NCBI RefSeq assembly: GCF_030419005.1
Contig: NZ_CP106951.1
Coordinates: 3,658,001 to 3,722,000 of the forward strand
Direction: 5' to 3'
Length of the DNA: 64,000 nucleotides
Origin: Eleftheria terrae
GTDB taxonomy: Bacteria; Pseudomonadota; Gammaproteobacteria; Burkholderiales; Burkholderiaceae_C
A program made the position numbers and the translations under genes. Below the pieces are notes generated by a model that was not told the DNA's origin, ran no database searches, and saw only the letters and a program-made list of their open reading frames with translations. Below, piece by piece: positions 1 through 64,000 of this stretch. How positions within the stretch are numbered: the stretch's first letter is position 1; the number at the start of each line of letters is the position of its first letter.

Positions 1-1146
1 GCGCTGATGGCGCCCACCGAGATCCTGGCCGAGCAGCACTTTCGCAAGCTGGTGGGCTGGCTGCAGCCGCTGGGCATCGAGGTGGCCTGGCTCACCGGCA
101 GCCAGAAGGGCAAGGCACGCAAGGAGATGCTGGCCCGCGTGGCCAGCGGCGAGGCGCAGCTGGTGGTGGGCACCCATGCGGTGATCCAGGAGCAGGTGGA
201 GTTCCACCGGCTCGCGCTGGCCGTCATCGACGAGCAGCACCGCTTCGGCGTGGCGCAGCGGTTGGCGCTGCGCAGCAAGATGCAGGCGGAGGCACGGCGC
301 ATCGAGGACGAGGGCGGGCCGCTGGAGCCACACCTGCTGATGATGAGCGCCACGCCCATCCCGCGCACGCTGGCCATGACCTACTACGCCGACCTGGAGG
401 TCTCCACCATCGACGAGCTGCCGCCCGGGCGCACGCCCATCGTCACCAAGGTGTTCTCGGACGCCAAGCGCGAGGCGGTGGTCGAGCGCATCCGCGACGA
501 AGTCGCCCAGGGCCGGCAGGTCTACTGGGTCTGCCCGCTGATCGAGGAGTCGGAGAAGCTCGACCTGCAGAACGCCACCGCCACCCACGAGCAGCTCAGC
601 GAGGCGCTGGCCGGCCACATGGTGGGCCTGCTGCATGGACGCATGCCGGCGGCCGAGAAGGCGGCGGTGATGTCGCTTTTCTCGGGCGGGCAGATGGCGG
701 TGCTGGTCGCAACCACCGTCATCGAGGTGGGCGTGGACGTGCCCAACGCCAGCCTGATGGTGATCGAGCATGCCGAGCGCTTCGGCCTGAGCCAGCTGCA
801 CCAGCTGCGCGGACGGGTCGGGCGCGGCGCGGTGGCCAGCGTCTGCGTGCTGCTCTACACCTCGCCGCTGTCGGACACCGGCAAGTCGCGGCTGAAGGCC
901 ATGGCCGAGACCAACGACGGCTTCGAGATCGCCCGGCGCGACCTCGAGATCCGCGGCCCCGGCGAATTCATGGGCGCCCGCCAGTCGGGCGCACCGCTGC
1001 TGCGCTTCGCCAACCTCGAGGAAGACATCGCGCTGGTCCGCCAGGCGCGGCACGCCGCCGGGCTGATGCTGGACCGCCATCCCGAGGCCGCGGCTGCGCA
1101 TGTGGCCCGCTGGCTGGGCGGGAAGGCGGAATACCTCAAGGCCTGA
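1..1146 (+). CDS. recG: ATP-dependent DNA helicase RecG, C-terminal part (5' end outside window)
   Basis: RecG remodels stalled replication forks and Holliday junctions. The reading frame is open from base 1, so the N-terminal wedge domain and Walker A motif lie upstream of the window; 381 codons are present against roughly 690 in the family. Visible superfamily 2 helicase motifs in order are MAPTEILAEQH (Ib), DEQHRFG (II), MSATPIPRTLA (III), TTVIEVGVDVPNA (V) and QLRGRVGRG (VI). The C-terminal stretch around EIRGPGEFMGARQSG is also typical of RecG. The gene ends with TGA, and a convergent lipoprotein gene follows after 91 bases. The call is secure; the only other SF2 helicase with similar motifs, Mfd, has a different C-terminal end. 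Confidence 0.97.
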   Translation, partial: ALMAPTEILAEQHFRKLVGWLQPLGIEVAWLTGSQKGKARKEMLARVASGEAQLVVGTHAVIQEQVEFHRLALAVIDEQHRFGVAQRLALRSKMQAEARRIEDEGGPLEPHLLMMSATPIPRTLAMTYYADLEVSTIDELPPGRTPIVTKVFSDAKREAVVERIRDEVAQGRQVYWVCPLIEESEKLDLQNATATHEQLSEALAGHMVGLLHGRMPAAEKAAVMSLFSGGQMAVLVATTVIEVGVDVPNASLMVIEHAERFGLSQLHQLRGRVGRGAVASVCVLLYTSPLSDTGKSRLKAMAETNDGFEIARRDLEIRGPGEFMGARQSGAPLLRFANLEEDIALVRQARHAAGLMLDRHPEAAAAHVARWLGGKAEYLKA

Positions 1147-1237
1147 AGCAGGCCGCGGCGCTAGCGGGCCGGGGCGCCGGCCAGCGGCGTCGTGCCACGG
1201 GCGGCGGCAGGCCGGGTGCGACGCCCCGGCGAGGGCG

Positions 1238-1798
1238 TCAGGACCCGAAGTGCATCTGGTACTTCGCGCCGTCGCTGAACAGGCAGACACCGGTGCCGCG
1301 TTCGGCGGCGGTCATCAGGTATTCGCAGCGCGCGCTCACGCCCTTGGCGCCATAGACGTTGGCGATGCCGCGCTGCCCGCTGTAGCTGCGCTGGGCACTG
1401 CTGCCGAGCACCTCGTCGTGCAACTGGCCGAAGGCGGGGTAGCTGGCGCCGACGCGCGTCGCGTCGCCCTGCAGCAGGTCGCCCTGGTAGCTGACGCTCA
1501 GGCTGCCGCGGCCACCGTGCTGGTCCACCACGGTGGCCACCAGCATCCCGGCGCGGCTGGCCTGCGGGTTGATCGGGTAGAGCCGGGCCTGCAGCACGGC
1601 GGGCACCGGCGGCTGCTGCGCAACCGTGGGGGCGGCCGTCGGGCCGCCGTCGCGGCCGGCCGGGGTGGGCACCGGCTGGCCGGTGCGGGGATCGATGGGC
1701 ACCACGTAGCAGCCGGCCAGGGTCGCCGTCAGGCCCAGGGCCGCCAGGGCGCCCGGGAGACGGCGGGCCATGCGCGCCGGCAGCGAATGTTCAGACAT
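1238..1798 (-). CDS. Putative outer-membrane or periplasmic lipoprotein, function unknown
   Basis: A protein of 186 residues starting at the ATG at 1796-1798. It begins with a basic n-region (MSEHSLPARMARR), a hydrophobic stretch and a lipobox LAGC at about residues 28-31, so it should be lipidated by Lgt and cleaved by LspA. A proline-rich linker (RTGQPVPTPAG) follows, then a domain with two late cysteines (SARCEYL and GTGVCLF) that could form a disulfide. I do not recognise the family. It is convergent with recG and divergent from oxyR, with 234 bases to the oxyR start. A longer frame reaches 1951 but starts before the signal peptide and is unlikely to be used. Confidence 0.75.
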   Translation of the reverse strand: MSEHSLPARMARRLPGALAALGLTATLAGCYVVPIDPRTGQPVPTPAGRDGGPTAAPTVAQQPPVPAVLQARLYPINPQASRAGMLVATVVDQHGGRGSLSVSYQGDLLQGDATRVGASYPAFGQLHDEVLGSSAQRSYSGQRGIANVYGAKGVSARCEYLMTAAERGTGVCLFSDGAKYQMHFGS

Positions 1799-2032
1799 GC
1801 GGTTCTCTCGGTAGGCGGCACATGCCGCAGGCCCACTGTGCCGGCCGCCAGCCCGCCACGGCAAGGCCGGCCTGCACCGGTGTCGGCCGGCAATACCGGC
1901 GGATACCGCGGGTAATACCGTCCCGCAAGCCGGGCCGACCCTGACGGGCACACATCAGGCGCACAATCAGGTTATGGTTGCGATAGTTTTTTGCTTGGTG
2001 ACCCCGATGGGTGGCTGTACCGGAGACCTTCG

Positions 2033-2953
2033 ATGACACTGACCGAACTGCGCTACATCGTGGCGGTGGCCCGAGAGAGACATTTCGGCCGCGCCGCCGA
2101 GGCCTGCTTCGTCTCCCAGCCCACCCTCAGCGTCGCCATCAAGAAGCTCGAAGACGAGCTGGACGTGAAGATCTTCGAGCGCGGCGCCAGCGAGGTCAGC
2201 GTGACCGCCCTGGGCGAGGACATCGTGCGCCAGGCCCAGGCGGTGCTCGACGAGGCCGCCGCGATCAAGGAGATCGCCAAGCGCGGCAAGGACCCGCTGG
2301 CCGGGCCGCTGCGGCTGGGCATCATCTACACGATCGGTCCCTACCTGCTGCCCGACCTGGTGAAGCAGACCATCGAGCAGGTGCCCCAGATGCCGCTCAT
2401 GCTGCAGGAGAACTTCACCGTCAAGCTGCTGGAGATGCTGCGCACCGGCGAGCTCGACTGCGCGGTGATGGCCGAGCCCTTCCCCGACACCGGCCTGGCC
2501 ATCGCCCCGCTGTACGACGAGCCCTTCATGGTGGCGGTGCCGCGCCAGCACGCGCTGGCCAAGCGCGAGAGCGTGTCCTCCGAGGAGGTCAAGCGCGAGA
2601 CCATGTTGCTGCTGGGTACCGGCCATTGCTTCCGTGACCATGTGCTGGAGGTCTGCCCCGAGTTCGCCCGCTTCTCCAGTGATGCCGAAGGCATCCGCAA
2701 GAGCTTCGAAGGTTCCTCGCTGGAAACCATCAAGCACATGGTGGCCTCGGGCATGGGCATCACCGTGGTGCCACAGCTGAGCGTGCCGAGTGAGCCGCAG
2801 GCCCATGTCGCCTACGTCCCCTTCCGCGATCCCGTGCCCACCCGCCGGGTGGTGCTGGCCTGGCGCCGCACCTTCACCCGCTACGAGGCCATCGCCGCAC
2901 TGCGCAATGCGATCTACGCCTGCGAACTCAGGGGTGTGCAGAAACTGTCCTGA
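2033..2953 (+). CDS. oxyR: Hydrogen peroxide-sensing LysR-type regulator OxyR
   Basis: OxyR is a cytoplasmic tetrameric activator of peroxide defence genes. The protein has 306 residues: an N-terminal winged HTH (ELRYIVAVARERHFGRAA, VSQPTLS) and a LysR effector domain. With the ATG at 2033 the redox cysteines in GTGHCFRDHVLEVC fall at residues 199 and 208, the numbering known for E. coli OxyR, which supports both the identity and the start. dps, a classical OxyR target, begins 60 bases downstream on the same strand, so the pair is probably an oxidative-stress unit. The upstream region shows no operator I could place with confidence. Confidence 0.96.
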   Translation: MTLTELRYIVAVARERHFGRAAEACFVSQPTLSVAIKKLEDELDVKIFERGASEVSVTALGEDIVRQAQAVLDEAAAIKEIAKRGKDPLAGPLRLGIIYTIGPYLLPDLVKQTIEQVPQMPLMLQENFTVKLLEMLRTGELDCAVMAEPFPDTGLAIAPLYDEPFMVAVPRQHALAKRESVSSEEVKRETMLLLGTGHCFRDHVLEVCPEFARFSSDAEGIRKSFEGSSLETIKHMVASGMGITVVPQLSVPSEPQAHVAYVPFRDPVPTRRVVLAWRRTFTRYEAIAALRNAIYACELRGVQKLS

Positions 2954-3013
2954 GCGGTGGGCCGTGCCGGCCGCTCCTTCAAGTCCGTTCCTTCCCAACC
3001 GGAGATCCGACCC

Positions 3014-3529
3014 ATGGCAAAAAACAAGCTTAAAAGCAAGACCCCGTCCTCCGTGCTGCCGGTCAACATCGGCATCGGCGAGGAAGACCGCGCGGCGATC
3101 GCCGACGGCCTGAACAAGCTGCTGGCCGACACCTTCACGCTCTACCTGACGACCCACAACTTCCACTGGAACGTCACCGGCCCGATGTTCAACACCCTGC
3201 ACACCATGTTCATGGAGCAGTACACCGAGCTGTGGAACGCGGTCGACCCGATCGCCGAGCGCATCCGCGCACTGGGCCACACCGCGGCCGGCTCCTACAA
3301 GGACTACGAGGCGCTCAGCTCGCTGGGCGACGCGCCGAGCCAGCCGCCCAAGGCCGACGAGATGATCCGCATCCTGGTGCAGGGCCACGAAGGCGTGGCG
3401 CGCACCGCGCGCGGCCTCTACCCGCTGGTGGAGAAGGCCTCCGACGAGCCCTCGGCCGACCTGCTGACCCAGCGCCTGGACGTGCACGAGAAGACCGCCT
3501 GGATGCTGCGCAGCCTGCTCGAAGAGTGA
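3014..3529 (+). CDS. dps: Dps-type mini-ferritin, DNA-binding protein from starved cells
   Basis: Dps forms a dodecamer that oxidises and stores iron using peroxide and coats DNA. The 171-residue protein has a lysine-rich N-terminus (MAKNKLKSK), suited to DNA binding, and the ferroxidase segment NFHWNVTG. Counted without gaps, H51, H63, D78 and E82 match E. coli numbering of the inter-subunit iron site, but position 67, normally Asp or Glu, is Met (LHTMFMEQY), with Glu at 68. The start follows a CCGGAG ribosome-binding sequence. It lies just after oxyR and is probably under its control. The structured RT leader follows its stop codon. Confidence 0.95.
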   Translation: MAKNKLKSKTPSSVLPVNIGIGEEDRAAIADGLNKLLADTFTLYLTTHNFHWNVTGPMFNTLHTMFMEQYTELWNAVDPIAERIRALGHTAAGSYKDYEALSSLGDAPSQPPKADEMIRILVQGHEGVARTARGLYPLVEKASDEPSADLLTQRLDVHEKTAWMLRSLLEE

Positions 3530-3592
3530 GCCGCGGCCGGCCCGCGCCGCTATGATGCCGCCGCGGCCGCCCGCCAAGGGTGCCAGCGCGGA

Positions 3593-3726
3593 AGGTGCAG
3601 ACCGACCTCGCGCCGCGGGGCCTCCCCGCGGTCATTCCAGAACTTGTCTCTCCGGGGCGTGAGCGGGACGGCGCAGGTGCCGCACGGCTCACGCATCACC
3701 GGCAGGTTGGCGGGCGGTACGCACCT
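3593..3726 (+). ncRNA. Candidate retron-type msr-msd RNA upstream of the reverse transcriptase
   Basis: Three nested inverted repeats lie in the 212 bases between dps and the RT. First, AGGTGC (3593-3598) pairs with GCACCT (3721-3726) and encloses everything, like the a1/a2 repeats of retrons. Second, CCGCGGGG (3613-3620) pairs with CCCCGCGG (3624-3631) over a 3-base loop. Third, GCGTGAGC (3657-3664) pairs perfectly with GCTCACGC (3687-3694), and inside it CGGC (3669-3672) pairs with GCCG (3679-3682), giving a long two-tier hairpin with symmetric 4-base internal loops. The right end is 15 bases before the RT start. A guanosine follows the left repeat at 3600. Retron RNAs have this order, but GC-rich DNA gives chance stems and the outer repeat is only 6 bp. 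Confidence 0.35.
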
Positions 3727-3741
3727 GATTCCCCGAGTCCC

Positions 3742-5085
3742 GTGAAGCGACGCCCCATCGACCTCCTGGCCCGCGCCGTGGCGCGCACCGCGCTTGCCGG
3801 CGAGCGGCAGGCGCCGTCCTTGCGCGCCCGCCTGGCGGCCTGCATCGACGCTCCGCCGGCCTGGCTGGACGCACTGTCGCAGCAACTGGGCGGCTGGACG
3901 CCCGGCCGCTGGCAGCGGCACGACCTCGACACGCTGGCGGCCTGGCTGCGGCAGGACGCCGTCTTCCTGTCGGTACAGGGCGATCGGCACCCGCCCTTCG
4001 TGCGGCGCTACCTGCTGCGACCGGTGTATGCGGGGCGGCCGGCGCCGCTGGGCCTGGACGGGCTCGGCCTGCCGGCCCTGGCCACGCCCGGTGAGCTGGC
4101 TGCCTGGCTGGAGCTGTCGCGCGCCGGGCTGTGGCGGCTCTGCCTGCCCGCCGCCTGGCAGCGCCGGCGGCCGCTGGGCGAGCAGCACTACCGCTTCGCC
4201 CCTTGCGAGAAGGCCAGCGGCGGGATGCGCCTGATCGAGGCCCCGCATCCCCACCTGAAAGCCGTGCAGCGTCGCCTGCTGGACGGCCTGCTGGCCCGCG
4301 TGCCGGTGCACGAAGCGGTGCACGGCTACGTGGCCGGCCGTTCGGCGCGCAGCCATGCCGAGGCCCACCGGGGCCAGGCGGTGCTGCTGCGCTTCGACCT
4401 GCAGGACTTCTTCACCAGCGTGAGCGCCTCGCGGGTGCATGCGCTGTGGTCCACGCTGGGCCATCCGCTGCCGGTGGCCCGCGCCCTGACCGCCCTGTGC
4501 ACGGTGGCCACCCCGGAGCCGGTGCTGCAGCGCCTGCGCGAGGAGGGTGGCCTGGGCTGGCCGCAGGCGCAGCGCCTGCGCGACGCCCACTTGCCGCAGG
4601 GCGCGCCGACCTCGCCGGCGCTGGCCAACCTCTGCGCCTTCGGCCTCGACCTGCGGCTGGCCGCGCTGGCCGAGGCTTTCGGCGCCCGCTACACCCGCTA
4701 TGCCGACGACCTGGTGCTGTCCGGCCCGCCGGCCTTGCTGAAGCACGCCCGCCGCATCGAGGCCCGGGTGGCTGCCATCGCGCTGGAGCAGGGCTTCCGC
4801 CTCAACCACCGCAAGACGCATGTAGCGCCGGCACACCGGCAGCAGCGGGTCTGCGGCATCGTCGTCAACCAGCGGTGCAACCTGCCGCGCGAGGAATTCG
4901 ACCGCCTCAAGGCGGTGCTGCACCGCTGCATGGTGAGCGGGCCGTCCGCGGTGCAGCTGGCGCTGCCGGCGGGCAGCACGCTGCGCGAGCACCTGCAGGG
5001 CCGACTGGGCTGGGCCACCCAGCTCAATGCCGCCAAGGCCGCGCGCCTGGCCCGGCTGTACGAGCGCATCGACTGGAACCGCTGA
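3742..5085 (+). CDS. Retron-like reverse transcriptase with N-terminal extension
   Basis: A predicted RNA-directed DNA polymerase of 447 residues from the GTG at 3742. Palm motifs are motif A FDLQDFF (D219), LPQGAPTS (284-291) and the catalytic YADD (320-323) in YTRYADDLVLS. The order APH..LK..QR, HGYVAGRS, TRYADD, GF..N..KT is that of retron RTs. The retron X signature NAxxH reads HAEAH (205-209) and the Y signature VTG reads VCG (370-372). About 110 residues precede the usual retron start region; myxobacterial retron RTs also carry extensions. There is no maturase or endonuclease domain. The frame is open back to an ATG at 3580, but that would place a structured region inside the coding sequence. 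Neighbours are dps and ubiA, and no obvious effector gene is present. Confidence 0.88.
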   Translation: MKRRPIDLLARAVARTALAGERQAPSLRARLAACIDAPPAWLDALSQQLGGWTPGRWQRHDLDTLAAWLRQDAVFLSVQGDRHPPFVRRYLLRPVYAGRPAPLGLDGLGLPALATPGELAAWLELSRAGLWRLCLPAAWQRRRPLGEQHYRFAPCEKASGGMRLIEAPHPHLKAVQRRLLDGLLARVPVHEAVHGYVAGRSARSHAEAHRGQAVLLRFDLQDFFTSVSASRVHALWSTLGHPLPVARALTALCTVATPEPVLQRLREEGGLGWPQAQRLRDAHLPQGAPTSPALANLCAFGLDLRLAALAEAFGARYTRYADDLVLSGPPALLKHARRIEARVAAIALEQGFRLNHRKTHVAPAHRQQRVCGIVVNQRCNLPREEFDRLKAVLHRCMVSGPSAVQLALPAGSTLREHLQGRLGWATQLNAAKAARLARLYERIDWNR

Positions 5086-5118
5086 GGACGGCACCCGGCT
5101 TCTCTCTACACTCTCGCC

Positions 5119-5985
5119 ATGACAGCCCTTCGCCTCAAGCTTCCGCTCTACCTGCAGCTGATCCGCTGGGACAAGCCGGTCGGCACCCTGCTGCTGCTGT
5201 GGCCCACCCTGGCAGCGCTGTGGATCGCCGCCGGCGGCTTCCCGGGCTGGCACCTGCTGGCGGTGTTCACCCTCGGCACCTTCCTGATGCGCTCGGCCGG
5301 CTGTGCCGTCAACGACGTGGCCGACCGCGAGTTCGACCGGCATGTGAAGCGCACCGCGCAGCGCCCGGTCACCAGCGGCGCGCTGCGCAGCACCGAGGCG
5401 CTGGCCTTTGGCGCCGCGCTCGCGCTGCTGGCCTTCCTGCTGGTACTGACGACCAACCGCGCCACGGTGCTGTGGTCGTTCGCCGCACTGGGCGTGACGC
5501 TGCTCTATCCCTACACGAAGCGCTTCTTCTCGATGCCGCAGGCGGTGCTGGGGGTGGCCTTCAGCTTCGGCATCCCGATGGCCTTCGCGGCGGTGCAGGG
5601 CGAGGTGCCGGCGCTCGCCTGGCTGCTGCTGCTGGGCAACCTCTGCTGGGTGGTGGCCTACGACACCGAATACGCGATGGTGGACCGCGACGACGACCTG
5701 AAGATCGGCATCCGCACCTCGGCCATCACCTTCGGCCGCCACGACGTGGCCGCCGTGATGGCGCTTTACGCGGCCTACCTGGCGGTGTGGGGCGGCGTGG
5801 GCTGGCAGCTGGGCCTCGGCTGGCCCTGTGCGCTCGGCCTGGCGGCCGCCGCGGTGCAGGTGGCCTGGCACTACACGCTGATCCGCGACCGCGGCCGCGA
5901 GGGCTGCTTCCGCGCCTTCCGCGAGAACCACTGGCTGGGCCTGGCGGTGGCGGCTGGCATCGCGGCGGGCCTGGCCTGGGGTTGA
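5119..5985 (+). CDS. ubiA: 4-hydroxybenzoate octaprenyltransferase UbiA
   Basis: UbiA attaches the polyprenyl tail to 4-hydroxybenzoate in the inner membrane, the second step of ubiquinone synthesis. The 288-residue protein is very hydrophobic, with about eight predicted membrane helices. Both Mg-diphosphate-binding aspartate motifs are present: NDVADREFD near residue 70 and [13 protein letters not shown] near residue 180, with RPVTSGAL between them. It starts 33 bases after the RT stop on the same strand, so the two may share a transcript although their functions are unrelated. Confidence 0.97.
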
Positions 5986-6140
5986 AACACTGCACTTCGA
6001 TGTGGCGTTTGCACCAGGGCGGTGGCTCGAATCCGCAGGGCCGCCGGCCATCATTGCCATCGGTGCCTCGTCAGCGGCTGCTCACCGGCTGCTTTTGATC
6101 GTCGCCTGCCAGCAATCCGCTTCTCTTTGGGGAGAAAAAG

Positions 6141-6157
6141 CTGGCCCGGCCCTTGCG
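6141..6157 (+). promoter_or_regulatory. Candidate sigma-54 (RpoN) promoter
   Basis: The 17-mer CTGGCCCGGCCCTTGCG matches the -24/-12 consensus YTGGCACGNNNNTTGCW at all but two positions (A to C and the last W to G). The invariant GG and GC doublets have the right spacing. Transcription would start near 6168, about 27 bases before the PEP-CTERM gene. RpoN with the regulator PrsR is known to drive PEP-CTERM genes in floc-forming beta-proteobacteria, which raises its credibility. Confidence 0.55.
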
Positions 6158-6194
6158 GTAAGCCCCGGGCCTCAACCCGATTCAGGAGCGCAAC

Positions 6195-6359
6195 ATGATG
6201 TGGCAACCCGTGCTCAAGCTGGCGGGCACGACAGTCGGTGTGGGCGGCCTGTGGGCCGCCGTCTCCAGCGTGCCGGAGCCTGAGACCTTTGCCCTGCTGT
6301 TGGCCGGGCTGTTGATGGTGCTGGTGCTGTCCAGGCGCTGCGAGCCCGGCTCGGACTGA
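6195..6359 (+). CDS. Miniature PEP-CTERM domain protein (54 residues)
   Basis: A small gene with an AGGAG ribosome-binding site at 6184-6188 and tandem ATG codons at 6195 and 6198. The product is an N-terminal hydrophobic stretch (about residues 8-24) followed at once by the sorting signal VPEPETFALLLAGLLMVL and a short tail containing SRRCEPGSD. PEP-CTERM tails (VPEP, one membrane helix, basic tail) are recognised by exosortase EpsH/XrtA in exopolysaccharide-producing bacteria. There is essentially no room for a mature domain between signal and tail, which is unusual. A sigma-54-like promoter lies just upstream. No exosortase gene is in the window. It could be a minimal surface peptide or the remnant of a larger protein. 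Confidence 0.72.
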   Translation: MMWQPVLKLAGTTVGVGGLWAAVSSVPEPETFALLLAGLLMVLVLSRRCEPGSD

Positions 6360-6499
6360 AAGAATCGATCACATAACGCTGTCATGCGGCACCCCCCGGT
6401 GCTGCCGGCTCGCCTTGCCCCCGACGCCAAGCGGGGGCCGGGCGCGCCGCTCTTGGCGGGCCGCCCCTGGCTCGCGGGGCATGGCGGCAGGCCGGCCCG

Positions 6500-7318
6500 T
6501 CAGCGGCCGAACTCGTCGCCCAGCTCGCGGGCGCGTTGCTGCGCGGCCTGCATGGCCTGCACGAAGGCCGCCTGCAGGCCGGCCTGCTCCATCGCGGTGA
6601 TCGCGGCATGGGTGGTGCCGCCCTTGGAGGTGACCCGCTCGCGCAGCACCTCGGGCGGGTCGTCCGAGCGCAGTGCCAGCTCGGTGGCGCCACCGAAGGT
6701 GGCCAGCGCCAGCTGCCGGCCTTGCTCGGCACGCAGGCCCATGGCCTGGGCGGCCGCCATCATCGCCTCGATGAAATAGAACACGTAGGCCGGGCCCGAG
6801 CCGGACAGCGCGGTCACGGCGTCCAGGTCGGCCTCGGCGTCCACCCACAGGGTGCGGCCGGTGGGGGCCAGCAGGTGGTCCACCGCATCGCGCTCGGCTG
6901 GCGTCACGCTGTCTCGGGCATAGAGGCCCGAGATGCCGCGGCCGATCAGCGCCGGCGTGTTGGGCATGGCGCGCACGACACGCTCGCTGCCGCTGGCCGC
7001 GGCGATCGCGTCGCTGCGGATGCCGGCCATCACGCTGAGCTGCAGCGCGCCGGCGACATGCGCGCGGCAGGGCGCGGCGGCTTCCTTGAACAGCTGTGGC
7101 TTGACGGCCCACACCACGGTGGTGGCCTGCGCCAGCGCCGGGCCGGGCGCGGCCAGCGCGCTCACGCCGTGCTCGGCGCCCAGGCGCTGGCGCTGCTCGG
7201 CATGGGGCTCCACCACGATCAGGGCATCGGCCGGATGGCCGCTGCTGCGCAGGCCCCCGATGATGGCGGAGGCCATGTTGCCGCCGCCGATGAAGGCGAT
7301 CTTGTCGGTTCGGTTCAT
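6500..7318 (-). CDS. proC: Pyrroline-5-carboxylate reductase ProC
   Basis: ProC reduces pyrroline-5-carboxylate to proline with NAD(P)H, the last step of proline synthesis. The 272-residue protein, of usual family length, opens with the Rossmann loop IAFIGGGNMASAIIGGL and has the C-terminal domain segments ALSGSGPAYVFYFIEA and VTSKGGTTHAAI typical of ProC. It lies downstream of putA on the same strand, 70 bases away, with a 15-bp stem between them, so the synthesis gene sits behind the degradation gene but may be insulated from it. Confidence 0.97.
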   Translation of the reverse strand: MNRTDKIAFIGGGNMASAIIGGLRSSGHPADALIVVEPHAEQRQRLGAEHGVSALAAPGPALAQATTVVWAVKPQLFKEAAAPCRAHVAGALQLSVMAGIRSDAIAAASGSERVVRAMPNTPALIGRGISGLYARDSVTPAERDAVDHLLAPTGRTLWVDAEADLDAVTALSGSGPAYVFYFIEAMMAAAQAMGLRAEQGRQLALATFGGATELALRSDDPPEVLRERVTSKGGTTHAAITAMEQAGLQAAFVQAMQAAQQRARELGDEFGR

Positions 7319-7342
7319 GCCCGCAGTGTACGGAAAGGATGC

Positions 7343-7380
7343 GCACCGGCCCGCGGCCCCGGGGCGCCGCGGGCCGGTGC
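7343..7380 (-). terminator. Perfect 15-bp stem-loop between putA and proC
   Basis: GCACCGGCCCGCGGC (7343-7357) is followed after 8 bases by its exact reverse complement (7366-7380). On the minus strand it comes just after the putA stop and before proC. There is no run of T, only CCTTTCC downstream, so it could be a factor-dependent terminator, an mRNA-stabilising stem or a partial attenuator reducing read-through into proC. Confidence 0.5.
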
Positions 7381-7388
7381 GGCCGGCC

Positions 7389-10300
7389 TCAGTGGCCGCC
7401 GGCCAGCAGCGAGGCGTTGCCGCCTGCGGCCGCGGTGTTGATGGTCACCGTCTGCTCGGCGCAGAAGCGCGGCAGGTAGTTGGGGCCGCCGGCCTTGGGG
7501 CCGGTGCCGCTGAGGCCTTCGCCGCCGAAGGGTTGCACGCCCACCACCGCGCCGATCATGTTGCGGTTGACGTAGACGTTGCCCACATGGGCGCGCTCGG
7601 CAATGTGGCGGGCCCGGCCGTCGATGCGGGTCTGCACGCCGAGCGTCAGGCCGTAGCCGAGCGCGTTGATCTGCGCCACCACCGCGTCCACCGTCGGCAG
7701 CTCGGCATCGCCCCAGCGCACCACATGCAGCACCGGGCCGAAGATCTCCTGGCGCACATCGGCGATGCGCGGCAGCTCATACGCCACCGGCGCGATGAAG
7801 TGGCCGGCCAGCCCGGCCGGCACCGGCGTGCGCGCGATCAGCTTCGCTTCATGGTCCAGGCGCAGCACCTGCCGGCCGATGTTCTCGTGCGCCTCGGCGT
7901 CGATCACCGGGCCCACGTCGGTGTGCCACTGGGCGGTGTCGCCGAGCGTCAGCTCCTGCATCGCACCGGCGAGCATCTCCAGCACGCCGTCGGCCACCCG
8001 CTCATGCACGCACAGCAGGCGCAGCGCCGAGCACCGCTGGCCGGCCGAGCGGAAGGCGCTCTGCACCACCGCGTCGACCACCTGCTCGGGCAGCGCGGTG
8101 GAGTCGACCACCATCGCATTGATGCCGCCGGTCTCGGCGATCAGCGGGACGATGGGGCCGTCCTTGGCTGCCAGCGAGCGCTGGATCAGCTTGGCCACCT
8201 GGGTCGAGCCGGTGAAGGCCACGCCGGCGCAGCGCGGGTCGCCCACCAGGGCGGCGCCCACCGTCTCGCCGGGCCCGTGCAGCAGCACCAGGGCATCGCG
8301 CGGCACGCCGGCCTCGTGCAGCAGCTCGACGAAGCGCTGGGCCACGCCCGGCGTCTGCTCGGCCGGCTTGGCGGCCACCGTGTTGCCGCCCACCAGGGCC
8401 GCCACCACCTGGCCGGCGAAGATGGCCAGCGGGAAGTTCCAGGGGCTGATGCAGACGAACACGCCGCGGCCGCGCATGTGCAGCTCGTTGGACTCGCCGG
8501 TGGGCCCGGGCAGCGGCAGCGGGGCCAGGCGCTGCTCGGCCTGCATGGCGTAGTAGCGGCAGAAGTCGACCGCCTCGCGCACCTCGGAGATGGCGTCTGC
8601 CATCACCTTGTGGGCCTCGCTGACCAGCAGGGCGCAGAACTCGGGCATGCGCGCTTCCAGCGCATCGCCCGCACGACGCAGCACCGCCGCGCGTTCGGCC
8701 ACCGGCAGCGCGTCCCAGCCAGGGTAGCCGGCCTGCAGGCGCTGCATGGCCGCCTCGACCTGCGCCGGCTCGGCCATCGGCACGTGCGGCACCGGGGTGG
8801 CGGCAATGGCCGAGAACAGGGCGGCCCGCTCGGTCGGCACGGCCAGGTCGGCACCGCGCGAGTTGGGCCGGGCCGGGCCGTAGAGGTCCAGCGGCATCGG
8901 CAGCGGCGAGGCGGTCTGCAGCTGCAGCGGCGACAGCAGCAGCGCGTCGATGTTCACGCTCTCGTCGCCCAGCTGGTGCACGAAGGAGGAGTTGGCACCG
9001 TTCTCGAGCAGGCGGCGCACCAGGTAGGCCAGCAGGTCGCGGTGCTCGCCCACCGGCGCGTAGACACGCAGCGTGATCTGCTCGCGCTTGAGCACCTCGC
9101 GGTACAGGCTGTCACCCATGCCGTGCAGGCGCTGCATCTCGAACGGCACCGGCCGGGCCCGCGCCATGCCGAGGATGGCGGCGATGGTGCCGGCGTTGTG
9201 CGTCGCGAACTGCGGGTAGATGTGCGGCGCATGTTCCAGCAGCGCCTGGGCACAGGCCAGGTAGGCCAGGTCGGTGTGCGACTTGTGGGTGAACACCGGG
9301 TAGCCGGGCAGGCCCATTTCCTGGGCGCGCTTGATCTCGCCGTCCCAGTAGGCGCCCTTGACCAGCCGCACCATGAAGCGCAGGCCATGCTGCTTGGCGA
9401 TGCGGGCGACCTCGTGCACCACTTCCAGCGAGCGGGTCTGATAGGCCTGCACCGCCAGGCCGAAGCCCTGCCATTGCGGGTAGTGCTGGGCAATGCGGGC
9501 AGCCAGTGCGTCGAGGATGTCGAGCGACAGCTCCAGGCGGTCGCTCTCCTCGGCGTCGATGGTCAGGTTCAGGTCGGCCGCCGCGGCCGGCTCGATGAGC
9601 GACCACACGCGCGGTAGCAGCGTCTCGAAGACCCGTTCGCGCTGCGCTTCCTCGTAGCGCGAGAACAGGGCGCTGAGCTTGATCGAGATGCCGTCGCTGG
9701 TCTCGGGCTTGGCGCCCTTGGGGCGCTGCCGGCTGATCTGCTCGATGGCATGGCGGTAGGAGGCCAGGTAGCGCTCGGCATCGCGCTCGGTGCGGGCGCC
9801 TTCGCCCAGCATGTCGAAGCTGAAGCACAGCGTGGGCTGCTCGCGGCGCTGCGACTGGGCTTCCTTCTGTGCCTCGTCGATGTTGCGGCCCAGCACGAAC
9901 TGCCGGCCCAGCAGCTGCAATGCCCGCACGGCGGCGGCCACCACCGTCTGGGCGCCCAGGCGCTGCAGCATGCCCGGCTGCTTCTGCCCGTCGCTGGGCA
10001 GGATCTTCTTGGTCAGCCCGATCACGCTGGCCGACAGGTTGGACAACATCGGGTGCTGGCTGGCGCCCGGCTTGTCGAAGTCGGCGCGGCCCAGCTGGTC
10101 GGCGGTGAGCGCCATCGCGGTCTCGACATCGGGCACCCGCAGCAGGGCCTCGGCCAGGCGCATCAGGGCCAGGCCCTCGGTGGTGGACAGCGGATATTCC
10201 TTGAGCAGCGATTCCATCGCCCAGAAAGGCGCGGGGCGCTCACGCACCGCCTGCACCCACGGCGCGGCGGTGGCTTTCACCTGATCCCACATCACGGGCG

Positions 10301-10400
10301 GGCGGCTGAGCAGCGACTTCACCACCTCCGCCTCGGGTCGGTACGGCGCCGGCAGGCGCATGGTGGAGGCGGGAACAGTGAAGCGGGCAGGGGTAGACAT
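7389..10400 (-). CDS. putA: Bifunctional proline dehydrogenase / glutamate-gamma-semialdehyde dehydrogenase PutA
   Basis: PutA oxidises proline to glutamate in two steps, passing electrons to FAD/quinone and then NAD. The protein has 1003 residues. The proline dehydrogenase barrel shows RLVKGAYWDGEIKRAQ, FATHNAGTIA and QRLHGMGDSLY. The aldehyde dehydrogenase half shows the ISPWNFPLAIF segment, AETGGINAM and the nucleophile segment SAGQRCSALR, and ends near GVQPFGGEGLSGTG. There is no N-terminal ribbon-helix-helix domain, so unlike E. coli PutA it should not repress its own gene. Control more likely comes from the divergent Lrp-type regulator through palindromes in the shared 97-base gap. Confidence 0.97.
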   Translation of the reverse strand: MSTPARFTVPASTMRLPAPYRPEAEVVKSLLSRPPVMWDQVKATAAPWVQAVRERPAPFWAMESLLKEYPLSTTEGLALMRLAEALLRVPDVETAMALTADQLGRADFDKPGASQHPMLSNLSASVIGLTKKILPSDGQKQPGMLQRLGAQTVVAAAVRALQLLGRQFVLGRNIDEAQKEAQSQRREQPTLCFSFDMLGEGARTERDAERYLASYRHAIEQISRQRPKGAKPETSDGISIKLSALFSRYEEAQRERVFETLLPRVWSLIEPAAAADLNLTIDAEESDRLELSLDILDALAARIAQHYPQWQGFGLAVQAYQTRSLEVVHEVARIAKQHGLRFMVRLVKGAYWDGEIKRAQEMGLPGYPVFTHKSHTDLAYLACAQALLEHAPHIYPQFATHNAGTIAAILGMARARPVPFEMQRLHGMGDSLYREVLKREQITLRVYAPVGEHRDLLAYLVRRLLENGANSSFVHQLGDESVNIDALLLSPLQLQTASPLPMPLDLYGPARPNSRGADLAVPTERAALFSAIAATPVPHVPMAEPAQVEAAMQRLQAGYPGWDALPVAERAAVLRRAGDALEARMPEFCALLVSEAHKVMADAISEVREAVDFCRYYAMQAEQRLAPLPLPGPTGESNELHMRGRGVFVCISPWNFPLAIFAGQVVAALVGGNTVAAKPAEQTPGVAQRFVELLHEAGVPRDALVLLHGPGETVGAALVGDPRCAGVAFTGSTQVAKLIQRSLAAKDGPIVPLIAETGGINAMVVDSTALPEQVVDAVVQSAFRSAGQRCSALRLLCVHERVADGVLEMLAGAMQELTLGDTAQWHTDVGPVIDAEAHENIGRQVLRLDHEAKLIARTPVPAGLAGHFIAPVAYELPRIADVRQEIFGPVLHVVRWGDAELPTVDAVVAQINALGYGLTLGVQTRIDGRARHIAERAHVGNVYVNRNMIGAVVGVQPFGGEGLSGTGPKAGGPNYLPRFCAEQTVTINTAAAGGNASLLAGGH

Positions 10401-10403
10401 CGT

Positions 10404-10440
10404 TTATGCCTCAGGGTTTTGCATAACTTGCTAGGTTATG
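10404..10440. promoter_or_regulatory. Palindromic operator in the putA-lrp intergenic region
   Basis: Two overlapping inverted repeats share one arm: TTATGC (10404-10409) with GCATAA (10421-10426), and CATAAC (10422-10427) with GTTATG (10435-10440) over 7 bases. The stretch is AT-rich compared with its surroundings and lies between divergent putA and an Lrp-family gene. Lrp/AsnC proteins bind such imperfect palindromes. This is a natural site for proline-responsive control of putA and autoregulation. Confidence 0.6.
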
Positions 10441-10497
10441 AGCAACGGCCTAGCATCTTTCGCCAATGAGAAGGTGGGCGACAGAGGAAAATCAAGC

Positions 10498-10980
10498 ATG
10501 AAAAACGGGTCGGTCGAATTCAACGAGCTGGACAAGATCGATCGCAAGATCCTGCGCGTGCTGCAGCAGGACGGCCGCATTGCCAACCTCAAGCTGGCCG
10601 AGGCGGTGCACCTCTCGCCCACCGCCGTGCTCGAACGCGTCAAGCGCCTGACGCGCGAGGGCTACATCCTCGGCTACGAGGCCCGCCTCAATCCGCTCAA
10701 GCTCAGCGCCAGCATGATGGTGTTCGTCGAGGTGGTGCTCGATCGCACCACGCCCGACGTGATGAATGCCTTCAAGGCGGCGGTGCAGACCCGCCCCGAG
10801 ATCCTGGAATGCCACCTGGTGGCCGGCGGCTTCGACTACCTCATCAAGACCCGGGTGGCCGACATGCAGGCCTACCGGGAGCTGATCGGCTCGGTCATCT
10901 GGTCGCTGCCCGGCGTGCGGGAAACCCACACCTACGCGGTGATGGAAGAGGTGAAGAACACCAACCTGCTGCCGATCTGA
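10498..10980 (+). CDS. Lrp/AsnC family regulator, probable activator of putA (PutR-like)
   Basis: A 160-residue Lrp-type protein. It has an N-terminal HTH (LDKIDRKILRVLQQDGR, LSPTAVLERVKRL) followed by the RAM/AsnC ligand-binding domain (GYILGYEARLNPLKL, ECHLVAGGFDYLIK, VRETHTYAVMEEVK). An in-frame ATG at 10438 would add 20 residues, but it lies within the palindrome. The ATG at 10498 is preceded by AGAGGAAA at a good distance and gives the usual Lrp length. Divergence from putA suggests a proline-sensing role like that of PutR in alpha-proteobacteria. That role is inferred from position only; the family also contains global Lrp. Confidence 0.9.
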   Translation: MKNGSVEFNELDKIDRKILRVLQQDGRIANLKLAEAVHLSPTAVLERVKRLTREGYILGYEARLNPLKLSASMMVFVEVVLDRTTPDVMNAFKAAVQTRPEILECHLVAGGFDYLIKTRVADMQAYRELIGSVIWSLPGVRETHTYAVMEEVKNTNLLPI

Positions 10981-11034
10981 GGCCGCAGGCCCCCGGGGCG
11001 GGGAGCGCAGGGCGGGAAGGAAGGGCGCCGTCCC

Positions 11035-11736
11035 TCAGCCCGCCGGCCGCGGCCGCGTGCCGAAGATGGCGGTGCCCACGCGCACCATGGTCGCGCCTTC
11101 GAGCACCGCGGCTTCCAGGTCGGCCGTCATGCCCATCGAGAGCGTGTCGAGCGCCAGGCCGTCGGCCTGCAGCTGCTCCAGCAGGCACCGCAGCGCCCGG
11201 TGCGGTTGGCGCTGGCGCTCCAGGTCCTCGGCGGGTTCGGGAATGGCCATCAGGCCGCGCAGGCGAAGCTGCGGCAGGGCCGCCACCGCCCGGGCGACCG
11301 GGGCCACCTCGTCCGGCAGCAGGCCGCTCTTGCTCGCTTCACCGCTGATGTTGACCTGCAGGCAGACCTGCAGCGGTGGCAGCCCCGGCGGTCGCTGTGC
11401 CGACAGGCGCTCGGCGATCTTCAGGCGGTCGACCGAGTGCACCCAGTCAAAGTGCTCGGCCACCACCCGCGTCTTGTTGCTCTGCAACGGGCCGATCAGG
11501 TGCCACTGCAGCTGCGGACGCAGGTCGGCGAGCGCCTGCATCTTCTCGATGGCTTCCTGGACGTAGTTCTCGCCGAAGCGGTGCTGCCCGGCGTGCACCG
11601 CTTCACGCACCGCCTCGGCGGGGAAGGTCTTGCTCACCGTCAGCAACGTGACGCTTTGCACGTCCCGCCCGGCCTGCTTGCAAGCCGCACGGATGCGGTC
11701 TTCGACTTGTTGTATGTTCGCTGCAATCGTCGCCAT
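11035..11736 (-). CDS. yggS: YggS/PLPBP family pyridoxal 5'-phosphate homeostasis protein
   Basis: This family binds PLP without known catalysis and keeps vitamin B6 and amino-acid pools balanced. The protein has 233 residues, as usual. Family segments are LLTVSKTFPAEAV (PLP lysine), FGENYVQEA, WHLIGPLQSNK, HSVDRLKIA and LSMGMTADLEAA, with VRVGTAIFG at the C-terminus. It is divergent from pilT with 53 bases between the starts. The yggS-pilT arrangement is widespread in proteobacteria and helps confirm both genes. Confidence 0.96.
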   Translation of the reverse strand: MATIAANIQQVEDRIRAACKQAGRDVQSVTLLTVSKTFPAEAVREAVHAGQHRFGENYVQEAIEKMQALADLRPQLQWHLIGPLQSNKTRVVAEHFDWVHSVDRLKIAERLSAQRPPGLPPLQVCLQVNISGEASKSGLLPDEVAPVARAVAALPQLRLRGLMAIPEPAEDLERQRQPHRALRCLLEQLQADGLALDTLSMGMTADLEAAVLEGATMVRVGTAIFGTRPRPAG

Positions 11737-11789
11737 AATGGCGCGAGCTTAACCCCTCGAACGCCCTTTGGGCCCCCCTCAGAATCTCC

Positions 11790-12833
11790 ATGGACATCAC
11801 CCAGCTGCTGGCTTTTTCGGTCAAGAACAAAGCCTCCGACCTGCACTTGTCGGCCGGGCTGCCGCCGATGATCCGTGTCCACGGGGATGTGCGCCGCATC
11901 AATGTCGACCCGTTGGAGCACAAGCAAGTGCACGACATGGTGTACGACATCATGAACGACTCGCAGCGCAAGGCGTATGAAGAAACGCTGGAGTGCGACT
12001 TCTCGTTCGAGATCCAGGGCCTGGCGCGCTTTCGCGTCAACGCCTTCAACCAGAACCGCGGCGCCGGCGCCGTGTTCCGGACCATTCCCTCGAAGATCCT
12101 GACGCTGGAGCAGCTCAACGCGCCCAAGATCTTCGCCGAGCTGGCGCTCAAGCCGCGCGGCCTGGTGTTGGTGACCGGGCCCACCGGCTCGGGCAAGTCC
12201 ACCACGCTGGCGGCGATGGTGAACCACCTCAACGAAAGCGAATACGGCCACGTGCTGACGGTCGAAGACCCGATCGAGTTCGTGCACGAGTCGAAGAAGT
12301 GCCTGGTCAACCAGCGCGAGGTCGGCCCCCACACGCTGAGCTTCAGCAACGCGCTGCGCTCGGCCCTGCGGGAAGATCCGGACGCCATCCTGGTCGGCGA
12401 AATGCGCGACCTGGAAACCATCCGCCTGGCGCTCACCGCCGCCGAGACCGGCCACCTGGTGTTCGGCACCCTGCACACCTCGAGCGCCGCCAAGACCATC
12501 GACCGGGTGGTCGACGTCTTCCCGGCGGCCGAGAAGGACATGGTGCGCGCGATGTTGTCGGAATCGGTCGTCGCCATCATCTCGCAGACCCTGTGCAAGC
12601 TGAAGGACGGCTCCGGCCGCGTCGCGGCGCACGAGGTCATGCTCGGCACTTCCGCGGTGCGCAACCTGATCCGCGAGAACAAGATCGCCCAGATGTACTC
12701 GGCCATCCAGACCGGCAACAACATGGGCATGCAGACGCTGGACCAGAACCTGTCAGACCTGGTCCGGCGCAACATCATCTCCCCGGCCGAGGCCCGCGCC
12801 AAGGCGAAGTTCCCGGAGAACTTCCCCGGCTGA
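11790..12833 (+). CDS. pilT: Type IV pilus retraction ATPase PilT
   Basis: PilT is the hexameric motor at the inner face of the membrane that depolymerises type IV pili, powering twitching and DNA uptake. The 347-residue protein has an N-terminal PAS-like domain (ASDLHLSAGLPPMIRVHGD), Walker A GPTGSGKST, an Asp box around EDPIEFVHE, Walker B ILVGEMRD and the His box ETGHLVFGTLHTSSA. The AIRNLIRE motif of PilT is represented by AVRNLIREN near the C-terminus. It is followed by a cNMP-binding gene and pilU on the same strand. Confidence 0.97.
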   Translation: MDITQLLAFSVKNKASDLHLSAGLPPMIRVHGDVRRINVDPLEHKQVHDMVYDIMNDSQRKAYEETLECDFSFEIQGLARFRVNAFNQNRGAGAVFRTIPSKILTLEQLNAPKIFAELALKPRGLVLVTGPTGSGKSTTLAAMVNHLNESEYGHVLTVEDPIEFVHESKKCLVNQREVGPHTLSFSNALRSALREDPDAILVGEMRDLETIRLALTAAETGHLVFGTLHTSSAAKTIDRVVDVFPAAEKDMVRAMLSESVVAIISQTLCKLKDGSGRVAAHEVMLGTSAVRNLIRENKIAQMYSAIQTGNNMGMQTLDQNLSDLVRRNIISPAEARAKAKFPENFPG

Positions 12834-12863
12834 GGCCTGCCTCCGCCCAGCCCCGCCCATGCC

Positions 12864-13511
12864 ATGAACCGACCCAGCGACCCCTCCAGGCCACGGCAGG
12901 CACCCGGCGCGGACGCGGAGCCGGCGGCCGACGAGGACACCGGCTTCTTCTCCACCATCTTCCAGGAGCGCCTGGACGACAGCCAGGCGCTCACCAGCTG
13001 GCAGAGCCGTGCCCAGCAGATCGGTGCCCGGGCGCACGACCGCACCGACGGTGCCGAGCGCTTTGCCGCGCTGTGGGGGGTGGACCGCTATGTCGCCGCC
13101 CTCGGCAGCGAGGAGCTGGTGCGCATGAGCACCTACCTCGACTTTGTCGAGATCGACGCCGGCCAGGAAGTGATCGGCCAGGACGAGCAGGGCGACTACA
13201 TGCTCATCGTGCTGGCCGGCACCCTGGCCGTGGACCGCGTGCAGCCCTGGGGCGGCCGCGTGCGGCTGGCCGAGGCGCGCCCGGGCGACATGCTGGGCGA
13301 GATGTCGCTGCTGGACGCCGGCTCGCGCTTCTCGGCCTGCACCACGCTGACGCCCTGCGTGCTGGCGGTGGTCGATGCCCAGGGGCTCGACGCCATGATC
13401 ATGCAGGAGCCGCGCCTCGGGCTGGCGCTGCTCGCCTCGCTGGCGCGCCGCCTGTCGTTGCGCCTGCGGCAGGTGAGTGCGCGGCTCAGCGCGGTGCTTT
13501 CGCGCGGCTGA
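12864..13511 (+). CDS. Cyclic nucleotide-binding domain protein between pilT and pilU
   Basis: A 215-residue protein. The first 65 residues are polar and likely disordered or linker, including the segment GFFSTIFQERLDD. The rest is a CAP-type beta-roll with GDYMLIVLAGTLAVDR and a phosphate-binding-cassette-like segment GEMSLLDAGSRFSA, in which the Glu and an Arg are kept but one residue is inserted compared with the usual cassette. The C-terminus is helical (ASLARRLSLRLRQVSARL) with no HTH, so it is not a CRP-type DNA-binding regulator. It starts 30 bases after pilT and precedes pilU, suggesting a role in second-messenger control of pilus retraction; this role is an inference. Confidence 0.88.
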   Translation: MNRPSDPSRPRQAPGADAEPAADEDTGFFSTIFQERLDDSQALTSWQSRAQQIGARAHDRTDGAERFAALWGVDRYVAALGSEELVRMSTYLDFVEIDAGQEVIGQDEQGDYMLIVLAGTLAVDRVQPWGGRVRLAEARPGDMLGEMSLLDAGSRFSACTTLTPCVLAVVDAQGLDAMIMQEPRLGLALLASLARRLSLRLRQVSARLSAVLSRG

Positions 13512-13584
13512 GCAGCGCGGCGCTTCGCTTACAGTTCTTCTCGAGATCCTCTCCGCTCTCGCTCTCCTTCAACCGGACCGACGC

Positions 13585-14721
13585 ATGGAAAGAGACCAGG
13601 CTTCCAAATTCATCAACGACCTGCTGCGACTGATGGTCAGCCGCAACGGGTCCGACCTCTTCCTGACCGCCGAATTTCCGCCGGCCATCAAGGTGGACGG
13701 GCGCGTGACCAAGGTGTCGCCGCAGCCGCTGACCGGGCAGCACACGCTGGCCCTGGCGCGTTCCATCATGAACGACAAGCAGGCGGCCGAGTTCGAGCGC
13801 ACCAAGGAGTGCAACTTCGCGGTGGCGCCGCAAGGCATCGGGCGCTTCCGCGTCAACGCCTTCGTGCAGCAGGGCCATGTGGGCCTGGTGATGCGGGTGA
13901 TCCCGCAGACGCTGCCCGACATCGACACCATGGGCCTGCCCCAGGTGCTCAAGGAAATCACGATGACCAAGCGCGGCCTGGTCATCCTGGTGGGCGCCAC
14001 CGGCTCGGGCAAGTCGACCACGCTGGCGGCGATGGTGGACTACCGCAACGAGAACTCCTACGGCCACATCATCACCATCGAGGACCCGGTGGAGTTCGTG
14101 CATCCGCACAAGAACTGCATCGTCACCCAGCGCGAGGTGGGCCTGGACACCGACGGCTGGGGCCAGGCCCTGAAGAACACGCTGCGCCAGGCGCCCGACG
14201 TGATCCTGATGGGCGAGATCCGCGACCGCGAGACGATGGAGCACGCGGTGGCCTTCGCCGAGACCGGCCACCTGTGCATGGCCACGCTGCACGCCAACAG
14301 CGCCAACCAGGCGCTCGACCGCATCATCAACTTCTTCCCGGAGGAGCGGCGCGCGCAGCTGCTGATGGACTTGTCGCTCAACCTCAAGTCCATGATCTCG
14401 CAGCGGCTGCTGCCGCGCCAGGAGGGCAAGGGCCGGGTGGCCGCGGTCGAGATCATGCTCAACACGCCGCTGATCTCCGAGCTGATCTTCAAGGGCGAGG
14501 TCGCCGAGATCAAGGAGATCATGAAGAAGAGCCGCGAGCTGGGCATGCAGACCTTCGACCAGTCGCTGTTCGACCTCTACGAAGGCAATGCCGTCACCTA
14601 CGAGGACGCGCTGCGCAATGCCGACTCGGTCAACGACCTGCGCCTGCAGATCAAGCTCAACAGCAACCGCGCCCGCAGCTCCGACCTGGCGGCCGGCACC
14701 GAGCACCTGACCATCGTCTGA
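13585..14721 (+). CDS. pilU: PilT-dependent retraction ATPase PilU
   Basis: PilU is a PilT paralogue that adds force to pilus retraction together with PilT. The 378-residue protein starts at the ATG at 13585 (MERDQASKFINDLLRLMV). It has SDLFLTAEFPPAIKVDG in the N-domain, Walker A GATGSGKST, the EDPVEFVHPHKNC box, Walker B ILMGEIRD and ETGHLCMATLHANSA. The extended C-terminal tail (NDLRLQIKLNSN) distinguishes PilU from PilT. The same-strand arrangement with pilT and the cNMP protein indicates one transcription unit. Confidence 0.96.
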   Translation: MERDQASKFINDLLRLMVSRNGSDLFLTAEFPPAIKVDGRVTKVSPQPLTGQHTLALARSIMNDKQAAEFERTKECNFAVAPQGIGRFRVNAFVQQGHVGLVMRVIPQTLPDIDTMGLPQVLKEITMTKRGLVILVGATGSGKSTTLAAMVDYRNENSYGHIITIEDPVEFVHPHKNCIVTQREVGLDTDGWGQALKNTLRQAPDVILMGEIRDRETMEHAVAFAETGHLCMATLHANSANQALDRIINFFPEERRAQLLMDLSLNLKSMISQRLLPRQEGKGRVAAVEIMLNTPLISELIFKGEVAEIKEIMKKSRELGMQTFDQSLFDLYEGNAVTYEDALRNADSVNDLRLQIKLNSNRARSSDLAAGTEHLTIV

Positions 14722-14798
14722 GCGGCCGCTTCCCCTGCCGCCGCCGCACCCCGGGCCCCGGTGGCCCCGGGGCCGGCCCCCTCGTTCCAAGGACTGCC

Positions 14799-15692
14799 AT
14801 GAACAAGAAGAGCTACGACCCCATCGCGCCCCACCGTGTCGCCTTCCTCGGCCTGGGGGTGATGGGCCACCCGATGGCCGGCCACCTGGCCCAGGCGGGC
14901 CACCAGGTGACGGTCTACAACCGCAGCGCGGCCAAGGCCGAGCAATGGGTGCAGCAGTACGGTGGCCGCCTGGCGGCGACACCGGCCGAGGCGGCGCGCG
15001 GCGCCGACCTGGTGTTTGCCTGCGTCGGCAATGACGACGACCTGCGCAGCGTCGTGCTGGGCGAGCAGGGCGCTTTCGCCGGCATGTCGGAGGGAGCGGT
15101 GTTCGTCGACCACACCACCGCCTCCGCCGACGTGGCACGCGAGCTGAGCGGCCTGGCGGTCTCGCGTGGCCTGCAGTTCATCGACGCGCCCGTCTCCGGC
15201 GGCAATCTGGGTGCCGTCAACGGCGTGCTGACCGTGATGTGCGGCGGCGACGCGGCGGCCTTTGCCCGCATGCAGCCGGTCGCGATGGCCTTTGCCAAGG
15301 CGGTCACCCTGCTGGGCGAGAGCGGCGCCGGCCAGCTGGCGAAGATGGTCAACCAGATCTGCATCGCCGGCCTGCTGCAGGGCCTGAGCGAGGCGGTGGC
15401 CTTCGGCCAGAAGGCCGGGCTGGACATGGAGGCGGTGCTGGCCGTCATCGGCAAGGGGGCCGCCCAGAGCTGGCAGCTCGACCATCGTGGCCCGACGATG
15501 GTGCAGGACCGCTTCGACTTCGGCTTTGCGGTGGACTGGATGCGCAAGGACCTGGGCCTGTGCCTGGACGAGGCCCGCCGCAACGGCGCGCGCCTGCCGG
15601 TGACGGCCCTGGTGGACCAGTTCTATGCCGAGGTGCAGGCCCAGGGCGGCGGCCGCTGGGACACCTCCAGCCTGGTCCGGCGCCTGCGCTGA
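14799..15692 (+). CDS. NAD(P)-dependent beta-hydroxyacid dehydrogenase family protein
   Basis: A 297-residue enzyme of the 3-hydroxyisobutyrate / tartronate semialdehyde reductase family. It has a Rossmann GLGVMGHPMAGHL at residues 17-29, the substrate motif FIDAPVSGGNLGA, the catalytic lysine in GQLAKMVNQ, and the cofactor-side DFGFAVDWMRKDLGL. These enzymes oxidise or reduce 3-hydroxy acids with NAD(P). No catabolic partner genes are adjacent, so the substrate cannot be named. It follows pilU by 77 bases and is closed by a strong terminator. Confidence 0.9.
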   Translation: MNKKSYDPIAPHRVAFLGLGVMGHPMAGHLAQAGHQVTVYNRSAAKAEQWVQQYGGRLAATPAEAARGADLVFACVGNDDDLRSVVLGEQGAFAGMSEGAVFVDHTTASADVARELSGLAVSRGLQFIDAPVSGGNLGAVNGVLTVMCGGDAAAFARMQPVAMAFAKAVTLLGESGAGQLAKMVNQICIAGLLQGLSEAVAFGQKAGLDMEAVLAVIGKGAAQSWQLDHRGPTMVQDRFDFGFAVDWMRKDLGLCLDEARRNGARLPVTALVDQFYAEVQAQGGGRWDTSSLVRRLR

Positions 15693-15740
15693 CCCCCCTG
15701 CAGCGGCCGCCCCTTCCCCGGTGCAGCACCGCCAGACGGC

Positions 15741-15769
15741 AAAAAGGCTCCCGGGGGAGCCTTTTTTTT
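15741..15769. terminator. Strong bidirectional intrinsic terminator
   Basis: A run of five A, then GGCTCC paired with GGAGCC over a short CGGG-type loop, then eight T. The A and T runs extend the stem and give a poly-U tail on the plus strand and a shorter one on the minus strand. It ends the dehydrogenase gene and probably also the convergent dolP transcript, which stops at 15796. Confidence 0.92.
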
Positions 15770-15795
15770 GGGCGCGCCGCGCTGGGCGCGACCGC

Positions 15796-16464
15796 CTATT
15801 GCGCGGTGCCGCCCTGGGTCGAGCCGTTGCCGGCGTTGGGCGAGGTGCGCTTCACGATGCCGGCCAGCTCGTCTTCGCTGATGGTCTCGAAGACCTTCAC
15901 CACCTTCATCACGCCGCCGACACTGCGTGCCAGGTCGGAGGCGCGGGCGGCTTCGCGTTCGGTGACGCGGCCCATCAGGTAGACAGTGCCGCGCTCGGTC
16001 ACCACCTTGAAGGCATTGGCCTGCAGGTCGCGCGCGTCAACGAAGGTGGCCTTCACCTTGCCGGCCAGGATCACGTCGCTGGAGCGCGAGCTGAGCGAGC
16101 TCTTGGCGGTCACCGCGATCTCGTTGACGATGGAGCGCACGTTCTCGATGCCGGAGACCGCCTGCTCGATGGCCTGGCGGTCCTGCTCGGTGGGCGCCTC
16201 GCCGGTGAGCAGCACCATGCGGTTGTAGCTGTTGGCGTTGATATGGACACGCTCGCCCATCGCCTCGCGGATGCGGTTGACCGCCTTCAGCTCGATCGCC
16301 TGGTCTTCGATCTGGGTGCCCGAGGTGCGGCGGTCGATCGCCAGCATCACGCCGCCCACCATCGCACCGCCGACCAGCAGGGGGGCGCAGCCGGGCAGGG
16401 CGGTCAGCAGGGAGGCCGCGGCCAGGCCGACCAGAAGGGGCCGCTTGAAAACATCGATCGTCAT
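15796..16464 (-). CDS. dolP: Dual-BON-domain outer-membrane lipoprotein DolP (YraP)
   Basis: DolP is an outer-membrane lipoprotein that supports envelope integrity. The 222-residue protein has a signal peptide with lipobox LPGC, a short hydrophobic glycine-rich segment ([16 protein letters not shown]), and two BON domains: one around [19 protein letters not shown] and one around [20 protein letters not shown], which contains [11 protein letters not shown]. Its ATG overlaps the diaA stop by 4 bases. The order yraN-diaA-dolP matches the E. coli yraN-diaA-yraP cluster, which supports the specific name over a generic BON protein. Confidence 0.93.
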
Positions 16465-17057
16465 GCGTGGTCCTGCTCTCCGAGCAATTGGGTGTCGATG
16501 GCGTCGCACAGACAGTGCAGCGCCAGGATGTGGACTTCCTGGATGCGGGCGGTGCGCTCGTGCGGCACGCAGATGTGCACGTCGGTCTCGGCCAGCAATT
16601 CCTTCATGCGGCCGCCGCCGCGGCCGGTCAGGGCCACCACCGTCATCTCCTTGTCGTGCGCCGCCTGCACGGCGGCCAGCACGTTGGCGGAATTGCCGCT
16701 GGTCGACAGCGCGAACAGCACGTCGCCGGGCTGGCCGAGGGCCTGCACCTGCTTGGAGAACACCTGTCCGAAGTCATAGTCGTTGCCGACCGCCGTCAGG
16801 ATCGAGGTGTCGGTGGTCAGCGCGATGGCCGGCAGGCCGGGCCGCTCCCGCTCGAAGCGCCCGACGAATTCGGCCGCGAAGTGCTGTGCATCGCTGGCCG
16901 AACCGCCGTTGCCGCAAATCAGCACCTTGCCGCCGGCGGTCAGGCAGCCCAGCACGGCCTGCGTCGCGTCCGCGATGGGGCGCGCGAGCAGGTCGGCCGA
17001 CTGGTATTTGAGGTCGGCGCTTTCGAAAAACTGTTGTTGGATGCGTTGTTCGAGCAT
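16461..17057 (-). CDS. diaA: SIS-domain protein, DiaA-type (GmhA-like)
   Basis: A 198-residue sugar isomerase (SIS) domain protein with [36 protein letters not shown] and [16 protein letters not shown]. The fold is shared by GmhA (sedoheptulose-7-phosphate isomerase) and DiaA (DnaA initiator-associating factor). Position between yraN and dolP, as in E. coli, favours DiaA. Residues used by GmhA catalysis cannot be ruled out from sequence alone, so an LPS heptose role stays possible. The start is taken at the ATG at 17055-17057; a longer frame to 17153 adds a basic, family-atypical leader. Confidence 0.85.
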
Positions 17058-17122
17058 GGCTGCCGATGATAAGTCACCCGTGAGTGACTCCCGCGCTGCG
17101 CGGCGGTTCCGGCGCGGCGGGA

Positions 17123-17494
17123 TCACTCGGCCATGAAGGCGGCCTGCAACCACTGGAGCCGCTCGCCGTCGATGGCCACCACGTCGAAGCGGCAGGGCGG
17201 TGGCGCCGGCAGCCGCAACAGGAAATGGCGGGCCGCCAGCACCAGGCGGCGCTGCTTGGCCGGCCCGACGCTGGCGGCGGCCCCGCCATGGCGGGCATTG
17301 CGCCGCTGCCGCACCTCGACGAACACCAGCGTGCCGTCGCCGCTGCGCAGGATCAGGTCCACTTCGCCGGCCGGGCGGCCGGGGCCGCCGGCAACGCGAT
17401 AATTGCGCTGCACCAGCGTCAAGCCCGCCCGCTGCAAGAAGGCCAGCGCGCGATCCTCCCCCCTCTCACCCGAGCGTTGATCCGTCGTGACCAT
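17123..17494 (-). CDS. yraN: YraN family (UPF0102) predicted endonuclease-like protein
   Basis: A 123-residue protein with the compact restriction-endonuclease-like fold of UPF0102: [16 protein letters not shown], an EVDLI motif and [10 protein letters not shown], which give the D..ExK-like arrangement of the family (here ExR). Molecular function is unsettled. Its start overlaps that of the divergent rsmI by 8 bases, so the two genes must share a very compact promoter region or use promoters inside each other. Confidence 0.93.
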
Positions 17495-18401
17495 CGAGGC
17501 CTCATCGTCCTTGTTGCTGCAGGCTGCCGCACAGGCCGCCGGCGCGCAGCAGTATCCCTCCGGCGCGCTCTACGTGGTCGCCACCCCGATCGGCAACCTG
17601 GCCGACATCACGCTGCGCGCCCTGCATGTGCTAGGCCTGTGTGATGCGGTGGCCTGCGAAGACACCCGCCACACCGCCGCCCTGCTGCGCCACTACGGCC
17701 TGGAGCGGCCCCTGCTCGCGGTGCATGAGCACAACGAACGCGAGGCGGCCCAGGCGGTGCTTGCGCGCCTGGCGGCCGGGGAGCGGGTGGCCTACGTCAG
17801 CGACGCCGGCACGCCGGCCGTGTCGGACCCCGGCGCGCGCCTGGTCGCAGCCGCGCGTGCCGGCGGCTACCGCGCGGTGCCGGTGCCCGGCGTCAGCAGC
17901 GCCACCGCGGCGCTGTGCGTGGCCGGCGACCCGCAGCCGGGCGGCTTCTGCTTCGTCGGCTTCCTGCCAAGCAAGGCCCGCGAGCTCGAGCAGGCCCTGC
18001 AGGCCGTGGCGGGGCGTGTTGAGGCACAGGTGCTGTTCGAGGCGCCGCACCGCATCGAAGCCCTGGCCCGCGCACTGGCGGCCGCCTGCGGCGAGCGCCG
18101 GCTGACGGTGTGCCGCGAGCTGACCAAGCAGTTCGAGCAGGTCGATACCCTGCTCGCCAGCGCACTGCCCGCCTGGCTCGCCGAGGATGCCAACCGGCGC
18201 CGCGGCGAGTTCGTGCTGGTGCTGCATGCGCAGGATGCGCCGGCCGCCGATGCGCTGGCCCAGGCCGAGCCGGTGCTGGTCGCGCTGGTCGAGGCCTTGC
18301 CGCTGAAGCAGGCCGTGGCGCTGGCGGCGCAACTCACCGGCGCGCCGCGCAATGCCCTCTACGAGCGCGCGCTGGCGCTGCGCCAGCAGGCGGGCGATTG
18401 A
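17487..18401 (+). CDS. rsmI: 16S rRNA (cytidine1402-2'-O)-methyltransferase RsmI
   Basis: RsmI 2'-O-methylates C1402 in the decoding centre of 16S rRNA using SAM. The 304-residue protein has [42 protein letters not shown] and [14 protein letters not shown], all hallmarks of the tetrapyrrole-methylase-fold rRNA enzyme. The start is a GTG at 17487. It faces yraN, as in many proteobacteria. The lpoA gene that E. coli has between rsmI and yraN is absent here. Confidence 0.97.
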
Positions 18402-18419
18402 GCCAGGGCGGCTGACGCC

Positions 18420-19469
18420 TCAACGCCGCTCGACCACCATCGGCACCAGCTTCAAGGCGTCCTGCAGCCGCAGGGCGGTGCTGGCGGCTTCGGCGCGTGT
18501 CGGGTACGGGCCGGCTTGCAGCCGGAACAGCGCGGTGTCCTCGAAGATGCCCAGGACCGGCTTGAGCCAGTCCAGTTCGCCGCTGACGCGGCGATGGAAG
18601 CTCTCGGCACCCGAGCGTTGCCGGAACACCCCCAGCTGCACCCAGAAGCCCGTCGGCGCGGCTTCGCCCGGTCCCGGGCCCGTCGTGGTGGCACTCGCCA
18701 CCACGGGGGCGGGCGTTGCGTTCTCCACCACGGCCGCAGCCTGGGGGGCCGGTGCGGCCGCGGGCGCTACGGGCGGAGCGGCCGCGGGCGGCTCCGCCGG
18801 GGGAGGCGCCGGTGGATCGGCCGCGACCGGCTCGCTGCGGGCGACCGTGGTCGCATCCGGCGGGGCCTCGCGGCGCCAGGTGCCGGCACGGATCTCGCCG
18901 TGCGTGAGGCGCTCCACCTCCACTTCGGCACTGCCACGTTTCAGGAAACCGAGCTTCAGCGCGGCCGCGTAGCTGACATCGATGATGCGCTTGCTGTGGA
19001 AGGGGCCGCGGTCGTTGATGCGGACCACCACCTCGCGTCCGGAGGCCACATGCCGCACCCGCGCATAGCTGGGTATCGGCAAGGTCGGGTGGGCGGCCGA
19101 CATCGCGTACATGTCGTAGACCTCGCCGCTGGAGGTGCGGCGGCCGTGGAACTTGCGGCCGTACCAGGAGGCGATGCCTCGCTCGCGGTAGGGCCGGTCC
19201 TCGACCACCGGGACATAGTCGCGTCCGGCCACGCTGTAGGGGCGGTTCGCGGCGCGGGCCAGCGGCTCGACGCGGGGCTCGGCATCCGGCAGGTTGGCCA
19301 GGCCGGGCGGGACGTTGTCGCCGGGGCCGTCGGCACCCGGCGCACTGGCCGGCCGCTTCGACGGGCCGGGGCCGGAAGCGCAGCCGACCAGGGCGAGCAG
19401 GGTGGCCGCCGCCAGTGCGGAGGCGAGCCGGCACAGCCGGCGCGGCGGGAAAACAGGCGAATCAGACAT
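18420..19469 (-). CDS. rlpA: RlpA-family septal ring lytic transglycosylase with SPOR domain
   Basis: RlpA cleaves denuded peptidoglycan glycan strands at the septum. The 349-residue lipoprotein has lipobox LVGC, a double-psi beta-barrel (GIASWYGRKFHGRRTSSGE, VVVRINDRGPFHSKRIIDVS), then a long Pro/Ala linker (about residues 200-265), and a C-terminal SPOR domain (FWVQLGVFRQRSGAESFHRR to QAGPYPTRAEAASTA) that targets septal peptidoglycan. The start is the ATG at 19467-19469; a longer frame upstream is not preceded by a signal peptide. It is convergent with rsmI. Genes often linked to rlpA (dacA, mrdB) are not adjacent. Confidence 0.94.
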   Translation of the reverse strand: MSDSPVFPPRRLCRLASALAAATLLALVGCASGPGPSKRPASAPGADGPGDNVPPGLANLPDAEPRVEPLARAANRPYSVAGRDYVPVVEDRPYRERGIASWYGRKFHGRRTSSGEVYDMYAMSAAHPTLPIPSYARVRHVASGREVVVRINDRGPFHSKRIIDVSYAAALKLGFLKRGSAEVEVERLTHGEIRAGTWRREAPPDATTVARSEPVAADPPAPPPAEPPAAAPPVAPAAAPAPQAAAVVENATPAPVVASATTTGPGPGEAAPTGFWVQLGVFRQRSGAESFHRRVSGELDWLKPVLGIFEDTALFRLQAGPYPTRAEAASTALRLQDALKLVPMVVERR

Positions 19470-19780
19470 GGCGCGAGCGTAAACGAGCCGGCGCAGCGCA
19501 TTCCAGCCACCGCCCGGCCAGCGCGTCAGCGCTTGTGAACGATTGCCGCCTGGCCGCCCTGGCGTGGCGCGAGGCAGTGCGCCAGGCAGGCTGCCGGCGG
19601 CGTGCGGGCGGCCGTCGAACGTTCCGCAACCTTCTTTACGGCCAGCAGCGGCAGTGCCCGTCCGGGGCGCCGGCACCCTGGGAACGGCAACTGCTGCAAG
19701 CCGGCGGTCAACAACGGAAAGGAGTGCAACCGTGCCCAGCCCTGCTTGCGGCCGCCCCGCGTGGCCACGGAGGACCGCCG
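19470..19780. other. Intergenic region between rlpA and the DedA gene
   Basis: 311 bases between divergent genes. I see no convincing coding frame, RNA gene or repeat. It must contain both promoters; no clear -35/-10 pair stands out in the GC-rich sequence. A GGAGG ribosome-binding site lies just before 19781. Confidence 0.5.
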
Positions 19781-20407
19781 ATGCTTGAGTGGATCATCCA
19801 GGTCATCACCGAACATGGCTACTTGGCGGTGCTGCTGCTGATGTGCGCCGAGAACCTGTTCCCGCCGCTGCCGTCCGAGCTGATCATGCCGTTCGCCGGC
19901 TTTGCCGCTGCCCGCGGCGACCTCGGCCTGGCGGGGGTGGTGGCCAGTGGCACGCTCGGCTCTTTGCTGGGGGCGCTGCCCTGGTACCTGGCCGGCCGCC
20001 GCCTGGGCAGCGAGCGCCTGCGGCGCCTGGCCGAGCGCCATGGCCGCTGGCTGGCGGTGTCCGCCGAGGACCTGGACCGGGCCGAGGCATGGTTTCAGCG
20101 CCATGGCGCGGCGGTGCTGGTGCTGGGGCGCATGGTGCCGGGGGTGCGCACGCTGGTGGCGGTGCCGGCCGGGCTGGCGGCGCTGCCATGTCGGGCCTTC
20201 CTGGCCTGGTCGCTGCTGGGCTCGCTGCTCTGGACCAGCCTGCTCACGGCGGCCGGCTACCTGCTGGAAAGCCAGTTCGAGGCGGTTGCCGGCTGGCTCG
20301 ATCCGGTGGCCAAGGCGGTGTTGGCGGTCCTGCTGCTCACCTACCTCGTCCGGGTGCTGCGCCTGCGCCGCCGGGGTGCTGCCGGCTCAAACGCTGGCCG
20401 GGGGTGA
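19781..20407 (+). CDS. DedA family membrane protein
   Basis: A 208-residue integral membrane protein of the DedA/VTT superfamily, which is linked to lipid-carrier flipping and envelope homeostasis. Family segments are CAENLFPPLPSELIMPFAG with its membrane-embedded acidic residues, GSLLGALPWYLAGRRLG, FQRHGAAVLVLGRMVPGVRT and VPAGLAALPCRAFLAWSLLG (the G-R-P-G-R pattern). The start at 19781 follows GGAGG. The last 21 bases overlap the 3' end of the convergent response-regulator gene. Confidence 0.93.
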   Translation: MLEWIIQVITEHGYLAVLLLMCAENLFPPLPSELIMPFAGFAAARGDLGLAGVVASGTLGSLLGALPWYLAGRRLGSERLRRLAERHGRWLAVSAEDLDRAEAWFQRHGAAVLVLGRMVPGVRTLVAVPAGLAALPCRAFLAWSLLGSLLWTSLLTAAGYLLESQFEAVAGWLDPVAKAVLAVLLLTYLVRVLRLRRRGAAGSNAGRG

Positions 20408-21733
20408 GCACGTCGATTCCCTGCCAGGCAGCGGCACATGGCGATGGACCTCCCGCGCCAGCGCGGCGAGGTCCATCGGCTTGCTCAGGTAGGCGTCCAT
20501 CCCGGCATCGCGGCAGGCCTGCTGGTCGGCTTCGGTCACGAGCGCGGTGGCGGCAATGATGGGGAAGTGCCGCAGCTGGCCAGCGGCCTGGCGGCGCCGC
20601 AGTTCCCGCGTCGCATCCAGGCCCGAGAGACGGGGCATCATCACGTCCATCAACACGCCGTCCGGGGGACATGCCTGGCAACGGTCCACCGCGGCCTGGC
20701 CGTCATCCACCACCTCGACCTCGTAGCCCAGCACCTTCAGCATCTCGCAGAACAGGTGCTGGTTGACCTCGTTGTCGTCGGCCACCAGCAGGCGCGGGCG
20801 GCTCTCGGCGGAGCCGCTCCCGGCGCGCTCGTGGGGCGCCGGCGCTGCCGGCCGTGCGGCATGCCGCGTCAGCCCCACCAGCTGACCGGGGCTGAGCGGC
20901 AGTGGCAAGGTGAGGACGTCGCCCGGCATCGCCGCAGCCGCATCGGTGTCTTCCTGCAGCGGCGAAAACACCATGGCGGTGCCGGGGCCCAGGTGGCGAC
21001 GCAGGCGGGTGAAATCCGCCGCCGTCACGCCGAACATCGGACAGCCCAGCGCCAGGGCGGGCGCCGGCTCCGGCTGCGGTGCGTTCAGTGCGTCGCAGGC
21101 GTCATCCACCGTGCCGAGCACGCGCACATGCCAGCCCAGCCGTTGCAGCCGGCGGGCGAGCGATTCATAGACGACCGGTGGCTGGCCGATGAGCCAGGCC
21201 TCCGCGCCCCGGGCGTCGGGCGGGTCGCGCGGCTCATGCGGGCCATTCCCGGGCTGGCAGTCGAGGTGGAAGTCGGCACGGACCAGCAGGCCTTCGCCGG
21301 GCAATCGATCGACCTGCAGGTGCCCCTGCAAGGCGTCGCAGGCTTCACGCACCTGCCACAGGCCGTCGATCTCGGCCGGCCCTTGAGGCGCCTGGCCGGG
21401 CGCTGCCAGGGCGGAGAAGAACGAGCTGTCAGCCTGCAGGCCCGAGCCGGCGGCCGCCACCTGCAGCTGCAGCCGCAAGCGGTCTGGCGCGCGGCGATCG
21501 CCCTGCACAGAGAAGAACACGCTGCCCTGCCGCGCCGCGTCGATCGCCCGGCCCACCAGGTAGTGCGCCACCCGCTGCACCAGGGCGGCATCGGCCGCCT
21601 CGGTCTGGGGCCAGTCGCCTTCATAGTCGAAGAAGAACTGCACCTGGCGTGACAGCGCCCTGGACAGGTGGTCGCGGCCCACGCGGGTCAGCATTTCGCT
21701 CAGGTCGACAGGGGAGTTGGCATCCGCTGGCAT
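20387..21733 (-). CDS. Hybrid response regulator with degenerate kinase-like N-terminus
   Basis: A 448-residue protein. The first 180 residues resemble the region after the phospho-acceptor helix and a GHKL ATPase lobe (LVQRVAHYLVGRAIDAA, VFFSVQGDR), but the N and G boxes needed for ATP binding are not recognisable. A middle part (about 185-290) resembles a pseudo-receiver. The C-terminus is a canonical receiver: LLVADDNEVNQ, phospho-acceptor in DGVLMDVMMPRLSG, ATALVTEAD and LSKPMDL. It probably acts as a phosphate acceptor or scaffold for a kinase encoded elsewhere. It overlaps the DedA gene by 21 bases at the 3' end. No partner kinase is adjacent. Confidence 0.82.
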   Translation of the reverse strand: MPADANSPVDLSEMLTRVGRDHLSRALSRQVQFFFDYEGDWPQTEAADAALVQRVAHYLVGRAIDAARQGSVFFSVQGDRRAPDRLRLQLQVAAAGSGLQADSSFFSALAAPGQAPQGPAEIDGLWQVREACDALQGHLQVDRLPGEGLLVRADFHLDCQPGNGPHEPRDPPDARGAEAWLIGQPPVVYESLARRLQRLGWHVRVLGTVDDACDALNAPQPEPAPALALGCPMFGVTAADFTRLRRHLGPGTAMVFSPLQEDTDAAAAMPGDVLTLPLPLSPGQLVGLTRHAARPAAPAPHERAGSGSAESRPRLLVADDNEVNQHLFCEMLKVLGYEVEVVDDGQAAVDRCQACPPDGVLMDVMMPRLSGLDATRELRRRQAAGQLRHFPIIAATALVTEADQQACRDAGMDAYLSKPMDLAALAREVHRHVPLPGRESTCSPPASV

Positions 21734-21907
21734 GGAGGTTCTCTGGAGGGCCGGCTAGGGGGCCCGGTGCGCCGGGCGGCCGGGTGGGCCTGCTTCCCGG
21801 CAACCAAAGCAAGTGACATACCTGTGCTGTGGCCGGGACGCCGGCGCGCGCTGGGCGCCACGGCCGTCGGGCGGGGTCGGGTGATGATGCAGCCGGGCGC
21901 AGGCGCC

Positions 21908-22147
21908 TCAGTCCAGGCCGCCGCGCCGGCTGTATTCGCTCCACGCGAGCCGGGCAGCTTCCTGCAGGTGTTGCGGTGCGCGGCTCAGCTGCAGATGGCA
22001 GATCCAGTGCTGCAGGCCGTCATCGACTTCCGACGACCACTGGTCCTCGCGTGCGAACTGCGCCAGGGCGCCGACTCCGTCAGTGCGGCCGGCCTGCAGG
22101 GTCAGCCAGCGGCCAAAAAGGCGTTTGCGGGGAGTCGTGTAAGCCAT
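21908..22147 (-). CDS. Small YozE/SAM-like protein, function unknown
   Basis: A 79-residue protein starting at the ATG at 22145-22147. The pattern FGRWLTLQAGRTDGVGALA, then an acidic/aromatic stretch (REDQWSS), then HLQEAARLAWSEY resembles the small helical YozE SAM-like fold (W.L.Q...D.IG.LA, then a C-terminal E.A...Y). The function of that family is unknown. It lies alone between the hybrid response regulator and the tRNA-Arg gene. The similarity is by pattern recognition only. Confidence 0.62.
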   Translation of the reverse strand: MAYTTPRKRLFGRWLTLQAGRTDGVGALAQFAREDQWSSEVDDGLQHWICHLQLSRAPQHLQEAARLAWSEYSRRGGLD

Positions 22148-22389
22148 CGAGAAAGCGCCGGGAGGTCAAAAAAGGTGGCGCAGTGTCCCACCGGCGCAAG
22201 CTGCTGGCTGTAGGCCAAGCGCTGACACGAGGGCGTCGCCGCGCAAGGCGACGGTGTGCCGGCGCTGCGCAGCGTGCGAACAGCGGGAAAGGCGGAAGGG
22301 CGCGGCAAGCGGCACCGTTCAGGCCGGCCGCCTGTGATCAACCGACAGGGGCGGCGTTGTGCAGACGACGAGGGCGTCTGGCAAGAAGG

Positions 22390-22465
22390 TGGCGCGCCCG
22401 GCTGGGATCGAACCAGCGACCCTTGGCTTCGGAGGCCAATACTCTATCCACTGAGCTACGGGCGC
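22390..22465 (-). tRNA. tRNA-Arg (anticodon CCG) with encoded CCA
   Basis: On the minus strand the acceptor arm GCGCCCG (5') pairs with CGGGCGC (3'), followed by discriminator G and an encoded CCA (22390-22392). The D arm AGCTCAGTGGATAGAG is standard. The anticodon arm TTGGC-CTCCGAA-GCCAA gives anticodon CCG (22430-22432), and the T arm contains GGTTCGATCC. It reads arginine CGG codons, common in this GC-rich genome. No integrase or attachment-site duplication is seen beside it. Confidence 0.97.
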
Positions 22466-22604
22466 AAAGACGCATATCTTAACCGCTAAAGTGGTTTGTG
22501 CATGACGCAACCGCACTTTGTCGTTGCAACGGGCAAGTCGGCGCCCTCGACGTGTCACGGGCGCGACGGCGGTGCACCCTATCCGGCTGCCAGAGGGCGG
22601 CCCG

Positions 22605-22610
22605 TATAAT
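22605..22610 (+). promoter_or_regulatory. -10 element (TATAAT) of the cytochrome c gene
   Basis: A perfect TATAAT in an otherwise GC-rich region, 68 bases before the cytochrome start. The -35 region at the expected distance is weak, so an activator may be needed. Confidence 0.55.
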
Positions 22611-22677
22611 CCCGAGGTTTTGCAGCGCGGATGCCCGCCCCACCAACATACGCTCCCGCAGTCGAGGATTTGAGCCC

Positions 22678-23580
22678 ATGAGCGACAAACACAACGCCCA
22701 CGACGAACACGACGGCCCGCACGAGGGCCCGATCAAGACGCCCAAGCAATTGATCGTTGCGGTCATCTTCTCGTTCCTGGTTCCCATCGTCGGCATCTTC
22801 CTGCTCGTCACCTTCGTGGTGGCCGACAAGAAGCCCAATGTCGGCAGCGACGCCTTCAGCGAAGAGGCGGTGGCCCGCCGCATCCAGCCCATCGGCTCGG
22901 TGGACCTGAAGGATGTGTCGGACCCGAGCACGCTGAAGGCGGGTGTCGACGTCTTCAAGGCCCAGTGCGCGGCCTGCCACGCCACCGGTGCTGCCGGTGC
23001 TCCCAAGCTGGGTGATGCCGAGGCCTGGGGCCCGCGTGTCGGCAAGGGCTATGACGCGCTGCTGACCTCCGCACTGAAGGGCAAGGGCGCCATGGGCCCG
23101 CAGGGCGGTGGCGACTTCAGCGACCTGGAGATCGGCCGGGCCGTGGTCTACATGGCCAATCAGGCAGGCGGCAAGCTGGAAGAACCGAAGGCGGCTCCTG
23201 CTGCCGCGGCTGCAGCGTCGGCCACCGAGCCGAGCCCGCAGGACAACCAGGCCGCGCAGAATGCCGCCGCCGCGGTGGCCGCGGCCGCCAAGGGAGCCGA
23301 GGCTTCTGCACCTGCAGCCGCCGCCGATGCACAGGCCGCTGCCGCCGTGCCGGCGCTCTATACCCAGGCCTGCCAGGTCTGCCACGCTGCTGGCGTGGCC
23401 GGTGCGCCGAAGGTCGGCGACAAGGCCGCCTGGGCACCTCGCCTGGCACAAGGCGTGGACGGCCTGACCGCCAGCGCCATCAAGGGCAAGGGCGCGATGC
23501 CGCCCAAGGGGGGTGCCGCCGGCGCTTCCGATGCCGACATCAAGGCGGTTGTCACCTACATGGTGAACGCTGCGAAGTGA
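22678..23580 (+). CDS. Membrane-anchored diheme c-type cytochrome (cytochrome c5-like)
   Basis: A 300-residue protein with a charged His/Asp-rich N-terminus, one membrane helix (residues about 23-50, LIVAVIFSFLVPIVGIFLL) that anchors it on the periplasmic side, and two cytochrome c5-type domains. Heme-binding motifs are CAACH near residue 99 and CQVCH near residue 232. The domains are joined by an Ala/Pro-rich linker. Each domain ends with a conserved pattern (KGKGAMGPQGG, KGKGAMPPKGG). It likely shuttles electrons between the bc1 complex and terminal oxidases. It is monocistronic, with its own -10 element and a hairpin terminator. Confidence 0.95.
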   Translation: MSDKHNAHDEHDGPHEGPIKTPKQLIVAVIFSFLVPIVGIFLLVTFVVADKKPNVGSDAFSEEAVARRIQPIGSVDLKDVSDPSTLKAGVDVFKAQCAACHATGAAGAPKLGDAEAWGPRVGKGYDALLTSALKGKGAMGPQGGGDFSDLEIGRAVVYMANQAGGKLEEPKAAPAAAAAASATEPSPQDNQAAQNAAAAVAAAAKGAEASAPAAAADAQAAAAVPALYTQACQVCHAAGVAGAPKVGDKAAWAPRLAQGVDGLTASAIKGKGAMPPKGGAAGASDADIKAVVTYMVNAAK

Positions 23581-23601
23581 GCGGAATCGCTTCGATCTGA
23601 A

Positions 23602-23627
23602 CAAAGGCCGGTCCGTACCGGCCTTTG
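23602..23627 (+). terminator. 11-bp stem-loop terminator after the cytochrome gene
   Basis: CAAAGGCCGGT (23602-23612) pairs perfectly with ACCGGCCTTTG (23617-23627) over the loop CCGT, followed by TCGTTTC. It also lies between convergent genes and could serve both directions. Confidence 0.85.
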
Positions 23628-23705
23628 TCGTTTCTGGGCGGCCGGCAGGCCGGTGCGCCGCCGGCAGGGCAGGGGCCCGGGCGCGTGCGCCTCGGCGGCA
23701 GCCTG

Positions 23706-24242
23706 TCAGTGGCGGTCTTGCTGCGGGCTCAGCTGGTAGCCGAAGCGACGCGGGAACTCGGCGAAGGCCTGCTTCTGCGGCGTCCAGTCGCCGGCCTCGA
23801 CGGCCTGGGCGGCGGCCTCCATGTCGAGGCTGTGCACGATGCCGAAGCCGAGGTCGGTCTCCAGGAAGAGCCGGTCGTGCTCGTCGATCCAGGCCGATGC
23901 GAAGCGCGCCGGCGCGCCGGTGTGCGCGCAGATGAGCACGGGGCCGGCGGGGTCGGCCTGCAGGCGCCACACCCAGGGTGCGGCTTCCAGCTCGACATAG
24001 ACGCGCTGCGGGCCGTTCTGGAAGAACCAGCCACCCTGCTCGTCGGCCGCGTAGTTGCGGTGGATGAATTCCTTGAGCTTGTCGTGCGTGATGCGGCTGC
24101 CCTTGACGGCCGGAAAGGCGCCGGCCGCCTGGATGCGTTCATCGCGCATGTACCAGTCGCCACGCGCGTCGAGCGCGAGCCAGCCGTGGCAGGCCGGCAC
24201 GTTGGGCCACTTCTTCAAGGCAGCCCTGACGATCTCGTCCAT
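23706..24242 (-). CDS. Conserved hypothetical protein, DUF of beta-proteobacteria
   Basis: A 178-residue soluble protein without signal peptide or membrane segment. It begins MDEIVRAALKKWPNVPACHG and contains LDARGDWYMRDERIQAAGAF, EFIHRNYAADEQGGWFFQNG and VYVELEAAPWVWRL. I recognise it as a type common in Burkholderiales but cannot name a function. The start is chosen at the ATG at 24240-24242, six residues inside a slightly longer frame, because MDEIV fits the domain start. It lies downstream of the YheT-type hydrolase gene with a 37-base gap, so the two are probably cotranscribed. Confidence 0.82.
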   Translation of the reverse strand: MDEIVRAALKKWPNVPACHGWLALDARGDWYMRDERIQAAGAFPAVKGSRITHDKLKEFIHRNYAADEQGGWFFQNGPQRVYVELEAAPWVWRLQADPAGPVLICAHTGAPARFASAWIDEHDRLFLETDLGFGIVHSLDMEAAAQAVEAGDWTPQKQAFAEFPRRFGYQLSPQQDRH

Positions 24243-24279
24243 CGTTACACCCCCGATCACGTCAAACCTGCATCGTCGC

Positions 24280-25275
24280 TCAAAGCTGTTGCTGCATCCA
24301 GTTCAGCACCTGCTCCGGGAGTGTCAAGACGTGACCAGGCCAGCGGCCCGAGGGGAAGCCCACATGGCCGCCATGCGACGGCTGCCACAGCGTGACGCAG
24401 GGCCCGACGTCCTGCTGTCGTGGCAGGCTCTCGGCCGGCACGAAGGGATCGTTGCGGGCATTGAGCACCAGCGCCGGCACGCGAATCAGGTGCAGCAGCG
24501 GCTTGGCGGACGCGCGCGCCCAGTAGTCGTCGGTGTCGCGGAAGCCATGCAGGGGCGCGGTGAAGATGTTGTCGAACTCGTAGAGGTCGCGCGCCGCAAG
24601 CAGCCGCTCGCGATCGAACAGGCCGGGGTGCTGTGCGAGCTTGCGCAGCGCCTTGGGCTTCATGCTCTTGAGGAACATGCGGCTGTAGACCAGCTTGTTG
24701 AAGCCGCGGCCGATGGCCGCGCCGCCAGCGGCGAGGTCGATCGGCGAGCTGACGGCACAGACCGCCTTCACCACGCCGGCGGCGCTCTCGCCAGCCTCTT
24801 CGGCCCAGCGCAGCAAGGCATTGCCGCCAAGCGAGACGCCCACCGCGAGCATCGGCCCCGCATGGGCCGCACGCAGGCGTCCCAGCATCCAGCCGATCTC
24901 CTCGTGGTCGCCGGAGTGGTAGGCGCGGGGTGCCAGGTTCAGCTCGCCCGAGCAGCCCCGGAAATGCGGCACCGCATAGTGCCAGCGATGCCGGCCGGCC
25001 CAGTGCGCAAAGGCCTCGGCATAGTGGCTGCGCGAAGAGCCCTCCAGGCCATGGAAGAGCACCAGCAGGGGCGCCTCGGGCGGTGGCGCCTCGCGCGCGT
25101 AGACCAGCCGGTCGACGTCGATGAAGTCCTGGTCGGGGGTCTGCCAGCGCTCGCGGGCATACAGCGGCTGCGGTCCGAGGAAGCGGCGCGAGAACAGCGC
25201 CGGCCAGATGGTCTGGACATTGCCGCCCACCGGCCCGGAGCCGGTCAGCCAGCGCGGTGCACGGTAGGCCAGCAT
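24280..25275 (-). CDS. YheT-family alpha/beta hydrolase
   Basis: A 331-residue hydrolase of the YheT/ABHD1-3 group (putative esterase). It starts MLAYRAPRWLTGSGPVGGN and contains NVQTIWPALFSRR, the oxyanion segment LLVLFHGLEGSSRSHY, the nucleophile elbow GVSLGGNAL, an acid-residue segment LNARNDPFVP and the histidine segment SHGGHVGFPSG, so the Ser-Asp-His triad is complete. The substrate is unknown. A longer upstream frame exists but lacks family similarity. Confidence 0.92.
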   Translation of the reverse strand: MLAYRAPRWLTGSGPVGGNVQTIWPALFSRRFLGPQPLYARERWQTPDQDFIDVDRLVYAREAPPPEAPLLVLFHGLEGSSRSHYAEAFAHWAGRHRWHYAVPHFRGCSGELNLAPRAYHSGDHEEIGWMLGRLRAAHAGPMLAVGVSLGGNALLRWAEEAGESAAGVVKAVCAVSSPIDLAAGGAAIGRGFNKLVYSRMFLKSMKPKALRKLAQHPGLFDRERLLAARDLYEFDNIFTAPLHGFRDTDDYWARASAKPLLHLIRVPALVLNARNDPFVPAESLPRQQDVGPCVTLWQPSHGGHVGFPSGRWPGHVLTLPEQVLNWMQQQL

Positions 25276-25285
25276 GGGCGCCCGC

Positions 25286-25729
25286 TCAGTGCAGCAGGGC
25301 CGCCTGGGGGGTCGCCAGGTCCTGCAGTTCCTGGGCGCTGCCCGGGCTGGCATGGTGGCAGACCAGGCGCCAGCCCTGCGGGCCCTTGACATAGACATTG
25401 GTGGCGACGACGTGCGCGGTGCGTGGGCCGTCGGCGCTGCTGAACTCCACCTTCTCCAGCACGCTGTGCACCGCCGTGGTGAGGGTCTGGATGCGCCTCA
25501 CCTTGTCGGGCCGGGCGTGGATGGCACCGCCGCCACCGAACATCTGCTCGAAGGCGGCGCGGATGGCGGCCGCCCCGACCAGCCTCGGGCCGCCGGGGTG
25601 CACGCAGACGATCTCGTCGTCGTCGGACCACACCGCCATCAGCTTGTCGATGTCGCCCTGCTGCAGTGCTTCGTAGAACTGGGCTTCGGTGTCCTCGGGC
25701 GAGGCGAGCAGGGCGATCGGTTGCAGCAT
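25286..25729 (-). CDS. SnoaL/NTF2-like fold protein (DUF4440 type)
   Basis: A 147-residue small cone-fold protein. Segments are EAQFYEALQQGDIDKLMAVW, DEIVCVHPGGPRLVG, AFEQMF, then antiparallel strands ending in GWRLVCHHASPG, as in the SnoaL_3 group. Such proteins are small-molecule-binding or isomerase-like, and many have no known substrate. It starts 25 bases after the purU stop and ends 10 bases before the hydrolase start on the same strand, indicating a purU-SnoaL-yheT operon. Confidence 0.85.
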   Translation of the reverse strand: MLQPIALLASPEDTEAQFYEALQQGDIDKLMAVWSDDDEIVCVHPGGPRLVGAAAIRAAFEQMFGGGGAIHARPDKVRRIQTLTTAVHSVLEKVEFSSADGPRTAHVVATNVYVKGPQGWRLVCHHASPGSAQELQDLATPQAALLH

Positions 25730-25754
25730 GGCGAGGCGATGGGCGGAGGGAAGG

Positions 25755-26639
25755 TCAGGGGAAGACGATGGTCTTGCGGCCGTTCATGAGCACGCGACGC
25801 TCGACATGCCAGCGCACGGCCCGTGCGAGCACCACGCATTCGACATCGCGCCCGACGGCGGTGAAGTCTTCCGGGCTCAGCGAATGGTCGACGCGCTCGA
25901 CATCCTGCTCGATGATCGGGCCTTCGTCGAGGTCGGCTGTCACATAGTGAGCCGTCGCACCGATCAGCTTGACACCGCGTTCATGCGCCTGGTAGTAGGG
26001 CTTGGCACCCTTGAAGCTGGGCAGGAAGCTGTGGTGGATGTTGATGGCGCGGCCCTTGAGGAAGTCGCAGAACTGCGGGCTCAGGATCTGCATGTAGCGG
26101 GCCAGCACGACCAGGTCGATCTCGTGCTCGCTCACCAGCTGCTCCACCTGCTGCTCCTGTGCCCGCTTGGCCTCGGCCGAGGCGCCGTTGGGCAGCGGCA
26201 GGTGGTGGAAGGGCAGGCCGTAGCTCTCGGCCAGCGAGGCGAAGTCCGGGTGGTTGGAGACGATGGCCGGGATGTCGACCTGCAGCTGGCCGGAGCGCCA
26301 GCGGAACAGCAGGTCGTTCAGGCAATGTCCGTGCTTGCTCACCATGATCAGCAGGCGTGGCTTGCGCGCCAGCGCGTGGAAGCGCGCGTCCATGCCGAAC
26401 TGCTGGGCGACATTGACGAACAGGCGGTCCAGCGTGGCGACATCGGCCAGGTGGGACGGCGCCTCGAAGTGCACCCGCATGAAGAACAGGCCGGTGCCGT
26501 CCGCATCCTGCACGTCGCCAAACTGCTGAGAGTCGATGATGTTGCAGCCGGCCTGGTAGAGCAGGCCGGAGACGGCATACACGATGCCTTTGGCGTCCTT
26601 GCAGGACAGGGTCAGGATGAATTCTCGGGACGGGTTCAT
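25755..26639 (-). CDS. purU: Formyltetrahydrofolate deformylase PurU
   Basis: PurU hydrolyses 10-formyl-THF to THF and formate, balancing one-carbon units. The 294-residue protein has an N-terminal ACT domain (FILTLSCKDAKGIVYAVSGL), the linker MVSKHGHCLNDLLFRW and a formyltransferase-fold C-domain with HHSFLPSFKGAKPYYQAHE and HYVTADLDEGPIIEQDV, where the catalytic Asn/His/Asp surroundings are kept. The length matches the family. Confidence 0.96.
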   Translation of the reverse strand: MNPSREFILTLSCKDAKGIVYAVSGLLYQAGCNIIDSQQFGDVQDADGTGLFFMRVHFEAPSHLADVATLDRLFVNVAQQFGMDARFHALARKPRLLIMVSKHGHCLNDLLFRWRSGQLQVDIPAIVSNHPDFASLAESYGLPFHHLPLPNGASAEAKRAQEQQVEQLVSEHEIDLVVLARYMQILSPQFCDFLKGRAINIHHSFLPSFKGAKPYYQAHERGVKLIGATAHYVTADLDEGPIIEQDVERVDHSLSPEDFTAVGRDVECVVLARAVRWHVERRVLMNGRKTIVFP

Positions 26640-26705
26640 GAGGATGGCCTTCTGGAGCCGGGATTGTAGAAGCCGGCCGGCCGCGGGCCCGGCCGGCGCG
26701 CCGGC

Positions 26706-28082
26706 TCAGGACGCCTCGGCTTGCGTCTGGCGGGCCCGGATGGCCTGGCGCAGCTTGCCGCGCACCAGGTCGATGTGCTGGCGCAGCGCGTACAGCTCGT
26801 CGGCATACGACAGCGGCACGCTGATGTGGGCGGCTCGGTTCTCGACCTCGTCGAGCTGCTCCAGCAGCTCCTGGGTGCGGGTCTCCGGCCGTGCCAGCGC
26901 CTCCTCGATCTCGCGCAGGCGGGCGTACCAGCGGAACACCCGCGAGCGCACCCGGAACTCGTAGAGCGGCGGCACCAGCCGCGACAGCGGGATCAGCACC
27001 GCCACGATGGACAGCAGTGCCACCCACATGCGGTCGATCAGGTTGGACACCCAGAACGGCAGGTAGCGCTGCAGCCAGGGCGCGCCGTTGCGCAGGTAGC
27101 GCTGCGCTTCCTGCGCCACCGGCAGGTCGGTGTTGACGGCATTGGGGAATTCGCCGGCCCGGGCGAACCAGCCGGCCTCGCCGTGGATGCGGCCGGCCGC
27201 CTGCATCAGCAGCTGCACCAGGGCGGGGTGGACGCCTTCGCGGGCCACCAGGGTTGCGGTGGGAGCGATCAGCTGGGTGTCCTGGCCGGGCAGGTCGCGG
27301 CCGAGGTCGACCACCCCGCGCGGCAGGGTCACGGCCGACAGGTGCTTGAGCTTGCGCGCATAGGCCTGTGCCTGCGAGAAGCTGAAGAGGCGGATGCCGG
27401 GCGTCTGCAGCAACATCTGGATCAGCGGCGAATCAGGTGCGGAGACGAACAGCATCGCGTCGGCACGGCCTTCCAGCAGGTCCACCACCGCCGGCGTGTT
27501 CTCCAGGTGCGAGAGCTTCAGGCTGTGCGGGTCGAGCGCGTTCAGCTCCAGCAGTTCCTCGGCCAGCACCTGCACGCCGCTGCCGGGCGAGCCGCCGTTC
27601 AGGCGCCAGCCCTTCAGCTCGGTGAGCGACTGCAGGCGGGGACGCTTCAACAGGCGCCGGGCGCTGTCTTCGCGGTAGAACAGCCACACCGGCTCGTAGA
27701 ACAGGCTGCCGAGCGAGACCAGCCCCAGGTCGGGCGGCTCCGCGTCGCCGCTCGGGCGGCGCCAGGTGCCGCCCTGCACGAAGGCGATATCGACGCCGGA
27801 ATCGGGCCGTTGCAGCAGCTGCAGGTTGTCGGCCGAGCCGCCCGAGGGCCGCAGCTCCACGGTGATGCCATAGGGCGCAAGCAGGTCGCGGTAGCGCCGG
27901 CCGAGCACCTCGTAGGCGCCCTGGGCGCTGCCGGTGGCCATCACCAGCCGCTTCGGCGGGTTGGGGTCCAGCACCCAGTAGGCACCGGCCATCAGCACCA
28001 GCGCCACCACGATGAAGGGCGCTGCCGCGGGGATCAGGTCCCGCAGCGACAGCAGCAGCTGCTTGATGCGCGAATAGCTCAT
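26706..28082 (-). CDS. Membrane-anchored TAXI-type (TRAP) solute-binding protein
   Basis: A 458-residue protein with an N-terminal membrane segment (AAPFIVVALVLMAGAYWVL), a TAXI-family periplasmic binding domain (RLVMATGSAQGAYEVLGRRY, GSADNLQLL, VDIAFVQGG, LNGGSPGSG, ALVQLLMQAAGRIH), a second membrane segment around VALLSIVAVLIPLSRL, and a cytoplasmic coiled-coil-like tail of about 85 residues. TAXI proteins normally bring ligands to TRAP permeases, but no permease is nearby and the double anchoring is unlike a free binding protein. It may act as a sensor rather than a transporter part. The start is the ATG at 28080-28082. Confidence 0.88.
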   Translation of the reverse strand: MSYSRIKQLLLSLRDLIPAAAPFIVVALVLMAGAYWVLDPNPPKRLVMATGSAQGAYEVLGRRYRDLLAPYGITVELRPSGGSADNLQLLQRPDSGVDIAFVQGGTWRRPSGDAEPPDLGLVSLGSLFYEPVWLFYREDSARRLLKRPRLQSLTELKGWRLNGGSPGSGVQVLAEELLELNALDPHSLKLSHLENTPAVVDLLEGRADAMLFVSAPDSPLIQMLLQTPGIRLFSFSQAQAYARKLKHLSAVTLPRGVVDLGRDLPGQDTQLIAPTATLVAREGVHPALVQLLMQAAGRIHGEAGWFARAGEFPNAVNTDLPVAQEAQRYLRNGAPWLQRYLPFWVSNLIDRMWVALLSIVAVLIPLSRLVPPLYEFRVRSRVFRWYARLREIEEALARPETRTQELLEQLDEVENRAAHISVPLSYADELYALRQHIDLVRGKLRQAIRARQTQAEAS

Positions 28083-28149
28083 CGCGCCTGCCCGGGCCGC
28101 GCTGCGTGCCAGGGCCCGGCCGGGTGGCACCGGCCGGCGGCGTGGCGCG

Positions 28150-28356
28150 TCAATGCCCGTGCACCTTCTCGCCGGCCTTCAGCTTGTAGAGCGTACCGCA
28201 GTAGGGGCAGCGCGCCTCGCCATCGGCGGCCACGTCGAGGAACACCCGGGGGTGGTTGCTCCACAGCGGCATCTTGGGGTTGGGGCAGAAGACGACGCCG
28301 GGACCCTGCAGGTCCTTGGCACTCACTTCAACGACGGATTTGACGAATTCGCTCAT
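28150..28356 (-). CDS. Small zf-CHCC zinc-finger protein
   Basis: A 68-residue protein with a putative Cys/His zinc site made from CPNPKMPLW, a histidine in SNHPRVF and CPYCGTLY, the zf-CHCC pattern shared with mitochondrial complex I subunit NDUFS6. The bacterial function is unknown. It starts 21 bases after the ilvE stop on the same strand; this ilvE-zf-CHCC pairing is common in beta-proteobacteria and supports a real gene. Confidence 0.92.
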   Translation of the reverse strand: MSEFVKSVVEVSAKDLQGPGVVFCPNPKMPLWSNHPRVFLDVAADGEARCPYCGTLYKLKAGEKVHGH

Positions 28357-28377
28357 CGGGGGGCGTCCTTATGGGGG

Positions 28378-29304
28378 TCAGACCAGGGTCAGCCACTCGG
28401 CGTACTTGGCGTTGCGGCCGTTGACGATGTCGAAGAAGGCGCTCTGGATCTTCTCGGTGATCGGCCCGCGCTGGCCGGCGCCGATGGGCAGGCGGTCCAG
28501 CTCGCGGATCGGGGTGACCTCGGCGGCGGTACCGGTGAAGAAGGCCTCGTCGCAGATGTAGACCTCGTCGCGGGTGATGCGCTTCTCGACGATCTTCAGG
28601 CCCAGGTCGGCGCAGATGGCGAAGATGGTGTTGCGGGTGATGCCGTTGAGCGCACCGGCCGACAGGTCGGGCGTGTAGACCACGCCGTTCTTGATGACGA
28701 ACAGGTTCTCGCCGGCGCCCTCGCTGACGAAGCCGGCCGTGTCGAGCAGCAGGGCCTCGTCATAGCCTTCGTCGGTGGCCTCCATGTTGGCCAGGATGGA
28801 GTTGGTGTAGTTGCTCACTGCCTTGGCCTGCGTCATCGTGATGTTGACGTGGTGGCGGGTGTAGCTGGAGGTCTTGACGCGGATGCCGCGCTTGAGGCCT
28901 TCCTCGCCCAGGTAGGCGCCCCAGGCCCAGGCGGCGATCATCAGGTGGATCTTGTTGCCCTTGGGGCTGACGCCCAGCTTCTCCGAGCCGATCCAGGTCA
29001 GCGGGCGGATGTAGCAGCTGGCCAGCTGGTTGGCGCGCACCACTTCCTTCTGTGCCTCGTTCACCTGCTCCTGGGTGAAGGGGATGTTCATGCGCAGGAT
29101 CTTGGCGCTGTTGAACAGGCGCTCGGTGTGCTCGCGCAGGCGGAAGATGGCGGTGCCCTTGGCGGTGTTGTAGGCCCGCACGCCCTCGAAGGCGCCGCAG
29201 CCGTAGTGCAGGGTGTGGGACAGCACGTGGATCTTGGCGTCGCGCCACTCCACGAGTTGGCCGTCCATCCAGATCTTTCCGTCGCGGTCGTCCATCGACA
29301 TCAC
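28378..29304 (-). CDS. ilvE: Branched-chain amino acid aminotransferase IlvE
   Basis: IlvE transfers amino groups between glutamate and the keto acids of Leu, Ile and Val. The 308-residue class IV PLP enzyme has VLSHTLHYGCGAFEGVRAY, the PLP-lysine region MTQAKAVSNYTNSILAN, YDEALLLDTAGFVSEGAGEN and FFTGTAAEVTPIRELD. Two adjacent start codons (ATG ATG region at 29299-29304) make the exact start uncertain by one residue. A zf-CHCC gene follows in the same direction. Confidence 0.97.
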   Translation of the reverse strand: MMSMDDRDGKIWMDGQLVEWRDAKIHVLSHTLHYGCGAFEGVRAYNTAKGTAIFRLREHTERLFNSAKILRMNIPFTQEQVNEAQKEVVRANQLASCYIRPLTWIGSEKLGVSPKGNKIHLMIAAWAWGAYLGEEGLKRGIRVKTSSYTRHHVNITMTQAKAVSNYTNSILANMEATDEGYDEALLLDTAGFVSEGAGENLFVIKNGVVYTPDLSAGALNGITRNTIFAICADLGLKIVEKRITRDEVYICDEAFFTGTAAEVTPIRELDRLPIGAGQRGPITEKIQSAFFDIVNGRNAKYAEWLTLV

Positions 29305-29479
29305 GGGCTCCTCAATCTATCGGGTCTCGAAGCGGGTCATTCTACTTTTGCCAGTCATCCTCCATCGAGCTGCTTTTGATGCGTCGCTTGGCGTGCGGGC
29401 CACCCCCGTGGCGCAGCGCATCCCCGACAATGCGGCCGGGGCCGCGCCACGCTGGCCTGCAACTCTTCGAGAACCTGTC

Positions 29480-30232
29480 GTGCCTTTGTCTTTCTTGCGT
29501 CCCGCGTTGCTGTCGGCCGTCATGGCCGTGGCCTTTCTCGGTGGCTGTGCCACCTCCTCGGTCCCCGACCATTCACCGAAGCCCCCATTGAAGCGGGTGG
29601 CCGTGCTCCCGGTGCTCCCGCCGGGGCAGCTGAGCACGGAGAACCGGAACCTGATGGTTGGCTGGGGCGTGGCATGGCTGGACAACCGCTACAAGAGCAG
29701 TGTGTTCGCGGAGAAGATGAGCGAGATGTCGGCGACCAGCGGCCGGAAGTTGACCACCGCCTTGATGGAGCAGCTTTCCAAGCAGGGTTTCGCGCCAGAG
29801 CTGGCCGAGTCGCCGCCAGCTCCGCCGGACGACCCGGGACATGTGGACTACGCCCGGCTGGCGACGCCCCTGCCTGTCCTGCATGTGACGATCCAAGACA
29901 TGGGTATGTATTCAAGCAAGCTTTCGCTGTACTACCTGCCGCGCATCAACGTCTGGGCCGGCTTGATGAAGCCGAAATCTGAGGACGACCTGTTCTCCGA
30001 GGATTTCTACTACGGCGCTGACGCGCGGGGCGAGAAGTACTGGAGCCTGCCGAGCGATGCGAAATACCGCTACGCCACCTTCGAGGCCCTGATGGCTCGC
30101 CCCGACGAAGTGGTCGAGGGCTTCGACCGTGGCATCCAGGCGCTTGCTGAACGGATCGCGGAGCAGCTCAGGCAGCGCTTCGACCCGACCGATGCGTCCC
30201 CGGTAGCCGGCGCCGCATCGGCGGCGCGCTGA
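29480..30232 (+). CDS. Putative lipoprotein, function unknown
   Basis: A protein of about 250 residues beginning at GTG 29480 (a TTG at 29486 is an alternative). The N-terminus is hydrophobic and ends in lipobox LGGC followed by ATSS. The mature part contains KRVAVLPVLPPGQ, which resembles the strand at the start of TolB/CsgG-like lipoprotein domains, then LTTALMEQLSKQGF and a C-terminal region rich in aromatic and acidic residues. I do not recognise a defined family. It is divergent from ilvE and convergent with the next gene. Confidence 0.75.
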   Translation: MPLSFLRPALLSAVMAVAFLGGCATSSVPDHSPKPPLKRVAVLPVLPPGQLSTENRNLMVGWGVAWLDNRYKSSVFAEKMSEMSATSGRKLTTALMEQLSKQGFAPELAESPPAPPDDPGHVDYARLATPLPVLHVTIQDMGMYSSKLSLYYLPRINVWAGLMKPKSEDDLFSEDFYYGADARGEKYWSLPSDAKYRYATFEALMARPDEVVEGFDRGIQALAERIAEQLRQRFDPTDASPVAGAASAAR

Positions 30233-30250
30233 GGCGGCTTCGGGCCCGCC

Positions 30251-30646
30251 TCACATCGAGGCCGGGTCCTGCGCCCCGGGCCGGCTCAGCTCCCATGCCT
30301 GCACCTTGCCGCCCCTGACCTCCACCGTCACCTGCGAGCCGCCCGGGTCCGACCAGCGGTAGCGCTCGGGCGCATCACCGAGCTTCTCGCCCAGGCTGCG
30401 GGTCAGCAGCACCAGCTGCATCATGCGCATGCCGCGGTGCAGGCGGGCATTGAGCATCACTGCGCTGTCGATGTAGCCGATCGGCGCGCTGCCGGCCTGG
30501 CGCATCACGCGCACCGCCTTGTTGAATTGCAGGATCAGCCAGAAGACGATCATGCTGAAGGCCAGCAGCAGGCCTTGCCAGCCGTAGCTGCGCCAGCCGA
30601 TCACGAGTGCCGCGAGGGCCAGGGCCCATCCGATCCAGGGGTTCAT
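30251..30646 (-). CDS. Small inner-membrane protein, function unknown
   Basis: A 131-residue protein with two closely spaced membrane helices at the N-terminus (WIGWALALAALVIGW and GLLLAFSMIVFWLIL), then a soluble part with NKAVRVMRQAG, MLNARLHRGMRMMQLVLLTR and the short beta-rich end GSQVTVEVRGGKVQAWEL. I recognise it only as a conserved-looking hypothetical. It stands between convergent and same-strand neighbours with 84 bases to the metallophosphatase. Confidence 0.75.
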   Translation of the reverse strand: MNPWIGWALALAALVIGWRSYGWQGLLLAFSMIVFWLILQFNKAVRVMRQAGSAPIGYIDSAVMLNARLHRGMRMMQLVLLTRSLGEKLGDAPERYRWSDPGGSQVTVEVRGGKVQAWELSRPGAQDPASM

Positions 30647-30730
30647 GGCGTGATGGTAGAGCGTGTGCCGCGGGAACTGATTGTGGATGACCGCAGGCCG
30701 GCGCCGCGGCGGCGCCGGCGCCGCAGCCGC

Positions 30731-31534
30731 TCAGCCCGGGCGGCGGGCCGTGGCGACGGCTTCGGCCTCGCGCCGGCCGACCCGCCCGGTGCGCAGCGCG
30801 TCGGCCCAGTCGCCGCGGCCATGGGCTTCGGCCTGCCGGGCCGCGATGTCCCAGTCATAGGCCACCGCGCGCAGCTGCGCGGACCAGCCGTGCCGGCCTT
30901 TCTCCAGCATGGCGTAGCGGGCGTGGGGGCTGCCGGTCTCCATCAGGTGCTCGTGCGGGTGCGAATCGTCATAGGCTGGCAGGCCGACGCTGCCGGGGTT
31001 GACCACCAGCCGGCCGTCGTCGAGCCGGCAGATGCGCGGCATGTGGGTGTGGCCGCAGACGATCACCGCGGCCTCGGCACTGCCGGCGCGCGCCAGCACC
31101 TCCGCATGCGTGGCCGCCCGCACGCCGCGCGAGCCGCGCTCGCCGAAGTCGGCGCCCACTGTTTCCAGGAAGTACTGCAGGTCGCTGGAGGGCGTGCCGT
31201 GGCAGCACAGCACCTCCTGCTGCCAGCGCAGTGCGGCCGGCAGCGACGCCAGCCAGGCGCGCTGCGGCGGCGTGAGCCGCTCGGCCGCATGGCGGTCGCT
31301 GGCGCCCATGCCGTCCAGCGGGCGCAGCACCTGCCGCTCGTGGTTGCCGCGAATGGTCGGCAGGGCCAGCGGTATCAGGTGGTCGGCCGTCTCGCAGGGC
31401 CACAGCGGGCCCGAGACGATGTCGCCCAGGTTGAGGATGGCGTCTGCCCCGCTCGCGGCGATGTCGTCCAGCACCGCCTGCAGGGCCGGCAGATTGCCGT
31501 GGATGTCGGACACGACTGCGAACCGCATGGCCAT
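30731..31534 (-). CDS. YfcE/MJ0936-type metallophosphoesterase
   Basis: A 267-residue calcineurin-like phosphoesterase with the dimetal motifs VVSDIHGNLPAL, NLGDIVSGP, TIRGNHERQV, CCHGTP and CGHTHMP, followed by NPGSVGLPAYDD. These match small phosphodiesterases active on model substrates or nucleotides. The physiological substrate is not evident from neighbours. Two ATG codons two residues apart (31534 and 31528) are possible starts. Confidence 0.93.
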   Translation of the reverse strand: MAMRFAVVSDIHGNLPALQAVLDDIAASGADAILNLGDIVSGPLWPCETADHLIPLALPTIRGNHERQVLRPLDGMGASDRHAAERLTPPQRAWLASLPAALRWQQEVLCCHGTPSSDLQYFLETVGADFGERGSRGVRAATHAEVLARAGSAEAAVIVCGHTHMPRICRLDDGRLVVNPGSVGLPAYDDSHPHEHLMETGSPHARYAMLEKGRHGWSAQLRAVAYDWDIAARQAEAHGRGDWADALRTGRVGRREAEAVATARRPG

Positions 31535-31583
31535 CCTCCTCGGAAGCGCAAATGGGGTGTTCGGCCGGCGCCGGGGCGGCGGC

Positions 31584-31916
31584 TCAGCGCGCCGGCTTGC
31601 TGCGGGCCTGCTCGACGCGGGCGATGCGCAACTCGAAGCCGCTGTACCACTGCTGGTGGCCCAGGCGTTGCGCCTCCAGGTGCTCGGCATGCGCCTTCCA
31701 GGCGGCGATGTCGTCCAGCGAACGCCAGTAGGACACGGTGATGCCGAAGCCGTCGGCGCCTCGGCAGCTCTCCACGCCGAGGTAGCCGGGCTGGCCGGCG
31801 GCCAGCTCGGCCATGCGCTCGGCCATCTCGCCGTAGCCGGCATCCCCCGGCGTGCGCAGGCTGCTGAAGATCACGGCGTAGTAGGGGGCGGCGGGCGTGC
31901 TGGCAAACGGGCTCAT
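31584..31916 (-). CDS. Antibiotic biosynthesis monooxygenase (ABM) domain protein
   Basis: A 110-residue ferredoxin-like dimeric barrel with YYAVIFSSLRTPGD, MAERMAELAAGQPGYLGVES and FGITVSYWRSLDDIAAWKAH. These motifs are typical of ABM/YqjZ-like proteins, which include heme-degrading and quinone-modifying enzymes as well as proteins without known activity. It lies 49 bases upstream of the metallophosphatase gene and could share its transcript. The start at 31914-31916 begins the domain at the expected place. Confidence 0.88.
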   Translation of the reverse strand: MSPFASTPAAPYYAVIFSSLRTPGDAGYGEMAERMAELAAGQPGYLGVESCRGADGFGITVSYWRSLDDIAAWKAHAEHLEAQRLGHQQWYSGFELRIARVEQARSKPAR

Positions 31917-32051
31917 GCAGAAAGTGTAGGCCGAGCCAGTGCAAATGGGGGATGGAGCTGCCACCGGGAAAGCTCTAGCATGCCGGCACGCCCGCTGGCT
32001 GCGGCCGGCGTGGCATGCACCATTCGAATGAAGACGGAGAGGGTCGTTCCC

Positions 32052-32582
32052 ATGTTCAAGAAACTCGCGCTGCTCGGCACGGCGGCGCTGCTGCTGGCTG
32101 CCTGCGACAGCCGCACCGCGCAGGAGAAGGGCCAGGACCTGGCGAAGGAAAAGCTCGACTTCGTGCAAGGCATCGGCAATGTCGTCAAGGGCCAGGGCAA
32201 GGACCTGGGCAGCACCGTGGGCGAGGGCGTGGGCAATGTCGTGACGGGCCTCGGCAAGGGCATCGACGTGTCCACCCAGGCCAAGCCGGTGCGGCTGGCC
32301 GACCCCGCGGTGGCCAAGGCCGTGCAGGTCACCCGCGCGCAGGAAATGCCGCCGGCCGCGGAAGGCGGCAAGAGCAAGGGCATGAGCGTCTATGTGGTGT
32401 CGGAGGAGGGCGTCAATGCGACGCTGCGCCTGCTGGCGCTGTCGGCCGGTGCCGAGGTGGGGCGCAGCACCGCCAAGGTGAAGATCGCCAAGGGTGACGC
32501 GAGCTATGTCGACTTCGAATTCGATGAGCGGGTGCCGATGGGCTCGGTCGACCAGTTCACGCTGGCGGTCGTGCAGCCCTGA
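32052..32582 (+). CDS. Small lipoprotein, function unknown
   Basis: A 176-residue lipoprotein: KKLALLGTAALLLAAC gives a signal peptide and lipobox ending at Cys20. The mature part has a glycine/lysine-rich amphipathic region with a repeated pattern (GIGNVVKGQGKDLG, GVGNVVTGLGKGID), then a beta-rich C-terminal domain (MSVYVVSEEGVNATLRLLAL, ASYVDFEFDERVPMGSVDQF). A GGAGAGGG sequence precedes the ATG at 32052. No known family is recognised. Confidence 0.82.
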   Translation: MFKKLALLGTAALLLAACDSRTAQEKGQDLAKEKLDFVQGIGNVVKGQGKDLGSTVGEGVGNVVTGLGKGIDVSTQAKPVRLADPAVAKAVQVTRAQEMPPAAEGGKSKGMSVYVVSEEGVNATLRLLALSAGAEVGRSTAKVKIAKGDASYVDFEFDERVPMGSVDQFTLAVVQP

Positions 32583-32597
32583 GCCGGGTGTCGGGAC

Positions 32598-32620
32598 CGC
32601 GCACGCCGGGTGCGTGCGCG
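32598..32620. terminator. 9-bp stem-loop between convergent lipoprotein gene and radA
   Basis: CGCGCACGC (32598-32606) pairs with GCGTGCGCG (32612-32620) over 5 bases, 16 bases after the lipoprotein stop. There is no T run, so it would be a weak or factor-assisted terminator. Confidence 0.4.
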
Positions 32621-32660
32621 CCGGGCGCCGGCCCGGGACAGGCTGCCCGGGCGCCTGCCA

Positions 32661-34028
32661 TCATGCGGCCAGCTCCCGCACCAGGTCGATGGCCTGCTCG
32701 ACCCGCTCCACCGCGTGAATCTCCAGCCCTTCGATGGGCTTCTTCGGCACATTGGCCTTGGGCACGACGGCGATGCCGAAGCCCAGCTTGGCAGCTTCCT
32801 TCAGCCGCTCCTGGCCACGCGGCGCGGGCCGCACCTCGCCGGCCAGGCCGACTTCGCCGAAGGTCAGGAAGCCGCGCGGCAGCGGCCGGCCGCGCAGCGA
32901 GCTCTGGATGGCCAGCATCACCGCCAGGTCGGCCGCCGGCTCGCTGATGCGCACGCCGCCGACCGCGTTGACGAACACGTCCTGGTCGAAGCAGGCGATG
33001 CCGGCATGCCGGTGCATCACCGCCAGCAGCATGGCCAAGCGGTTCTGCTCCAGTCCCACGCTCAGGCGGCGCGGGCTGGGGATGGGCGAGCTGTCGACCA
33101 GTGCCTGCACCTCCACCAGCATGGGCCGTGTGCCTTCCAGCGTCACCAGCACGCAGGAGCCGGGCACCGGCTCGCCGTGGGTCGACAGGAAGATGGCGCT
33201 GGGATTGGCCACGCCCTTCAGGCCGCGCTCGGTCATGGCGAACACGCCGATCTCGTTGACCGCGCCGAAGCGGTTCTTGAAGGCCCGCACCAGCCGGAAG
33301 GCGCTGTGCGTGTCTCCTTCGAAATAGAGCACCGTGTCGACGATGTGCTCCAGTACGCGCGGGCCCGCCAGTGCGCCTTCCTTGGTGACATGGCCCACCA
33401 GCACCATCGAGGTGCCGGTGGCCTTGGCGGTGCGGGTCAGCTGGGCCGAGCATTCGCGCACCTGGGCCACCGAACCGGGCGCGGAGGTGAGCTGCTCGGA
33501 GTAGACCGTCTGGATGGAGTCGATCACCGCCACGGCGGGCTTCTCGGCCTCGACGGTGGCCAGGATCTTCTCCAGCTGGATCTCGGCCTGCACCCGCACC
33601 CGAGAGCCGTCCAGCCCGAGCCGCCGTGCCCGCAGGGCCACCTGCGCGCCGGACTCCTCGCCGGTGACGTACAGCGCCTTCATGTGCTGCGACAAGGCGT
33701 CCAGCGCCTGCAGCAGCAAGGTCGACTTGCCGATGCCCGGGTCACCGCCGATCAGCACCACGCCGCCGGGCACCATGCCGCCGCCGAGCACGCGGTCGAG
33801 CTCGTCGATGCCGGTGGGCGTGCGGGCGATGTCGACCGCCTCGATGTCGCCGAGGCTGGCCACCGGGGCCGACTTCGCCAGCGCCTGGAAGCGGTGCTGG
33901 CGGCTGCCGCCCTCGGCCACCGTTTCTTCCAGCGTGTTCCAGGCATTGCAGTGCGGGCACTTGCCCAGCCACTTGGGGCTGGTGCCGCCGCATTCGCTGC
34001 AGGTGTAGACCGTCTTTTCTTTCGCCAT
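32661..34028 (-). CDS. radA: DNA repair protein RadA (Sms)
   Basis: RadA is a RecA-like, DnaB-related helicase that helps branch migration during recombination. The 455-residue protein has the N-terminal zinc finger CSECGGTSPKWLGKCPHC, Walker A GGDPGIGKST, Walker B AVAVIDSIQ, the RadA-specific KNRFGAVNEIGVF and a C-terminal Lon-protease-like domain with RISEPAADLAV and FGEVGLAGEVRP. The start at 34026-34028 gives the zinc finger at residues 10-27 as expected. Confidence 0.97.
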   Translation of the reverse strand: MAKEKTVYTCSECGGTSPKWLGKCPHCNAWNTLEETVAEGGSRQHRFQALAKSAPVASLGDIEAVDIARTPTGIDELDRVLGGGMVPGGVVLIGGDPGIGKSTLLLQALDALSQHMKALYVTGEESGAQVALRARRLGLDGSRVRVQAEIQLEKILATVEAEKPAVAVIDSIQTVYSEQLTSAPGSVAQVRECSAQLTRTAKATGTSMVLVGHVTKEGALAGPRVLEHIVDTVLYFEGDTHSAFRLVRAFKNRFGAVNEIGVFAMTERGLKGVANPSAIFLSTHGEPVPGSCVLVTLEGTRPMLVEVQALVDSSPIPSPRRLSVGLEQNRLAMLLAVMHRHAGIACFDQDVFVNAVGGVRISEPAADLAVMLAIQSSLRGRPLPRGFLTFGEVGLAGEVRPAPRGQERLKEAAKLGFGIAVVPKANVPKKPIEGLEIHAVERVEQAIDLVRELAA

Positions 34029-34059
34029 GCCGACATTGTCGGCGATGGCCGGGTGCCGT

Positions 34060-34548
34060 TCAGGTCGGCGCGGCGGCCTTGAGGCCCTGGTACCGCTGCT
34101 CGAGTTCCTGGCGCAGCTGCTTGCGCACCTTGGCCGCCTCGCTGCGGCGCACTTCCTCCGCGGTGGACGGCGACAGCGGGGGCACGGCGGCCGGCTTGCC
34201 CTCGTCGTCCACCGCCACCATGGTGAAGAAGCAGCTGTTGGCGTGGCGCACCACCTGGTTGCGGATGTTCTCTGCGATGACCTTGATGCCCACCTCCATC
34301 GAGGAGGTGCCGGTGTGGTTGATGGACGCCAGGAAGGTGACCAGCTCACCGACGTGGATGGGCTGGCGGAACATCACCTGGTCCACCGACAGCGTGACCA
34401 CATAGCGCCCGGCATAGCGGCTGGCGCAGGCATAGGCCACCTGGTCGAGCAGCTTCAGGATGGTGCCGCCGTGCACATTGCCGGAGAAGTTGGCCATGTC
34501 GGGCGTCATCAGCACGGTCATCGACAGTTGGTGGCTGGGCAGGTCCAT
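34060..34548 (-). CDS. Acyl-CoA thioesterase, YciA-like hotdog fold
   Basis: A 162-residue hotdog-fold enzyme with LMTPDMANFSGNVHGGTILK, LDQVAYACASRYAG and DQVMFRQPIHVGELVTFLA, typical of YciA/BACH acyl-CoA hydrolases; the Asn-His and Asp active-site residues are present. The tail is helical and charged (AAKVRKQLRQELEQRYQ). It follows the radA start region by 31 bases, with its stop before radA begins, so cotranscription with radA is likely. Confidence 0.92.
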   Translation of the reverse strand: MDLPSHQLSMTVLMTPDMANFSGNVHGGTILKLLDQVAYACASRYAGRYVVTLSVDQVMFRQPIHVGELVTFLASINHTGTSSMEVGIKVIAENIRNQVVRHANSCFFTMVAVDDEGKPAAVPPLSPSTAEEVRRSEAAKVRKQLRQELEQRYQGLKAAAPT

Positions 34549-34630
34549 GGGGCGGCGGCCTTCGGCGGCGAAAACGGTGAGGGTTCGATTGTGGCGCCTC
34601 CGAGCAATTGCTTCACCTGTGCATGAAATA

Positions 34631-34655
34631 CCGCCATCCCCGCGGGCGATGGCGG
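34631..34655 (-). terminator. 8-bp stem-loop downstream of the DUF2917 gene
   Basis: CCGCCATC (34631-34638) pairs with GATGGCGG (34648-34655) over 9 bases. On the minus strand it follows the DUF2917 stop and is followed by GGTATTTC, a weak T tract. Confidence 0.45.
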
Positions 34656-34679
34656 GGCGGCGGCCGCCCGCCTCGCCCG

Positions 34680-35009
34680 TCAGCCGGCCGGTGCGGGTGC
34701 CGGGCCGGCGGCGGCCGCCGCCCGGGTGAAGAGGCCGGTGATGCGGTTCAGCAGCCGTGCGGGCCAGGGGCGACCCGCGGGACCGGCCACCGCCAGCGCC
34801 GCCTCGGTCTCGGCGCCGAGCAGGGTGCCGCTGCCCGGCAGCAGCTGCAGGCGATCGCCGGCGTGCAGGAAATGGTCCTGCAGGTCGCCGCTGCGGGTGA
34901 TCCAGATGCGGCCGTGCACCACCTCCAGCGTGGTGGTACGCGACAGCGGCAGGTGCATCAGCTGCCCGGGCGACAGCTGTAGCGTGAGGTGGGGCGAGGG
35001 CTGGGACAT
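34680..35009 (-). CDS. DUF2917 domain protein
   Basis: A 109-residue protein with a small cupin-like core: LTLQLSPGQLMHLPLS, TTLEVVHGRIWITRSGDLQD and LHAGDRLQLLPGSGTLLGAE. The pattern is that of DUF2917, whose role is unknown. The C-terminal tail is Ala/Pro-rich. It is divergent from a MocR-type regulator and the shared 194-base gap contains an operator-like array, so it is a likely target of that regulator. Confidence 0.85.
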   Translation of the reverse strand: MSQPSPHLTLQLSPGQLMHLPLSRTTTLEVVHGRIWITRSGDLQDHFLHAGDRLQLLPGSGTLLGAETEAALAVAGPAGRPWPARLLNRITGLFTRAAAAAGPAPAPAG

Positions 35010-35112
35010 GGCGGCTTCCTTTCTGGCGGGCGTCTGGACAACGAGGCGGTGTGCTGCCAAGTATTCGCAAGCGCCAGCCGATCGGTAAGGCGCAGCCTGC
35101 GCCAAAACAGGG

Positions 35113-35167
35113 CAGTACAGATGCGCTGCCGTGTGTCTGTACTGGCGACAGAACGGCACATCTGTAC
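35113..35167. promoter_or_regulatory. MocR-type operator: inverted and direct TCTGTAC repeats
   Basis: A perfect 9-bp inverted repeat, CAGTACAGA (35113-35121) and TCTGTACTG (35136-35144), is followed by a direct repeat TCTGTAC at 35161-35167. A further TCTGTAC lies at 35231-35237, just inside the regulator gene. The mix of inverted and direct copies resembles operators of PdxR and other MocR proteins, which bind as domain-swapped dimers. It lies between divergent DUF2917 and mocR genes. Confidence 0.8.
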
Positions 35168-35203
35168 CTGTGCGCTCCCTCCGCCGGCCCGCACAATGAA
35201 TGC

Positions 35204-36784
35204 ATGGATACGGCTCGTTCGACTGGCGCTTCTGTACCCACTGCGGCTCCCGACGCAGGTGACCCGGCCGTGCCGCTGTACTTGCGCATCGCCGCCTCGC
35301 TGGAACGCGCCATCACCGGCGGCGCCATTCGTCCCGGCGACCGCCTGCCATCGGTGCGCCAGCTCAGCCAGCAGCACGAGGTCAGCCTGACCACCGCGCT
35401 GCAGGCCTACCGCAACCTGGAAAACCGCGGCCTGGTGCTGGCGCGGCCCAAGTCGGGCTATTTCGTCGCGCCGCGCCGCTACACGCTGCCCGAGCCGCAG
35501 GTGGACCTGAGCATCGCGGGCGCCTCCTTCGTCAGCATGGACCATGTGCTGCACGAGTTCCTGACGATGGTTGACCATCCGCTCGCCGCGCCGTCCTTCA
35601 ATGCCGCGCCGGCCCGCGCGCTGCTGCCTGAGGCGAAGCTGCAGCACCTGCTGGCGGGGGTCAACCGGCGCCATCCGGAATACGCGTCGAAGTACCAGAT
35701 GGCCGGCAGCCCGGCGCTGCGCCAGGAGATTGCGCGGCGGGCCGTGACCTCGGGCGTGCACCTGCATCCGGACGAGATCGTCATCACCAATGGCGGCATG
35801 GAGGCGGTCTACCTGGCGCTGAAGTCGGTGGCCTCGCCGGGCGACACCATCGTGCTGGAGTCCCCCACCTATTTCCACCTGCTGCAGTCCATCGAATGCC
35901 TGGGCATGCGGGTGCTGGAGATCCCCAGCCATCCGCGCGACGGCATCTCGCTGGAGGCGCTCGACTTCGCCACCCAGGTGCCGGGGGCGGTGAAGGCCTG
36001 CGTGCTGCTGCCCAACTTCCCCAACCCGATGGGCAGCCTGATGCCGGTGGCCCACAAGCGGCGGCTGGTGCGCATGATGGCCGAGCGCCGCATCACGCTG
36101 ATCGAGAGCGACATCTATGGCGAGCTGTACTTCGGCGAGCAGCGGCCACCGGTGCTCAAGAGCTTCGAGACCGAGGGTGACGTCATCCTCTGCTCGGCCT
36201 TCACCAAGACGGTGGCGCCGGGCTACCGCATCGGCTGGGTGGCGCCGGGCCGCCACTTCCTGAAGACGCAGGCACTGAAGGTGCGCACCTCGGTGGCCTG
36301 CCCGCTGCTGCAGCAGGAGGTGCTGGCCCAGTTCATCCGGGACGGTGGCTACGACCACCATCTGCGCAAGCTGCGCGCCGCGCTCAAGACGCAGGCACAC
36401 CAGATGGCGGACGCGGTTGCGCGGCACTTCCCGCCCGGCTGCCGGCTGAGCCGGCCGCAGGGCGGCCTGATGCTGTGGATCGAACTGCCGCGGCATGTCG
36501 ATTCCCGGCAGGTATTTGCGCTGGCACAGCGGGAGCACATCGGCGTGGCGCCCGGCGCGGCCTTCAGCTGCGGCCGCCGCTTCGACCACTACATTCGCCT
36601 GCAGTACGGCGAGCCGTGGTCGCCGCGCATCGAGGCGGCCTTGCAGAAGCTGGGGCAGATCGTCAGCCGCCTGGCCGAGGCCGGCCCGGTGCGCGACGCC
36701 GCCATGGAGGCATCCGAAGGCACCGCCTTGCCGCTGGCGTCGTCCCCCGCCCGCGCCACGGACTACCGCGAGGTGCCGGCCTAG
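35204..36784 (+). CDS. MocR-type GntR regulator with aminotransferase domain
   Basis: A 526-residue protein: N-terminal GntR winged helix (PLYLRIAASLERAITGG, GDRLPSVRQLSQQHEVS, ALQAYRNLENRGLV) joined to a fold-type I aminotransferase domain (ITNGGMEAVYLAL, PTYFHLLQSIECLGM, LLPNFPNPMGSLMP, PLP-lysine segment SAFTKTVAPGYRIGW). MocR regulators sense PLP, PLP-amino acid adducts or related ligands. The start at 35204 follows the operator. The tail after residue 480 is long and low-complexity. Its regulon probably includes itself and DUF2917. The convergent neighbour is alr, a PLP enzyme, but no operator copy is seen there. Confidence 0.95.
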   Translation: MDTARSTGASVPTAAPDAGDPAVPLYLRIAASLERAITGGAIRPGDRLPSVRQLSQQHEVSLTTALQAYRNLENRGLVLARPKSGYFVAPRRYTLPEPQVDLSIAGASFVSMDHVLHEFLTMVDHPLAAPSFNAAPARALLPEAKLQHLLAGVNRRHPEYASKYQMAGSPALRQEIARRAVTSGVHLHPDEIVITNGGMEAVYLALKSVASPGDTIVLESPTYFHLLQSIECLGMRVLEIPSHPRDGISLEALDFATQVPGAVKACVLLPNFPNPMGSLMPVAHKRRLVRMMAERRITLIESDIYGELYFGEQRPPVLKSFETEGDVILCSAFTKTVAPGYRIGWVAPGRHFLKTQALKVRTSVACPLLQQEVLAQFIRDGGYDHHLRKLRAALKTQAHQMADAVARHFPPGCRLSRPQGGLMLWIELPRHVDSRQVFALAQREHIGVAPGAAFSCGRRFDHYIRLQYGEPWSPRIEAALQKLGQIVSRLAEAGPVRDAAMEASEGTALPLASSPARATDYREVPA

Positions 36785-36880
36785 CAGCCCGGCGGCAGCG
36801 GCCCTGGCTGGCGGACCGCCTGCCCGCGGTGCTGGAGGCCAGGGGCGCCGGCCTGCAGGCCAGCGCCTGCCGCCCCGGCG

Positions 36881-37981
36881 TCAGTCGGCGCTGGCCACCG
36901 GCACCCGGGGTGCCACCGCGCACATCAGCTCGTAGCCCACCGTGCCGGCGGCACGGGCCACTTCGTCGATCGGCAGCTGCGTGCCATGCGGGCCCTGGCC
37001 CCACAGCGTCACGTCGCTGCCGCAGCCGGCATCGGGCACCGGCGTGAGGTCGACCGTGATCATGTCCATCGAGACGCGGCCCACCAGCCGCGTGCGCACG
37101 CCGTCGACCAGCACCGGCGTGCCGGTGGGCGCGTGGCGCGGGTAGCCGTCGGCATAGCCGCAGGCCACCACGCCGATGCGCATGCTGGACGCGGCGGTGA
37201 AGGTGCTGCCATAGCCGACGCTGGCGCCGGCCTGCAGCTGCTGCACCGCGATCAGCCGGGAGCGCAGCGTCTGGGTCGGCCGCAGGCCCCAGTCGGCAAT
37301 GCTGTGCTGCGGGAAGTCGGGCGAGGAGCCGTAGACCGCGATGCCGGGGCGCACCCAGTCGCCGCGCACCTCCGGCCGGCTGGCCGCCAGCCGCAGCGTG
37401 GCGGCGCTGTTGGCCAGCGTGCGCTCGCCCGGCAGGCCTTCGCAGGCCGCCTCGAAGGCGGCCATCTGGTGCGCCACGTCGCGCGGGCCGTCGGCGTCGG
37501 AGAAGTGCGTCATCAGCGTGATCTCGTCGACCTGCGTCAGGCCGCTCAGCCGCATCCACGCGGTGCGGAAGGCGGCCGGCTGGAAGCCGAGCCGGTTCAT
37601 GCCGGAGTTGAGCTTGAGGAAGACCCGGTGCGGCCAAGTCGTCTTGTGGGTGGCCAGCCAGTCGATCTGCTCGTCGGTGTGCACCGTGTGCCAGAGGTTC
37701 AGGCGCGAGCACAGCTCCAGGTCGCGCGCTTCGAAGCAGCCTTCCAGCAGCAGGATGGGGCCGCGCCAGCCCAGCGCGCGCACCCGCTCGGCCTCGGCCA
37801 GGTCCAGCAGCGCAAAGCCGTCGGCGCTCTGCAGGCCGGGGTAGGCACGCTCAATGCCATGCCCGTAGGCATTGGCTTTGACAACCGCCCAGACCTTGGC
37901 ATCCGGTGCGGCCGCGCGGGCCACCCGCAGGTTGTGGGCAAGGGCATCGGTGTGGATGAGGGCTTGGATCGGACGTGGCAT
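36881..37981 (-). CDS. alr: Alanine racemase
   Basis: Alr interconverts L- and D-alanine for peptidoglycan. The 366-residue protein has the PLP lysine in [10 protein letters not shown] (K35), HSDEQ-like and [11 protein letters not shown] segments, and the catalytic tyrosine region GYGSTFTA with SMDMITVDL in the C-terminal beta domain. The start is the ATG at 37979-37981; a longer frame lacks a family match. It is divergent from lplT, a neighbour also found in other Burkholderiales. Confidence 0.96.
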
Positions 37982-38192
37982 GCATCGATTGTGCCAGCCG
38001 CTCCACGGAGGCTTTTTCGGTTCCGGCGGCTTCTCGCCGCATGGCGTGCGGTCGCCCGCGCGGGCGGGAAAGCCGCCCGTCCGCCATGCTATAAACCCGG
38101 GCGCGCCGTTCGGGGAAGGCCTGCCCGGCGCCATACCAGCCGAGGGGACCTCACACGGCAGCCTGGAGAAGCCGCGAGCAAGCAGTGACTGA

Positions 38193-39470
38193 ATGAAAAA
38201 AGGCTTCTACACCATCATGTCGGCGCAGTCCTTCAGCTCGCTGGCCGACAACGCGCTTTTTGTCGCCGCGGTCGAATTGCTGCGCACCAGCGGCGCTGCT
38301 GAATGGCAGCGTGCGGCCCTGGTGCCGATGTTCGCCTTGTTCTACGTCGTGCTGGCCCCGTTCGTCGGCGCCTTCGCCGACTGCGTGCCCAAGGGCAAGG
38401 TGATGTTCATCTCGAACACCATCAAGGTCATCGGCTGCCTGATGATGCTGTTCGGCACCCACCCGCTGATGGCCTATGCCATCGTCGGCCTTGGCGCGGC
38501 CGCCTACTCGCCGGCGAAGTACGGCATCCTCACCGAGCTGCTGCCGCCGTCGCAGCTGGTCAAGGCCAATGGCTGGGTCGAGGGGCTGACCATCGCCTCC
38601 ATCATCCTCGGCGTGGTGGTGGGCGGGCAGCTGCTGGGGCCGGACATGAGCGCGCTGCTGCTGGCCATCGACCTGCCGCTGGTCGATACCGGCGTGGACC
38701 AGCCGGCCGAGGCGGCCATCGCCTCGGTCATCCTGCTCTACATCCTCGCGGCCGGCTTCAATCTCTACATTCCCCGCACCTCGGCACTGCTGCAGCCGCT
38801 GCCCGGCACCCTGATGGAGCTGGTGCGCGACTTCCGCACCTGCAACCGCCGGCTGTGGCTGGACAAGCTGGGCCAGATCTCGCTGGCCACCACAACGCTG
38901 TTCTGGGGCGTCTCGGGCAACCTGCGCTACATCGTGCTTGCCTGGGCCGCGGCGGCGCTTGCCTACGACACCACGAAGGGCTCGCTGCTGGTGGGCGTGG
39001 TGGCGGTCGGCACGGCCGCGGGCGCGGTGGCCGCCTCGGTCGGCGTGCGGCTGGACCGGGCCCCGGGCGTGATCCCGCTCGGCATCGCGATGGGCCTGCT
39101 GCTGATCGTGATGAACTTCATCGACAACGTCTATGTGGCGGCGCCCTTCCTGATCCTGCTTGGCGGGCTGGGCGGCTACCTGGTGGTGCCGATGAACGCG
39201 CTGCTGCAGCACCGCGGCCACAACCTGATGGGTGCCGGCCGCTCGGTGGCGGTGCAGAACTTCAACGAACAGGCCTGCATCCTGGGGCTGGGCGCGTTCT
39301 ACACCGCGATGACCAAGCTCAACATGTCGGCCTTCGGCGCCATCACCATTTTCGGCCTGGGCGTGGCTGGCACGATGTGGCTGATCAGGCGCTGGCACCA
39401 ACGCAACCTGGTGCGCCATGCCGACGAGGTGGAGCAGCTGATGGCCCTGGCCCGCAGCGACCACCACTGA
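38193..39470 (+). CDS. lplT: Lysophospholipid transporter LplT
   Basis: LplT is an MFS flippase that moves lysophospholipids across the inner membrane for re-acylation. The 425-residue protein has about twelve hydrophobic segments and LplT-type features: [17 protein letters not shown] at the N-terminus, [20 protein letters not shown] between helices 4 and 5, and [19 protein letters not shown] in the C-half. The fused acyltransferase seen in some bacteria is absent. A TATAAA at 38090-38095 is a possible -10 element. Confidence 0.95.
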
Positions 39471-39534
39471 CCCCCCGCATCCCTTCGAACCCCGGCCGGC
39501 CCGCGCCCTGGCGGCGCCCCGTCCCACTGTTTCC

Positions 39535-40458
39535 ATGTCCGCTCCCGCTGCCTTGCCTGCTGCCACCCCGGCGGCGACCCTTCCCATCCTCGCGCTGATG
39601 GTCAACGCCCTGGTGTGGGGCCTGTCATGGTGGCCTTTCCGCCTGCTGCACACGACGGCCGGGCTGCATCCGCTGTGGGCCACGGTGCTGGTCTTCGTGC
39701 TGGCCACGCTGGTGCTGCTGGCCTGGCGGCCGGGCGGGCTGCGCCAGCTGGCGACGCAGCCGCAGCTGTGGATCCTGTCGCTGGCCGCAGGCTCGACCAA
39801 TGCAGCCTTCAACTGGGGGGTGAGCACCGGTGACGTGATGCGGGTGGTGCTGCTGTTCTACCTGATGCCCTTGTGGAGTGCGCTGTTCGCGCGCGTGCTG
39901 CTGCACGAGCGTTTCACTACCCGCACCGTGCTGCGCATGGTGCTGGCGCTGGGCGGGGCGGCCATCGTGCTGAAGCCGCCGGGCGCCGACTGGCCCTTGC
40001 CGGGCAGCCTGTCGGACTGGCTGGGCCTGTTCGGCGGCCTGTGCTTCGCCTTCAACAGCGTGATGTTGCGCCGCATGGCGCCGCACACCCGGGAAGAGGG
40101 GCGGGCGGTGGCGATGCTGCTGGGCGGCATCCTGACCGCCGGCGCGCTGGCCACGCTGCTGTCCGCCGGCGGCAGCATCGCCTGGCCACCGGCGCCGCAG
40201 CCGCAATGGCTGCTGGTGGTGGGGATGCTGGGTGGCCTGTTCCTGGTGTCCAACCTGGCCTACCAATACGGGGCGGCCCGCTTGCCGGCGGCCGTCACCT
40301 CGGTGGTGATGCTGACCGAGGTGGCCTTCGCCTCGGGCAGTTCGGTGGCTTTCGGCAGCGCGGTACTGACCCCGCAGGTGCTGCTGGGCGGGGCCTTGAT
40401 CGTGGCAGCGGCGGCGATGGCAGCGCTGGGGCCGGGGCGCAGTGGCGAGGCAGGCTGA
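39535..40458 (+). CDS. EamA/DMT superfamily permease
   Basis: A 307-residue membrane protein with ten predicted helices in two EamA repeats: the first contains VWGLSWWPFRLLHTTAG, the second GGLCFAFNSVMLRRMAP and TEVAFASGSSVAFG. These permeases usually export amino acids or metabolites. The substrate is unknown. It begins 64 bases after lplT and may be cotranscribed. Confidence 0.9.
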   Translation: MSAPAALPAATPAATLPILALMVNALVWGLSWWPFRLLHTTAGLHPLWATVLVFVLATLVLLAWRPGGLRQLATQPQLWILSLAAGSTNAAFNWGVSTGDVMRVVLLFYLMPLWSALFARVLLHERFTTRTVLRMVLALGGAAIVLKPPGADWPLPGSLSDWLGLFGGLCFAFNSVMLRRMAPHTREEGRAVAMLLGGILTAGALATLLSAGGSIAWPPAPQPQWLLVVGMLGGLFLVSNLAYQYGAARLPAAVTSVVMLTEVAFASGSSVAFGSAVLTPQVLLGGALIVAAAAMAALGPGRSGEAG

Positions 40459-40497
40459 GGACGCCGAGCAGGCGCCCACGCGGGCCTTCCGGGATGT

Positions 40498-43290
40498 CTA
40501 CCGCTCCGGCCCCGCCAGCAGCCGCCGCATCTCCGCCAGCAGCTCGTCGTCCGCATAGGGCTTGCTGAGGAAGACGTTGACGCCGGCCTCCTCGGCATGG
40601 CGCAGGTGCTTGTTGGTGGCGCGCGAGGTGATCATCATCACCGGCAGGTCTTTCCACAGCCGGGACTCGCGCAGCCGCCGGGTCAGGTCCAGTCCGTTCA
40701 GGTTGGGCATCTCCAGGTCGGTCAGCACGATGTCGGCGCGGCGGCGCACCAGGGCGTCCAGCGCGTCGTAGCCGTCGCGCGCGGTGGTCACGTCATAGCC
40801 GGCGCCGCGCAGCAGTTGCGCAATCGTCTTGCGCACCGAGATCGCGTCATCCACCACCAGCGCATGCTTGCGCGGCACCTTCATGCGCTTGCGCAGCTGG
40901 GCGGCTGCCTCGCGGCGCACCGGCGAGGCGGCCGCCTGCTCCAGCGCATCGAGGTCCAGCAGGAACAGCACCTTGCCGTCCGGGCGCAGCGAGGCGCCGG
41001 CCACGCCGCGCAGCCGGCGCAGCAGGCGGCCGATGTCCTGCAGGATCAGCTCGCGCGATTCGATGATGCGGTCCACCTCCAGCGCAATCTCGCCATGCGC
41101 CGCGCGAGCCAGCACCACCGGCCGGGCGCCGCCGGCGCCCTCGCCGCCGGCCAGCCCCAGCCAGGTGGCCAGCTTCTGGTAGGGCCACTCGCGCCCGCCA
41201 TGGCGGAACACCGTGCCGGCCGGCGTCATGACGACGCTGCCCTGGCCGGGGGCCAGCGCCTCGACCACCGCATCGCTCGGCAGCGCATACACCTGCTGTT
41301 CCACCTGCACCAGCAGCGCATGCTGCAGGCCGGTGCTGGCCGGTACCTGCAGGCAGATCCGGGTGCCGGCGCCCGGCTCGCTGCTGATGTCGATGCGGCC
41401 CTTCATGGCACGCAGCCGGTCGGCCACCACGTCCAGGCCCAGGCCGCGGCCGGACACATCGGTCACCTCGGGCTTGGTCGAGAAGCCGGGCAGCAGGATC
41501 AGCCGGGCCAGCTCGTCCAGGCCCGGCTGCGCCTCGGCGGACAGCAGGCCCAGCTCGACACCGCGCCGGCGGATGGCGTCGAGGTCGAGGCCGGCGCCGT
41601 CGTCATGGCATTCCACCCGCACCAGCTGGCTTTCGCGCGTGAAGCGCAGCAGCACCGTGCCGGCCGCCGGCTTGCCGGCGGCGCTGCGCCGCGCGGGCGG
41701 CTCGATGCCGTGGTCGGCCGCATTGCGCAGCAGCTGCAGCAGGGGCTCGGTGAGGCGGTCCAGCACTTCGGTGTCGACCTGCACCTGCTCGCCCTCCACC
41801 TCCAGCCGCACCTGCTTGCCCATGACGGTGGCCGCCTGGGCCAGCGCACGGCGCAGCCGCGCCACCACCTGGCGCACCGGCACCAGCCGTGCGGCCATCA
41901 GCTCGCGGTGCTGCTGCACCAGGGCCTGCCCCTGCTGGCGCTGCGCCTGCTGGGCGGCGCGCGCCTCGCCGCGGGCAGCCTGGGCATGCTCCAGCTCGTC
42001 GGCCGCCATTTCCTCGGCGAAGCGCAGCAGGGCTTGCAGCTCGCTGCGCTGCTCGGTGTCCGGCGCCGCATGGCCGTCGATGGCGGCGGCCAGCTGGGCC
42101 AGCCGCAGCTTGAGCTGGGCATTGCTGGCTTCCAGCTGCTCCAGCCGGTCGTCCATCACCCGCAGGTGCTCCTCGAGCCGGCCGTGCAGCAGCAGGCCCT
42201 GGGCGGCCGAGCGCACCAGCCGGTCGAGCCGGTCCACGCCGATGCGCAGGCTGGCCAGTGCCGCGTTGGGCTGCTCGGGTGCGGCATCCACCGCAGCGCC
42301 CGGGGCGGCGGCCTCGCGCGGGGCGGCCGGCAAGGCGGCCAGTGCCAGCGCCGCCGGCAAGGTGTCGAGCGACAGCCGCTCGACACTGCCTTGCTCGATG
42401 GCGCGCACCCAGTCGCCCAGCCGTTCCAGCCAGGCCAGCGCATCGTCGGGCGCGGCTTCATGACCGCGCAGCGACTGCACCATCTGGTCAAGGCAGGCCA
42501 CCGCCTGCTCCAGGTCGCGGGCCATCGCCACCGGCACCTCGCCCTGGCGGCCCACCGCATGGTCGAGCAGCTCCTCCATGCGCTGGCCCAGCCGGCCGAT
42601 GCCGCGGATGCCGGCCACGTTGCCGCTGCCCTTGAAGGTGTGCGCGGCCCGCCGGGCGGCCTGCAGCGTTTCGAGGTCGGCGCGGCCGTCGGCCAGCGCG
42701 CGCACGCCGCGCGCCAGTGCGTCGAGCTGGATGGGGGCGTCGTCGAGGAAGGCGTCCAGCAAGGTCGGGTCGACGTCGTCCGGCACCTCGAGCGACACCT
42801 CGCGGTCGTCCAGCGGCTGCGGCGCCGCGCTCGGTGCGGCGGCCTCCATCTCGGGCGGCACGCTGGGCGGCAGGCGCAGCAGGCGCAGCAGCTCGTCGAG
42901 CTGCTCGCCGGTGGGCGCCACCGGCCCGCCGGCCACGAAGCGGCCCAGCTCGCGCACCGCGGCTTCCTCGCCCGGCTGCTCGAAGACGGCGGCCAGCGGG
43001 CGATGCCAGCGCAGCAGCCAGCCCAGCGCCTCGTGCAGGTCGGTGCCGTCCAGCTCGGCGAACACCAGCGCGCTGTCGCGCAGCAACTCCAGCACGATGG
43101 CCAGGCCTTCGAGCTGGATCATCCGCGCCGCCTGTGCCAGCCGGGCGAAGCGCTGGCCGGCCACTTCGGCCTGGCGGGGGCCGGCGGCCGGGTCGCTGAG
43201 CCACTGCATCAGCGCGGCGTCGATGTCGGGGGCCGCCAGCGTGAACTCTTCCTGCAGCACATGCAGCAGTTCGTGGATGGGGGTGCTCAC
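40498..43290 (-). CDS. CheA-type hybrid histidine kinase with receiver (ChpA/PilL-like)
   Basis: A 930-residue chemosensory kinase starting at GTG 43290, overlapping the receptor stop by 4 bases (GTGA). Domains in order: an N-terminal helical region of about 120 residues, a canonical Hpt with His217 in AAHTFKGSG, a linker and helical dimerisation region with coiled-coil segments, a CheA ATPase (LLQLLRNAADHGIE, DDGAGLD, GRGLGLDVV), a CheW-like domain and a C-terminal receiver (LVVDDAISVRK, VLTDLEMPNLNG, MMITSRATNK, LSKPY). One Hpt domain is far fewer than in P. aeruginosa ChpA. It should phosphorylate the response regulator at the other end of the cluster. Confidence 0.94.
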   Translation of the reverse strand: MSTPIHELLHVLQEEFTLAAPDIDAALMQWLSDPAAGPRQAEVAGQRFARLAQAARMIQLEGLAIVLELLRDSALVFAELDGTDLHEALGWLLRWHRPLAAVFEQPGEEAAVRELGRFVAGGPVAPTGEQLDELLRLLRLPPSVPPEMEAAAPSAAPQPLDDREVSLEVPDDVDPTLLDAFLDDAPIQLDALARGVRALADGRADLETLQAARRAAHTFKGSGNVAGIRGIGRLGQRMEELLDHAVGRQGEVPVAMARDLEQAVACLDQMVQSLRGHEAAPDDALAWLERLGDWVRAIEQGSVERLSLDTLPAALALAALPAAPREAAAPGAAVDAAPEQPNAALASLRIGVDRLDRLVRSAAQGLLLHGRLEEHLRVMDDRLEQLEASNAQLKLRLAQLAAAIDGHAAPDTEQRSELQALLRFAEEMAADELEHAQAARGEARAAQQAQRQQGQALVQQHRELMAARLVPVRQVVARLRRALAQAATVMGKQVRLEVEGEQVQVDTEVLDRLTEPLLQLLRNAADHGIEPPARRSAAGKPAAGTVLLRFTRESQLVRVECHDDGAGLDLDAIRRRGVELGLLSAEAQPGLDELARLILLPGFSTKPEVTDVSGRGLGLDVVADRLRAMKGRIDISSEPGAGTRICLQVPASTGLQHALLVQVEQQVYALPSDAVVEALAPGQGSVVMTPAGTVFRHGGREWPYQKLATWLGLAGGEGAGGARPVVLARAAHGEIALEVDRIIESRELILQDIGRLLRRLRGVAGASLRPDGKVLFLLDLDALEQAAASPVRREAAAQLRKRMKVPRKHALVVDDAISVRKTIAQLLRGAGYDVTTARDGYDALDALVRRRADIVLTDLEMPNLNGLDLTRRLRESRLWKDLPVMMITSRATNKHLRHAEEAGVNVFLSKPYADDELLAEMRRLLAGPER

Positions 43291-45794
43291 GGGATGGTGT
43301 CCTCTGGCGCAGGAAGTGGGGGAGGGGGGGGAAGCTGGAACTGGTCGACCGATTCCGACAGCCGGCGTGCGAAGTCGACCAGGGTGGCGGTCGACTCGGT
43401 TTGCTGCTCGACGGCCAGGATGGTGTGCGCCGAGCCGCGCTGCAGCTGGTCGACGCGCAGCTTCAGCTCGTGCGCCAGGGCCGACTGCTGGCTGGAGAAG
43501 GCGGCGATCTGCCGCACCAGGCCGACCAGGTGCTGCGTGGTCTCGCGGGTGCCGGCCATCTGCAGGCCGGCCTGCTGGGTGGTGGCCGACTGGTGTGCCA
43601 CCTGCACGATGAGCCGGTTCACGCTCAGCAGCGTGTCGCCGGTCTCGACCTGCACGCCCTGCACCAGCTGCACGATCTGCCCGGTGGCCTGGCGGGCCGA
43701 GTCGGCCAGCCGCCGCACCTCGTCGGCCAGCAGGGCCAGGCCGCGGCCGGCCTCGCCAGCGCCGGCGGCCTGCATCGCGGCATTGAGGGCCAGCACATGG
43801 GTGCGCTCGGCGATGCCGCTCATCAGGTTCACCGCCGCCGAAATTTCCTGGCTGCGCTCGGCCAGCCGCTTGAAGCGCTTCTCGAGCTCGACGATGGCCT
43901 CGCGCAGGGTGTGCGTGCCATGCACGGCGCTGTCCACCGCGGCCAGTGCCGCTTCGGTCGCGGCGGAGGCGTGCTCGGCCGCTTCGCTGCTGTTGTGCGA
44001 GAGCGCGCCGACCTGGGCCAGTTGGTAGGTGGCCTGGTTCAGTGCGTCGGCCATGGCCTCCAGCGCCTCGCGTTCGGCATGCGCGGTCTCGTCGACGCGC
44101 ACCGCCTGCTCGCCGACCGATTCGCTGGCACTGCGCACCCGGGCAGCGATGGCGCTCACTTCGGAGAGCGTCGCGCTCATCTCGTCGCCGAGCTGGTTGA
44201 CGGCCGAGGCGAGCGTGGCAATGAGGTCCTCGCCGACCTCGGCGCGCACGCTCAGGTCCTTGTTGGCCATCTGGAACACGGTCTGCAGCAGCCGCACGAC
44301 CGACTCGTTGAGCCGCTCGTTCTCGCGGGCGGCGGTGTCGAGGGCGCTCAGCCGGCCGTCGAGCAGCCGGTCGAGCGCCTGGCCGAGCCGGCCCAGCTCG
44401 TCGTGCGGGCCGAGGCCGGTGCGGGCCGACAGCTCGCCGCGCTGCACCCGCGCCAGGGTGCGGTGCAGCTGGCCGAGCGGCTTGAGCCAGCCGCGCAGCA
44501 GCGCGGCGGCCACGCCGGCGCCCAGCAGCAGCGCGGCGAGCATGGCCAGCAGCGCCCGCCACCAAAAGGACCCGGCCGCGGTGGTGGCCGCCGCGTCCGG
44601 CTCGGGCGCCACGCTGAGCAGGGCCCAGCGCTGGCCTTCGAGCTGCAACGGTTGATAGGCGGCCTGCCAGGCGCGGCCGGCTGCGTCGCGGAAGCTGGCG
44701 CTGCCGCTCTGTCCCTGCAGTGACGCCGCGACCGCAGGCGTGTCCAGGCCCAGCAGCGTCGCGGCGCTGCGGCGGTGCGCAGCCAGTGCCCTGGGGTCGA
44801 CCGCGGGCGAAGCGGCCGCTGCCGGCGGCAGGGCCGCCAGCAGGGCCGCGCGCGGCTCGCTGCGCAAGCGCTTGTCAGCGCCGAAGAGCAGGCTCTCGGC
44901 GGCGGCATCCGGGGCGGCGCGCAAGGGGGCGGCGAGCTGGTCCAGGCTGGCCCGCCAGGCCAGCACGCCCACCTGCACCTCGCCGTCGAAGACCGGCACG
45001 GCCGCCACCACCACCGGGCGGTTGGCTGCCGGCAGGTAGGGCCGTGCATCGGACAACGCCAGGGCGTCCGCGGAGCGCGCGCGCCTCACCTCGGCGTAGG
45101 CGGTGGCCATCGGCGAGCCGAGCAGCAGGGCGCTGTGCACGTTGCTGGCGAAGTCCAGGTCCTTGGCGACGGTGTAGACCAGCTGGTCGGTGTCGCTGTC
45201 GATCAGCACCAGGTCCTGCACCTGCAACTGGTCCTGGGCGCGGTCGAAGGCTCGGTGGTGCTGCGCATGCGCCTGGCCATAGGGGGTAGGCGTGTCGGGA
45301 TAGACCAGCAGGTCCTTGCGGCCCGGCGGCTGCGGGTTGCGCACGATGAATTCCTGCTGCAGCGCGGCGGTGACGAGGGCCCGTGCGTCCATCGCGGCGG
45401 TCAGCTCCGGCAGCGGCGCCAGGTTGTTGCGAGCCCATTCGGGCTTGAACTGCTGGCCCAGCCAGCCCAGCATTTCCTCCCGCATGGCGGCGCTCGAGGT
45501 GCCGGCACCCGCATCGGCGGAGAGCTCCGCCATGGCGGCCTTGAACTGGCGCAGCGCGTCCACCGTGCTGCGCTGCGCGGCAAGCAGGCGCAGGCCGGCC
45601 ACGCGGGTGGCGAACTCGCGCTGCACGGCTGCGGCATGGGCAGTGCGCTGCAGCAGCAGGGCCTGCTGCAGGTCGGCGACGGCCTGCCGCTGCGCGCCGT
45701 CCTGCACGCCCTGCCACAGCAGCGCGGCCGCCAGCAGGGCGCCCAGGCCGCCCAGGCCTGCGCTGCTCAACAGCAGTTTCAGGCGGAGATTCAT
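43287..45794 (-). CDS. Methyl-accepting chemotaxis receptor, PilJ-like position
   Basis: An 835-residue receptor: first membrane helix near residues 8-28, a large periplasmic sensor of about 370 residues, a second helix (ALLAMLAALLLGAGVAAALL), a HAMP domain (LKPLGQLHRTLARVQRGEL) and a cytoplasmic signalling coiled coil with tip GIAERTHVLALNAAMQAAGA. The tip keeps the GI..R and LALNAA core but shows variations such as MQAAGAGEAGRG. No C-terminal CheR-tethering pentapeptide is seen; the end is proline-rich. The ligand is unknown. Confidence 0.94.
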   Translation of the reverse strand: MNLRLKLLLSSAGLGGLGALLAAALLWQGVQDGAQRQAVADLQQALLLQRTAHAAAVQREFATRVAGLRLLAAQRSTVDALRQFKAAMAELSADAGAGTSSAAMREEMLGWLGQQFKPEWARNNLAPLPELTAAMDARALVTAALQQEFIVRNPQPPGRKDLLVYPDTPTPYGQAHAQHHRAFDRAQDQLQVQDLVLIDSDTDQLVYTVAKDLDFASNVHSALLLGSPMATAYAEVRRARSADALALSDARPYLPAANRPVVVAAVPVFDGEVQVGVLAWRASLDQLAAPLRAAPDAAAESLLFGADKRLRSEPRAALLAALPPAAAASPAVDPRALAAHRRSAATLLGLDTPAVAASLQGQSGSASFRDAAGRAWQAAYQPLQLEGQRWALLSVAPEPDAAATTAAGSFWWRALLAMLAALLLGAGVAAALLRGWLKPLGQLHRTLARVQRGELSARTGLGPHDELGRLGQALDRLLDGRLSALDTAARENERLNESVVRLLQTVFQMANKDLSVRAEVGEDLIATLASAVNQLGDEMSATLSEVSAIAARVRSASESVGEQAVRVDETAHAEREALEAMADALNQATYQLAQVGALSHNSSEAAEHASAATEAALAAVDSAVHGTHTLREAIVELEKRFKRLAERSQEISAAVNLMSGIAERTHVLALNAAMQAAGAGEAGRGLALLADEVRRLADSARQATGQIVQLVQGVQVETGDTLLSVNRLIVQVAHQSATTQQAGLQMAGTRETTQHLVGLVRQIAAFSSQQSALAHELKLRVDQLQRGSAHTILAVEQQTESTATLVDFARRLSESVDQFQLPPPPPLPAPEDTIP

Positions 45795-45826
45795 CTCGTG
45801 CCCTCCCTTGTTCGCCGGCCGGGGTC

Positions 45827-46336
45827 TCAGGCCAGGGCCAGTTCGGCCGACAAGGCCTCCATCAGTGCCGCGGCGTCGATCAGGGCCCAGGCGCGGCCAC
45901 CCTCGTCAGTGGCGGCACCGACGACAAACTCGGCCAGCGCCGCCGGGGTGGCAGGCGCCTCCAGGCCGGCCTGGGGCCGCGCCATGGCCGGCAGCCCACG
46001 GAAGGCGATGGCCGCCACCTGCTCCCCTTCACCGCCCAACAAGGCCAGGGCGCCCGGGCCGGTGGTGGGCGGCAGCTCCGGGTCGAGATAGAGGGCCAGG
46101 TCGAACACCGGCACCACCTTGCCATCCACGTTGGCGGCGCCCGCCAGCCACGGCGGCGCGTGCGGCACCTCCGACAGCTGGAGCTCCTCGACGATGCTGC
46201 GCGCCCAGCTGAAGGGGAAGGCCAGCCACCACGGGCCGCATTGCACTCCCTGGGCCAGGGCGGGCGAGGGGCCGTCAGCGGCGGCATGCGATGGGGAAGG
46301 TGCAGGGTGCTCCACGGGGCTCGGTCTGGGTGTCAT
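45827..46336 (-). CDS. CheW-like coupling protein (PilI-like position)
   Basis: A 169-residue protein with a weak CheW domain: the SH3-like strands AFPFSWARSIVEELQLSEVP, the APPWLAGAANVDGKVVPVFD segment (equivalent to G..NLRG..IPVID of CheW) and a C-terminal region ending in ALSAELALA. It links receptor to kinase. It lies between the response regulator and the receptor, with 32 bases to the receptor start. Confidence 0.88.
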   Translation of the reverse strand: MTPRPSPVEHPAPSPSHAAADGPSPALAQGVQCGPWWLAFPFSWARSIVEELQLSEVPHAPPWLAGAANVDGKVVPVFDLALYLDPELPPTTGPGALALLGGEGEQVAAIAFRGLPAMARPQAGLEAPATPAALAEFVVGAATDEGGRAWALIDAAALMEALSAELALA

Positions 46337-46478
46337 GTCCAGTGCGCAGTGTAGGGTGAGGCTGCCGGGGGCAGGCCGGGCAGTTGCGGCGAAGCCGCAG
46401 CCGTGGCCGGGCCCAACCGCCCCGGCGCCCGGGCTGCCGGGGGCGATGGCGGCAGCCGGCGGCCGCTGCCGCGGCGCT

Positions 46479-47399
46479 TCACGGCGCGGCCGGGCGGGTG
46501 GTGCTGATGCCCTGGGTGCTGTCGAAGGCCCGCTGGAACACCTCGTGGTGGCTGCCGATCACGCGCACCAGTTCCTGCTCGTCCAGCGGCTTGGTGAGAT
46601 AGGCATCGCAGCCGGCCAGCGTGCCGCGGATCTTGTCGATGGCGCCAGCGCGGCTGCTCAGCAGCACCACCACCGGCATCTGCTGGCCCGGCGGCAACGC
46701 GCGGCGCTTGATGCTGCGGCAGGTCTGGTAGCCGTCCATCCCCGGCATCATCACGTCGAGGAAGACGAAGTCGAACTGCCGTTGCTCCAGCAGCGCCAGT
46801 GCTTCCTCGCCGCCGTGGGCCAGGTGGACTTTGAAGCCGAAGCGTTTCAGGCGTGACTGCATGAAACGCAACGACAACTCGCTGTCATCCACCACCAGGA
46901 TGTGTTCGTACTTGTCGTCGCCTTCGATCAGCACCGAATTGCTGAAGGTGCTGCTGTGCTGGAAGTCGCGCAGGCGGGCGTCCGCCGGCGAACGCCGGAG
47001 CGGGTGGGCCGACAGCGGCGGCAGCGCCGGCGGTGGCAAGCGGTGGGGCGACGGCGTTGGCTCCTGGGGCGGGGCCCGCTCGCCGCCCTGGCGCACCGCT
47101 TCGTCCAGCACCCGCAGCACATGGGCCGGGTTGAGCGGCCTGGGCAGCCGGGCCAGCGCGCCGCGGGCCTCGCCGGCCCCGACGAACAGCGTCACATCCC
47201 AGCGGCCGGCGCTGCGCAGGACGTCGTGCACCAGCTCGGGTTGCGCGTCGGCATCGGCGATGACGTAGTCGCAGGCGTGCAGCTCGCTCACCTGGCGGTA
47301 GGCCGGCGAGCGCCGGGCCGCAAGGCGGAAGAAGGCATCGAGCGTCGCCCGCTCGACCTGGTTGAACCCTTGCACCGCCACCCGATAAGGGACGCTCAT
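46479..47399 (-). CDS. Response regulator of the chemosensory cluster
   Basis: A 306-residue protein. Residues 1-115 form an N-terminal domain (YRVAVQGFNQVERATLDAFF, YVIADADAQPELV) that looks like a pseudo-receiver. A proline-rich linker follows. The C-terminal receiver (residues about 170-290) has ILVVDDSELSLRFMQSRL, the phospho-acceptor in FVFLDVMMPGMDGYQT, VLLSSRAGAIDK and LTKPLDEQELV. There is no output domain, so it acts through protein contacts like PilG/PilH. It starts the RR-CheW-receptor-CheA unit. Confidence 0.9.
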   Translation of the reverse strand: MSVPYRVAVQGFNQVERATLDAFFRLAARRSPAYRQVSELHACDYVIADADAQPELVHDVLRSAGRWDVTLFVGAGEARGALARLPRPLNPAHVLRVLDEAVRQGGERAPPQEPTPSPHRLPPPALPPLSAHPLRRSPADARLRDFQHSSTFSNSVLIEGDDKYEHILVVDDSELSLRFMQSRLKRFGFKVHLAHGGEEALALLEQRQFDFVFLDVMMPGMDGYQTCRSIKRRALPPGQQMPVVVLLSSRAGAIDKIRGTLAGCDAYLTKPLDEQELVRVIGSHHEVFQRAFDSTQGISTTRPAAP

Positions 47400-47654
47400 G
47401 AAAACAGCTCCTGCGACACGCCACCCGCTCCGCCGCCGGCCCGGCCCCGATGCCGGGAGCGGCCCGCGGCGCCGGGACGCGTCTTGCAGCTGCTGTCCCG
47501 CCTGCCCGGCGTAACAGCATGTTTGCAGGCCCTCACTGAGGCCGTCAAGCCCGCACCTTGGGGATAGGATGCGCCTCGCGCGCAGTTCCATGGCCGCTGC
47601 GCGCCGCTGTGGCCGCGGTGGCCGGGGGCCATTCCCATCCGCAGGGAGCTTGCA

Positions 47655-48140
47655 ATGAGCAGCATCTACGACTTCGAGGCGACCGGCATCGACGGCCGGC
47701 CGGTGCCACTCTCGGACTACCGGGGCAAGGTGATGCTGATTGTCAACACGGCGAGCAAATGCGGCTTCACCCCGCAGTTCGCCGGGCTGGAGGAGCTGTG
47801 GTCGCGCCACCAGGCGCGCGGCCTGGTGGTGCTGGGCTTCCCCTGCAACCAGTTCGGCTCCCAGGACCCGGGCAGCGAGGAGGAGATCGCCTCGTTCTGC
47901 TCGGTGAACTACGGCGTGAGCTTTCCGATGATGAGCAAGGTCGATGTCAACGGCGCGCAGGCCCATCCGCTCTACCGCTGGCTGACCGGCGAAGCGCCGG
48001 GCCTGCTCGGGACGCGATCGATCAAGTGGAACTTCACCAAGTTCCTGGTGGCCCGCGACGGCCGCGTGCTCAAGCGCTATGCGCCGACCGACGCGCCCAA
48101 GTCGCTGGAGGCCGACATCGAGGCGGCGCTCGCGTCCTGA
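47655..48140 (+). CDS. Glutathione peroxidase family thiol peroxidase
   Basis: A 161-residue cysteine-type GPx that reduces peroxides with thioredoxin or glutathione. The peroxidatic Cys36 lies in NTASKCGFTPQF, with LGFPCNQFGSQDPG (Gln66) and WNFTKFLV (Trp-Asn) completing the catalytic tetrad. There is no signal peptide, so it is cytoplasmic like BtuE. It stands alone between the chemosensory cluster and an aminotransferase gene. Confidence 0.95.
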   Translation: MSSIYDFEATGIDGRPVPLSDYRGKVMLIVNTASKCGFTPQFAGLEELWSRHQARGLVVLGFPCNQFGSQDPGSEEEIASFCSVNYGVSFPMMSKVDVNGAQAHPLYRWLTGEAPGLLGTRSIKWNFTKFLVARDGRVLKRYAPTDAPKSLEADIEAALAS

Positions 48141-48290
48141 GCGCCGGCCGGTAGGGGGCGGCCGCGCAGCCGGCCTCACCTCAAACGCCGGGTGCTGGCC
48201 GGCCGGCGACGCCGGCCAGCGGTGGGGCCGGCCGGCGAGGGCGGGATAATCGCTGCTTCTTCTGTCAGTACCAGCCCGAGGACCCTTTCC

Positions 48291-49484
48291 ATGTTCCAGC
48301 ACGTCGATGCCTATGCCGGCGACCCCATCCTGACCCTGAACGAGAATTTCCAGAAGGATCCGCGGGCCAACAAGATCAACCTCAGCATCGGCATCTACTT
48401 CGACGACGCCGGCCGCCTGCCGGTGATGGCCGCGGTGCGCGAAGCCGAGACCGGCCTGCTGCAGACCATCGGTGCGCGCCCCTACCAGCCGATGGAGGGT
48501 GCGGCCAACTACCGCAGCGCGGTGCAGCAGCTGCTGTTCGGTGCCCAGCACGAGGCCGTGACCAGCGGCCGCATCGCCACCCTGCAGACGCTGGGCGGCT
48601 CGGGCGGCCTGAAAGTAGGCGGGGACTTCCTGAAGCGCTACTTCGGTGAGGCCCAGGTCTGGGTCAGCGACCCCACCTGGGACAACCACCGCGCGATGTT
48701 CGAAGGCGCTGGCTTCACGGTGAACACCTATCCGTACTACGACGCGGCCACCGGTGGCGTGAAGTTCGACGAAATGCTGGCCGCCTTCAAGACGCTGCCG
48801 GCCGGCAGCATCGTGCTGCTGCATGCCTGCTGCCACAACCCCACCGGCGTCGACCTGTCGCAGGAACAATGGGGCCAGCTGATCCCGGTGATCCAGGAGC
48901 GCCGGCTGATCCCGTATGTCGACATTGCCTACCAGGGCTTCGGCGACGGCATCGAGGAAGACGCCTGGGCGATCCGGGCACTGGCCGACGCCGGCCTCAG
49001 CTTCTTCGTTGCCAGCTCCTTCTCGAAGAGCTTCTCGCTCTATGGCGAGCGCTGTGGCGGACTGAGCGTGGTGTGCCCCGACGCGGCACAGGCCCAGCTG
49101 GTGCTGGGCCAGCTGAAGGCCGCGGTGCGCCGCAACTACTCGAGCCCCCCCACCCATGGCGGCCAGATCGTCGCCAAGGTGCTGCTGACGCCCGAGCTGC
49201 GGGCCCGCTGGGCGGAGGAACTCGGCGCGATGCGCGAACGCATCAAGGCCATGCGCAGCCGGCTGCATGCCGTGCTGAGCGAGAAGCTGCCGGGGCGCAA
49301 CTTCGACTACTTCCTGACCCAGCGCGGCATGTTCAGCTACACCGGCCTGACGCCCGAGCAGGTCGACCGCCTGCGCGAGGAGCAGGGGGTCTACCTGGTG
49401 CGCTCCGGCCGCATGTGCGTGGCCGGGCTGAACCAGCACAACGTCGAGCAGGTCGCCGTCGCGATGGCGGCCGTGCTGGCCTGA
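48291..49484 (+). CDS. Aromatic amino acid / aspartate aminotransferase (TyrB-like)
   Basis: A 397-residue fold-type I PLP enzyme of the AspC/TyrB group: [51 protein letters not shown], the PLP lysine in [15 protein letters not shown] and [14 protein letters not shown]. It should make Tyr/Phe or Asp from the keto acids using glutamate. A GATAAT at 48245-48250 is a candidate -10 element. The exact choice between AspC and TyrB specificity is not settled by sequence alone. Confidence 0.94.
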
Positions 49485-49700
49485 CGAGCGCGCTGCCGGG
49501 CGGCGCCGGCGCCCGTCGTGCCGGCTGGCTGGCATGGTGCGGTGCCGCCCGCGGTGGCGGGGCGCCGGTGCCCGGCGGTCATGCTGCACTGCAGCGTCTT
49601 GCCAACTGCGGCATGGCGCGCTAGCCTGCTCGCGACTGATGAACCGTCCCACGCCCCTTGCCCGTCGTTGCGGCCCCCCAGGCGGGGTGCCTGCGCTCCG

Positions 49701-50663
49701 ATGAGCCTCTTCCTGCTCAAGCGCTTCGCCATCTTCGTGGCGACGCTGCTGTGCGCATCGGCCGTCATCTTCACGGTGCTGGAGGTGCTGCCCGGCAATG
49801 CGGCGCAGGTCATGCTCGGCCCCACCGCCACCCCCGAGGCGGTGGACGCGCTGGCGCGGCAGCTGGGGCTGGACCGTCCGGCCCTGCAGCGCTATGGCGA
49901 CTGGCTGGCCGGCATGGCGCAGGGCGACCTGGGCCACAGCGCCGCCTACGACACCCCGGTGGCGGCGCTGATCCTGGAGCGGCTGGTGGTGAGCCTGCCG
50001 CTGGCGGTGCTGGCGATGGCGCTCGCCGTCGTGCTCGCGCTGGCCCTTGGGCTGTATGCGGCGGCCCACCACAACAAGCCCGGCGACCTCGCCGTGATGG
50101 CATTCAGCCAGCTCGGCATCGCGGTGCCCAGCTTCTGGTTCGCCATCCTGCTGATCCTGTTGTTTTCGGTGCAGCTGCAGTGGTTCTCGGCTGGCGGCTT
50201 TCCCGGCTGGCGGGCCGAGGACGGCGGCGGGCTGCTGCCCGGGCTGCAGGCGCTGGTGCTGCCGGCGGTCTCGCTGGCGGCGGTGCAGGCGGCGGTGCTG
50301 GCGCGGGTGACGCGCTCGGCGGTGCTCGAGGTGCTGCGCGAGGACTTCGTGCGCACCGCGCGGGCCAAGGGCCTCGGCCGGCGTGCCGTGCTGTGGGGCC
50401 ACGTGCTGCGCAATGCGATGGTGCCGGTGCTGACCATCATGGGGCTGCAGTTTGGCAACCTGCTCACCGGCACCATCGTGGTCGAGAACGTCTTCTACCT
50501 GCCCGGCCTCGGCCGCCTGGTGTTCCAGGCCATCGCCAACCGCGACCTGGTGGTGGTGCGCAACGTGATCATGCTGCTGGCCGCTGCGGTGGTGCTGATC
50601 AACCTGGCGGTCGACCTGCTGCATGCCTGGATCGACCCGCGGCTGAAGGCGAGCGACGCTTGA
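49701..50663 (+). CDS. Peptide-type ABC transporter permease (DppB/OppB family)
   Basis: A 320-residue inner-membrane permease with six predicted helices. It has the N-terminal pattern of DppB proteins (LKRFAIFVATLLCASAVIFTV), PSFWFAILLILLF and the EAA loop segment RTARAKGLGRRAVLWGHVLR. The final FYLPGLGRLVFQAIANRDL is typical of DppB. It is the first gene of a same-strand run of permease, permease, ATPase, ATPase, binding protein, amidase and TTC38-like protein. Confidence 0.94.
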   Translation: MSLFLLKRFAIFVATLLCASAVIFTVLEVLPGNAAQVMLGPTATPEAVDALARQLGLDRPALQRYGDWLAGMAQGDLGHSAAYDTPVAALILERLVVSLPLAVLAMALAVVLALALGLYAAAHHNKPGDLAVMAFSQLGIAVPSFWFAILLILLFSVQLQWFSAGGFPGWRAEDGGGLLPGLQALVLPAVSLAAVQAAVLARVTRSAVLEVLREDFVRTARAKGLGRRAVLWGHVLRNAMVPVLTIMGLQFGNLLTGTIVVENVFYLPGLGRLVFQAIANRDLVVVRNVIMLLAAAVVLINLAVDLLHAWIDPRLKASDA

Positions 50664-51529
50664 GCCGGCCCATCGCTTCCGCCGGCATCGCCTTCGGGCA
50701 GCGTGCACTGCGCCATCCCGGCTTCGTGGCCGGCGGGCTGCTGGTGCTGCTGCTGCTGGCGGGTGCCGCGCTGTCGTTGGCCTGGACGCCTTATCCGCCG
50801 GACGAACTCGACATCGCCGACAAGCTGGCGCTGCCCTCGGCCGCCCACTGGCTGGGCACCGACAGCCTGGGCCGCGACATCGCCTCGCTGCTGCTGGCCG
50901 GTGCGCAGAACTCCATTGCGGTGGGCGTGGTGGCGGTGGGCATCGGGCTGCTGGCCGGCGTGTCGCTCGGCGCACTGGCTGCCGCACGGCAGGGCTGGGT
51001 CGACGAGCTGGTGATGCGGCTGGCCGACTTCACCTTCGCCTTTCCGGCCCTGCTGTCAGCGCTGATGCTGAGCGCGGTCTACGGACCGGGGCTGTTCACC
51101 TCCATCGTGGCCATCGGCATCTTCAACATCCCGGTATTCGCCCGCGTCACCCGGGCCTCGGCGCGCCAGGTCTGGTCGCGGCCTTTCGTGATGGCGGCGC
51201 GCGCCTGCGGCAAGGGGGCCTGGCGCATCACCCTGGAGCATGTGCTGCCCAACATTGCCGCGGCACTCATCGTGCAGGCCACCATCCAGTTCGCCACCGC
51301 CATCCTGGCCGAGGCGGCGCTGTCCTACCTGGGCCTGGGCACCCAGCCGCCGCAGCCCTCCTGGGGCCGCATGCTCAACGAGGCGCAGACGCAGCTGTTC
51401 CAGGCGCCGCGCCTGGCGGTCTATCCGGGCCTCGCCATTGCGCTGTCGGTGCTGGGCCTGAACCTGCTTGGCGACGCCCTGCGCGACCTGCTCGATCCCC
51501 GGCTCGCTCACAGCAGGGGGGGCGCATGA
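50660..51529 (+). CDS. Peptide-type ABC transporter permease (DppC/OppC family)
   Basis: A 289-residue permease starting at TTG 50660, overlapping the stop of the previous gene (TTGA), which implies translational coupling. It has the DppC features PYPPDELDI, HWLGTDSLGRDI near the N-terminus, the EAA loop MAARACGKGAWRITLEHVLP and ATAILAEAALSYLGLG. No other start codon with a better context lies between the stop of the first permease and the conserved region. Confidence 0.93.
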   Translation: MSRPIASAGIAFGQRALRHPGFVAGGLLVLLLLAGAALSLAWTPYPPDELDIADKLALPSAAHWLGTDSLGRDIASLLLAGAQNSIAVGVVAVGIGLLAGVSLGALAAARQGWVDELVMRLADFTFAFPALLSALMLSAVYGPGLFTSIVAIGIFNIPVFARVTRASARQVWSRPFVMAARACGKGAWRITLEHVLPNIAAALIVQATIQFATAILAEAALSYLGLGTQPPQPSWGRMLNEAQTQLFQAPRLAVYPGLAIALSVLGLNLLGDALRDLLDPRLAHSRGGA

Positions 51530-51602
51530 GGCGACCGGTGGCCGGCAGGTGCCCTCACGGCCAGCGCGCGGGCCGCGCGCGCTGGCGGGCGGAGGCCGCC
51601 CG

Positions 51603-52576
51603 ATGAGCCGGCCGCTGCTGGAGGTCGCCGGGCTCGGCGTCACGCTGCCGACGGCCCGCGGCCCGGTGCCGGCGCTGCAGGGCCTGGACTTCACGCTGGA
51701 GGCCGGCCGCAGCCTGGGGCTGATTGGCGAGTCGGGCAGCGGCAAATCGCTCACGGCGCTGGCCCTGATGGGGCTGCTGCCCGAAGGCGCGCAGGTCTCG
51801 GGCAGCATCCGGCTGGCCGGGCAGGAACTGGTGGGGCTGGACGAAGCGGCGCTGTGCCGCCTGCGGGGCAACCGCATCGCCATGGTGTTCCAGGAGCCGA
51901 TGACGGCGCTCAACCCGCTGCACACGATTGGCGAGCAGGTGGCCGAGCCATTGCGCCTGCACCGCGGGCTCAGCCGCCGTGCGGCCCGCGCCGAGGCCTT
52001 GCGCCTGCTGCAGCGAGTGCGGCTGGGCGATGCGGCGCAGCGGCTCGATGCCTGGCCGCACCAGCTCTCGGGCGGGCAGCGCCAGCGCGTGATGATCGCG
52101 ATGGCGCTGGCCTGCGGCCCCGAGCTGCTGATTGCCGACGAGCCCACCACTGCGCTGGACGTGCGGCTGCAACGCGAGATCCTCGACCTGGTGGCGGAGC
52201 TGGTGGAGGAACGCGGCATGGCCTTGCTGCTCGTCTCGCACGACCTGAACGTCATTGCGCGCAACGTCGAGCGCATGCTGGTGATGTACGGCGGCCACAT
52301 CGTCGAGTCCGGGCCCACCGGCGAGGTGTTCGCGCGGCTGGCCCATCCCTACACCCGTGGCCTGCATGCGGCCCGGCCGCAGATCGGCGTCGGCCATGGC
52401 GTGCGGCTGCCGGCCATTGCCGGGCGGGTGCCCGCCTTGGGCCTGCTGCCGCCCGGCTGCCCGTTCTCCGACCGCTGCGCCTTCGCGCTGCCGGCCTGCC
52501 AGGCGGCACTGCCGCCGGCCTTCGAGGTCGGCCCGGGCCACCGGGCGCGCTGCATCCGGCTGCCGGAGGTGAGCAC

Positions 52577-52580
<4 letters not shown>
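51603..52580 (+). CDS. Peptide-type ABC transporter ATPase (DppD/OppD family)
   Basis: A 325-residue ATPase with Walker A GESGSGKS, Q loop MVFQEPMTALNP, signature LSGGQRQRVMIAMAL, Walker B LLIADEPTTALDV and the H-loop SHDLNV. The C-terminal oligopeptide/dipeptide domain carries the cysteine pattern CPFSDRCAFALPAC, which in family members can bind an iron-sulfur cluster. Its stop overlaps the start of the second ATPase by 4 bases. Confidence 0.94.
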
Positions 52581-53410
<830 letters not shown>

Positions 53411-53473
53411 TGGAATGAGCGCCGTCGGCCGGGCGCTTGCGCGGCAGCGGACTTCGATGTTTCGGGAGTTGTC

Positions 53474-54955
53474 ATGAAGATGCGCTACACCTTCGCCGCC
53501 GCGCTGCTGGCCGCCGTGCCGGCCATGGCGGTGGCCCAGGCGGGCAAGACCTCGGCAGTGCTCGCCATCACGCTGGAGCCGCCGGGGCTGGACCCCACCA
53601 CCGGTGCCGCCTCCACCATCGGCGAAATCGTGCACTACAACGTGCTGGAAGGCCTGACCAAGATCCATCCCGACGGCAGCGTCACGCCGCTGCTGGCCGA
53701 GAGCTGGAGCGTGGAGCCCGATGGCCGCAGCTACACCTTCCGGCTGCGGCGCGGCGTGCGCTTCCATGACGGCGAGGCCTTCGATGCGTCCGACGTGAAG
53801 TTCAGCTTCGAGCGTGCCAAGGCCGAGGGCAGCACCAACAAGGCCAAGAAGGCGGTGTTCGACAACATCTCGCGCATCGACACGCCCGACGCGAACACCG
53901 TCATCCTGACGCTGGCCCAGCCCGACGGCACGCTGCTGTTCCGCCTGGGCGAGAACACCGCCGTCATCCTCGACCCGAAAAGCGCCGCCGGCACGGCCAC
54001 CCGGCCCATCGGCACCGGGCCGTTCAAGTTCGACCAGTGGGCCAAGGGGTCGGCCGTGACGCTGAGCGCCTGGAGCGGCTATCGGGCGGCGTCCGAGGTG
54101 AAGCTCAGGAAGGTGACCTTCCGCTTCATCAATGATGCGGCTGCCCAGGTGGCGGCGCTGCTGGCGGGTGACGTCGATGCCATTCCGCGCTTCCAGGCCT
54201 CGCAGAGCGTCGAGCAGTTCCGCCGGGACCCGCGCTTCAGCGTCACCGCGGGCGGCTCCAACGGCAAGACCATCGTCAGCATCAACCACCGGCGCAAGCC
54301 CTTCGACGACGTGCGCGTGCGCCGCGCCATGTCGCATGCCATCGACCGCAAGGCGGTGGTGGCCGGCGCGATGGACGGCTTCGGCACGCCCATCGGCAGC
54401 CACATGGTGCCGAGCGACGCGGGCTACGTGGACCTGACCGGCGTCTATCCCTACAACCCCGAGAAGGCGCGTGCGCTGCTGAAGGAAGCGGGCGTGGCCA
54501 CGCCGCTCAATGTCACGCTGACCCTGCCACCGCCGCAGTACGCGCGCAAGAGCGGCGAGGTGGTCGCGGCGCAGCTGGCCAAGGTGGGCATCAACGCCCG
54601 CATCGAGAACGTCGAATGGGCGCAGTGGCTGTCGGGTGCCTTCAAGGGCAATTTCGACCTCACCATCATCAGCCATGTCGAGCCGCTGGACCTGATGATC
54701 TACACCAACCCGCAGTACTACTTCGGCTACGACTCGCCCAGCTTCCGGGCGCTGATGGACAAGTACAACGCCGCCATCAACCCGCAGGAGCGGCTGCGGT
54801 TGATTGGCGATGCCCAGCGCCAGCTGGCCAGCGATGCGGCCAACATCTACCTGTTCCAGCTGCCGCAGATCGTGGTGGCCAACAAGCGGCTCAAGGGCCT
54901 GTGGAGCAGCTCGCCGATCTTCGCCAACGACATGGCGGCAGTGTCCTGGCAATGA
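53474..54955 (+). CDS. Family 5 ABC substrate-binding protein
   Basis: A 493-residue periplasmic binding protein with signal peptide (KMRYTFAAALLAAVPAMAVA). Family 5 (Dpp/Opp/Nik) segments are LEGLTKIHPDGSVTPLLAES, RRGVRFHDGEAFDASDVKFS, IGTGPFKFDQW and VRRAMSHAIDRKAVV. It brings peptides or similar ligands to the adjacent permeases. The presence of an amidase gene next to it hints at amide-containing substrates. Confidence 0.94.
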   Translation: MKMRYTFAAALLAAVPAMAVAQAGKTSAVLAITLEPPGLDPTTGAASTIGEIVHYNVLEGLTKIHPDGSVTPLLAESWSVEPDGRSYTFRLRRGVRFHDGEAFDASDVKFSFERAKAEGSTNKAKKAVFDNISRIDTPDANTVILTLAQPDGTLLFRLGENTAVILDPKSAAGTATRPIGTGPFKFDQWAKGSAVTLSAWSGYRAASEVKLRKVTFRFINDAAAQVAALLAGDVDAIPRFQASQSVEQFRRDPRFSVTAGGSNGKTIVSINHRRKPFDDVRVRRAMSHAIDRKAVVAGAMDGFGTPIGSHMVPSDAGYVDLTGVYPYNPEKARALLKEAGVATPLNVTLTLPPPQYARKSGEVVAAQLAKVGINARIENVEWAQWLSGAFKGNFDLTIISHVEPLDLMIYTNPQYYFGYDSPSFRALMDKYNAAINPQERLRLIGDAQRQLASDAANIYLFQLPQIVVANKRLKGLWSSSPIFANDMAAVSWQ

Positions 54956-54965
54956 GGGGGTGGAC

Positions 54966-56369
54966 ATGAGCGATGCCCCGCACCTGCTGACCGCGGCCGA
55001 GCTGGCCGCCTTGTACCGCCGCCGGGCCGCTTCCCCGGTGGAAGTGACACGCGCGGCGCTCGCGCACATCGCGAGCTGGGAGCCGCACCTGCGGGCCGCC
55101 TATGCGCTCGACCCCGAAGCCGCGCTGGCGCAGGCCGCTGCCGCCGAGGCACGCTGGCTGCGTGGCGAGCCGCAGGGCCCGCTCGACGGTGTGCCGGCCA
55201 TGTTGAAGGAGAACATCGCCACCCGCGGCGTGCCGGTGCCGCTGGGCACCGCCGCCACCGAGCTGCGGCCCGCCGCCGAGGACGCCCCGCCGGCCGCCCG
55301 CCTGCGCGAGGCGGGCACCGTGCTGCTCGGCAAGACCACGATGCCGGACTACGGCATGCTGTCTTCCGGGCTGTCCAGCTTCCATCCGCTGACCCGCAAC
55401 CCCTGGCAGCTGGACCGCAACCCGGGCGGCTCCAGCTCGGGCGCCGCGGCCGCCGCGGCGGCCGGCTACGCGCCGCTGCATGTCGGCACCGACATCGGCG
55501 GCTCCATCCGCCTGCCGGCGGGCTGGTGCGGCCTCTTCGGCCTCAAGCCGAGCCTGGGCCGCATCCCGATCGATCCGCCGTACCCGGCGCGGGTCGCCGG
55601 CCCCATGACCCGCACCGTGCGCGACGCCGCGCTGATGATGCAGGCGCTGACACTGCCGGACTGGCGCGACCACATGAGCCTGCCCTACGAGCGCATCGAC
55701 TGGCTGCAACTGGAGCGCCCATTGCGCGGGCTGCGCATCGGCCTCTGGCTGGATGCCGGCTGGGGCACCGCGGTGGCGGGCGAAGTCGCCGAAGCGGTGT
55801 GCTCGGCCGCGCGCGCCTTCGAGGCCGCCGGTGCCATCGTCGAGCCGTTGGCGCCCTGGGCCGACCGCTCGGTCATCGAAGGCATCGACCGCTTCTGGCG
55901 CACCCGCTTCTGGATCGAGATGAGCCGGCTGCCCGAGGAGCGCCGCGCCCGGGTGCTGCCTTTCATCCGCGCCTGGGCGGAAGGCGGCGCCGAGCACAGC
56001 GGCGAGGCGGTCTTCCAGGGCTATAGCGAAACCCTCAACCTGCGGGCCGCCACGGTGGCAGCGACCCGGCACTTCGACTACGTGCTCTCGCCCACCGCGC
56101 CGATGCCCGCCTTCGCCGCCGAGCTGCCGTGCCCCACCGACGACGTGACGCGGCCCTTCGACCACATCGCCTTCACACTCGCCTTCAACATGAGCGAGCA
56201 GCCGGCCGCGTCCATCAACTGCGGCTACACCGGCGACGGCCTGCCCATCGGCTTGCAGATCGCCGGCCGCCGCTTCGACGACCTGGGCGTGCTGCAGATG
56301 GCGCAGGCCTGGGAACAGATGCGCCCGGCGCAGCGGCCCTGGCCGGCACCACCCGGCGCGCTCGGGTAG
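54966..56369 (+). CDS. Amidase signature family hydrolase
   Basis: A 467-residue Ser-Ser-Lys hydrolase: catalytic Lys in PAMLKENIATRG, the glycine/serine segment NPGGSSSGAAAA, and the cis-Ser/nucleophile-Ser region HVGTDIGGSIRLPAGWCGLF. There is no signal peptide. It follows the binding-protein stop by 10 bases, so it belongs to the transporter operon and probably acts on the imported compound in the cytoplasm. The substrate is unknown; it is not a GatA, since gatB and gatC are absent here. Confidence 0.93.
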   Translation: MSDAPHLLTAAELAALYRRRAASPVEVTRAALAHIASWEPHLRAAYALDPEAALAQAAAAEARWLRGEPQGPLDGVPAMLKENIATRGVPVPLGTAATELRPAAEDAPPAARLREAGTVLLGKTTMPDYGMLSSGLSSFHPLTRNPWQLDRNPGGSSSGAAAAAAAGYAPLHVGTDIGGSIRLPAGWCGLFGLKPSLGRIPIDPPYPARVAGPMTRTVRDAALMMQALTLPDWRDHMSLPYERIDWLQLERPLRGLRIGLWLDAGWGTAVAGEVAEAVCSAARAFEAAGAIVEPLAPWADRSVIEGIDRFWRTRFWIEMSRLPEERRARVLPFIRAWAEGGAEHSGEAVFQGYSETLNLRAATVAATRHFDYVLSPTAPMPAFAAELPCPTDDVTRPFDHIAFTLAFNMSEQPAASINCGYTGDGLPIGLQIAGRRFDDLGVLQMAQAWEQMRPAQRPWPAPPGALG

Positions 56370-56379
56370 GCCAGCGGCG

Positions 56380-57705
56380 ATGCAGGACCCGCGTGGCAAC
56401 CCGGTCAGCACCCGCTCGCCCGAGGCGTTGCGGCATGCCGAGCAGGCGCTCTGGCGCATGGTGTCGTTCTACGGCAACCCGCTGCCCGACCTCGATGCGG
56501 CTGCCGCGGCCGATCCCGGCTGGCTGTTGCCGCCGGTGATGCGGGCCGGCTTCCTGCTCACGCTGACGGAGCGCGCCTGGCAGGCCGAGGCGTCAGCGGC
56601 GCTGGCCGGCGCCGACCGGTTGCTGGCCGGCGCCCATCCGCGCGAACAGGCCCTGCTCGCCGGCGTGCGGCTGGGCTGGCAAGGCGGCTGGGAGGCCGCG
56701 TGCGACTGCTGGGGCGAAGTCCTGGCCGCTCATCCGCGCGACCTGCTGGCCTTGCAGTGGGCGCACTTGTTCGACTTTCATCGCGGCGACCCGGCCCGCC
56801 TGCTGGGCCGGGTGCAGCAGGTGCTGCCCGCCTGGGCCGCCGATGATCCGCTGCGGCCCTACGTGGGCGGCATGCTGGCCTTCGGCCTGGAGGAGATGCA
56901 CCGGGACGCCGAAGCCGAGGCGGTCGGCCGCGAGGCGTTGCAGGCCGAGGTGCGAGTGCCCTGGGCGGTGCATGCGGTGGCCCATGTGATGGAGATGCAA
57001 GGCCGCTGTGACGAAGGCTCGGCCTGGCTCGCCGGGCACGAGCCGCACTGGTCGCAGGACAACGGCTTTGCCGTGCACCTCTGGTGGCACCATGCGCTGT
57101 TCGACCTGGAGCGGCTCGATACCGGCGCAGCCTTGCAACGCTACGACCAGCGCTTGAGCGGCGACGCGGTGCAGATCGCCCTGCAACGCCTCGATGCCGC
57201 TGCACTGTTGTGGCGGCTGTCGCTGCTGGGGGTGGACTGCGGGGCTCGCTGGCAGGCGCTGGCGGCCGGCTGGGACTGCAGCGACGCGGCGGCCGGCTGG
57301 TCACCCTTCAACGACCTGCACCTGATGGTGACGCTGCTGGGCTGTGGTGACATCGGCCGTGCCGAACGCTGGTGGCAGCAGGTCCGCACGGCGACGTCGG
57401 CGCTGCACGAGCGCGAAGGGCCGGCCCGCGGCCAAGCGGCCGCCACCGGCCTGGACCTGATGCAAGGCCTGCTGCAGCAGGCCCGCGGCGAGTGGGGTGC
57501 GGCCGTGCGCTCGCTGCAGGCAGCCCGGGCGGAGGCCGCCCGCATTGGCGGCAGCCATGCCCAGCGCGACCTGATCGATCAGACCCTGCTGGCCGCGGCC
57601 GCAGCCGACGGCCAGCGCGAACTGGGCCGCGCCTTGCTGGCCGCCCGCGGCCCCGGCAAGCAGCACACGCCGCTCACGGCGCACTGGGCCGGGCGCCTGG
57701 GGTGA
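56380..57705 (+). CDS. TTC38-like tetratricopeptide protein
   Basis: A 441-residue protein of helical repeats. It contains PWAVHAVAHVMEMQGRCDEG and GFAVHLWWHHALFDLERLD, the conserved core of the family that includes animal TTC38. The function is unknown in bacteria. It starts 10 bases after the amidase stop, indicating that it is the last gene of the transporter-amidase run. Histidines and tryptophans clustered in the core could suggest a ligand or metal site, but this is speculative. Confidence 0.88.
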   Translation: MQDPRGNPVSTRSPEALRHAEQALWRMVSFYGNPLPDLDAAAAADPGWLLPPVMRAGFLLTLTERAWQAEASAALAGADRLLAGAHPREQALLAGVRLGWQGGWEAACDCWGEVLAAHPRDLLALQWAHLFDFHRGDPARLLGRVQQVLPAWAADDPLRPYVGGMLAFGLEEMHRDAEAEAVGREALQAEVRVPWAVHAVAHVMEMQGRCDEGSAWLAGHEPHWSQDNGFAVHLWWHHALFDLERLDTGAALQRYDQRLSGDAVQIALQRLDAAALLWRLSLLGVDCGARWQALAAGWDCSDAAAGWSPFNDLHLMVTLLGCGDIGRAERWWQQVRTATSALHEREGPARGQAAATGLDLMQGLLQQARGEWGAAVRSLQAARAEAARIGGSHAQRDLIDQTLLAAAAADGQRELGRALLAARGPGKQHTPLTAHWAGRLG

Positions 57706-57720
57706 GGCCGGGAACCGCGG

Positions 57721-58614
57721 CTAGCGGACGGCGCCGGCCGGCACCGCCCGCAAGGCGGCCAGCCGGCTGGCGAGCACGTTGAGCGCCAGGCCCGCGATGA
57801 CCAGTGCCGCAGCGCCCAGCTTCCAGCCGGGCAGCGGCTCGGCCAGCCACCAGGCGGAGGCCGTCATGCCGAACACCGGCACCAGCAGGGCATTGGGCGT
57901 CACAGTGGCGGCCGGATGGCGCGACAGCAGCCAGTTCCAGGCGCCATAGCCGAACAGCGTGTTGCCGAGCGCCTGCCACAGCACCGCGCCCCAGGCGGCC
58001 ACGCTCGCCTGCTGCAGGCTGGCTGTGAGCGCGGCCGGCCCCTCGAGCAGCAGGCTGGCCGCCAGCAATGGCGGTACCGCGAACAGGCTCGACCAGACCA
58101 TGAAGGCCAGCATGTCCACCTTGCCGGCCGACTGGGCCACCAGGTTGGCGCAGGCCCAGCAGAAGGCCGCCATCAACACCAGGCCCAGCCCCCAGGCGGT
58201 GGCCGAGGCATCCATGCGCGCGGCGATCAAGGCGATGCCGCCGACGGCCAGCCCCAGCGCCACCCCCTGCAGCGGCCGCACCCGCTCGCCGCGCAAGAGC
58301 ATCGACAGGCCGATGGTGAAAAAGACCTGCGTCTGAATCACCAGCGACGCCAGCCCGGGCGAGATGTCGCTGCGCATCGCGTAGTACAGCAGCCCGAACT
58401 CGCCGGCCCCCAGCAGCACGCCGAAGGCCGCCAGGCTGCGCCAGCGCACCGGCGGCCGGCGGATGAACAGCACGAAGGGAAACGCCGAGAGCGTGAAGCG
58501 CAGGGTCGCGAACAGGAAGGGCGGCAGCTCCGCCAGGCCCAGCTTGATGACAACGAAGTTGGTGCCCCAGACGAAAACAACGGCCAGGGCAAGCAGCAGG
58601 TGGGACGGGGGCAT
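57721..58614 (-). CDS. EamA/DMT superfamily permease
   Basis: A 297-residue permease with ten predicted helices in two EamA repeats, beginning LALAVVFVWGTNFVVIKLGL with LPPFLFATLRFTL, the typical first-repeat signature of YddG/RhaT-like exporters, and SLVIQTQVFFTIGLSMLLRG in the middle. It lies downstream of the aminotransferase and aminomutase genes on the same strand (103-base gap) and may export their product. It is convergent with the TTC38-like gene. Confidence 0.92.
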   Translation of the reverse strand: MPPSHLLLALAVVFVWGTNFVVIKLGLAELPPFLFATLRFTLSAFPFVLFIRRPPVRWRSLAAFGVLLGAGEFGLLYYAMRSDISPGLASLVIQTQVFFTIGLSMLLRGERVRPLQGVALGLAVGGIALIAARMDASATAWGLGLVLMAAFCWACANLVAQSAGKVDMLAFMVWSSLFAVPPLLAASLLLEGPAALTASLQQASVAAWGAVLWQALGNTLFGYGAWNWLLSRHPAATVTPNALLVPVFGMTASAWWLAEPLPGWKLGAAALVIAGLALNVLASRLAALRAVPAGAVR

Positions 58615-58717
58615 GGCGCAGCGCAGGAGGGGGGAGCCCGAGTGTAGGGCTTGCCCGGCCGGTGCGCTGGCCAGCCCGCCCAGGCGGCCCCGCGCCGCTG
58701 AACCGGCCTGGCTCGGC

Positions 58718-59569
58718 TCAGCCGGGCCAGGCGGGAAAGAGCCGCTCCGCCATCGCTTCCTTCAGCGCCAGCGTGCATTCGCCAAAGCGCCCGCCGGCAA
58801 TGGCGCGGCCGTCGATGCGGGTGACAGGCAGGATCAGCTTGGTGGTGCCGGTCAGGAACACCTCGTCGGCGCGCTGCAGGGCTGCCACGCCGTAGCAGCC
58901 TTCCTCCACCTGCAGGCCCAGTTCCCGGGCGATGCGGATCAGGTGCTTGCGTGTGATGCCTTCCAGCATGCCGAGCGCGGGCGTGTGCAGCACGCCCTGG
59001 TCGAAATGGAAGACGTTGCCGGTGGTGGCTTCGGTGACATGGCCATGGCGATCGACCAGCAGTGCATCGTCGTAGCCGCGTTCATGCGCTTCCTCCAGCG
59101 CAAGCACGCTGGGCAGGAAATTGAAGCTCTTGGCACGCGGCAGCACCCGCTCGCAGGCGATGCTGCACACGCGCAACCCGTCACGCGCCACCTGCTCGCT
59201 GACCTCGGGGCAGCGCGACGCGATGATGCTCAGCGAGGGCCGGCACTGCCGCGCGTGGTCGATCGGCACATCGGGCCCGACGCCGCGCGAGATGTTGATG
59301 CGCAGTCGCCGCCGGCCCGGGGGGTGGCAGTTGTGCTCATGGGTGTCGATCACCCAGCGGCGCAGCTGCTGCCGGCTCCAGGGCACCGGAATGCGCACCA
59401 GGCGGGCCGACTCGCACAGGCGATCAAGGTGGTCGTCGATGAACAGCGGCCCGCGCTCGGTGGCCAGCAGGGTGGTGAACACGCCGTTGCCGTAGAGAAA
59501 GCCGTGGTCGAAGACGGACACCTTGGCATCCTGGGGCGCATAGAAACGGCCGTCGATGAAGACTTGCAT
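58718..59569 (-). CDS. Class IV aminotransferase (D-amino acid / branched-chain type)
   Basis: A 283-residue fold-type IV PLP enzyme: VSVFDHGFLYGNGVFTTLLA, RLRINISRGVG, PLP-lysine region RAKSFNFLPSVLALEEA, DDALLVDRHGHVTEATTGN and VFLTGTTKLILPVTRIDG. The group includes D-alanine aminotransferase, aminodeoxychorismate lyase and beta-amino-acid enzymes. It is distinct from the ilvE copy at 28 kb. It begins 50 bases after the stop of the radical SAM aminomutase gene, suggesting paired action on an unusual amino acid. Confidence 0.9.
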   Translation of the reverse strand: MQVFIDGRFYAPQDAKVSVFDHGFLYGNGVFTTLLATERGPLFIDDHLDRLCESARLVRIPVPWSRQQLRRWVIDTHEHNCHPPGRRRLRINISRGVGPDVPIDHARQCRPSLSIIASRCPEVSEQVARDGLRVCSIACERVLPRAKSFNFLPSVLALEEAHERGYDDALLVDRHGHVTEATTGNVFHFDQGVLHTPALGMLEGITRKHLIRIARELGLQVEEGCYGVAALQRADEVFLTGTTKLILPVTRIDGRAIAGGRFGECTLALKEAMAERLFPAWPG

Positions 59570-59619
59570 GCCAGAGCCTCCGGAGTGGGGAAAGGGAAGT
59601 GAGGCAGGGCCGGTGCGCT

Positions 59620-61005
59620 TCAGTGCGGGCCTGGCGTGAGCCGGGCGGCTTCGCGCGGCTCGGCCCGCAGCGGCACGATGCGGGCTGCCGTGCTGCTGCG
59701 GCCCTCGGCCTCGAAGAAAAAGCGCGGCTCGCCAAAGGCCGGCTTCAGCTGGTCGAACCAGGTGGCAGCGGCATCGAAGCGGGCATAGAAGGGGCGGCGC
59801 ACCCAGTCTGCATTGCGGGCCTGCAGGAACTGCAGCGCAAACACCGGCTCGCCGGCCAGCGTGGCGATGCCGTCGATCAGGACCTTGCCGGCGAAGGTGC
59901 TCATCGACGGGCCGCGCACCGTGCGTGCCAGGCCGGACACCGAGCGATAGGCCGCCTGGAAGATGGCATGGGCCCGCGCCAGCGGCAGGCTGAAATAGTC
60001 GCTGGCCCCGGTGTCCCGCTCGATGAAGAGGTAGTACGGAATGGCGCCCAGGCGCACCCCGGTGCTCCACAGCTCCACCCAGTCCTCAGGCGCCTCGTTG
60101 ACATGGCGCACCAGCGGCGCCTGCAGCCGCAGCGTCGCGCCGGTGGCGCGCAGCCGGGCCATGGCCTGCTGTGCAATGGCCGGGCGCAACTCCGCCGGGT
60201 GGCTGAGGTGGACCATCAGTGCCAGGTGGCGGCCGCAGGCGGCCACCCGCTCGAACAGCCGCAGCAGCTCGTCCGCATCGGGGTCGCTGACGAAGCGGTG
60301 CGGCCACCAGGCCAGTGCCTTGGTACCGATGCGGATGTTTTGAACATGAGACAGCTCCGGGATCAACAGCGGTTCGATGCAGCGGGCCAGGGCGGCGGCA
60401 CCCATCACCAGGGGGTCGCCGCCGGTGATCAGCACGTCGCTGACTTCCGGATGGCGGCGCAGATAGGTCACCAGCTGCGTCGTGTCGGGCGCCGAGAACT
60501 TCAGCGCCTGCATCCCGACGAACTGCGGCCACCGGAAGCAGAAGCTGCAATAGGCATGGCAGCTCTGCCCGGCACTCGGAAAGAACAGCACCGTCTCGCG
60601 GTACTTGTGCTGGATGCCCGGCACCGGCTCGCCGTCCAGCGAGGGCACGTTGTGGGTCATCTGGCCACCCGGGTGGGGGTTCATGGCCAGCCGCAGGCGG
60701 TGCACTTCCTGCTCGATGGCGGCCTCGTCGCGCTGCTGCAGCACCAGCTTGCGCAGGCGGTGGTAGTCGGGCTCCGGCAGCATGTCGGGATGGCCGAAGC
60801 ACAGGCGGTAGATGGGATCGTCGGGCACCCGTTGCCAGTCGATCAGCTCGTCGAGCACATAGGCATTGGTGCGGAACGGCAGCACGCGCGCCATGACCAG
60901 CGTGGCTTCGCGCAGCGCCGGGTCGAGCTGGCGCCATTGCGGTGCGGTGGAGATGGTGTGCCGGGTGTAGGGCCGGAACTTCGGGGCAGAAGTGGGTGGC
61001 GTCAT
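59620..61005 (-). CDS. KamA-family radical SAM aminomutase
   Basis: A 461-residue radical SAM enzyme of the lysine 2,3-aminomutase family. The [4Fe-4S]-binding motif is in QSCHAYCSFCFRW (CxxxCxxC), followed by DVLITGGDPLVMG, the SAM-binding region IRIGTKALAWWPHRF, and a C-terminal segment ARTVRGPSMSTFAGKVLIDG whose lysine may be the PLP-binding residue. KamA enzymes shift amino groups from the alpha to the beta position of lysine, glutamate or arginine. It is longer than EpmB (about 340) and has no efp or epmA nearby, so a role in EF-P modification is unlikely. The substrate is unknown. Confidence 0.9.
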   Translation of the reverse strand: MTPPTSAPKFRPYTRHTISTAPQWRQLDPALREATLVMARVLPFRTNAYVLDELIDWQRVPDDPIYRLCFGHPDMLPEPDYHRLRKLVLQQRDEAAIEQEVHRLRLAMNPHPGGQMTHNVPSLDGEPVPGIQHKYRETVLFFPSAGQSCHAYCSFCFRWPQFVGMQALKFSAPDTTQLVTYLRRHPEVSDVLITGGDPLVMGAAALARCIEPLLIPELSHVQNIRIGTKALAWWPHRFVSDPDADELLRLFERVAACGRHLALMVHLSHPAELRPAIAQQAMARLRATGATLRLQAPLVRHVNEAPEDWVELWSTGVRLGAIPYYLFIERDTGASDYFSLPLARAHAIFQAAYRSVSGLARTVRGPSMSTFAGKVLIDGIATLAGEPVFALQFLQARNADWVRRPFYARFDAAATWFDQLKPAFGEPRFFFEAEGRSSTAARIVPLRAEPREAARLTPGPH

Positions 61006-61118
61006 GGCATGCCGGGCAAGGCGAGGGGCGGGGTGGGCAGCAGCCCTTGCGCACGGGCGGTGGCTCTGGCGGCGTGAGCCGTGTTGCCAGCCGGCCGCTG
61101 CGCGGTGGATGCAATAGC

Positions 61119-61128
61119 TCTATATAGA
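61119..61128 (-). promoter_or_regulatory. AT-rich palindrome, possible promoter element of the aminomutase operon
   Basis: TCTATATAGA is a perfect 10-bp palindrome in GC-rich surroundings, 114 bases upstream of the aminomutase start. It could be a -10 element (TATATA) or a regulator half-site. The matching -35 is weak. Confidence 0.3.
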
Positions 61129-61198
61129 CCACCCGATCGCAAAAGCCAGTCCGCCGGTGCAGTCAGTGGGGGCCCGCCCGGCATGACGGGCACCCAGC

Positions 61199-61231
61199 AA
61201 AAAAGCCTGCATGACCTTCGTCATGCAGGCT
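61199..61231 (-). terminator. Intrinsic terminator of the glycoside hydrolase gene
   Basis: An 11-bp perfect stem, AGCCTGCATGA (61204-61214) with TCATGCAGGCT (61221-61231), loop CCTTCG, and six A on the plus strand, i.e. a U run for minus-strand transcription. It follows the hydrolase stop at 61284. Confidence 0.92.
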
Positions 61232-61283
61232 GGGCAGGCGGCCGGCGCGGCGCCTTGCGGGGCCGGGACCGGCGGCGAGCGCC

Positions 61284-63218
61284 TTACTTCAGCAGCACCG
61301 GCTCCAAGCCCAGGGTGACGGTGGCGGCGGAGATGCCGCTTTCCTGGCCAGCCAGGGTGCGCACCTTGGACACGCCCCACTCGGCCGGCAGCGACACCAC
61401 CGTGTTCGGCGTGGTGGCCCAGGCGATCACGAAGCTCTCGCCGCCGCGGGTGGCACGGAACACGTACACGTTGTGGTTCACCTGGTAGGAGTCGACCAGG
61501 CTGGCACCCTTGACCCAGCGGATGGCTTCGGCGTAGGAGGTGGCCGCGGCGGTCGGCGTGCGGTAGTCGGCTTCCACCATGCGCGAGCCGGCACCTTCCT
61601 TGTTGCGTTCCCAGTAGTAGTAGTTGAAGTTGCTGATGCCCTTGCCCCACATCATCATCAGGGCGCGTGCATTGACGCTGTTCTTCTCGGCGGCGGTGGC
61701 TTCCCAGGTCGAGCACTGCTGGAACGAGGGGTCGCAGATGAAGGCGCCTTCGGTGTTCCACAGCGGCTTGTTCTCCACACCGTGGTTGCGCATCACTTCA
61801 CGCACGTTCTGGATCTGCGAGCCCAGCAGCTCGGGCTTGTTGTTGTAGTAGAAGTGGAAGCCGATGTGGTCCACCCACTGGCCGCCACCGAGCTCCAGGA
61901 AGCGGTCCAGCCACGGGTAGCCCTGGCCCAGCGTCAGGCCGGGGGACACCAGCACGGCGGTGGCGTCGGCGGCCTTGATCTCCTGGTGCGCGATGCGGGC
62001 CATCTCCACCATCTTCTCCATCGTGCCCTTGTAGGTGCCCGAGAAGTCCGGCTCGTTCCACAGCTCGTAGTACTTGATCTTGCCGGCGTAGCGGCGGGCG
62101 ATGGTGCGCACATAGTCGCGCCAGTCGTCCATGTTGGCCGGGTGCATGTTGGCGCCCATGCCGTACTGGCCCACCGAGCTGGGGTTGGCCGAGGCCCAGG
62201 TCGGCGTCTGGCCCAGGGTGTACAGCATCTGGCCACCGTTGCGGCGCACGTAGTCCACGTACATGTCCAGGCGCAGGCCGTGGCCACCGCTCCAGTCCCA
62301 CACGTTGTTGGCGCGCTCCAGGTCGGCCCAGGTGGTGCCGGTGTTCCACAGCCGCACGATGCCCTGGCCCAGCGTCGGCCAGTTGGAGTGCTCGCCCAGC
62401 TTGTTCACGTGCACGCCGAACAGGGTGTCCGGGGCCGCGGCCTTGCTGACGGGGGCCATCTCGTTGTAGTCGACCTCGGCAATGCTCATGTTGTCGATCC
62501 ACACGTTGGCGCCGGCCGTCTTGGAGTTCACCCGCAGGGTGCCCAGCACGTCGCCGACATAGGTGCCCTGGATCTCGATCTTCTGCCAGCTGGTGCCGAC
62601 CTGCACGGTCTTGGCGGCTGCCGCGTCCCAGGGGTGGGCGTCGCGGCGGATCAGCAGTTCCACCGAGGCATTGCCGTCCGAGCGCACATAGGCGCTGGCA
62701 CGGTAGGCCCGGCCCTTCTTGAAGGCGAACGGGAAGGTCAGGTGGCCACCGCCGCCGCCGCTGGACAGCATGCGAAAGCGCTGCGAGGTGGCACCGGCGT
62801 AGACATAGCCGCTGCGGGTCTCGCGCTCGGTCTCGAAGGTGCCCGCCGGGCTGCCCCAGATGTTCATCTTCCAGCCCGGGGCGGTCTTGCTCCAGCTGCC
62901 TTCGAAGTCGGAGCCCGCCACCGGGGTCACGGTGACCGAGGCGCCGCCGGCCACCGGCAGCGCCAGCGCGCCGCTCAGGCTCGCCGCCGCGCCGTAGCTG
63001 GCCACGGCCTGGGCCCGCTCCACCGGGGTGGTGTTGGGTTGCAGCAGCAGCGGGGCCGCCGCTTCGATGGCCACCGGCTGCTCGGCCGCGGCCACGCTGT
63101 CTTGCCCGGCCGCCACATCGGCCGCCACTTCGCTTTGCTCGGTGCCGGAGCCGCCGCCGCATGCTGCAAGCAGGACGACGCTGAAAGACACGGCCCAACG
63201 GTAGACGCTCGAATTCAT
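61284..63218 (-). CDS. Glycoside hydrolase (clan GH-A) lipoprotein with carbohydrate-binding module
   Basis: A 644-residue protein with signal peptide and lipobox LAAC near residue 20, then a low-complexity acidic/alanine linker to about residue 100. A jelly-roll carbohydrate-binding domain follows (GSDFEGSWSKTAPGWKMNIW to ANVWIDNMSIAEV, CBM4/9-like). The catalytic TIM barrel starts near GVHVNKLGEHSNWPTLG; the acid/base Glu is in YYELWNEPDFSG and the nucleophile Glu in LWNTEGAF. It resembles GH39-like and PslG-like enzymes that act on extracellular polysaccharide. The substrate is unknown. It is monocistronic with a strong terminator. Confidence 0.9.
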   Translation of the reverse strand: MNSSVYRWAVSFSVVLLAACGGGSGTEQSEVAADVAAGQDSVAAAEQPVAIEAAAPLLLQPNTTPVERAQAVASYGAAASLSGALALPVAGGASVTVTPVAGSDFEGSWSKTAPGWKMNIWGSPAGTFETERETRSGYVYAGATSQRFRMLSSGGGGGHLTFPFAFKKGRAYRASAYVRSDGNASVELLIRRDAHPWDAAAAKTVQVGTSWQKIEIQGTYVGDVLGTLRVNSKTAGANVWIDNMSIAEVDYNEMAPVSKAAAPDTLFGVHVNKLGEHSNWPTLGQGIVRLWNTGTTWADLERANNVWDWSGGHGLRLDMYVDYVRRNGGQMLYTLGQTPTWASANPSSVGQYGMGANMHPANMDDWRDYVRTIARRYAGKIKYYELWNEPDFSGTYKGTMEKMVEMARIAHQEIKAADATAVLVSPGLTLGQGYPWLDRFLELGGGQWVDHIGFHFYYNNKPELLGSQIQNVREVMRNHGVENKPLWNTEGAFICDPSFQQCSTWEATAAEKNSVNARALMMMWGKGISNFNYYYWERNKEGAGSRMVEADYRTPTAAATSYAEAIRWVKGASLVDSYQVNHNVYVFRATRGGESFVIAWATTPNTVVSLPAEWGVSKVRTLAGQESGISAATVTLGLEPVLLK

Positions 63219-63608
63219 TCTCTGTTCCAGTCTGATGTGCTGAATGAATGGCCAAACAAGCTCCGCCTCGCGCCTTGCGGCGTGATCAAAGGGACGGGGT
63301 GTTTGGACAAATAAGCGGGCGCGCGATCGAGGGTTACCAACTGCGGTCGGTGTGGCGTCCTGGCGGACGCTGCCTCGGTCTTCCCGCTACGGTGTTGTCA
63401 GACTGGCGCCTGAGCGTCTTTCACCGGTGCGATGCTGAGATAAACGGCGCTTTGCCGGCTGACTTGATAGCGGCAAATGAAACAAATTGTGAAACAGGCG
63501 GCGACGCCACCGGCGTTCGGCGTCTGGGCCTTGCGGCCGGACGCCTCCACTCGACCGTCCGGCCCCGGGCCGCCCCACCCGGCGGGCGGGCGCCAGCGGC
63601 GTCCCAAG
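63219..63608. other. Intergenic region upstream of the glycoside hydrolase gene
   Basis: 390 bases with no convincing gene. The stretch 63436-63500 is clearly AT-richer than its surroundings and probably holds the promoter of the hydrolase gene on the minus strand, but I cannot assign -35/-10 boxes with confidence. Confidence 0.4.
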
Positions 63609-63635
63609 AAAAAAAGCAGGCGCTCTCGCGCCTGC
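63609..63635 (-). terminator. Intrinsic terminator of the OmpW-family gene
   Basis: GCAGGCGC (63616-63623) pairs with GCGCCTGC (63628-63635) over TCTC, next to seven A on the plus strand that become a U run in minus-strand RNA. It lies 50 bases after the porin stop at 63685. Confidence 0.92.
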
Positions 63636-63684
63636 CAGGAGGATGAACCGTCAAAGCTCGCGCCGCCCGGCGGCAGCGCGGGAC

Positions 63685-64000
63685 CTAGAAGTGGTAGCCG
63701 GCCGACAAGGTGAACACCGTCGGGTTGAAGTCGATGGTGGTGCGCCGCTCCACCACCGAGCCGCCCGGCCGGGTGGTGGTGGCCTTGAGGTCGCTCTTGA
63801 CCTTGGCGGTGGCCACGGTTGCATTGATGGACCAGGCCGGCGTGACGGCATAGCTGAGCCCGGCTTGTGCCGCCAGGCCCCAGGAGTCGGACAGGTCCAG
63901 CTCGGTCTTGCCGCCGCTGGCCCAGTCGCCGGAGGTGGTGCTCTTGCTGTCGATGAAGCGGGTGTAGTTGATGCCGACGCCGACGAAGGGCCGCAGCTTG
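63685..64000 (-). CDS. OmpW-family outer membrane protein, C-terminal part (5' end outside window)
   Basis: The minus-strand frame ending in TAG at 63685-63687 is open to the window edge (105 codons). It reads RPFVGVGINYTRFIDS, then alternating beta strands (SWGLAAQAGLSYAVTPAWSI, NATVATAKVKSDL) and ends FTLSAGYHF. Terminal aromatic Phe and the G.G.NYT.F motif are marks of OmpW eight-stranded barrels, which are assembled in the outer membrane by Bam and form small hydrophobic channels. The N-terminal signal peptide is beyond 64000. Confidence 0.9.
   Translation of the reverse strand, partial: KLRPFVGVGINYTRFIDSKSTTSGDWASGGKTELDLSDSWGLAAQAGLSYAVTPAWSINATVATAKVKSDLKATTTRPGGSVVERRTTIDFNPTVFTLSAGYHF

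Follow-up and report, generated by a model that had tools for sequence, protein, structure and literature searches.

A candidate retron lineage of Burkholderiales with an upstream structured RNA and no recurrent effector neighbour

A reverse transcriptase (RT) gene lies between dps and ubiA in a 64,000-nucleotide stretch of the Eleftheria terrae genome (hereafter the window). The initial annotation had described a divergent, retron-like RT embedded among housekeeping genes and possibly domesticated. We analyzed the gene, its flanks and related loci and found a structured RNA directly upstream of the RT frame. Judged from sequence and predicted structure, the locus is probably a retron that uses this RNA as its template and belongs to an effector-less lineage, a reading to which we give a probability of roughly 0.85.

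The reverse transcriptase and its setting

The gene, its two predicted domains and its neighbours are placed as follows.

3014–3529, dps, upstream neighbour of the RT gene
3742–5085 (+), RT open reading frame of 447 aa with a GTG start and an RVT_1 match
3742–4053 (+), N-terminal helical domain (residues 1–104) with a confidently predicted fold, candidate effector, sensor or docking module
4054–5082 (+), retron-type RT fold (residues 105–447), from structure comparison with retron RTs
5119–5985, ubiA, downstream neighbour of the RT gene

The 3,552 homologues detected at E ≤ 0.001 (7,995 candidates scored) exclude chance for the identity of the RT, and the catalytic motifs of the initial annotation (D219, LPQGAPTS at 284–291 and YADD at 320–323) were all confirmed by position. 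The gene coordinates agreed with the placement between dps and ubiA, in a wider neighbourhood that contains proC, putA and a LysR-family gene. As had been claimed, no effector gene adjoined the RT, and no defence island was seen around it. GC3 was 0.93 in the RT and 0.89–0.95 in 10 neighbouring genes, so the base composition appears native and the earlier statement of neighbour-like codon and base use stands; the overall GC of 0.755 was the top value among the genes tested.

Among the PADLOC models, RT_other (415 bits) and RT_outgroup (394 bits) scored best, both extending into the N-terminal part of the protein, and the same two models came out on top for all five further family members scanned. 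RT_other is a broad model and gave 346.5 bits also to a second RT of the same genome. The best-scoring numbered type, retron type XIII, reached 281 bits, 134 below RT_other, and the lead of RT_other over RT_XIII was at least 119 bits in six of six proteins. The feature of the 13 numbered types, a type-specific effector gene or a fused effector domain, was found neither around the RT in 22 genera nor, in the window protein, by Pfam. No NCBIfam model reached its cut-off, the retron models falling below theirs (retron St85 RT, 173.5 of 235 bits). In the structure comparison, the 14 best rows were all retron RTs, and these, together with the PADLOC retron models, bear out the retron-like assignment.

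Both retron signature motifs are altered, as had been noted: HAEAH (residues 205–209) and VCG (370–372) stand in place of the canonical NAxxH and VTG. Across 38 rows of the clade that holds the window RT, the first position of NAxxH was H, F or Y in 37 and N in one, the A was kept in 34 and the final H in all 38. The second motif read VTG in 9 rows, VCG in 9, ITG in 6, LTG in 5, LAG in 4 and otherwise in 5; carriers of VCG include the window's genus, three further rows had VCN or VCH, and VAG and LGG also occurred. Seven RTs outside the clade all had NAxxH and VTG. On these alignments, HAxxH characterizes the clade as a whole, and VCG only a sub-lineage of it. According to the accessible part of PMC6868368, each motif is kept by 14 of 16 validated retrons, and that of PMC4244168 gives NAxxH for 59% and VTG for 47% of the retron-clade RTs surveyed. 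Because validated retrons vary at both positions, the altered motifs are no argument against a retron.

Residue 47 of Ec86 aligned to residue 149 of the RT, which gives the latter about 100 extra N-terminal residues, close to the 110 or so originally proposed. Folded alone with 30 sequences, this part was predicted with confidence as a helical domain, the block-mean pLDDT being 92–98 over residues 11–90. The domain had no Pfam match in the window protein and no significant fold match in the PDB, and the fold points to no function; in the structure comparison, no solved retron RT extended over residues 1–104. In all 13 within-genus pairs compared (split at residue 140), dN was greater for the N-terminal part than for the RT part; the whole-gene dN/dS in 13 pairs was 0.17–0.45 (L045, L065 and L074 left out), which we read as selection on the gene.

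Extended N-termini are also described for the myxobacterial retron RTs Mxa1 (Mx162), Sau1 (Sa163) and Nex2 (Ne144) in the accessible part of PMC6868368, a likeness that we draw from description only. The same text reports likely vertical inheritance and host-like codon use for Mxa1 and Sau1, which resemble the window RT in this, and places their priming G within CAGC, whereas the context in the window RNA is CAAG. The msd of Mxa1 is 162 nt long, far longer than the msd-like hairpin of the window. To our knowledge, no effector has been assigned to Mxa1, Sau1 or Nex2.

A structured RNA upstream of the RT

The RNA lies at 3563–3722, directly 5′ of the RT frame, and had been overlooked in the initial annotation. 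Its predicted elements are listed below together with a hexamer in front of it.

3551–3556 (+), TATGAT, a −10-like hexamer and candidate ncRNA promoter, 24 nt before the CAAG ending a1
3563–3722 (+), retron-type ncRNA (a1-msr-msd-a2) of about 160 nt, with covariation, in 34 of 34 aligned loci
3563–3577 (+), a1 arm, pairing with 3707–3722 in 15 pairs, with a bulge (helix 1)
3578 (+), G after a1, candidate 2′-5′ priming guanosine; G22 of alignment A1, invariant in 34 of 34 loci
3612–3632 (+), msr-like hairpin GGGG-loop-CCCC (helix 2), 98.7% of cells paired
3657–3694 (+), msd-like hairpin, predicted RT-DNA template (helices 3 and 4), 12 of 12 pairs compensated
3695–3706 (+), conserved linker ATCACCGGCAGG with several invariant or near-invariant columns
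3707–3722 (+), a2 arm, complement of a1

We aligned the window with the upstream stretches of 33 related loci, 34 sequences in all, using MAFFT and evaluated the structure with RNAalifold and pair counting. The fraction of paired cells was 93.7%, compared with 75.2% in shuffled alignments and 38–47% in slid versions, and 172 cells were altered on both sides compared with 47 in shuffles. Compensatory changes were found at 21 of 28 pairs, and none of 500 shuffles was as high on any of these measures. The GGGG/CCCC hairpin had served as the anchor for picking sequences and helix 2 is therefore biased by selection; helices 1, 3 and 4 are free of this bias and covaried at 6 of 7, 7 of 7 and 5 of 5 pairs, respectively. 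A single-sequence fold of 3571–3727, a range that excludes the first eight bases of a1, was of moderate stability (z −2.43, 3 of 200 shuffles as low) and lacked the a1/a2 pairing. As this fold was only moderately better than shuffles, the case for the RNA rests on covariation. By comparison with known retrons, G3578 would be the priming guanosine, and the geometry of a1 and a2 predicts 3706 as the first template base.

In 25 of the 34 loci, a −10-like hexamer began 22–29 nt ahead of CAAG, an uncontrolled count in which 4 of the 34 were unanchored. A sigma-70 scan that also required a −35 element found no promoter in the window, so the hexamer is a −10-like element without a −35. Downstream, with the end of the RNA taken as hairpin + 95 nt, the distance from there to the first in-frame start codon was 8–51 nt in 30 of the 34 loci and 92 nt in another, while the frame was broken in the remaining three (L059, L065 and L074); because the first start codon was always chosen, short distances are favoured, and the measure thus shows only that the frame reaches the RNA. 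The N-terminus of one database protein of the RT family, P0049, apparently falls within the 3′ portion of the RNA: it contains LTHHPQV, which resembles the LTHHRQV given by in-frame translation of the sequence 5′ of the window RT. The RNA is thus open to misreading as a protein-coding stretch.

Searches were also made with a model, R1, built from the 34 aligned loci. The window RNA scored 113.8 bits and was the sole match in its genome at E ≤ 0.1 in that search; the strongest stray match within the window had an E of 0.036 (51997–52069). Among held-out relatives, a term whose definition was fixed after the fact, R1 matched upstream of the RT in 12 of 12, the weakest being L223 at E 0.003. Four of them scored between 74 and 38 bits: L077, L078 and L079, which belong to the class but to other families, and a locus of Gammaproteobacteria bacterium 45_16_T64 (L001), matched by the central part of R1 only. 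Three Burkholderia replicons scored 65–74 bits. Among L219–L223, L220 reached 80 bits and L219 71, and the other three had 45, 33 and 19.5 bits, with E between 9e-17 and 0.003 for the five. In a second tree of 56 RTs, the 43 RNA-bearing ones fell on one side of a single branch and the 13 others on the opposite side (support 94/99; 90% of bootstrap trees).

Loci of other RTs gave little. On 518 kb of viral sequence from 80 loci that carry other RTs (the best 80 of 354), R1 had one match, at E 0.93; it had no match at E ≤ 0.1 on five non-family RT loci (L213–L217) and none below E 0.3 on L003, L009, L010 and L080–L085. With stricter filters, the RNA was found in 31 of 399 family genomes, consisting of the 30 genomes with the RT, which had trained R1, and G305; the 368 silent genomes had no part in the training. 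In G305 (L210), a well-conserved RNA of 96.8 bits is followed by an RT remnant, a gene without an internal part. By these comparisons, a structured RNA with paired ends stands directly before, and is co-inherited with, an RT of predicted retron fold. The RT lineage was already known in PADLOC, and we found no description of the RNA in Rfam 15 or the literature searched, a scope without two central surveys and the PADLOC RNA models.

Distribution, inheritance and loss

Counting the window's own genome, 7 of 40 relatives had an RT match at E ≤ 0.001, that of G015 being weak. The RT was present in 30 of 399 family genomes at 1e-60, with the frame broken in three, and in 8 of 300 order genomes at 1e-80, both counts again including the window's genome. 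Ten of 369 class genomes and 7 of 299 phylum genomes had a match at 1e-50; 4 and 2 of these, respectively, belong to the RNA-bearing clade, the rest being other retron-like RTs. With a presence in just 30 of the 399 family genomes and several broken copies, the gene does not support the housekeeping part of the initial annotation.

In the first RT tree of 45 rows (L045, L065, L074 and L082 left out), the RNA-bearing RTs formed one clade of 38 with 100/100 support, separate from the 7 other RTs, and all nine genera with at least two rows were monophyletic. The RT–RNA lineage has thus been mostly inherited vertically within genera. The proposal of a domesticated, vertical lineage holds in this respect; the RT is not merely a divergent domesticated one, because a retron-type ncRNA accompanies it.

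The RT position was common within most genera (exceptions being L066 in g144 and g35, with little sharing) and usually differed between genera, g94 and g14 having the same one. The RT adjoined ubiA in 4 of 22 genera, and within the set of 34 loci, the uninterrupted order dps-RT-ubiA was confined to the window's genus; a conservation of this order across Burkholderiales, suggested as a check, was not seen. Apart from ubiA and a GTPase family, each in 4 of 22 genera, no gene family was shared by more than 3 genera among the three neighbours on each side, and no effector recurred. What emerges is a probable retron lineage centred on Burkholderiales, patchily kept and without a recurrent effector neighbour. 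The four genera of the GTPase family (L059, L061, L053, L055 and L045) had a gene for a release-factor-3-like or related translational GTPase no more than three genes away from the RT, the neighbour clustering merging related GTPases; this neighbour and ubiA are perhaps traces of an ancestral RT position. Copies were also seen on large replicons of Burkholderia cenocepacia, B. pyrrocinia and B. arboris (L098, L099 and L100); the gene table of the pyrrocinia record contains the RT, and the other two records list only two features.

Within the window's genus, three of nine genomes had the RT at dps–ubiA. In G006, which has no RT, the dps–ubiA interval retains a degenerate RNA with several broken pairs (50.9 bits; L088, 2405–2573, − strand), a finding that indicates loss and not insertion. 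In G001, G004 and G005, dps and ubiA are close together without the RT–RNA unit, and in G007 and G008 other sequence separates them. No direct repeats of at least 14 nt, one copy per side, flanked the unit within 3400–5250. Of the sporadic insertion with flanking repeats that had been considered as a counter-explanation, the sporadic presence was thus observed; the repeats were absent, and one genome points to loss.

The DNA identity to L042 was 77.5% for the RT and 74.5% for the RNA, compared with 87–91% for the oxyR-like gene, dps and ubiA; the corresponding values for L043 were 73.0, 73.6 and 83–87%. The faster divergence of the RT and RNA agrees with an accessory gene exposed to changing pressure; weak constraint would also produce it.

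Proposed mechanism and alternative readings

On the retron reading, the ncRNA would be transcribed, perhaps from a promoter just 5′ of a1, and the a1/a2 pairing would bring G3578 beside the template base G3706. The RT would then bind the msr hairpin, prime from the 2′-OH of G3578 and copy the msd hairpin into a branched RT-DNA of about 50–60 nt. With less certainty than these priming and copying steps, the particle of RT, ncRNA and DNA might serve as an accessory anti-phage guard, and the operon-encoded effector might be replaced by the helical domain at the N-terminus of the RT or by a host protein encoded elsewhere; this is the function that we favour. The patchy retention, the broken copies and a rate of change above that of the flanking genes are consistent with an accessory immune gene, and we put the chances of an accessory, anti-phage role at about even. 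No phage link was seen: 15 listed of 16 phage records match the RT at 24–31% identity, and the viral-contig relatives (the best 80 of 354) at 25–39% over part of it. Only tentatively do we suggest a single-protein retron, in which the N-terminal domain and the RT-DNA would act as the separate toxin does in other retrons; the suggestion concerns a chromosomal lineage across Burkholderiales and some other Gammaproteobacteria.

With this analysis, RTs that had been annotated without an explanation would become retrons whose RNA is defined and whose RT-DNA production is directly testable. Retrons without an operon effector pose the question of effector loss, fusion or an unlinked partner, and the RNA model, which also detects remnants of lost retrons, makes it possible to trace how retrons are gained and lost. 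New RTs for producing single-stranded DNA in cells may also come from retrons of high GC and vertical inheritance.

We consider it rather unlikely that the retron has been domesticated for a housekeeping role in the host, for example regulation by small DNA, and not for defence. The chromosomal positions, the vertical inheritance within genera, the native base composition and the lack of a recurrent effector would all suit such a role, but the restriction to 30 of 399 genomes, the repeated loss or breakage and an evolution faster than that of the neighbours, fastest in the N-terminal part, speak against it. Similarly doubtful is a retron with its effector encoded elsewhere in the genome. In typed retrons, the effector is encoded in the same operon as the RT or as a fusion with it, which argues against an unlinked one; retron-Ec86 (Eco1) and Ec78 (Eco7) have separate effector proteins and Ec67 (Eco2) a fused effector domain, unlike the window locus. 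On the other side, the accessible part of PMC12548924 describes retrons as typically comprising an RT, an ncRNA and a toxic effector released on infection, and no effector recurs within three genes on either side of the RT; some retrons seem to be without nearby effectors, according to the accessible part of PMC8867640.

There is little chance that the RNA is instead a cis-acting leader of the RT gene, an attenuator or autoregulatory site, and that the RT copies something else: a position directly upstream of the frame in 34 loci would suit a leader, but the paired ends, the adjoining invariant G, the covarying msd-like hairpin and the retron-fold RT make up the anatomy of a retron, and no terminator-like site was found in 3450–3800. 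A group II intron, DGR or DRT-type RT, to which weak matches point (group_II_RT_mat, 38.9 bits with a cut-off of 300; Drt2, 37.5 with 390; Drt3a, 22.9 with 200), is refuted by the RNA and the fold, neither profiles nor structure comparison placing the protein among group II intron or DGR RTs, and has a negligible probability.

The second RT of the genome (L003, G000:C2:3766300-3767250, − strand) lies about 44 kb beyond the window end. Its 727-aa open frame has canonical NAAPH and VTG motifs, long N- and C-terminal parts and hydrophobic C-terminal stretches; no R1 RNA was found at this locus, and a copy is also present in G002 (L010). Within the window, a small open reading frame of 54 aa at 6195–6359 (+), between ubiA and proC, carries the C-terminal sorting signal PEPETFALLLAGLLMVLVLSRR, which we take to be a PEP-CTERM-like motif.
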